From positions 1 through 21,392 of IMG/VR virus record IMGVR_UViG_3300046516_000224: DNA of 21,392 bases. One strand, given 5' to 3'. Shown in pieces: positions 1 through 21,392 of this stretch. The position numbers and the translations under genes were made by a program. Position 1 is the first letter of the stretch. Each line of letters opens with the position of its first letter. Below the pieces are notes generated by a model that worked only from the letters and a program-made list of their open reading frames with translations, ran no database searches and had not been told where the DNA came from. The stretch comes from a virus.

Positions 1-14
1 GACTTCTTCTTGCA

Positions 15-227
15 CTATTGCCCCCAGATTCCTCTTACAGAGTCACAGATCCTATTGTATACTTCTGAGTCTACTACGGCCTGTCGTGGCTGTCCAACTC
101 TTTGTGCACCAGGATTCTTAGTGTTGTAGAAACGGGAGAATTCAACAACATCATCACGATTTCTATGCAGAGAAATAGCTCTGTTTGCACTAAGGAGTAG
201 CCAGTCCTGCTTCCAAATTCTCGCCAT
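15..227 (-). CDS. Hypothetical protein, 70 aa
   Basis: I do not recognise this protein. It is basic and rich in Arg, Asn and aromatic residues, with no obvious motif, membrane segment or signal peptide. The case for a real gene is its position. Its ATG shares one base with the TGA of the preceding gene (TGATG), which is the coupling style used across this window, and the frame is open to a TAG at 15-17. A purine-rich AAGAAG stretch right after the stop could be the ribosome site of the next gene, outside the window. A small phage accessory protein of unknown role is all that can be claimed. Confidence 0.6.
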   Translation of the reverse strand: MARIWKQDWLLLSANRAISLHRNRDDVVEFSRFYNTKNPGAQRVGQPRQAVVDSEVYNRICDSVRGIWGQ

Positions 228-481
228 CAGTACTCCATAGGTTCGTGTTCACAACAAGTGCACTTACAAGGAATTCGGACACCACGATTTCGGAATGCCT
301 GGATAATTTCGGGATGATCCATGAACAATTCTACTGACTCATCCTCTGTATCCCAGTCACCATCCTGAAGTTCCCAGATCAGCTTCTCGGCAATCTGTGT
401 AAGGGCGGCACCTGTTACACCTACACGAATAGCGGTACTGATAACCTCATCAAAGATAGGATTAGCACTACTCCATCCCAT
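227..481 (-). CDS. Hypothetical protein with C-terminal Cys cluster, 84 aa
   Basis: This acidic protein is predicted to be mostly helical in its first 60 residues. It ends in a compact cysteine cluster (CKCTCC, about residues 72-77) followed by a His, which could bind a metal. No family is recognised. Its ATG overlaps the TAA of the upstream 59-codon gene (TAATG), and its TGA overlaps the ATG of the next gene (TGATG). It therefore sits in a translationally coupled string of small genes. The cysteine-rich tail matches a local theme, since several neighbours also look like small zinc-binding proteins. Confidence 0.65.
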   Translation of the reverse strand: MGWSSANPIFDEVISTAIRVGVTGAALTQIAEKLIWELQDGDWDTEDESVELFMDHPEIIQAFRNRGVRIPCKCTCCEHEPMEY

Positions 482-660
482 TACTTACCAACCTTTCCTA
501 TAAGGAACTTCATTGCTGACTTGGCATCATCAAATTCCGCAACAACATTACCTTTTGGGTCGTAGACCTTGTGCTTGCCACCAGTCTTGTGCCTGATCTG
601 CCACCCATTAAGGTAGTGAGTATATCCAAGAGACTTGAATGGCTTACTGTAATCTGGCAT
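481..660 (-). CDS. Hypothetical protein, 59 aa
   Basis: Translation from the ATG at 660 gives a basic, Gly/Lys-rich protein starting MPDYSKPFKSLGY. Its middle (GWQIRHKTGGKHKVYDPKGN) looks like two beta strands joined by a turn, and it continues into a helix-like VVAEFDDAKSAMKFL segment. This layout recalls small AP2- or Arc-like DNA-binding folds, but I could not assign it. Both ends use TAATG overlaps: its stop shares a base with the next ATG, and its start shares a base with the preceding stop. The frame is uninterrupted and the coupling is exact at both ends, so it is very likely a real gene despite its size. Confidence 0.7.
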   Translation of the reverse strand: MPDYSKPFKSLGYTHYLNGWQIRHKTGGKHKVYDPKGNVVAEFDDAKSAMKFLIGKVGK

Positions 661-752
661 TATTTATTCCCCTTAGTCCAGAAATCCTTGCAGGTCTTGG
701 AACAATAAGGAAACCACTTAGTGACAACAGGGTTTCCACATAGACATATCAT
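660..752 (-). CDS. Treble-clef-like zinc microprotein, 30 aa
   Basis: This 30-residue protein has four cysteines in a C3-x-C5-x11-C17-x3-C21 layout. The second pair sits in YCSKTCKDFW, which resembles the CS-x-x-C-x-x-DxW part of FCS/YacG-type treble-clef zinc fingers. YacG binds DNA gyrase in other bacteria. That link is only a similarity of short motif, and no function should be assumed. The ATG at 752 overlaps the TGA of the preceding zinc microgene by four bases (ATGA). Its own TAA overlaps the next ATG (TAATG). With only 30 codons it falls below usual gene-calling cutoffs. Confidence 0.6.
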   Translation of the reverse strand: MICLCGNPVVTKWFPYCSKTCKDFWTKGNK

Positions 753-853
753 CTTGCCAGCAACCTACCACAAGCAGCATTAGGGCACTGCTTGTTTCGT
801 CCTGCCTTGGTTCCACAGGAAGGGCATGTCTTCGGCAAAATTGGCAAACTCAT
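749..853 (-). CDS. Zinc-ribbon microprotein, 34 aa
   Basis: The protein has four cysteines as C10-x2-C13-x9-C23-x4-C28 (CPSCGTK then CPNAACGR), the spacing of a minimal zinc ribbon. A clear ribosome site (GAGGAGA) lies just before the ATG at 853, so this is a good start. It ends with an ATGA overlap into a second cysteine-rich microprotein, so the two are almost certainly translated together. Zinc ribbons of this type often bind nucleic acid or a partner protein, and no specific target can be named. Confidence 0.65.
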   Translation of the reverse strand: MSLPILPKTCPSCGTKAGRNKQCPNAACGRLLAR

Positions 854-863
854 TTATCTCTCC

Positions 864-1127
864 TCAGCTCTCGTCGTACTGGTAAAGGGTAGGAAGGAAA
901 TCAAGGGGATCTCCGTCTACAGTGATATAACTGTGGTAGCTATCAAACTCTCCCATGTAGTTGATAGTAAAGAACATTTCCTGACGACCATACCCACAGG
1001 TATCACAGCCACCATCTGCGTCCCCTTCAGTAGTACTGTCAAAACTAGCAGTGACAGCCTCAATCTCGTGAACCTTAAGAAGGTAGTTGATCAGTGCCTT
1101 CTCAATACGATCTTCTACAGAACTCAT
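864..1127 (-). CDS. Hypothetical acidic protein, 87 aa
   Basis: The protein is acidic, with a helical N-terminal third, a Gly/Asp-rich centre containing CDTCGYG, and an aromatic beta-rich end (FTINYMGEFDSYHSYI). No family is recognised. Two in-frame ATGs are available, at 1133 and 1127. The second is preferred because GAGGAG sits eight bases upstream of it but only two bases from the first, and because it creates an ATGA overlap with the SLOG gene that precedes it. It belongs to the set of small acidic aromatic proteins that recur in this window. Confidence 0.65.
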   Translation of the reverse strand: MSSVEDRIEKALINYLLKVHEIEAVTASFDSTTEGDADGGCDTCGYGRQEMFFTINYMGEFDSYHSYITVDGDPLDFLPTLYQYDES

Positions 1128-1504
1128 TCCCATATCTCCTCTACATACAGTTTCTTTCGGACAGCCATGTCTACAGTCATTTTCGTACCTCGGTTGCCCG
1201 CTCCGTGTAGAAAGAAGGCTAGCACCAGATCCGGCATCTCGTCAACCATGGCTTGGTTCCTGATCGCGTAGTCCTTAGGGTAAAGCTCTGTACGCCCATC
1301 TGAGGGCTTGGGAGGGAAGGCACGTACATTCCATCCAGCACCATGCCCGTAGGCCGCGCAGTAGGCATCCACGCCCCCTACAGGGCACTCTCCGTGCAGC
1401 AGCTCAACCGCTAAACCTGCATCTCTGAATTTATCCAGATAAAAGAAAATAGCTCCCATTTTTGATGGGAGCCAGTCTCTACTACCTGTTACAAGTAGTC
1501 TCAC
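1124..1504 (-). CDS. SLOG-family (YspA/DUF2493-like) nucleotide-binding protein
   Basis: The N-terminus MRLLVTGSRDW, the internal GECPVGGVDAYC, then RNQAMVDEMPDLVLAF and GNRGTKMTV follow the order of motifs in the SLOG superfamily (YspA/DprA/LOG-like Rossmann folds). That is G-S-R-x-W at the start, G-x-x-x-G-x-D in the middle, and a late Gly-Thr pair. SLOG domains bind nucleotides or their derivatives and appear in phages, stress systems and conflict systems. The ligand here is unknown. At 126 residues it is a single stand-alone domain. The start is GTG, overlapping the TGA of the preceding gene (GTGA). Confidence 0.75.
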   Translation of the reverse strand: MRLLVTGSRDWLPSKMGAIFFYLDKFRDAGLAVELLHGECPVGGVDAYCAAYGHGAGWNVRAFPPKPSDGRTELYPKDYAIRNQAMVDEMPDLVLAFFLHGAGNRGTKMTVDMAVRKKLYVEEIWE

Positions 1505-1659
1505 TTCTTTTTCTTATGCCTTCCTTTGACAGGAATAATCTTTCCACCCATACCGTCAATAGTACGAATGTTTATCTCCAACTCGATCTCTTCATCAGTA
1601 GGAATTCGACCTAGTCGCTGAGTAAGATCCCTTATTACATCTTCTCTGTCAGTCGTCAT
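1501..1659 (-). CDS. Hypothetical protein, 52 aa, Lys-rich tail
   Basis: Starting at the ATG at 1659 this gives a 52-residue protein. The first half is acidic and helix-prone (DREDVIRDLTQRLGRIPTDEE), a short strand EIEINIRTI-like segment follows, and the tail is strongly basic, ending in HKKKKK. The tail could contact nucleic acid. No family is recognised. It shares GTGA with the SLOG gene downstream and overlaps the end of the upstream gene by 11 bases, which supports genuine translation of this short frame. Confidence 0.6.
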   Translation of the reverse strand: MTTDREDVIRDLTQRLGRIPTDEEIELEINIRTIDGMGGKIIPVKGRHKKKK

Positions 1660-1828
1660 ACTCGTCCTTGATTACTATGCCTTTTTGTGCACGAATTTCC
1701 CGCATTTCATGCTTTCGGCAAAGCCACATTCCCTTTGTCCTATCCGGACGGACTGCTCCTGAAACAAAGGTAATTGGTGCACGTCGGCAACCTGTACGCT
1801 CACAGTATTTAGGTACTTCAACAACCAT
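1649..1828 (-). CDS. Small zinc-finger-like protein, 59 aa
   Basis: The protein carries CERTGC near residue 9 and WLCRKHE about 25 residues later, so C-x4-C and C-x2-H pairs could hold one zinc. The rest is basic, with a charged end. An in-frame TTG (1840) and GTG (1837) lie upstream, but the ATG at 1828 is preferred because it starts just after the stop of the previous gene (1831) and has GGTGG upstream. It is one of at least four small metal-binding candidates in the first 2 kb. Function is unknown. Confidence 0.6.
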   Translation of the reverse strand: MVVEVPKYCERTGCRRAPITFVSGAVRPDRTKGMWLCRKHEMREIRAQKGIVIKDEYDD

Positions 1829-1830
1829 TT

Positions 1831-2175
1831 CTACCACCAAATTGTAAAGAGATATTTACCAGCAGGAATTTCGCCGATCTGGTACAGGTACTCAAGAATG
1901 TCACTAGGAGCAGGCTTTTCAGTGGAAGGCTTACTGTACAAGTCATTAAGGAAGGCATTCTTGTCAAAGTCCTTCCAAGTATTCGTCTCTTCATCCCAGT
2001 GATAGTCTTCACCACAGGAGTCATCACCAATGCTGTACTCAAAGTAGGTATCCTGACCAGGAAATTCCATAGTGTCAGCATAGTGGTATTCGGTACCGAA
2101 GTGCTTGACTACGAAATCATTGAAGTCAGAGGACCAAATCTTGAAGTAGGTAAGTTCCTCAGCGGGAAAGTCCAT
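1831..2175 (-). CDS. Hypothetical acidic aromatic protein, 114 aa
   Basis: The sequence is strongly acidic and rich in Tyr, Phe and Trp. Asp/Glu runs are spread along the chain (for example YFEYSIGDDSCGEDYHWDEE) and there are few basic residues. No domain is recognised. Its ATG overlaps the TAA of the preceding 42-codon gene (TAATG). The composition resembles that of phage proteins that mimic DNA or bind basic partners, but this is only compositional. The start at 2175 is well supported by the overlap. Confidence 0.65.
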   Translation of the reverse strand: MDFPAEELTYFKIWSSDFNDFVVKHFGTEYHYADTMEFPGQDTYFEYSIGDDSCGEDYHWDEETNTWKDFDKNAFLNDLYSKPSTEKPAPSDILEYLYQIGEIPAGKYLFTIWW

Positions 2176-2303
2176 TAAATATCACGCCAGATGAAGGACT
2201 TCTTCAGGTTCGGACCGGAAAGAAGCATAACGCGCTGACGAGTAGGCTTTGCCTTGACTGGTGCAGGCTGTCCAACTCGACTACTACTGTTCGGCTTGCT
2301 CAT
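2175..2303 (-). CDS. Hypothetical basic microprotein, 42 aa
   Basis: From the ATG at 2303 the frame encodes a basic, Ser/Pro/Lys-rich N-terminal half (MSKPNSSSRVGQPAPVKAKP) and ends in FIWRDI. It looks disordered. GAGTAGTAATG precedes it, giving a weak ribosome site. The stop overlaps the next start (TAATG) and the N-terminus overlaps the end of the HNH gene upstream by 20 bases. A likely reading is that this gene was originally adjacent to thyX and the HNH gene was inserted between them. Confidence 0.55.
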   Translation of the reverse strand: MSKPNSSSRVGQPAPVKAKPTRQRVMLLSGPNLKKSFIWRDI

Positions 2304-2847
2304 TACTACTCCTATTCAAAAGGGAACTAGTGGTATTTAGGTATTCTATAAGACGTTGCAAAGTTTCTATACTATCTCCCACCTGGCCTATGGCGGTATT
2401 ACATTGTCGACATAAAAGACCTCTATTACAATTTCCACAAGACTTTCCAGGCGTAGGACAACAATTATGGTCGTGGTCTACACATAGAAGCACCATACTC
2501 ACTTCTTCGGGAGTTCGGCAACACCCCAAACATTTTCCGTCTTGCTTATTTAGTAATTCCGTGTAAGTCACCGCAGTTAGTTTATATTTTTTGACGGTAT
2601 TACAGGTCTTACACCGTTGTGATAGACCACCCAAGTTGGTATATTCACTGTAGAATTCGGAAAAGGGGAGCCACCGTTTACACAAATAGCAATTTCTTTC
2701 GTTATCTCTATTTTTTCCTCGATTCTTTTTATGCGGAACAATAGCGGTAAGCTCCCTCCCTTTGCTGTGCTGCGCATAGTGACTTCCACAAAGACTCACT
2801 TTCTTTACCTTTACAGGTGCACAACAATCAGGAAATACACAAGTCAT
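2284..2847 (-). CDS. HNH endonuclease, recombination endonuclease VII type
   Basis: The protein has an N-terminal zinc-ribbon-like part (CVFPDCCAP, CGSHY, then CYLCKRW and CKTC). A C-terminal endonuclease VII-type core follows: CLGC, the catalytic VDHDHNCC, and CGNCNRGLLCRQCNTAIG with its trailing D and helix. Proteins of this kind cut DNA and, in phages, usually behave as free-standing homing endonucleases rather than as T4 resolvases. It starts within the thyX stop (ATGA) with no ribosome site of its own, so translation likely depends on thyX. The sequence looks richer in A+T than its neighbours, which fits a mobile origin. Confidence 0.85.
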   Translation of the reverse strand: MTCVFPDCCAPVKVKKVSLCGSHYAQHSKGRELTAIVPHKKNRGKNRDNERNCYLCKRWLPFSEFYSEYTNLGGLSQRCKTCNTVKKYKLTAVTYTELLNKQDGKCLGCCRTPEEVSMVLLCVDHDHNCCPTPGKSCGNCNRGLLCRQCNTAIGQVGDSIETLQRLIEYLNTTSSLLNRSSNEQAEQ

Positions 2848-3569
2848 GAGAATGGAAAATCGGGGAAGTCCTGAAAAGTAGCGGGAGCTATTTCTCGTAG
2901 TTTAGCGAGAATGATTGTAGATAGTTCTCGAATTTCTGCATCAGCATGAATAGAATATCTTTTCATTAGCATGTCTCTAAAGGCACGCATGTTACCAGTT
3001 ACAACAATCTTGGTCTCCATGCCCGAAGGAAGGTAGAACCTTGCTGCTTCCCTTGCCTGCTTCCTAGTCTTACCCTCAGCAAGCAGATTGTCAACTGCAA
3101 TCTGGTACTCCCAGCCAGCGTTGGTCTCTGAGATGGGACCAGCTTCAATATCATCCGCATGGTTCTCACGAATAGCAGGTGGAACAACAAAATAAGCATC
3201 CTGCATGTCCACATAGCGCTGAGACAGCTCACTGAAGCTCAGGTGTCGGTGCCTAATCAGCTCATGTGTACAGTTTCGGCTGATACCTTGAATGTAGAAG
3301 GTAGCAGAAGCATGTTCCAGAACAGAGAAGTGTTCTTGGTTGATAATGTTGTTCAGATAACCCTTGTCTGTCTGAGTCTCAGGATTAGGCATTTCCCAAG
3401 ACTGGTAGCAAGCACGACCAGCAAAATGGGCTAGGGTATCAGCATCGAAACTGCGGTCTTCCCAGTGATAGAACTGGTCACGATCATTGAACTGCTTGCC
3501 AAACTGGGTATCCAGCAAATCCCGGGGAATATCGTGCATTTCCGTGCTTGCAATCAGCGTTACCTTCAC
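2844..3569 (-). CDS. thyX: Flavin-dependent thymidylate synthase ThyX
   Basis: ThyX makes dTMP from dUMP using FAD, NADPH and methylenetetrahydrofolate. The family signature is clear at residues 106-119 (RHRHLSFSELSQRY), close to the variant seen in actinobacterial enzymes. SVLEHASATFYI at 82-93 and the late KRYSIHADAEIREL dUMP-binding region are also present. Length (241 aa) is typical. The start is GTG at 3569, directly behind the stop codons of the preceding gene. Together with the ribonucleotide reductase it gives the phage its own dNTP supply. An HNH gene follows with an ATGA overlap. Confidence 0.95.
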   Translation of the reverse strand: MKVTLIASTEMHDIPRDLLDTQFGKQFNDRDQFYHWEDRSFDADTLAHFAGRACYQSWEMPNPETQTDKGYLNNIINQEHFSVLEHASATFYIQGISRNCTHELIRHRHLSFSELSQRYVDMQDAYFVVPPAIRENHADDIEAGPISETNAGWEYQIAVDNLLAEGKTRKQAREAARFYLPSGMETKIVVTGNMRAFRDMLMKRYSIHADAEIRELSTIILAKLREIAPATFQDFPDFPFS

Positions 3570-3572
3570 TTA

Positions 3573-3737
3573 TTACTTCACCTTTTCGTAGTTGTCAAGG
3601 AAATCGGACTTCCTTACAGATACCAGTTCATTTCGTTCACCGCGAAGGTGGACAATGTCGTTCTTTCTGTCAACACTGTCCACCAAATACAGTTGCTTAA
3701 TCATCTTGTGACGATAACGGTCACCACGAGTGATCAC
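3573..3737 (-). CDS. Hypothetical small basic protein, 54 aa
   Basis: The start is a GTG at 3737, chosen because a perfect AAGGAG (3743-3748) lies five bases upstream. The next in-frame ATG, at 3704, has no such site. The protein (MITRGDRYRHKMIKQLYLVD...) has several short beta-like stretches (IVHLRGERNELVSVRKSDF), suggesting a small barrel. It is followed immediately by thyX, separated only by TAA TAA, so the two are co-expressed. No family is recognised. Confidence 0.65.
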   Translation of the reverse strand: MITRGDRYRHKMIKQLYLVDSVDRKNDIVHLRGERNELVSVRKSDFLDNYEKVK

Positions 3738-3746
3738 AATAGCTCC

Positions 3747-3890
3747 TTATTTTTCAAGGCCAAACTGCTTGTAAAGTTTTAGTATTGCTCTTACTAACTT
3801 TGGATGTGTTTCTGGCTCACATTCAGAATTATCTATCTTGCAAGGCCAAGGGGATCTGTGTCTAAGACATACCTTGTCAGGATCGGACAT
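3747..3890 (-). CDS. Hypothetical protein, 47 aa
   Basis: The ATG at 3890 has AGGAG five bases upstream. The product starts MSDPDKVCLRHRSPWPCKID and contains Cys8, Cys17 and Cys24 with a nearby His, followed by a helix-like PKLVRAILKLYKQFG end. A CxH-type metal site is possible. The stop region supplies the AAGGAG ribosome site of the next gene. Function is unknown. Confidence 0.6.
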   Translation of the reverse strand: MSDPDKVCLRHRSPWPCKIDNSECEPETHPKLVRAILKLYKQFGLEK

Positions 3891-3897
3891 AAGTCTC

Positions 3898-4386
3898 CTA
3901 GGTGTTATACTTTCCATTTCGTTCTTCTACTGTACTACGTGATGTTCTGCGTGTCAACTCTCTGGATACTGTTTTCATGCAGGATTCCAAGTGGTTATAT
4001 ATAGCCTTAATCTGATCAGCAAAAGACTCAGAAAATATGAGAGCATAATCCATCTCTTGAACTTCAGGTTCCAGGGCAACCAGAGCTTTCGTTTCAGAAA
4101 CAGTCTTCGCTTTCTTTTGAACTGTGTACTTATCTGTAACAGCCTGTAGTTTACGGGCAGACATTCTAACATCAATAACAGCAACAGCCACCTGATATCC
4201 GGCATACCCTGTCCAGCTAGTGAACTCACTAAGCAGTTCCATCAATTCTCGGTCAGGAAGGTCTGCTAATCCTGCCGGAAGTTCTGGCTGGCCTTCCGAT
4301 GGTCTCTGAGGTGCTCTCAGTCCCACTTGGTCTAACTTCTGCTGAGGTGTTCCCCAGCCCGATTGTACTGGACTTCTCTGCGCCAT
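3898..4386 (-). CDS. Helical partner of the Cas4-like nuclease, 162 aa, SGWG motif
   Basis: The C-terminal two thirds are long amphipathic helices (from about residue 48), with a Lys/Arg-rich centre and an acidic stretch before a basic tail. The first 45 residues are Pro/Gln-rich and probably disordered. They carry QSGWGTPQ at residues 8-15. This N-terminus lies in a 134-base out-of-frame overlap with the end of the Cas4-like gene. A shorter start exists at ATG 4242, after that gene ends, but it loses the motif. I prefer 4386 because an equivalent motif occurs in the Cas4-like protein and the SSB. No family is recognised. A role beside the nuclease is inferred from position only. Confidence 0.6.
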   Translation of the reverse strand: MAQRSPVQSGWGTPQQKLDQVGLRAPQRPSEGQPELPAGLADLPDRELMELLSEFTSWTGYAGYQVAVAVIDVRMSARKLQAVTDKYTVQKKAKTVSETKALVALEPEVQEMDYALIFSESFADQIKAIYNHLESCMKTVSRELTRRTSRSTVEERNGKYNT

Positions 4387-5284
4387 CGTATTGCTCGCAA
4401 TCTTTACAACTAGAACCAGTAGAACATTCTGGTGGAGACATGGTGTTGTCAAGCGCCCCAACAATGAAATAGGCTTGTGTAAACAAGCTATCGCAGAAAT
4501 TAGGATCATACTTGACTACGAATTCCTTGACTCCCTGGTTGAACTTTGCCTCATAAATGAAGATGATCTGAGTATAGGGAAGTCCCATCAGATCACACAG
4601 TCGTAGATAAAGCTGTCCCTGACGAAGATGGGAAGGGAATGGTTCCTTTATGTCCCTCCAGAGACCCTGAAGGTCAATCTTCTGACCATCTGTATTGGCC
4701 TTGTAGATATCAGGTGCCTCTATTCTAACCGTACCAGCACCCACGGACTTAATCTCGATAAGAGCGTCCAAATGTGGAATAGCACCATCTGCATGACCTG
4801 CGATAAGATACTGTTCTGCCCGCAAAGGAACCTCGGCATATGTATAGCCTACACGGCTCTTGCATGATGGACAGCGCTCATCATAATAGAAATTGTTCTT
4901 GACTGTGTAGTCACACTCCATGCAGTTCCAGTTGCCCCAGAGGACTCCCATAGCTTCCAGTCGGGACTGCCACTTGGTGTGGATCATATGTCCCTCATCA
5001 AAGATGTTGAGGAGCTGGACACCTATATTCTCAGGTGCCTTCAGATAGGGGTTGTCTGCCTCTCTGCAAGCCTTGATACGAAGGTAGGTACTTCTGGGAC
5101 ACCAGCCTGTCTTGGCCATCTCAGAAGGGTGTATGATGTCCTGTCGTCTATTAGAAGGACGGGAATGTGCCTTTATCATATGCTGCTGAATACTTCCAAG
5201 AAGAATAGTATCCTTTGCTGCATTTGCATAGTTGGCCATGCGTCCTGTTAGTTTCGGTCCCCAGCCTGAGGATATTGCTGCCAA
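4253..5284 (-). CDS. Cas4-like PD-(D/E)XK exonuclease with Fe-S cysteines
   Basis: Numbered from the TTG at 5284, the nuclease core contains GHADG (D166), EIK (E177, K179) and a QLYLRLCDL helix corresponding to the QxxxY motif. This is the arrangement of RecB-family/Cas4 nucleases. An early GWCPRSTY cysteine (C62) plus C287-x5-C293-x2-C296 near the end match the four-cysteine Fe-S site of Cas4/AddB. An extra CxxC...CxxC zinc ribbon is inserted before the core (WNCMECDY, ERCPSC). Phage Cas4-like proteins are replication/recombination exonucleases. The start is uncertain: ATG 5338, TTG 5284 (AAAGGA nine bases upstream) and ATG 5239 are all possible. The first two keep an SGWG motif encoded over the whiB end. 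Confidence 0.8.
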   Translation of the reverse strand: MAAISSGWGPKLTGRMANYANAAKDTILLGSIQQHMIKAHSRPSNRRQDIIHPSEMAKTGWCPRSTYLRIKACREADNPYLKAPENIGVQLLNIFDEGHMIHTKWQSRLEAMGVLWGNWNCMECDYTVKNNFYYDERCPSCKSRVGYTYAEVPLRAEQYLIAGHADGAIPHLDALIEIKSVGAGTVRIEAPDIYKANTDGQKIDLQGLWRDIKEPFPSHLRQGQLYLRLCDLMGLPYTQIIFIYEAKFNQGVKEFVVKYDPNFCDSLFTQAYFIVGALDNTMSPPECSTGSSCKDCEQYDGAEKSSTIGLGNTSAEVRPSGTESTSETIGRPARTSGRISRPS

Positions 5285-5586
5285 AGCTTTCGTTCCTTTC
5301 TCAGTTTCGCACGTTCTTCCGGATTCATTCCGCCCCATACTCCATAGCGCTCATTATTCGTCATTGCGAACTCCAAGCAGCTTTCCAGTAAAGGACAGGG
5401 CTTTCCGTCATATGTGCCTAAGCAAATGTTCTTTGCGTCTTCTGTCTCACTATAGTCAGGTTCATCCTCTGAATCCGAATCACTATACCAAGGGTCGTTT
5501 CCTCTTGTTGCAGGAAACGATACACACTTGGCCTGTCTATCAGGATCATCGCTGAACCATGCGGGTGCAACACTACGTAGTTTCAT
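5248..5586 (-). CDS. whiB: WhiB-like Fe-S transcription regulator
   Basis: WhiB proteins bind a 4Fe-4S cluster and partner with the primary sigma factor. They are confined to actinobacteria and their phages. Here the four cysteines are C21, C55, C64 and C70, followed by the diagnostic GVWGGMNPEER turn (82-92) and a basic tail (AKLRKERK). Two features are unusual. The second and third cysteines are eight residues apart instead of two, and a very acidic Asp/Ser/Glu insert (about 35-50) lies between the first and second. The ATG at 5586 is preferred over 5628 because WhiB homology starts there (APAWFSDD). It overlaps the resolvase gene by 14 bases and the nuclease gene by at least 37. Confidence 0.88.
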   Translation of the reverse strand: MKLRSVAPAWFSDDPDRQAKCVSFPATRGNDPWYSDSDSEDEPDYSETEDAKNICLGTYDGKPCPLLESCLEFAMTNNERYGVWGGMNPEERAKLRKERKLWQQYPQAGDRN

Positions 5587-5905
5587 TACCACTAAAGCCA
5601 ACCTTTTCGCGTAGTTCAAGATAGTCATCCTTGGACATGATTACCCAAGAATTACCACTGGTCTTGAACTCTACCATAAAGATCGGAATTCGTCCATCCA
5701 TAAGCGCTTGGTTATAGTTCTTCTCCAGTTCAGCATCCTTTAGTGAGTAGGATTTGGCAGAAGTTATCTTCAATTCAAATAGTTCGTTCCCTGTCCGTAC
5801 ATCGGATTTTCGCAGCCACTGATTCCCGGAACCTGCATTAACTGTTCCATCGAGTTTCTTAGCCAGCTCTTTTTCTTGTCTCTGGCTATCTTTGGTATCA
5901 GCCAT
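5573..5905 (-). CDS. PD-(D/E)XK nuclease, Holliday junction resolvase-like
   Basis: At 110 residues this is a single small nuclease domain. It has a helix with E11/E13, then GSGNQWLRKSDVR with D35, and FELKIT with E44 and K46, followed by a helix and IFMVEFK. That order (E, D, E-x-K) is the archaeal Hjc-like or phage PD-(D/E)XK resolvase pattern. Such enzymes resolve branched DNA before packaging or during recombination. The exact substrate cannot be read from sequence. It lies beside the WhiB gene and the Cas4-like gene, so a recombination role fits. The start at 5905 has GAGAGGAAC upstream. Confidence 0.75.
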   Translation of the reverse strand: MADTKDSQRQEKELAKKLDGTVNAGSGNQWLRKSDVRTGNELFELKITSAKSYSLKDAELEKNYNQALMDGRIPIFMVEFKTSGNSWVIMSKDDYLELREKVGFSGNETT

Positions 5906-5930
5906 GTGTTCCTCTCTGAGTATCCAATAA

Positions 5931-5952
5931 GGCTCCGGATTTCTCCGGAACC
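5931..5952 (-). terminator. Hairpin with GAAA loop, possible terminator
   Basis: In the minus-strand RNA this is a nine-base-pair stem closed by a GAAA tetraloop (a GNRA loop), with one G-U pair. It lies in the 54-base gap between the membrane-protein gene and the resolvase gene. The bases after it (TTATT) are only weakly U-rich, so it could be a weak terminator or an RNA-stabilising/processing hairpin. Confidence 0.5.
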
Positions 5953-5959
5953 ATACAAG

Positions 5960-6247
5960 CTACTCAGCCTCAGTAACCTCATCCGCAACAGCAGTTTTAC
6001 CAAAGAACAACTTGACAGTGTCTCGAACCAGTCCAATAAAGAACCCACCGAAACCCATGACGGGCCAGATGACGATAGCAAGACTTCGGTACCAAGTACA
6101 GACCATCAGTCCCAGATCCTTGCCGTACTTCTGTCGGTATTCCTTGAGACTAAGACCATTCTCCAGAAGATCACCCAGTGTAGTGACTGCACCAATGGCC
6201 CAGATCAATCCACCAAGCACAATCCCAAACATTTCCCAGTTATTCAT
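5960..6247 (-). CDS. Membrane protein with two transmembrane segments, 95 aa
   Basis: From the ATG at 6247 (GGAGAAGGA just upstream) the protein has a hydrophobic segment at about residues 5-26 (MFGIVLGGLIWAIGAVTTLG). A short charged loop (LKEYRQKYGKD) follows, then a second hydrophobic segment at about 56-77 (AIVIWPVMGFGGFFIGLV) and an acidic end. An in-frame ATG at 6328 exists but lacks a ribosome site. The two-span layout with a charged tail could suit a holin or another phage membrane protein, but there is no lysis gene beside it. Confidence 0.65.
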   Translation of the reverse strand: MNNWEMFGIVLGGLIWAIGAVTTLGDLLENGLSLKEYRQKYGKDLGLMVCTWYRSLAIVIWPVMGFGGFFIGLVRDTVKLFFGKTAVADEVTEAE

Positions 6248-6333
6248 TTCCTTCTCCTCTTCTAAGTGACCAGCAAGACCAGGGGACTTTCCGATATGCC
6301 TCATGGCTACGGCAATACCCCTGACCAAGCTAG

Positions 6334-6960
6334 TTACTCAGACTGCCACTTGTGAATGGTGTCGCCCTCTAGAAGAACCTTGTAGCTTGCGTTCAGCTCC
6401 CGAAGGTACACTACCATGCCCTCTGCCTTCCAGCCAAGCATAGCCTTTGAGCCGTGCTTGGTCAAGTCATCCCGAAGTGCAGGCAGATCAAGATCATAGA
6501 ATGACCCTGCAAACAGAGTAGGAACAATATACAGATTGGGAACAGTGGAGAGTGCCTCAGTAGGATGCAGTACTTCATACCAGCGAGGTGCATTGAAGAG
6601 GCTGAAACGCTTCTCCTTCAGACCATATCCGCGCTGGATACCTGAACCCCACCACTCACCATAATGGTCACCAGGACCAAGGATCTTTACCAGCTCCTCA
6701 GCATTCTCCGAAACCCAGCGAGCGAATCCGAAGTTGTCACTCTGCTTAGTAGGCTGAAGGAAACGACTGCGGGACTGTGCCCAAATGCTGTACAGATCCT
6801 CACCAATACTGTAGACACCAGGAAGTGCCTGTGAATCATCCATATTGACTGGGTCATACGGACGGATACGGATACAGGAATTGGAACCGTCAATCTTCTC
6901 AGTGACAGTCGCACGCTCCTTGCTCATGCGTGGGATACTGGGCCACTTCTGAAACTCCAT
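6334..6960 (-). CDS. RNA ligase family protein, 208 aa
   Basis: The nucleotidyltransferase motifs of RNA ligases appear in order: TEKIDGSN with the nucleophile K22, SRSR near 63-66, HYGEWWG (E102, motif III), KRFSLFNAPRW (IIIa), KAEGMVVY (E180, motif IV) and YKV (K194, motif V). These enzymes seal RNA nicks using ATP, and in phages often repair tRNA cut by host defences. At 208 residues it is essentially the catalytic domain with no C-terminal extension. The start at 6960 is chosen because a GGAGG (6972-6976) lies 11 bases before it and because the earlier ATG (7020) lies within the preceding 58-codon gene. Confidence 0.85.
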   Translation of the reverse strand: MEFQKWPSIPRMSKERATVTEKIDGSNSCIRIRPYDPVNMDDSQALPGVYSIGEDLYSIWAQSRSRFLQPTKQSDNFGFARWVSENAEELVKILGPGDHYGEWWGSGIQRGYGLKEKRFSLFNAPRWYEVLHPTEALSTVPNLYIVPTLFAGSFYDLDLPALRDDLTKHGSKAMLGWKAEGMVVYLRELNASYKVLLEGDTIHKWQSE

Positions 6961-6979
6961 TGTGGTATATACCTCCGAT

Positions 6980-7156
6980 TTAGTAGCTGTTGAGTGCAGA
7001 CAGTGCAATGGCTCCATCAATAGGATTCAAATGTCCTCTGCGAATACCCTGATGAATGGATACCCTCAGGCTATCAATGTCCTCTTGACTAAGGTCAAGG
7101 TATAAAAGAATATCCAGAGCATTCTCAGCCTCTTGTACTGCGTACTCATAGTTCAT
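6980..7156 (-). CDS. Hypothetical helical protein, 58 aa
   Basis: This short acidic protein reads as two or three helices (VQEAENALDILLYLDL, QEDIDSLRVSIHQGI, then DGAIALSALNSY). It starts at the ATG at 7156 with GGAG seven bases upstream and stops 20 bases before the RNA ligase start, so it is probably co-expressed with the ligase. I do not recognise the family. Its presence rules out the longer N-terminal form of the ligase. Confidence 0.6.
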   Translation of the reverse strand: MNYEYAVQEAENALDILLYLDLSQEDIDSLRVSIHQGIRRGHLNPIDGAIALSALNSY

Positions 7157-7180
7157 TTAGTACTCCAGATTAGTAGTGTC

Positions 7181-7570
7181 TTACTGCGGTGTCAAGTAGG
7201 GTGCCAGGATCACTGTAAGATCAGCTGTTGATCCCAGAGTGTGGGGAATCTGTACACCCTTTGTTGTTCTGGTCAGATTGGTAATGCGTTCTTCAACAAT
7301 ATAAGTGAATCCTTGTGGAAACAGTTCAGTATTGTCTGTGCAAGGCAGAGTAATGCTGAATGTTCCTGGACCACTGCTGTTAGGAGATCCTCCCAGGGTT
7401 CCAGGAAGTACAGCTTCTATTGGGGGAACTGTCAGAAATTGTGAGTCAACTCCATCTGACAAAGCAGGGAGAGACGGAATGAATGTAACTGTACCCGTCT
7501 CCCCTGCTCCGGAGATAAAGTTAATATATTTACCTGTAACAATTATGGTTCTTGCCCCAGTTATTGTCAT
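7181..7570 (-). CDS. Beta-rich protein resembling a phage tail/adhesin domain, 129 aa
   Basis: The chain alternates short beta strands with Gly/Pro/Thr turns. Its opening (ARTIIVTGKYINFISGAGETGTVTF) resembles the N-terminal beta domain repeated in minor tail and carbohydrate-binding proteins of actinobacteriophages. There is no signal peptide or membrane segment. It stands alone between the RNA ligase and an HNH gene, far from any structural gene cluster in this window. It may be a displaced virion decoration domain. The ATG at 7570 has AAGGA upstream. The structural assignment is a judgement from pattern only. Confidence 0.6.
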   Translation of the reverse strand: MTITGARTIIVTGKYINFISGAGETGTVTFIPSLPALSDGVDSQFLTVPPIEAVLPGTLGGSPNSSGPGTFSITLPCTDNTELFPQGFTYIVEERITNLTRTTKGVQIPHTLGSTADLTVILAPYLTPQ

Positions 7571-7594
7571 AAGACTAGTCCTTTATGTGGATTG

Positions 7595-8035
7595 TCAAGC
7601 CACATGTTTCCACTGAGTGTAGGATATGGCGTGAGCTATGGTGGTATGGCTTACTCCATATAGTGTACCCAATTTCCTATGACTATAATTACCCGAAGCA
7701 TATAAACGTCGTATTTCTACGACAGCATCTTCAGTTAACTTAGCATTAAAACAACTGGAACCTTTAGGTGTCCTATCACGAGAGACCCTATCCATTACAT
7801 TATCTAAATTTGTTCCTACAGAAAGATGTGTAGGTTCACAGCATGGACGAGTGTCACAAGAATGTCTTACATGCAGTCCCTTTGGAATAGGACCCTTGAA
7901 TACAAGATAAGCTACTCTGTGAACCTTTTGTGACTTACCCTCATACCAAATATTTCCATAACCACCTTTATCCAATGATCCTGTCCATATTTGGCAGTCT
8001 CCTCTTTTAACTAGTCTTCTAGTAAGCCTATCCAT
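7595..8035 (-). CDS. HNH homing endonuclease with C-terminal HTH
   Basis: The core HRVAYLVFKGPIPKG, HSCDTRPCCEP and HLSVGTNLDNVMDR is the HNH_3-type fold: two His, zinc-binding Cys, and the N at the end of the motif. The C-terminal 45 residues (KLTEDAVVEIRRLY, YSHRKLGTLYGVSHTTI) form a helix-turn-helix of the kind homing nucleases use to bind target DNA. It overlaps the end of the recA-like gene by eight bases and looks A+T-richer than that gene. It probably targets the recA-like locus of related phages that lack it, which is how free-standing HNH genes usually spread. Confidence 0.85.
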   Translation of the reverse strand: MDRLTRRLVKRGDCQIWTGSLDKGGYGNIWYEGKSQKVHRVAYLVFKGPIPKGLHVRHSCDTRPCCEPTHLSVGTNLDNVMDRVSRDRTPKGSSCFNAKLTEDAVVEIRRLYASGNYSHRKLGTLYGVSHTTIAHAISYTQWKHVA

Positions 8036-9083
8036 TACTCTTTACAGCAGTTTCTAAGGTCAACTTTGAAATTTCTCCCATTAGTATCGGCTTTCCTCGT
8101 AATTCTTCGACTAGAGCATCTCTACCCTGCCACTTGAACTCTTCGTTGTCAAGTGAGGTGTAGTTGAACCACGCACCTGCTCTCCTGATGACCTTGAAGA
8201 CAACAGCCATGGTGATAGTATCACGAAGCATGTCATAGTCACCAGGCTTGAATCCCTTGGCACTGTTCTCAAAGTACATGTCAGCAACAGCAGTCTTCTG
8301 TGGTGCCCCAGCCTTGTTCTTGGTGATCAGGTACTTGACTGTCTGTCCTACCTTGACCTTGCCCAGACCATCAACAGCCTCTTCAATCCAGTCGTCTCTA
8401 CCAATCTTGACACGCTGGTAGAACTGGTAGTTCTTTGCCTTTCCACCAGGCTCCGTAGTAGGGGTTCCATAAGGAGAAAAGCCACCGATCTTATCACGGA
8501 ACTGATTGATGAAGAATCCTACGTAAGGACGGTCATCACTATAGGTATCAGGAATCTTACGGAAGAACTGTCCTACTCGTCTGGCTCCGCCACCAACAGT
8601 AAAGCCCTCCATATCCTTATCCGATTCATCACTTGCAATCAGTGCAGGATATGAATCAAGAACAATGGCATCAAAGACATTCTCACGTCCTGCATCAAGG
8701 ATCTCCTGGAAACAGAGTTCCATATTATTGTGCTCGAATACCTCTACTCTATTGTTGTCAACACCATGAGCTTCTGCCCATTCAGGGTTGTAGGGTTCAG
8801 ATGCTACCCAGAATGCAGAATAGTTCTTGTCTTTAGCCTGATTGACTGCAATGGTGTGCAGAACAGTCGTAGTCTTACTAGCACTGGACTCCCCGACTAT
8901 CTCAATCCATCTGTTAGTAGGCCAACCTCCACCTAATGCAACATCTAGAGACAGAATGCCAGAAGTCTGGCGTGGTGGAACATAGATTTCACTGGCACTG
9001 ATAAGAGGCTTCAAGCCCTTCTTTACAAGAGCCTTGTTCTGCTTTTCCCTGAATAACTTTAACTTCTGTGCCTGGTCTTCCAT
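8028..9083 (-). CDS. RecA/UvsX-like recombinase
   Basis: This ATP-dependent strand-exchange protein shows the RecA core. Walker A is GESSASKTT (residues 64-72), E96 is the probable catalytic glutamate, Walker B is DAIVLDS (D143), and INQFRDKIG at about 192-200 is followed by TTEPGGKAKNYQ, matching the RecA L2/GGxALKFY region. At 351 residues it has normal RecA length. The glycine that usually precedes the Walker A lysine is serine here. A GGGAG site lies five bases before the ATG at 9083. It would work with the SSB, Cas4-like nuclease and resolvase-like protein in phage recombination or recombination-dependent replication. Confidence 0.9.
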   Translation of the reverse strand: MEDQAQKLKLFREKQNKALVKKGLKPLISASEIYVPPRQTSGILSLDVALGGGWPTNRWIEIVGESSASKTTTVLHTIAVNQAKDKNYSAFWVASEPYNPEWAEAHGVDNNRVEVFEHNNMELCFQEILDAGRENVFDAIVLDSYPALIASDESDKDMEGFTVGGGARRVGQFFRKIPDTYSDDRPYVGFFINQFRDKIGGFSPYGTPTTEPGGKAKNYQFYQRVKIGRDDWIEEAVDGLGKVKVGQTVKYLITKNKAGAPQKTAVADMYFENSAKGFKPGDYDMLRDTITMAVVFKVIRRAGAWFNYTSLDNEEFKWQGRDALVEELRGKPILMGEISKLTLETAVKSNG

Positions 9084-9101
9084 ACATCTCCCATAAATAG
9101 A

Positions 9102-9140
9102 GGAAGGGACTGATAGATGTTGAGTCTATCAGTCCCTTCC
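9102..9140 (-). terminator. Strong 16-bp perfect hairpin
   Basis: Two arms, 9102-9117 and 9125-9140, are exact inverted complements of 16 bases around a seven-base loop. It is the strongest stem seen in the window. It lies between the membrane-protein gene and the recA-like gene. On the minus strand it is followed by TCTATTTAT, only moderately U-rich. It is symmetrical enough to act on either strand. It is probably a terminator or a transcript-processing site ahead of recA. Confidence 0.75.
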
Positions 9141-9148
9141 GACACTGT

Positions 9149-9385
9149 CTAGTCCTGCGAATCAAAGTACTCTTGTGCGTTCTTCTTGAAAATTGCTGTA
9201 GATTTTGCTTCCTTCCAGTACTCGACGTGAATCAACACAACAAGTACTACGGAAAGCACAGTAGCCACATAACTTGAGAGCGCATACAGTGAGGTATACG
9301 CACCGGTCTGCACAACCTGGTGATCCCAGTAGGCTGCCACAGTGGGATAGACAATAGTACGGAACCAAAGCATGAACCTAGTCAT
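9149..9385 (-). CDS. Small membrane protein, 78 aa
   Basis: The ATG at 9385 is preferred over 9421 because GGGTGG lies just upstream and it gives only an eight-base overlap with the previous gene. The protein has a strongly hydrophobic segment at about residues 32-53 (YALSSYVATVLSVVLVVLIH), preceded by a possible weaker one near residues 8-20, and a charged cytoplasm-like tail (KEAKSTAIFKKNAQEYFDSQD). It forms a pair with the next small membrane protein. Holin or membrane-accessory roles are possible but nothing confirms them. Confidence 0.6.
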   Translation of the reverse strand: MTRFMLWFRTIVYPTVAAYWDHQVVQTGAYTSLYALSSYVATVLSVVLVVLIHVEYWKEAKSTAIFKKNAQEYFDSQD

Positions 9386-9572
9386 TACTACCACCCGTCT
9401 CAGCCCAGATACCTGACACAAGCGCCATGGCTACCAGAAAACCCACTACACTCCAGGAGTATGTGCTCAAACCCTTACTAAGGCTCATTACGATACCGAA
9501 TCCTGCCCCTGAAGCAGAGACGCGGGAGATAAAACGTAGTGTTGAAACCTTGATGCCCCTTGCTGCCTTCAT
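9378..9572 (-). CDS. Small membrane protein, 64 aa
   Basis: The basic N-terminus (MKAARGIKVSTLRFISR) is followed by two hydrophobic stretches, a Gly-rich one near residues 22-33 and WSVVGFLVAMALVSGIWA near 40-57. It ends in a short acidic tail. ATG codons at 9581 and 9572 are both possible. The latter shares a base with the HNH stop (TAATG), a style repeated elsewhere here, so it is chosen. It overlaps the next membrane-protein gene by eight bases. Function is unknown. Confidence 0.55.
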   Translation of the reverse strand: MKAARGIKVSTLRFISRVSASGAGFGIVMSLSKGLSTYSWSVVGFLVAMALVSGIWAETGGSND

Positions 9573-9877
9573 TAGCGGCATACCACCTTGTCTCTGCGGT
9601 TACGGTCAATCTTCTTTAGTGTCTTACTACTGGGCTTTTCATACCAGTAGTTGTTGAACTCTACCCGACCAGTCGTATTCGACTTTGCCGAGTTGCACCA
9701 GATGTGCGACAGCTGTAGATTTTCCATATCATCACTGCCTCCTCTGGAAACAGGCTTGATATGGTCTACGTTGCAGTCACGGATATCCGCAAATCTGAAA
9801 CAGATCTGACAGATACCTTCATCCCTCAGATACAGCTCATGCAGAACCTGCATTCCCATACCATGATGGCCGGTCAC
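9572..9877 (-). CDS. HNH endonuclease, 101 aa
   Basis: This is a compact HNH nuclease. CQIC and VDHIKPVSRGGSDDMENLQLSH carry the catalytic D-H pair and conserved N, and WCNSAKSN provides the last motif. It belongs to the McrA/common HNH group. The start is GTG at 9877, chosen for the GGAGG site five bases upstream. It lies ten bases after the reductase stop, so a homing-type insertion next to the reductase gene is likely. A basic C-terminal tail (KTLKKIDRNRRDK) could contact DNA. Confidence 0.85.
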   Translation of the reverse strand: MTGHHGMGMQVLHELYLRDEGICQICFRFADIRDCNVDHIKPVSRGGSDDMENLQLSHIWCNSAKSNTTGRVEFNNYWYEKPSSKTLKKIDRNRRDKVVCR

Positions 9878-9886
9878 TTCTTCCTC

Positions 9887-11815
9887 CTAGACTAGGTCTA
9901 CTGTTTCACAACCTCCATCAGCAGAGCAAGCAAGTGTCTGTGACCCTACAGTCTGGTCGTACAGTTCATACCAACTCAGCTCTTCCCAAGGGAGATCGTC
10001 TGGCATCTGCGATACTAGTTCTTCATACTGTGCCTTGTCAACACTCTCATATGGAGCCTGCTGATAGACATGATCGGAGTACGGAAGGAAGGCTACACCA
10101 GACAGCTCATCAAAGTGTTCCCAGACCCATGCTGCTGTAGGCAGCCATTCGTTCTCCTGCACAGTGATCGTAACAGAAGGCTTGTGCTCTGTCCAGTGAT
10201 GCTGATAGGTAAGCCAGAGATCCAAGTGGTCTACTGCTCCCAGATCCTTGCGTGTCAGTGCGCCTTCTGGTGCCTTGACTGGGAAGGAGAATACCATAGT
10301 CGCAGCAGGATTGGTTACGTCATCCTCATGCGGAACTCCGAAGTCAACCATAAGACGGGTAAGAGGGTCCTTCTTATCAGCTCTGACTCTGCGAATATAG
10401 TACTCGTCATGCCAGGGATGCATTCCACTTGCCACATTTGCAAGCTGAGAAGTAGTTCCTTCAGGTTTTACACAGGTTACTGCCGCAGAAGGATTGATAC
10501 CCATCTGCTGAGACATACTTCTATTGGTAACGACTGCTTGTTCGCGCAGTTTGTCAAGCCATTCCTCCAACAGCTCCTGTCCTTCGCTGCCATTCAATAC
10601 AGGATGACCCAGTTGTCCAGTCATGGATACGCCTAGAAGTCTTTCTGCTTCTGTATTCTCTTTCCATATAGGGCGAAGATAGGTGAAGTCAGTAAGAGTA
10701 GACTGCCAGGTTCCAAAGGCAGTTGCAGCAACTACTTTGTCCATCAAATCACGGAGAGTATCCTCTGCCTTGACAATTACTGTGGAAAGGTTGCAGAACT
10801 GATAAGGTCTGAGAATAATTTCGGAGCAAGGGTTTGTTCCATAATCGATATCGGGACTTCTACGTCCATACTTACTGGCCTGATTTCTTGAAGCCTCTCG
10901 GTTGAAGATCCCTCTCTCACCAGACTTGGAATCATAGATATTTCTCCACTCCTCCATGAACTCAGACTGTGAGGGACGACTATTGTACACTGCTGAAATG
11001 TTACAGAGTGCTCTGTATCCATGGTCCTTCCACCATTCTCCTGACTTTGCATTTGCCAGCTCCTTGTCATCGAAATCAGTCAGCCCAATCAAAGCAGCAC
11101 GTCTGACTCCGCCAACAACTACAACGCTGGCAATCTTGCATACGATGTCAAAGACCTCAAGAGATGTCAACTGGCGTCCTTGTGCAGCATTGAACTTGTC
11201 AGAGACGAAAACAAACAGATCTTCCAAGGGTTCCGGCCCGCTAGAACGTCCCCCAAACGTCTTTAAACGGCTGCCTGCGGGACGAACAGCGCTGGTATCC
11301 CACTCCGGGTAGAAACCCTTGTACAAGGACGTTACAAGCTCTCTCAAAGCCTTGGCCCAACCCTCTTTGGAATCCTCTACAGTAATAATTCCATGGTCTC
11401 CGGAATACCATGTCTTTTCTACAATAGGTAGTTTCTCTACATACATATTCTCTACAGAGAAACCTACTCCTGTTCCATTCATAAGAATATAAAGTAATTC
11501 GTCAAATGCTTCTACGCTATCCATAGGAAGATAGCTGCAATTGTAACCAGCAATGTGGCTACGTTCCAGTGCTGGACCAGCAGTCATCAGAGCACGCATG
11601 GAGCCAAGTGCCTCCAGGTTTACAAACTTCTCCCTTAGAAAAGGGAGAGCGCCATTGGCATCCACCTTGTAGTTGTCCTCAATATGCTGTGCCATGTAAT
11701 TCAGGTAACGATCTGCGCTCTCTTCCCAGGATTCTCTACGTTGCTTAGCATCATCCCAGCGGGCATATCTACTAATTGCGATAAAGGATTGATAGGGGCT
11801 CATCTTTACTGTCAT
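9887..11815 (-). CDS. Adenosylcobalamin-dependent (class II) ribonucleotide reductase
   Basis: The enzyme reduces ribonucleotides to deoxyribonucleotides using a B12-derived radical. The active-site set fits the monomeric class II type: C93 in NCSYLP, C330 in NPCSEII with E332, and C341 in FCNLS. The 11-residue gap between the last two is the one known from Lactobacillus leichmannii RTPR. C630 and C636 at the end (LACSADGGC) would form the swinging redox pair. GTGVGFSVE and KPEGTTSQL are further signatures. At 642 aa it is shorter than the roughly 740-residue bacterial RTPR. The ATG at 11815 has GGAG ten bases upstream. No thioredoxin or B12 gene is seen nearby, so host reductants and cobalamin are presumably used. 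Confidence 0.93.
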   Translation of the reverse strand: MTVKMSPYQSFIAISRYARWDDAKQRRESWEESADRYLNYMAQHIEDNYKVDANGALPFLREKFVNLEALGSMRALMTAGPALERSHIAGYNCSYLPMDSVEAFDELLYILMNGTGVGFSVENMYVEKLPIVEKTWYSGDHGIITVEDSKEGWAKALRELVTSLYKGFYPEWDTSAVRPAGSRLKTFGGRSSGPEPLEDLFVFVSDKFNAAQGRQLTSLEVFDIVCKIASVVVVGGVRRAALIGLTDFDDKELANAKSGEWWKDHGYRALCNISAVYNSRPSQSEFMEEWRNIYDSKSGERGIFNREASRNQASKYGRRSPDIDYGTNPCSEIILRPYQFCNLSTVIVKAEDTLRDLMDKVVAATAFGTWQSTLTDFTYLRPIWKENTEAERLLGVSMTGQLGHPVLNGSEGQELLEEWLDKLREQAVVTNRSMSQQMGINPSAAVTCVKPEGTTSQLANVASGMHPWHDEYYIRRVRADKKDPLTRLMVDFGVPHEDDVTNPAATMVFSFPVKAPEGALTRKDLGAVDHLDLWLTYQHHWTEHKPSVTITVQENEWLPTAAWVWEHFDELSGVAFLPYSDHVYQQAPYESVDKAQYEELVSQMPDDLPWEELSWYELYDQTVGSQTLACSADGGCETVDLV

Positions 11816-11841
11816 AGAATAAAACTCCGCTGGGATAGTAA

Positions 11842-12255
11842 TTATAGATTCGTAATGTGCTGTCCGCCACCAGCATTCAACAATGCAATGGAGGCAGTAA
11901 GAGAAGAAGTTTCTCCGGTCTGTCTAGCAGGTGCCGCAGGAGTTCCATTGTCATCAGCAAGACTTGGAAGACCATAGGTTGACTGCTCAAATCTTGGATG
12001 GTATCCGCACTCACCACAGGCTACTGCAAAGTTTCCGTGCTGCATGTATCTGTCACTGTTGCAGCCTGGACATCTGCCACCCTGCTTCAGACGAATATTG
12101 GAAGCTGGTTTATAGTCATCCTGTTGCGGGATACTTTGCTGCTGTGGTTGCGGAACAGGGGTACTGACTGGATTATATAACCCGTATAAGTCTCTGGCAG
12201 GTGGTGCCGTTTGCTGTGTAGGCTCCCCACTGATCTTATTCGCCCAAAATGACAT
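11842..12255 (-). CDS. Zinc-ribbon protein with disordered arms, 137 aa
   Basis: The middle (about residues 59-86) holds CPGCNSDRY and ACGECGYHPRF, a CxxC...CxxC zinc ribbon. The N-terminal arm is rich in Pro, Gln and Ser (VSTPVPQPQQQSIPQQ) and the C-terminal arm is rich in Ala, Thr, Gly and Ser. Both look unfolded. Such a layout suits an adaptor or nucleic-acid binder. The ATG at 12255 has GGAG six bases upstream. It directly precedes the reductase gene and overlaps the preceding gene by 20 bases. Family unknown. Confidence 0.65.
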   Translation of the reverse strand: MSFWANKISGEPTQQTAPPARDLYGLYNPVSTPVPQPQQQSIPQQDDYKPASNIRLKQGGRCPGCNSDRYMQHGNFAVACGECGYHPRFEQSTYGLPSLADDNGTPAAPARQTGETSSLTASIALLNAGGGQHITNL

Positions 12256-12673
12256 CTTGTTCTCCGTATTTTATTAGACCTTTTTGTAGCATATGGGATA
12301 CGACTGCTGCTGCCACTACATTTCCCATATTCACATTGTTTATTCTGAATTTCATCTGGTCTTCCTCATGCATCTCCGCAAAGGTAGGATCACCACTGAT
12401 AATGGCAGAGGAAGCTGTCTGTGCAGCTATATAGCACAGCAAAGGAAAGTCCCATCCGAATGGAACCAAGGCATGCTTGCGTTCCCACATCTCTTTGGCC
12501 TCTGCTTCCAGTACGTCTGTACTAGCAGGATTCTGGCCGAAGCGAATGGGTTCGTCGCGCATCTTGTGGGGACCTATCATATCCCACATCATTGATCGGG
12601 ATAACTCTATGGTGAGCTGCTGTACCGGATCAATCTCTGGTACAGCAGACACCTCTTCAAATGGATCTATCAC
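12236..12673 (-). CDS. Hypothetical helical protein, 145 aa
   Basis: The start is a GTG at 12673 overlapping the stop of the previous gene (GTGA). After an acidic first 20 residues the chain is predominantly helical, with conserved-looking WDMIGPHKMRDEPI, a hydrophobic CYIAAQTASSAII segment and MGNVVAAAVVSHMLQKGLI near the end. The hydrophobic parts are broken by polar residues, so it is probably soluble. I do not recognise it. Its place between the polymerase and reductase genes suggests a replication-related role, but this is only context. Confidence 0.65.
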   Translation of the reverse strand: MIDPFEEVSAVPEIDPVQQLTIELSRSMMWDMIGPHKMRDEPIRFGQNPASTDVLEAEAKEMWERKHALVPFGWDFPLLCYIAAQTASSAIISGDPTFAEMHEEDQMKFRINNVNMGNVVAAAVVSHMLQKGLIKYGEQDVILGE

Positions 12674-12819
12674 TTATGCTTACTTCTCTTTTCCCCACAC
12701 ACTGTACACTTCTTCTTTCCGTGCTCACCGGGATCAAATGTATGGCCATCTTCTGTACCATACATTTCCTTGTTGGCGTCTCGTCTTGCCTTTTCCAAAC
12801 GGTCATCAATGTCAGACAT
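12670..12819 (-). CDS. Zinc-knuckle-like microprotein, 49 aa
   Basis: From the ATG at 12819 (AAGGA at a suitable distance, formed by the end of the polymerase gene) the protein has a charged helix (DDRLEKARRDANKEMYG), then HTFDPGEHGKKKCTVCGEKRSKHK. The CTVC pair with flanking His residues looks like a small zinc knuckle. It starts two bases after the polymerase stop and ends in a GTGA overlap, so it is tied to both neighbours. Function is unknown. Confidence 0.65.
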   Translation of the reverse strand: MSDIDDRLEKARRDANKEMYGTEDGHTFDPGEHGKKKCTVCGEKRSKHK

Positions 12820-12821
12820 AT

Positions 12822-14816
12822 CTATTCCTTAGCTTCCGACCAACGGTTTACAAGCATAGCCTCTGCTTCCAGAGGGACCTTCAAAAGCTTCTGCATCTCT
12901 GGTCCTGCCATCGCGTCTTCCAAGTATAGCTTAGCTTCCTCGGCCCTGTAATTGGGTGCTTGAAGTACCAATTCATCATGCACAGAGAGTACAAGATGAA
13001 TCCAATCCTTCTCCTCGTACCCCTTATTCGACTCCTTAATAGTGTTATACACACGTACCATAGCCATCTTGATTAGACCAGCCGCACTACCCTGGATAAG
13101 GCTGTTGAAGATCTGCCGTTCTCCACCACCACGAATACCCCAACGCTGATCATTCAAGTCCCACACCCTACGAACGAACCCCGTTAGTGTAACAATATGG
13201 GGAATGTCCCTACGTCTTGCAGTACTAACCACCTGACTCTTGAATTTGTTTACCTCTGGCTGAGTCTTGGCATACTCCTGGAAAAGATTCTGCACATATT
13301 TAAGAGGCTTGCCCATAAGGGCAGCAGTACTCTCCTCACCTGCTCCGAATAGAATACCAAAACCAAGAGTCTTGGCTGCTGATCTCATTTCCTTCGTAAC
13401 TTCTTCAATGGATACCTGGTAAAGAGCGGCAGCAGTTGCCTTATGAGCATCAATTCCATTGTGGAAACCATCAAATAGAACACCATGACCTATGAAATGC
13501 GCAAGGACACGGTACTCAATCTGCCCATAGTCAGCTACTACAAGACTATAGCCTTCAGGTGCACGAAACAGACCCCGTACCTTCTTTCCCAGAGGCTTGT
13601 CAGGACGTGGGACATTCTGAAGATTAGGTGCACGGCAAGAGAACCTAGAAGTAGCTGTTCCGTACTGACACAAGTCAGCATGAATCCTGTTATGGAAAAT
13701 AATACTTGGCTTGTCCGCCTCCGGGTTACCTAGGTACCCACGAACATATGTGCCCCTTAGCTTATCCATCTCGGAATACTCAAGCAGCAGCTTAACCAAC
13801 GGGTTGGATGGAAAGGCCTCCATAGCTTTCTTGTCCGTGGAATAGTCAAAGATAGTCAGGCTTTCCTCTGCCTTCTTTTTCTTCAGGCCACCATCAGTCA
13901 GACGAGTAGCCTTCAACCCCTGGTTTCCCTCTTCCTTACTTCCATAAAGAATCTCACAGCGCTGCTTAGGAGAATTAAGATTGAAGAACCTACCTGCCTC
14001 ACGATAGATCTTAGTCTCCAGAGTCGTCATCAATTCAGTAAGCTCAACCTCAAGCTGCTGAAGGGCTGCAACGTCCATAGGAGCGCCTACAAGGTTCATT
14101 GAGAACAAAGCCTCAAACAGCTCCTCTTCAAGCGCTCTATGGTCCACCAGACCCTCTTCACGGCACCTTCTGTCAAGCTGTAGCCAGAGCAACCAAGTGT
14201 ACCGAGCGTCCATGAGACCATAGTAGGCTACCTTTGAAAAAGGGTGAGCCTCAATGCACTTTCCGATACCTTCCTTGTCATAGTCAACACCATAGTACCA
14301 ACGGGTGAGAATCTTAAGACCAAGACCCATTGGTCGCTTGGGTCCGCCCATTGGCTTTCCAATATTCTCATCAAGAGACCATTGAAGCACAATAGTATCT
14401 CCCCTTGGAGCACAGGGAAACTCTCCGTAGTACTTATGAAGGGACACAAAGTCAGTTGCAACGTTATGCGCTATCTTCCTAATGGTTGGACTGAAGAACA
14501 AGGGCTTTAGAATTCTGAAGGCAACAGAAGGACGTAGCTGTACAGGTGGAGCATCAAACACTAGAGGGTAGAACACCTTGTTCTTTGTATGTGCCTTCTG
14601 AAGAACCACATCTCCATTTGGATGACCCAAAGGAATAATAATTGTTCTTCCATAAGTGGCTAGAGAAATCCACACCACTCTGTTCTGCGAAGGAATACCA
14701 CGAGTACCTGGGAACTCTCCGTCCATAGACTCAATGTCGAATACAAAAGCATCCTGCTGCATGAAGTAGTCTACTTCTGCAATCAGTTGTTCCTCAGTAA
14801 GGATAAGTCCTTCCAT
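12822..14816 (-). CDS. DNA polymerase I (family A) with 3'-5' exonuclease
   Basis: This is the replicative polymerase. Exonuclease motifs are FDIES (D27, E29), HNVATD (about 117-122) and YGLMD (Y199, D203). The polymerase part has TSRFSC and NLQNVPRP, then motif A VVADYGQIEYR (D429), motif B RSAAKTLGFGILFG (R478, K482, F486) and motif C VHDE (613-615). No 5'-3' nuclease domain is present, as in most phage family A enzymes. F486 sits where a Tyr is found in T7. The ATG at 14816 is chosen because AGGAGG lies four bases upstream; the ATG at 14855 is inside the preceding microgene. The length is 664 aa. Confidence 0.95.
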   Translation of the reverse strand: MEGLILTEEQLIAEVDYFMQQDAFVFDIESMDGEFPGTRGIPSQNRVVWISLATYGRTIIIPLGHPNGDVVLQKAHTKNKVFYPLVFDAPPVQLRPSVAFRILKPLFFSPTIRKIAHNVATDFVSLHKYYGEFPCAPRGDTIVLQWSLDENIGKPMGGPKRPMGLGLKILTRWYYGVDYDKEGIGKCIEAHPFSKVAYYGLMDARYTWLLWLQLDRRCREEGLVDHRALEEELFEALFSMNLVGAPMDVAALQQLEVELTELMTTLETKIYREAGRFFNLNSPKQRCEILYGSKEEGNQGLKATRLTDGGLKKKKAEESLTIFDYSTDKKAMEAFPSNPLVKLLLEYSEMDKLRGTYVRGYLGNPEADKPSIIFHNRIHADLCQYGTATSRFSCRAPNLQNVPRPDKPLGKKVRGLFRAPEGYSLVVADYGQIEYRVLAHFIGHGVLFDGFHNGIDAHKATAAALYQVSIEEVTKEMRSAAKTLGFGILFGAGEESTAALMGKPLKYVQNLFQEYAKTQPEVNKFKSQVVSTARRRDIPHIVTLTGFVRRVWDLNDQRWGIRGGGERQIFNSLIQGSAAGLIKMAMVRVYNTIKESNKGYEEKDWIHLVLSVHDELVLQAPNYRAEEAKLYLEDAMAGPEMQKLLKVPLEAEAMLVNRWSEAKE

Positions 14817-14824
14817 CTGTCCTC

Positions 14825-14938
14825 CTAGTATGCTCTGGACGTAAGCAGTGCCCACATTACTGTTAGTCTTTCACGAAACGTAAGCCACGCTACTCTATTA
14901 CATATACTTCCTACTTCTTGTTGCCTGGTTAGTACCAT
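14825..14938 (-). CDS. Hypothetical Trp/Arg-rich microprotein, 37 aa
   Basis: The ATG at 14938 shares a base with the TGA of the preceding gene (TGATG). The stop TAG at 14825-14827 overlaps the polymerase ribosome site. The product reads as one basic amphipathic helix (NRVAWLTFRERLTVMWALLTSRAY). It resembles short WLTFRERLxVxWxLL-type proteins I associate with actinobacteriophage genomes, but that is memory rather than a search result. It is probably real because it exactly fills the gap and is coupled on both sides. Confidence 0.6.
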   Translation of the reverse strand: MVLTRQQEVGSICNRVAWLTFRERLTVMWALLTSRAY

Positions 14939-15186
14939 CAGAGTTCTACTCCCATTTCCATCTGCTCAAGGTAGTAATAGTCATAGGCGTACCGTCCTGG
15001 ACCACGGTTCATCAGGAGCTTGTAGCCATCTTCACCTGTCTCCCAGATGTAGTACTCAAGGTCAGTCTCAGCACGCTTGAGAAGATACTCCATAGCCTTG
15101 AAGGAATCCGGGAAGGGAATGATATCGTCGTAGTCGTGAGTGTAGTCGCCGTCAAACATGTAGTGGCGAACCATATAGAATTCCAT
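14938..15186 (-). CDS. Hypothetical acidic Tyr-rich protein, 82 aa
   Basis: The protein is strongly acidic and unusually rich in tyrosine (DYTHDYDDIIPF, then RYAYDYYYLEQMEMG). Helical parts (DSFKAMEYLLKRAETDLEY) alternate with strands. No family is recognised. It starts two bases after the stop of the similar gene upstream. It belongs to a recurring type in this window: small, acidic, aromatic, and starting with a phrase like a beta strand. Confidence 0.65.
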   Translation of the reverse strand: MEFYMVRHYMFDGDYTHDYDDIIPFPDSFKAMEYLLKRAETDLEYYIWETGEDGYKLLMNRGPGRYAYDYYYLEQMEMGVEL

Positions 15187-15187
15187 T

Positions 15188-15451
15188 TTAATCCTCAGTC
15201 TCCTCAGTATCCAGAATCAATGTACTATCCGTAAATCCAGAAACATATTTACTATCGTAGTCTTCGTGCTTGTCCCAGCAGTCGGTATTACCAGGAACAA
15301 CATCATAATCAAAGAAGGATGTTTCCAGAAGTTCCGCTATAGCCTTACGAGCGTTGACTTCCTGAGTATAGTAGCCAAGAGTAGTGAGACTGTCCCAGTC
15401 CTCTCCCTGATGCTGACCACCCTGGTAGTGATGAATAATGTACAGCTTCAC
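15188..15451 (-). CDS. Hypothetical acidic protein, 87 aa
   Basis: The start is the GTG at 15451, because GGAGG (15457-15461) lies five bases upstream. An in-frame ATG at 15499 would sit inside the loop of a strong hairpin and has no ribosome site. The product starts MKLYIIHHYQGG, has a helical centre (VNARKAIAELLETSFF) and a very acidic end (LDTEETED). Family unknown. It follows the hairpin that closes the SSB transcript. Confidence 0.65.
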   Translation of the reverse strand: MKLYIIHHYQGGQHQGEDWDSLTTLGYYTQEVNARKAIAELLETSFFDYDVVPGNTDCWDKHEDYDSKYVSGFTDSTLILDTEETED

Positions 15452-15468
15452 TGTATCCTCCAATGTAA

Positions 15469-15517
15469 GAAGCCCCTCTGACCTGTCTTGTAGGAACAAC
15501 AGTATCAGAGGGGCTTC
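15469..15517 (-). terminator. 13-bp perfect hairpin after the SSB gene
   Basis: Arms 15469-15481 and 15505-15517 are exact inverted complements of 13 bases. A second short stem (15483-15486 with 15499-15502) stacks inside the loop. In the minus-strand RNA it lies 34 bases after the SSB stop and is followed by TTACATT. It is probably a terminator or processing hairpin. It also shows that the next gene starts at 15451, not 15499. Confidence 0.75.
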
Positions 15518-15550
15518 GGTGTGTCTAGCTACGCGATCTAGCTACATGCT

Positions 15551-16288
15551 TTAGTTGCTGGCACGCTTCGCAGGCTTGTCAGAATCCTGGAAAGGAACGT
15601 TGGCAAGGAACTGAATAGTAGGAATGAATATGATCTCTTCACCATACACCTCAAGGGCACGCTCAGCAAGATCAGACTCAGTCAGAGGCTGAATTCCGTA
15701 GTCGTCCTCCAGGTCACGAGCCTTAAGAGGAAGGACACGAGTAGCAGGAGCGTCACGATTCGGAAGCTTCTCATGGTAGACGTGGAAGTAGCGGTCATCA
15801 GAATTCAGAGCCCAGTAGTCGCCCTGAGGATTCTCAGTAAGGGACTGGAGAGCAGTGGACACCTCGTTGCCGAATACCCATGCTACAACCTTGTCTGGGT
15901 CCTCAATGAGGTCCACAACGTTCATGACATAGGACTGAGAGCGACGGAGACCCTCAGCACACAGTGGGCAGTCACCCTGAAAGAACTCATCATTCAGGCA
16001 GGTATAGTACTTACCCTTGGGACCCGCAGACTTGATGTAGTGGCGACCATACTTCACAGCAGGAACCTCATCAAGGATCTTTACAATACGCTTACCCTTA
16101 CCGCCGAGAACAAGGGACTCAAACTTTGCAGTCTCACGTCGCTCAGGAACAGGCGCACCCCAACCAGCACTAACGGCTGTGACATTACGGGACATCCTAC
16201 GGGAAGGAACAGGGTCGACACTGTCAGCATCGTTGTAGTGATTGTCATCAGTAGTGTCAGAAACAGGGACACGGGAAATCTTTGCCAT
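15551..16288 (-). CDS. Probable ssDNA-binding protein, 245 aa
   Basis: A disordered N-terminus (about 1-50) carries SAGWGAP at 40-46. A beta-rich OB-like part follows (GGKGKRIVKILDEVPAVKYGRHYIK), with a cysteine group CLNDEFFQGDCPLC (about 97-110) like the zinc insertion of gp32-type proteins, then a VVDLIEDP strand-turn. It ends in a short tail with acidic then basic residues. This matches the phage gp32-like ssDNA-binding proteins seen beside family A polymerases. The ATG at 16288 has AGGAG five bases upstream. It would coat single-stranded DNA during replication and recombination. The family call rests on pattern and context. Confidence 0.65.
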   Translation of the reverse strand: MAKISRVPVSDTTDDNHYNDADSVDPVPSRRMSRNVTAVSAGWGAPVPERRETAKFESLVLGGKGKRIVKILDEVPAVKYGRHYIKSAGPKGKYYTCLNDEFFQGDCPLCAEGLRRSQSYVMNVVDLIEDPDKVVAWVFGNEVSTALQSLTENPQGDYWALNSDDRYFHVYHEKLPNRDAPATRVLPLKARDLEDDYGIQPLTESDLAERALEVYGEEIIFIPTIQFLANVPFQDSDKPAKRASN

Positions 16289-16325
16289 TTATACTCCTAG
16301 TATGGACTAATTGGGGGAGTTGATA

Positions 16326-16676
16326 TTAGGGGAGTTCAATTTGATGCGCCAGTGTCTTGTCATTCTTGCGCGCATCTGCAATAGAACGATACCACTTCAG
16401 GTCTGGAATCATGACAGCATCAATAGCGTCATTCAGTACATCCAGAACTTCGGCCATAGTAACACCAGGTGTGATGGATACCTTGGCGGAAGAAAAAGTG
16501 TCAAGGTGCTCATAGTTTCCTACGTTGACACGCATACCTCGGGAAGCGGTTACCTCAATCAGTGTAACACCTGAGGGTGACATTACCTTTTCGACTGTGA
16601 ACGTAGGCTCTGGAAGAGGCTGTGTGCTCTCTGTTGAAACTTCGTCTCGGATAGTCGGTTGCCTTTTTGCGGCCAC
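16326..16676 (-). CDS. Hypothetical protein, 116 aa
   Basis: The start is a GTG at 16676 with AAGGAG five bases upstream. An alternative ATG at 16583 would share a base with the stop of the preceding gene (TAATG) and give 85 residues. The longer form overlaps the MerR-like gene by 94 bases. The core has strands (GVTLIEVTASRGMRVNVGNYE) and then a helix (TMAEVLDVLNDAIDAVMI). The VNVGNYE phrase recalls small phage proteins seen beside SSBs, but no function is known. The N-terminal 31 residues look disordered. Confidence 0.6.
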   Translation of the reverse strand: MAAKRQPTIRDEVSTESTQPLPEPTFTVEKVMSPSGVTLIEVTASRGMRVNVGNYEHLDTFSSAKVSITPGVTMAEVLDVLNDAIDAVMIPDLKWYRSIADARKNDKTLAHQIELP

Positions 16677-17023
16677 AATACTCCTTCGGTTTTTGCAATC
16701 TCGACAAGTCCCTCAACCATATCACGTGTGTACATGCGACGTCTACCATTCGGCGTGGATGAGGGTTTTACGTAAGGCGACTTGGGAAGGATACCATCTG
16801 TCTCCCACTTGCGCAAGGTTATTGGACTACGATTTCCTAGTGCCTTGCCAAGGTGGCCGATGGAGAAGAACTCTTGTTCAACGCCACCGACCGTGAAGAT
16901 AAAAGGCTTGGAGTCCCAATCGTCTATAACCTTTTCCTGGACCTTGCGAATACTCTCGAACTCAAGTGGAGTAGTAGATCCAGGAAAGACTTTACTCAAT
17001 TGTTCCTGCCATGAAGTAGCCAT
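16583..17023 (-). CDS. MerR-like winged-helix DNA-binding protein, 146 aa
   Basis: Residues about 53-113 form a MerR/HTH_17-type unit. FSIGHLGKALG is the first helices, ITLRKWETDGILP is the recognition helix with its typical W-x-x-x-G-I-L-P, and a basic wing (GRRRMYTRDM) leads into a helix. The N-terminal 50 residues are a separate small region. The C-terminal 33 are basic and encoded over the next gene. It may be a phage regulator or replication accessory factor. The ATG at 17023 is preferred, with AAGGA five bases upstream, over 17077, which lies inside the preceding gene. Confidence 0.75.
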   Translation of the reverse strand: MATSWQEQLSKVFPGSTTPLEFESIRKVQEKVIDDWDSKPFIFTVGGVEQEFFSIGHLGKALGNRSPITLRKWETDGILPKSPYVKPSSTPNGRRRMYTRDMVEGLVEIAKTEGVLWPQKGNRLSETKFQQRAHSLFQSLRSQSKR

Positions 17024-17030
17024 AGAATCC

Positions 17031-17537
17031 TTACTCGTGCTCGTGCTCGAACTGGACAACACGAGTAGGAGTGACAACTACCTGGGTATGGTCACCGAAA
17101 GCGCTCAGCATTGCAAGCTCATAAGCACCATGCTGAATACTCAGATCTGGCCAGTCCTTAATAGCAATACCGTCAGGGTGAGGATAGTCAGTCTTACTGT
17201 AAGAAGAGTACCAAGGCTTCTGGTAGTCGTAGAAACCACCCTCGCGACCCATTTCCTCATCATTAATATCCTCAGTATCAGGGTAATCATCCTGCAACCA
17301 GGAAGCTGCTACTCGATCACTAGTGGTGACATAGTAGTCTCCCACACTGAACTCACAGACATCACCATCATTGAAGTACGGAGTGTACTGCTGCCACGTA
17401 ATAGCCTTTACACCAGAAGCGAATGCCTTCTGGAACTCCTCATGCAGATCCTCAATAGGACGCTGCGCTACAAACTCACGGCGACGATCATAGAAATCTC
17501 CCTCAACAGGGATACCCATGAAACTACGGTCAGACAT
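17031..17537 (-). CDS. Hypothetical acidic protein, 168 aa
   Basis: The ATG at 17537 has GGGAG five bases upstream; the longer in-frame start at 17678 lies in the DUF6915-like gene. The protein contains FQKAFASGVKAITWQQYTPYFNDG and FSVGDYYVTT, a pattern I associate with conserved proteins in actinobacteriophages. It also has many Asp/Glu/Tyr residues and a His/Glu tail (FEHEHE). No fold or function is recognised. It is one of the larger members of the acidic aromatic set. Confidence 0.7.
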   Translation of the reverse strand: MSDRSFMGIPVEGDFYDRRREFVAQRPIEDLHEEFQKAFASGVKAITWQQYTPYFNDGDVCEFSVGDYYVTTSDRVAASWLQDDYPDTEDINDEEMGREGGFYDYQKPWYSSYSKTDYPHPDGIAIKDWPDLSIQHGAYELAMLSAFGDHTQVVVTPTRVVQFEHEHE

Positions 17538-17907
17538 TCTTACTCCCGAATATAGAATCGAAACTTCCAACTTCCTTGCGTACTGCTCCTGACATCCACT
17601 TCTCCAGAGGCATACCCTTGATGTAATCTGCTGGGCTTGGAAGCCATCCCAGATCCTCAATGATATGACGCTCTGCAATCTCCCTCACAGGAACCTGAAT
17701 AGTCTTGTGAGACTTCTCAATGGTCAGTGTCTTGCCGAAGATTGTCTGGCAAAGAAATACACCAAGAGTGTGGTGGTAGACAGAACGATGACGTGAATCA
17801 CCTATTACCTGCTTACTAGAATCTATGAAGGATTCAATCTCTATGTAATCCTCCCAAGTGCCTCCCCATTTATGGGCTGCTGATTTGGCATGATAAAAAC
17901 TATTGAT
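17530..17907 (-). CDS. DUF6915-like protein lacking a canonical start codon, 125 aa
   Basis: This frame contains no ATG, GTG or TTG near its 5' end, yet it is open for 125 codons and its protein is clearly conserved-looking: YHAKSAAHKWGGTWEDY, DSRHRSVYHHTLGVFL, IFG, VPVREIAERHIIEDLG and LPSPADY, in the order I know from DUF6915-type proteins. Those proteins usually start a few residues before the first HAKS. Here that place holds ATC (17907-17905), exactly six bases after GGAGG. Either ATC is used, or the ATG has been lost. An in-frame stop lies at 17940, so no upstream start exists. The HNH stop overlaps the first codons. The end overlaps the next gene by eight bases. Function unknown; the many His may bind metal. 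Confidence 0.7.
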   Translation of the reverse strand: MNSFYHAKSAAHKWGGTWEDYIEIESFIDSSKQVIGDSRHRSVYHHTLGVFLCQTIFGKTLTIEKSHKTIQVPVREIAERHIIEDLGWLPSPADYIKGMPLEKWMSGAVRKEVGSFDSIFGSKNV

Positions 17908-18307
17908 TATGCACCTCCATGTATATAGCGGCTGCTCTCAACAACTCGGGATCATGATTAAATAATCCTAGACCTCTATTACATTTCCCACATATAAACT
18001 CTCGCACTTTACCAGTTTGGTCATTATGGTCAAGATGAAGTTCTTCCGCTGAGAAGCATAATGGACAGAAGCTAGAACGTGCCTTTAACTCGTCATATTC
18101 TTCAAGAGTCAATCCGTATACTTGCTTGGCACGATACCGCATTGCTGATCTATTTGAACTGTGTTGCTTTGACATACATTCTTTACACCTACCACAGAGA
18201 CCACTATTCCCATTCTTATGCTTCCAGAAGTTTTCCACTGGTTTGAAGTCTGCGCAACCTGTACACCAATGCATCCCTTCTGGCGCGGTAGGTCTTCTAT
18301 AGGGCAC
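17900..18307 (-). CDS. HNH endonuclease, recombination endonuclease VII type
   Basis: The protein opens PEGMHWCTGCADFKPVENF with CGRCKECMSK, a zinc ribbon, and then has a helix (YGLTLEEYDEL). The endonuclease VII core is CPLC, LHLDHNDQTGKVREFICGKCNRGLGLFN and a final helix. The catalytic H-D pair reads LDHND. The start is taken as GTG at 18307 because the conserved PEGM segment lies just before the ATG at 18274; both are possible and neither has a strong ribosome site. It overlaps the preceding gene by 11 bases and ends over the beginning of the DUF6915-like gene, so its insertion may have removed that gene's start. Confidence 0.8.
   Translation of the reverse strand: MPYRRPTAPEGMHWCTGCADFKPVENFWKHKNGNSGLCGRCKECMSKQHSSNRSAMRYRAKQVYGLTLEEYDELKARSSFCPLCFSAEELHLDHNDQTGKVREFICGKCNRGLGLFNHDPELLRAAAIYMEVHNQ
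17914..17918 (-). promoter_or_regulatory. GGAGG ribosome site before the ATC codon
   Basis: A full GGAGGT site lies inside the last codons of the HNH gene, six bases before the ATC at 17907, where the start of the DUF6915-like frame is expected. No ATG, GTG or TTG in any suitable frame follows at normal distance: the next ATG, at 17891, is in another frame that ends after 16 codons. This supports the view that the ATC is at the true start position. Confidence 0.6.
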
Positions 18308-18509
18308 TAGATGTGCACAGTTCCTGCTCAGCCTTGTAGAACTTGTGCTCCTTCTTGAAGTACTTGTATAGAGCCTCACTGAATTCATAGTCACAACGAG
18401 CCTCGTCAATAGCCACAACAAACCTGACAAGAGCATCCTCATCAAGCTCCATAGACAGACAATCAGCCAGTTCCTCAAGGTCAATAACAGAAGTAACACG
18501 GAGTTCCAT
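18297..18509 (-). CDS. Hypothetical acidic helical protein, 70 aa
   Basis: The chain is acidic and helical (IDLEELADCLSMELDEDALVRFV-type, then YEFSEALYKYFKKEHKF) with a short Cys/Ser end. The ATG at 18509 shares a base with the TAA of the previous gene (TAATG). No family is recognised. It belongs to the run of small acidic proteins between 18.3 and 19.1 kb. Confidence 0.65.
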   Translation of the reverse strand: MELRVTSVIDLEELADCLSMELDEDALVRFVVAIDEARCDYEFSEALYKYFKKEHKFYKAEQELCTSSAL

Positions 18510-18784
18510 TAAAGATCTACCTCAATCCAATCGTATCTAACAACAGGGAGTTTAACAACTTCAGTAGCCACGATCACATCACAGTCATTCCAAGGGTCCT
18601 CTTCCTGCATCTCAGTAGCAGGATTCAGGTACAGCACACGGTAGTTCTTACCCTCAAACTCGAACACACCAGTCCAGGTGCTGTACCAGCGTCTGTCTTC
18701 AATGTGCTTGATATCAGTCAGCTCATATGGATAGTCATTCTCTTCCATAAATTCTCTGGTGAACTCACGAGTTACCTTAGCCAT
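18509..18784 (-). CDS. Hypothetical acidic protein, 91 aa
   Basis: A helical start (MAKVTREFTREFMEEN) is followed by a beta-rich part (RRWYSTWTGVFEFEGKNYRVLYLNPATEMQEEDPW) and a final VVKLPVVRYDWIEVDL. The PATEMQEEDPW phrase looks like a conserved family core that recurs in actinobacteriophage accessory genes. No function is known. It overlaps the preceding gene by eight bases and is coupled to the next by TAATG. Confidence 0.68.
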   Translation of the reverse strand: MAKVTREFTREFMEENDYPYELTDIKHIEDRRWYSTWTGVFEFEGKNYRVLYLNPATEMQEEDPWNDCDVIVATEVVKLPVVRYDWIEVDL

Positions 18785-19064
18785 CTACATCAACCCAAAC
18801 CATTCGGCCAACGAATTCGTAGTACCACTCATCAGTACCCTCAATGTTAAAGGGAACACTGACAGAGTAAGCGGTCAACTTCTGTACAGTGAAAGTCTTA
18901 GCTCTATCACTACTCCACCAGCCATCTCCAGTAAGACGAGTACCCTGAGACTTAGCCTTTCCGTAAGTGTCATAGGGACCTAGCTTCTCTACTACCTTTC
19001 GTGCAGAATCGAAAGTAGTTACTCTGAAGAATTCATCGTCATCTTCTACAAAACATCTAGCCAT
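18777..19064 (-). CDS. Hypothetical acidic protein, 95 aa
   Basis: The start at 19064 is well supported (AGAGGAG upstream). The chain is mixed alpha/beta, with an acidic opening (CFVEDDDEFF), a helix (DSARKVVEKLG), GWWSSDRAKTFTV and a Tyr/Trp-rich end (DEWYYEFVGRMVWVDVDG). No family is recognised. It is encoded just after the lipoprotein gene and a weak hairpin, and it opens the coupled run of three small genes. Confidence 0.67.
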   Translation of the reverse strand: MARCFVEDDDEFFRVTTFDSARKVVEKLGPYDTYGKAKSQGTRLTGDGWWSSDRAKTFTVQKLTAYSVSVPFNIEGTDEWYYEFVGRMVWVDVDG

Positions 19065-19093
19065 ATTGCTCCTCTAATAGACCATACCCGCAA

Positions 19094-19107
19094 CCCTGTA
19101 AACAGGG
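19094..19107 (-). other. Small hairpin after the lipoprotein gene
   Basis: A five-base-pair GC stem (CCCTG/CAGGG) with a four-base loop lies in the 59-base gap after the lipoprotein stop. There is no U tract after it, so termination is doubtful. The remainder of the gap shows only the ribosome site of the next gene. Confidence 0.35.
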
Positions 19108-19123
19108 GTACGAGTAAAACTTA

Positions 19124-19468
19124 TTAGTGGTGAGTCGTGGTAGTACGGGTGCGAGTAGTCGTAGTGTGTGTAGTACTCTTCGGAGTCTTAGTCAGAGAAG
19201 TACCACCAGTAGTCTTCTTAGTGGTAGTCGTGGTATGCGTGGTGGTCACAGTGTGGTGAGAAGGATTGGCAAACATGCTGCTGTGTGCGTGGTAGTAGCT
19301 ACTGGTGACATGAACCGTGCGAGGAGTCGGGTAGTAGACGAACACATGCTGAGGAGTGTAGTAACCATACTCTACCTCCGTCATATCCCCGCCGCTTCCA
19401 CAAGCAGCAACACCAGTGAACATAGCGCCAGCAACGACAAGGCCAGCAAGCTTACGGTTGATCTTCAA
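19124..19468 (-). CDS. Thr/His-rich lipoprotein, 114 aa
   Basis: The first 23 residues form a lipoprotein signal peptide: basic start (MKINRK), hydrophobic core (LAGLVVAGAMFTG) and lipobox VAAC with the acceptor Cys at 23. The mature part has a Tyr/Pro-rich segment (EYGYYTPQHVFVYYPTP), several His (SYYHAHSS, NPSHH) and a tail of Thr/Lys/Arg/His repeats ending TTTTHH. The start is TTG at 19468 with AAGGAG upstream. A surface lipoprotein encoded by a phage often alters the infected cell, for example by blocking further phage entry. This role is inferred. The low-complexity tail could be glycosylated or bind metal. Confidence 0.75.
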   Translation of the reverse strand: MKINRKLAGLVVAGAMFTGVAACGSGGDMTEVEYGYYTPQHVFVYYPTPRTVHVTSSYYHAHSSMFANPSHHTVTTTHTTTTTKKTTGGTSLTKTPKSTTHTTTTRTRTTTTHH

Positions 19469-19486
19469 AACTACTCCTTCAGAGTA

Positions 19487-19957
19487 TTAGACTTTGGTCG
19501 GGCTGAATGCCCAGGTTTCTGTTACATCGAACAGGCTATCGTACTCTTCGTCACTCAGCAAGTCCTGAGCGAACAAGTCCCACAGAGCATCATGATCAAT
19601 GTGTTCTATCGTGATGATAGCTCTACGGTATGGTGCATGGAAAACAGATATTCCTGCATCAGGCTGTGCACAAGACCACTCTACAGCCTTGTCGTCAAGC
19701 AGTTCAAGTGCTCGTTCCTCATTGAGAAGCTTACTCCGCTTTCGGACCTTCTGCAACTCCTTGTACTGCACTCCGTGGATCTCAAGCGGTGTCTCGAACC
19801 CTATCACATGAGAACCTCTGGCGTTGGTGTCAGCCTCTTGGAGGTATGGTTCCAGTTCCTCCTTGACACGTTCCTGCATAGCCTTCAGATCAGCGATCTC
19901 CTTCTTTAACAGAAGGTACTGGGAAACCTTGGCTCTTACTGATGCATTATCAGACAT
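19487..19957 (-). CDS. Hypothetical coiled-coil protein, 156 aa
   Basis: The ATG at 19957 has GGGAG five bases upstream; the ATG at 20014 lies within the preceding gene. Residues about 8-45 form a strongly predicted coiled coil (LLLKKEIADLKAMQERVKEE). A mixed region follows, with a KELQKVRKRSKLLNEE basic helix, and the end is acidic (DLLSDEEYDSLFDVTE). I do not recognise it. It overlaps the preceding gene by eight bases, in the tract next to the helicase gene. A replication-related role would be a guess. Confidence 0.7.
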   Translation of the reverse strand: MSDNASVRAKVSQYLLLKKEIADLKAMQERVKEELEPYLQEADTNARGSHVIGFETPLEIHGVQYKELQKVRKRSKLLNEERALELLDDKAVEWSCAQPDAGISVFHAPYRRAIITIEHIDHDALWDLFAQDLLSDEEYDSLFDVTETWAFSPTKV

Positions 19958-20516
19958 ATCTCTCCCTGGTAATAGCGATGTTGGAGTCTGTTGTACGGGA
20001 CTTACTGTTAACATACGCCAGCATGGCTTCTACATCATCAAAGGTCATCTCTGCGCAGGTGAGACCAGAGGACATACGTACCTTGAAGAAAGTATCAGGA
20101 CGCAGACGGAACTTTACTGTGCCTGCATGACCTGCATCAGAAAGATAGACAACAGAGCGCCATTCATTGCTACCGATACGGAACTGGACATTCTTTCCCT
20201 CAAGCAGCTTGCTCACAGAGTTGGTGGAAACAATAGTACGGCTTATGTTTATTTCCTTGCCCTCATCGATAGCACCAGCAACGAAAGCCATTACCTTGTC
20301 CTTGTTTCCCTTAACAGTCTCATTTACTGGAGCATAACCAGTTACTGTAGCGGAATAGGAGTAGACAGGACGTACTCTGAACTGTGTACCCTGTCCAAAG
20401 GTAACACTTGCAGGAGATTCAGGACACTCCTGCCATGGGCCATAAGGGTCCTGGTTCCAGGAAGGAACTACCTGCTTAAGGTCCCTGTACTCTACACCCT
20501 TGAGAAAGTTATTCAT
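19950..20516 (-). CDS. Hypothetical protein with two similar halves, 188 aa
   Basis: The chain holds two similar phrases, FRVRPVYSYS near residue 46 and KFRLRPDTFF near 135, each following a Gly-rich strand region (FGQGTQ, and DAGHAGTV). This suggests an internal duplication of a beta-rich domain. The start includes PYGPWQECPESP. A helix (DKVMAFVAGAIDEGKEI) links the halves. No family is recognised. The ATG at 20516 shares ATGA with the helicase gene, so it is translated with it. Confidence 0.65.
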   Translation of the reverse strand: MNNFLKGVEYRDLKQVVPSWNQDPYGPWQECPESPASVTFGQGTQFRVRPVYSYSATVTGYAPVNETVKGNKDKVMAFVAGAIDEGKEINISRTIVSTNSVSKLLEGKNVQFRIGSNEWRSVVYLSDAGHAGTVKFRLRPDTFFKVRMSSGLTCAEMTFDDVEAMLAYVNSKSRTTDSNIAITRERYV

Positions 20517-21392
20517 TTAGACTCCAAATAGTTTTTAAGGAACTTGGTCAGACTTGTTCCTTCATTAGTAACTCTACCATCTGCCTCTGACACTCCAGTC
20601 AGCACAGCAGTACTCACTCTAGACTTATAATTCAGCCTTGTCAACTGGTACTCTTCGACGGACCCAGCGACAATGAGATTATCGATGAAGACTTTCCGGA
20701 ACGTAGACGAAGCTCGTACGTGTCGTCCGTTTCGCTGCTTGAGTGCTCCAGAAGAGTTTGGTAAGTCATAGTTAACAAGGTGGCTAGCGCTCCACAAATC
20801 CACTCCATATCCTCCGGCGTCTGAGGAGATGAAAAGTCTAGTGTCAGGTTCGTTGTTAAACCGTTCAATGGCAATTCCTCGTTCACTACCATTTAATCCT
20901 CCATGAAATTCAACGCTATTGTATTTGGATAAGCCATTAACCAGTAAAGGAATTATTCCTCTGAATCTGGTAAAGATAACTACCTTATGCCGTGAGTCCT
21001 CTTCCAGGTAACCTGTTACCAGCTCCAGACATGCTTCCAGCTTGGCCCCGTGAGAGCCTTCAGAGGGCAGTCTGCCAGCCTTCCAGAGGTCATAGGCATA
21101 CTTGCTACCTCTAGGGTTTTCTGGGTCCTCATACGCCCTTGCAGAGGCTTCTAAGAGGGAAGGATCATCTATCAGTAACTGGAGGGCGAGAAGGGGTCCT
21201 GTGATTTCTCCAAGACCATCTCCATTCGAGTGTCTTCCTCCTTCGTAGAATGCAGCAAGATCTGTACTTGCTCTTGGTCCAGCTTTATACAGAGCTGAAA
21301 GGAGCTGTCTCGCAATGGCTGTATATACCACTTCAGTGTCATCATCCATCTCCACATAACAATTGAATTCTTCAACGGTTGGCATGAACTCT
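20513..21392 (-). CDS. SNF2-family helicase, C-terminal half (partial at window end)
   Basis: The C-terminal RecA-like lobe of a SNF2-type DNA translocase is present: KVVIFTRFRG (motif IV), VEFHGGLNGSERGIAIERF (IVa), RLFISSDAGGYGVDLWSASHLVNYD (motif V) and QRNGRHVR (motif VI with its two arginine fingers). The first visible residues (PTVEEFNCYVEMDDDTEVVYTAI) match the linker before lobe 2 in SNF2 enzymes. Lobe 1 with the Walker motifs is therefore expected upstream. The frame is open to the window edge, so the ATG at 21385 is probably internal. In phages these proteins take part in replication initiation or branch migration. Confidence 0.85.
   Translation of the reverse strand, partial: EFMPTVEEFNCYVEMDDDTEVVYTAIARQLLSALYKAGPRASTDLAAFYEGGRHSNGDGLGEITGPLLALQLLIDDPSLLEASARAYEDPENPRGSKYAYDLWKAGRLPSEGSHGAKLEACLELVTGYLEEDSRHKVVIFTRFRGIIPLLVNGLSKYNSVEFHGGLNGSERGIAIERFNNEPDTRLFISSDAGGYGVDLWSASHLVNYDLPNSSGALKQRNGRHVRASSTFRKVFIDNLIVAGSVEEYQLTRLNYKSRVSTAVLTGVSEADGRVTNEGTSLTKFLKNYLESK

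Follow-up and report, generated by a model that had tools for sequence, protein, structure and literature searches.

Probable dual coding where the end of a Cas4-type gene overlaps the start of a gene with a predicted UvsY-like fold in BRock-like Streptomyces phages

Introduction

In the stretch of phage DNA analysed here (the window, an IMG/VR record of 21,392 bases whose closest kind is the BRock-like phage, represented by Streptomyces phage BRock), the end of a Cas4-type exonuclease gene and the beginning of the following gene, called gene 2 below, occupy the same DNA in different frames. This raises the question of whether both frames are translated and which of the two is the older. Loss of the stop codon of the upstream gene is given as the commoner route to unidirectional overlaps, and long overlaps of this kind are said to concentrate in one frame class, both according to PMC3887535. 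The genome announcement of BRock does not mention the Cas4/gene 2 overlap (PMC7453282), and a search of the open-licence literature (Cas4 overlapping genes, BRock, overprinting, SSB/primase motifs) yielded no title on this overlap or on the motif that it carries.

Materials and methods

Twenty sequences were compared, comprising the window, 14 IMG/VR contigs (L023-L034, L036 and L037) and five reference phages (L002-L006). Rows L035 (BRock again) and L017, L018 and L020 (same contigs) were dropped. L005 equals L004 in this stretch and was therefore excluded from the statistics, leaving 19 sequences. Synonymous differences were compared by Fisher test, omitting Met, Trp, Leu, Arg and Ser codons. 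In the chance test the Cas4 protein was kept fixed, its synonymous codons were redrawn, and redraws in which gene 2 was open with a start were counted. A sister group of 72 loci (L099-L170; 62 distinct over the first 300 nt) was reached via the distant contig L019; it consists of environmental phages with a Cas4 and gene 2 pair.

Results and discussion

On the minus strand of the window, the order of transcription is Holliday junction resolvase, WhiB-like gene, Cas4, gene 2 and ThyX (Table 1). The Cas4 gene matched the family profiles phrog_2506 (exonuclease, E 1.2e-44) and phrog_1990 (Cas4-domain, E 4.9e-4), while a Pfam scan gave no family and NCBIfam one weak match, far below the cut-off. 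With Cas4 or gene 2 as query, tblastn returned the same six records from five phages at 41-56% identity; Streptomyces phage BRock (gp66/gp67), pSt2308, GiJojo, LuckySocke and Alone3 show the same neighbours (WhiB-like and ThyX) and the same overlap. In the window the overlap holds the final 44 sense codons of Cas4 with its stop and the opening 44 codons of gene 2, Cas4 position 2 being codon position 1 of gene 2. Ser, Thr and Gly account for 21 of the last 44 residues of Cas4, and Pro and Gln for 14 of the first 44 residues of gene 2. A preliminary description had reported an out-of-frame overlap of this length with an SGWG motif, and its coordinates and frames proved correct.

Table 1. Positions of the genes and motifs discussed in the text
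Feature	Position	Strand	Remarks
Holliday junction resolvase	5905-5573	minus	
WhiB-like gene	5628-5248	minus	
Cas4-type exonuclease	4253..5284	minus	probable start TTG 5284; ATG 5338 also open
Gene 2, 162 aa, predicted UvsY-like fold	3898..4386	minus	long form from ATG 4386
ThyX	3569-2844	minus	
UvsX-like recombinase	8028..9083	minus	phrog_97 E 6e-49; Pfam RecA E 4.5e-32
gp32-like SSB	15551..16288	minus	phrog_14578 E 4.8e-5; GWG codons 16157-16165
Cas4/gene 2 out-of-frame overlap, 134 nt	4253..4386	minus	
SGWG codons, gene 2 residues 9-12	4351..4362	minus	
Internal ATG (Met49) of gene 2	4240..4242	minus	equivalent of GenBank start
GWG codons of Cas4	5258..5266	minus	

Considered in the window alone, the overlap is unremarkable, as 26% of the redraws left gene 2 open and with a start codon (P ~0.26), and a single genome proves nothing. 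Over the 19 sequences the mean was 19%, and the rough product of the chance probabilities over eight representatives, chosen by eye and not from a tree, was 4e-7. When the gene 2 protein was kept fixed, the Cas4 frame was open to its stop by chance in a mean of 4.5% per sequence. The Cas4/gene 2 overlap was found in 20/20 sequences with a length of 110-137 nt, every length being 2 mod 3, which fits known 3'-extension overlaps as described in PMC3887535. The long start of gene 2 was at the same place in all of them (ATG in 19, GTG in one). A start above 4386 was rejected; the frame of the window is open to ATG 4509, but among the 20 sequences this open stretch covers 14-43 codons, and its residues are dissimilar (17 loci).

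In nine close pairs, chosen by eye and not from a tree (L037 left out), synonymous differences of the Cas4 frame amounted to 13/141 (9%) in the overlap vs 558/1621 (34%) in the Cas4 body (p=3e-11), and in the same nine pairs those of the gene 2 frame to 62/184 in the overlap vs 251/663 in the remainder of the gene (p=0.34). The preliminary description had proposed conservation of synonymous sites in both frames as a check; suppression was found in the Cas4 frame but not in the gene 2 frame, so that the constraint is lopsided and gene 2 the dominant partner. Differences at gene 2 positions 1, 2 and 3 were.10,.11 and.36 in the overlap, and.13,.07 and.42 in the rest of gene 2. The mean pairwise identity of gene 2 was.60 in the overlap and.61 elsewhere, that of Cas4 was.42 in the tail and.67 in the body, and within the overlap the identity of gene 2 exceeded that of Cas4 in 169/171 pairs. 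These substitution patterns place the stronger selection on gene 2, with loose constraint on the Cas4 tail. The comparison thus shows that the gene 2 protein is conserved from ATG 4386 onwards and that Cas4 remains open across it in 20/20 sequences. An RNA or DNA signal, rather than coding, is a most improbable cause of this conservation, as the differences cluster at gene 2 third positions and the lengths of the overlap shift by multiples of three.

Gene 2 of the sister group begins with a sequence like MSALEKF.GWGL.F.KPS..QV.LP.DIT, and W followed by G or N was found within the first 16 residues in 68/72 loci. In the annotated phage collection, sister gene 2 matched only Streptomyces phages, one Bacteroides phage (E 4e-3) and one other phage (E 0.4). 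Cas4 lies upstream in 71/72 loci, and the overlap never exceeds 14 nt, being one base (TAATG) in 47/71, 4 or 14 bases in 3/71 and absent in 21/71. None of the 72 loci has Met at the place of Met49; 67 have Gly, two Ala and two Ser, and in the remaining one ('LGELM'), which the pattern missed, the residue read by eye is Gly. The Cas4-type frame across sister gene 2 is open for at least 35 codons in 2/72 loci, with a median of 6.

These findings bear on the reading in which gene 2 exists in its short form only, as in GenBank, and the frame above it is open by chance. Such a reading agrees with the annotation of all five reference phages and with the ordinary appearance of the open frame in the window, but it fails to account for the conserved long start and N-terminus, the codon-position pattern and the protein identities; in addition, the sister group has a similar N-terminus with neither the long overlap nor the internal Met, and the Cas4-type frame rarely stays open across its gene 2. 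It is therefore considered very improbable. The match to a ribosome-binding site at ATG 4386 was weak and about background (-2.2 to -7.2; background mean -3.3, sd 2.7). From the comparisons, dual coding in which gene 2 begins at its long start is highly likely, and the longer frame is very probably translated, as the preliminary description had argued; the start and N-terminus conserved in 20/20 sequences, the codon-position pattern and the non-overlapping sister group all favour that claim.

Because the same N-terminus occurs without the long overlap in the sister group, gene 2 is probably the older gene, with the Cas4 tail overprinted on it; we regard the greater age of the gene 2 frame as very likely. 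Most simply, the overlap would be derived, having arisen in the BRock-like clade through loss of the Cas4 stop. In the ancestor, Cas4 would have terminated at or near the start of gene 2, and once its stop was lost the C-terminus would have been extended over gene 2 by about 36-45 loosely constrained residues. In 7/71 sister loci gene 2 starts 1 or 4 bases after Cas4, which by arithmetic is the frame where stop loss alone yields the present overlap; the weak homologue in the Bacteroides phage begins 3 bases behind the gene that precedes it. Codon usage, applied as a test of frame age, gave 11/19 and did not tell the frames apart. Although a long unidirectional overlap is in itself of a known kind, the present one differs from known 3'-extension overlaps in that a non-overlapping sister group gives the direction and the N-terminal motif of the older gene lies inside. 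The locus would thus be a case in which the tail of one protein came to overprint an older gene, and the direction of the event is unusually well defined.

In GenBank, gene 2 of all five reference phages starts 46 codons late, at the equivalent of ATG 4242, and the overlap and the motif are thereby removed from the annotation. Homologues starting consistently at or after this ATG had been named in the preliminary description as the observation that would speak against the long frame. This is literally true of GenBank (5/5), but the annotated starts are contradicted by the start and N-terminus in 20/20 sequences, the codon-position pattern, the N-terminus of the sister group and the lack of an internal Met there. 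For Cas4, a start codon was found 3-7 codons before a GWG motif in 18/20 sequences (TTG 5284 in the window), the exceptions being L028 and L029 with start codons 17 and 24 codons before GWG. Cas4 is annotated from a start before GWG in pSt2308 and GiJojo, and from a later start that cuts off GWG in LuckySocke, Alone3 and BRock (3/5). Accordingly, five reference genomes would receive a corrected start for this probable recombination mediator, and three of them one for Cas4. In the window, Cas4 also overlaps the preceding WhiB-like gene on the minus strand, by 37 nt from TTG 5284 (5248-5284) or by 91 nt from ATG 5338, and its GWG codons sit inside this overlap. The genes form a chain of overlaps, in which the resolvase and WhiB-like genes share 56 nt (5573-5628, minus strand) if the latter starts at 5628.

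It could also be supposed that gene 2 is made in two forms, a long one that starts at ATG 4386 and bears the GW tail, and a short one produced when ribosomes terminate on Cas4 and reinitiate at ATG 4242. The internal Met, seen in 20/20 sequences of this clade and in 0/72 sister loci, would suit such an arrangement, as would the Cas4 stop, which lies 4-19 nt before the internal ATG in 20/20 (10 nt in 12). However, the ribosome-binding match before the internal ATG is mostly poorer than background (+0.7 to -4.0 vs mean -3.3), the model of the protein places Met49 within the first helix, and the position of the Cas4 stop may be dictated by an Asp-rich segment of gene 2, as judged from a reading of the codons. 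Two forms are hence thought unlikely. A stronger competitor concerns the Cas4 tail, which might be translated yet useless, its frame being held open because a Cas4 stop early in gene 2 would disturb gene 2 initiation. This would agree with a tail identity of just.42 and with gene 2 third positions (Cas4 first positions) that vary nearly as freely as elsewhere (.36 vs.42). The Cas4 frame is open far beyond chance (mean 4.5%; 2/72 sisters), which also fits a useful tail, and the chances of a useless one are put at somewhat below even.

With respect to the product of gene 2, the model (17 sequences) had a mean pLDDT of 83, with a disordered stretch (residues 1-21), a confident stretch, a long helix (45-90) and two further helices (96-104 and 107-161). 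The preliminary description had taken both products to be disordered in the overlap. For gene 2 this held for residues 1-21, with pLDDT <50, but not for residues 21-50, where block means of 70 (21-30), 89 (31-40) and 92 (41-50) were obtained. A fold search of the PDB with the model returned T4 UvsY at ranks 1-17 (target TM 0.58-0.72, E 0.03-0.23). UvsY was also at the top of a second fold comparison with Z 10.4, where unrelated helical proteins reached up to Z 10.3. A link in sequence to UvsY was not obtained by hhalign of the gene 2 alignment against T4 UvsY (E 0.7 over 2 columns), and the Pfam scan gave a sub-threshold match only and no UvsY family. Weak unnamed families only were found in PHROGs (16 members), one weak match far below the cut-off in NCBIfam, and no match at E 1 among profiles of solved structures. 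The LKARLDY (KARL) motif, named for UvsY in PMC3016280 and present in T4 UvsY, was absent from gene 2 when inspected by eye.

The window further encodes DNA polymerase A as well as a UvsX-like recombinase and an SSB-like protein, a context that fits a UvsY role. The SSB remained below the cut-off for Pfam gp32 (18.4 vs 26.8 bits), its model retrieved only unrelated proteins in a fold search, and neither it nor one sister gene 2 had a match in NCBIfam. Gene 2 is like T4 UvsY in being accompanied by UvsX-like and gp32-like proteins and may resemble it in its predicted fold. It differs from it in an additional tail at the N-terminus, which holds the GW motif, in adjoining Cas4 and in being without sequence support. 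Judged from model and context, gene 2 may well work like UvsY, but it is not filed here as a member of the UvsY family. As a mediator, it would load the UvsX-like recombinase of the phage onto SSB-coated ssDNA.

The GW motif of the gene 2 tail was found in 20/20 sequences, as GWG in 13 (exact SGWG in four) and as SGWL in seven, and all 17 rows of the gene 2 alignment carry GW. The preliminary description had used SGWG as an argument for translation; that exact form is limited to 4/20 sequences, and motifs of this type also occur outside gene 2. GWG is present near the N-terminus of Cas4 in 20/20 sequences. In the SSB, Gly42, Trp43 and Gly44 are invariant over 19 rows (18 distinct) within an otherwise variable tail; residues 1-54 were disordered in the model of the window protein, in which a docked tail was not seen. 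Among the primases (BRock, NC_048650 49236-50219, and L084-L098), GW occurs in the first 40 residues in 13/16, and Trp in a GW or RW context in 15/16, two having RWG. The single primase locus of the sister group has no such motif, and no GWG was found in the gene 2 homologue of the Bacteroides phage. The local forms are VSSGWG in the SSB, ISSGWG in Cas4, VQSGWG in gene 2 and VSSGWN or ITKGWG in the primase.

When conserved presence over expectation was compared for all 400 dipeptides in the first 70 residues of 117 orthologue groups, GW ranked first, and other Trp dipeptides also ranked high. GW was carried by 9/117 groups; the Holliday junction resolvase was one of these, and some others are, judging from their genomic position, not involved in DNA processing. 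Among the 2156 ORFs of five genomes, a six-residue pattern had 26 hits vs a mean of 6.8 and a maximum of 13 in 50 shuffles; 18 of the 26 hits were in the four families from which the pattern had been drawn, and the count is therefore partly circular. The statistics of the GW motif are suggestive only.

It is tentatively proposed that gene 2, Cas4, SSB and primase share a GW-type docking peptide, which the disordered tail of gene 2 would present. With similar reserve, a tag of approximately [VIF]-[STQ]-[SK]-G-W-[GNSA] could bring the four proteins together at a single hub, or set them in competition for it, the SSB core being the simplest choice. The SSB core is the first candidate for a common partner because T4 gp32 uses its N-terminal tail to dock onto the core next to it, through a peptide with the LAST motif according to PMC12893549. 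LAST is Lys-Arg-Lys-Ser-Thr as described there, whereas the motif of the present phages is GWG and its docking only proposed. For T4 UvsY, PMC3016280 places the contact with gp32 at the C-terminal domain of the latter and states that the displacing action of UvsY does not depend on it; both points count against an N-terminal docking model. No paper on a GWG motif in phage turned up in the open-licence literature. If the proposal is true, two of the tags, those of gene 2 and Cas4, lie inside out-of-frame overlaps with the preceding gene, which is why annotation missed them, and the motif would be a candidate docking peptide, open to testing and common to several proteins of phage replication and recombination, beyond the T4 and E. 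coli models. Considered as a whole, dual coding, overprinting, a UvsY-like gene 2 and a GW docking peptide form the best explanation of the locus, and a likely one.

The window also contains recombination endonuclease VII domains (Pfam PF02945) in two genes on the minus strand, at 2287-2847 (E 2.7e-17) and 17903-18385 (E 2.5e-14), and two HNH genes at 7598-8035 and 9575-9877.
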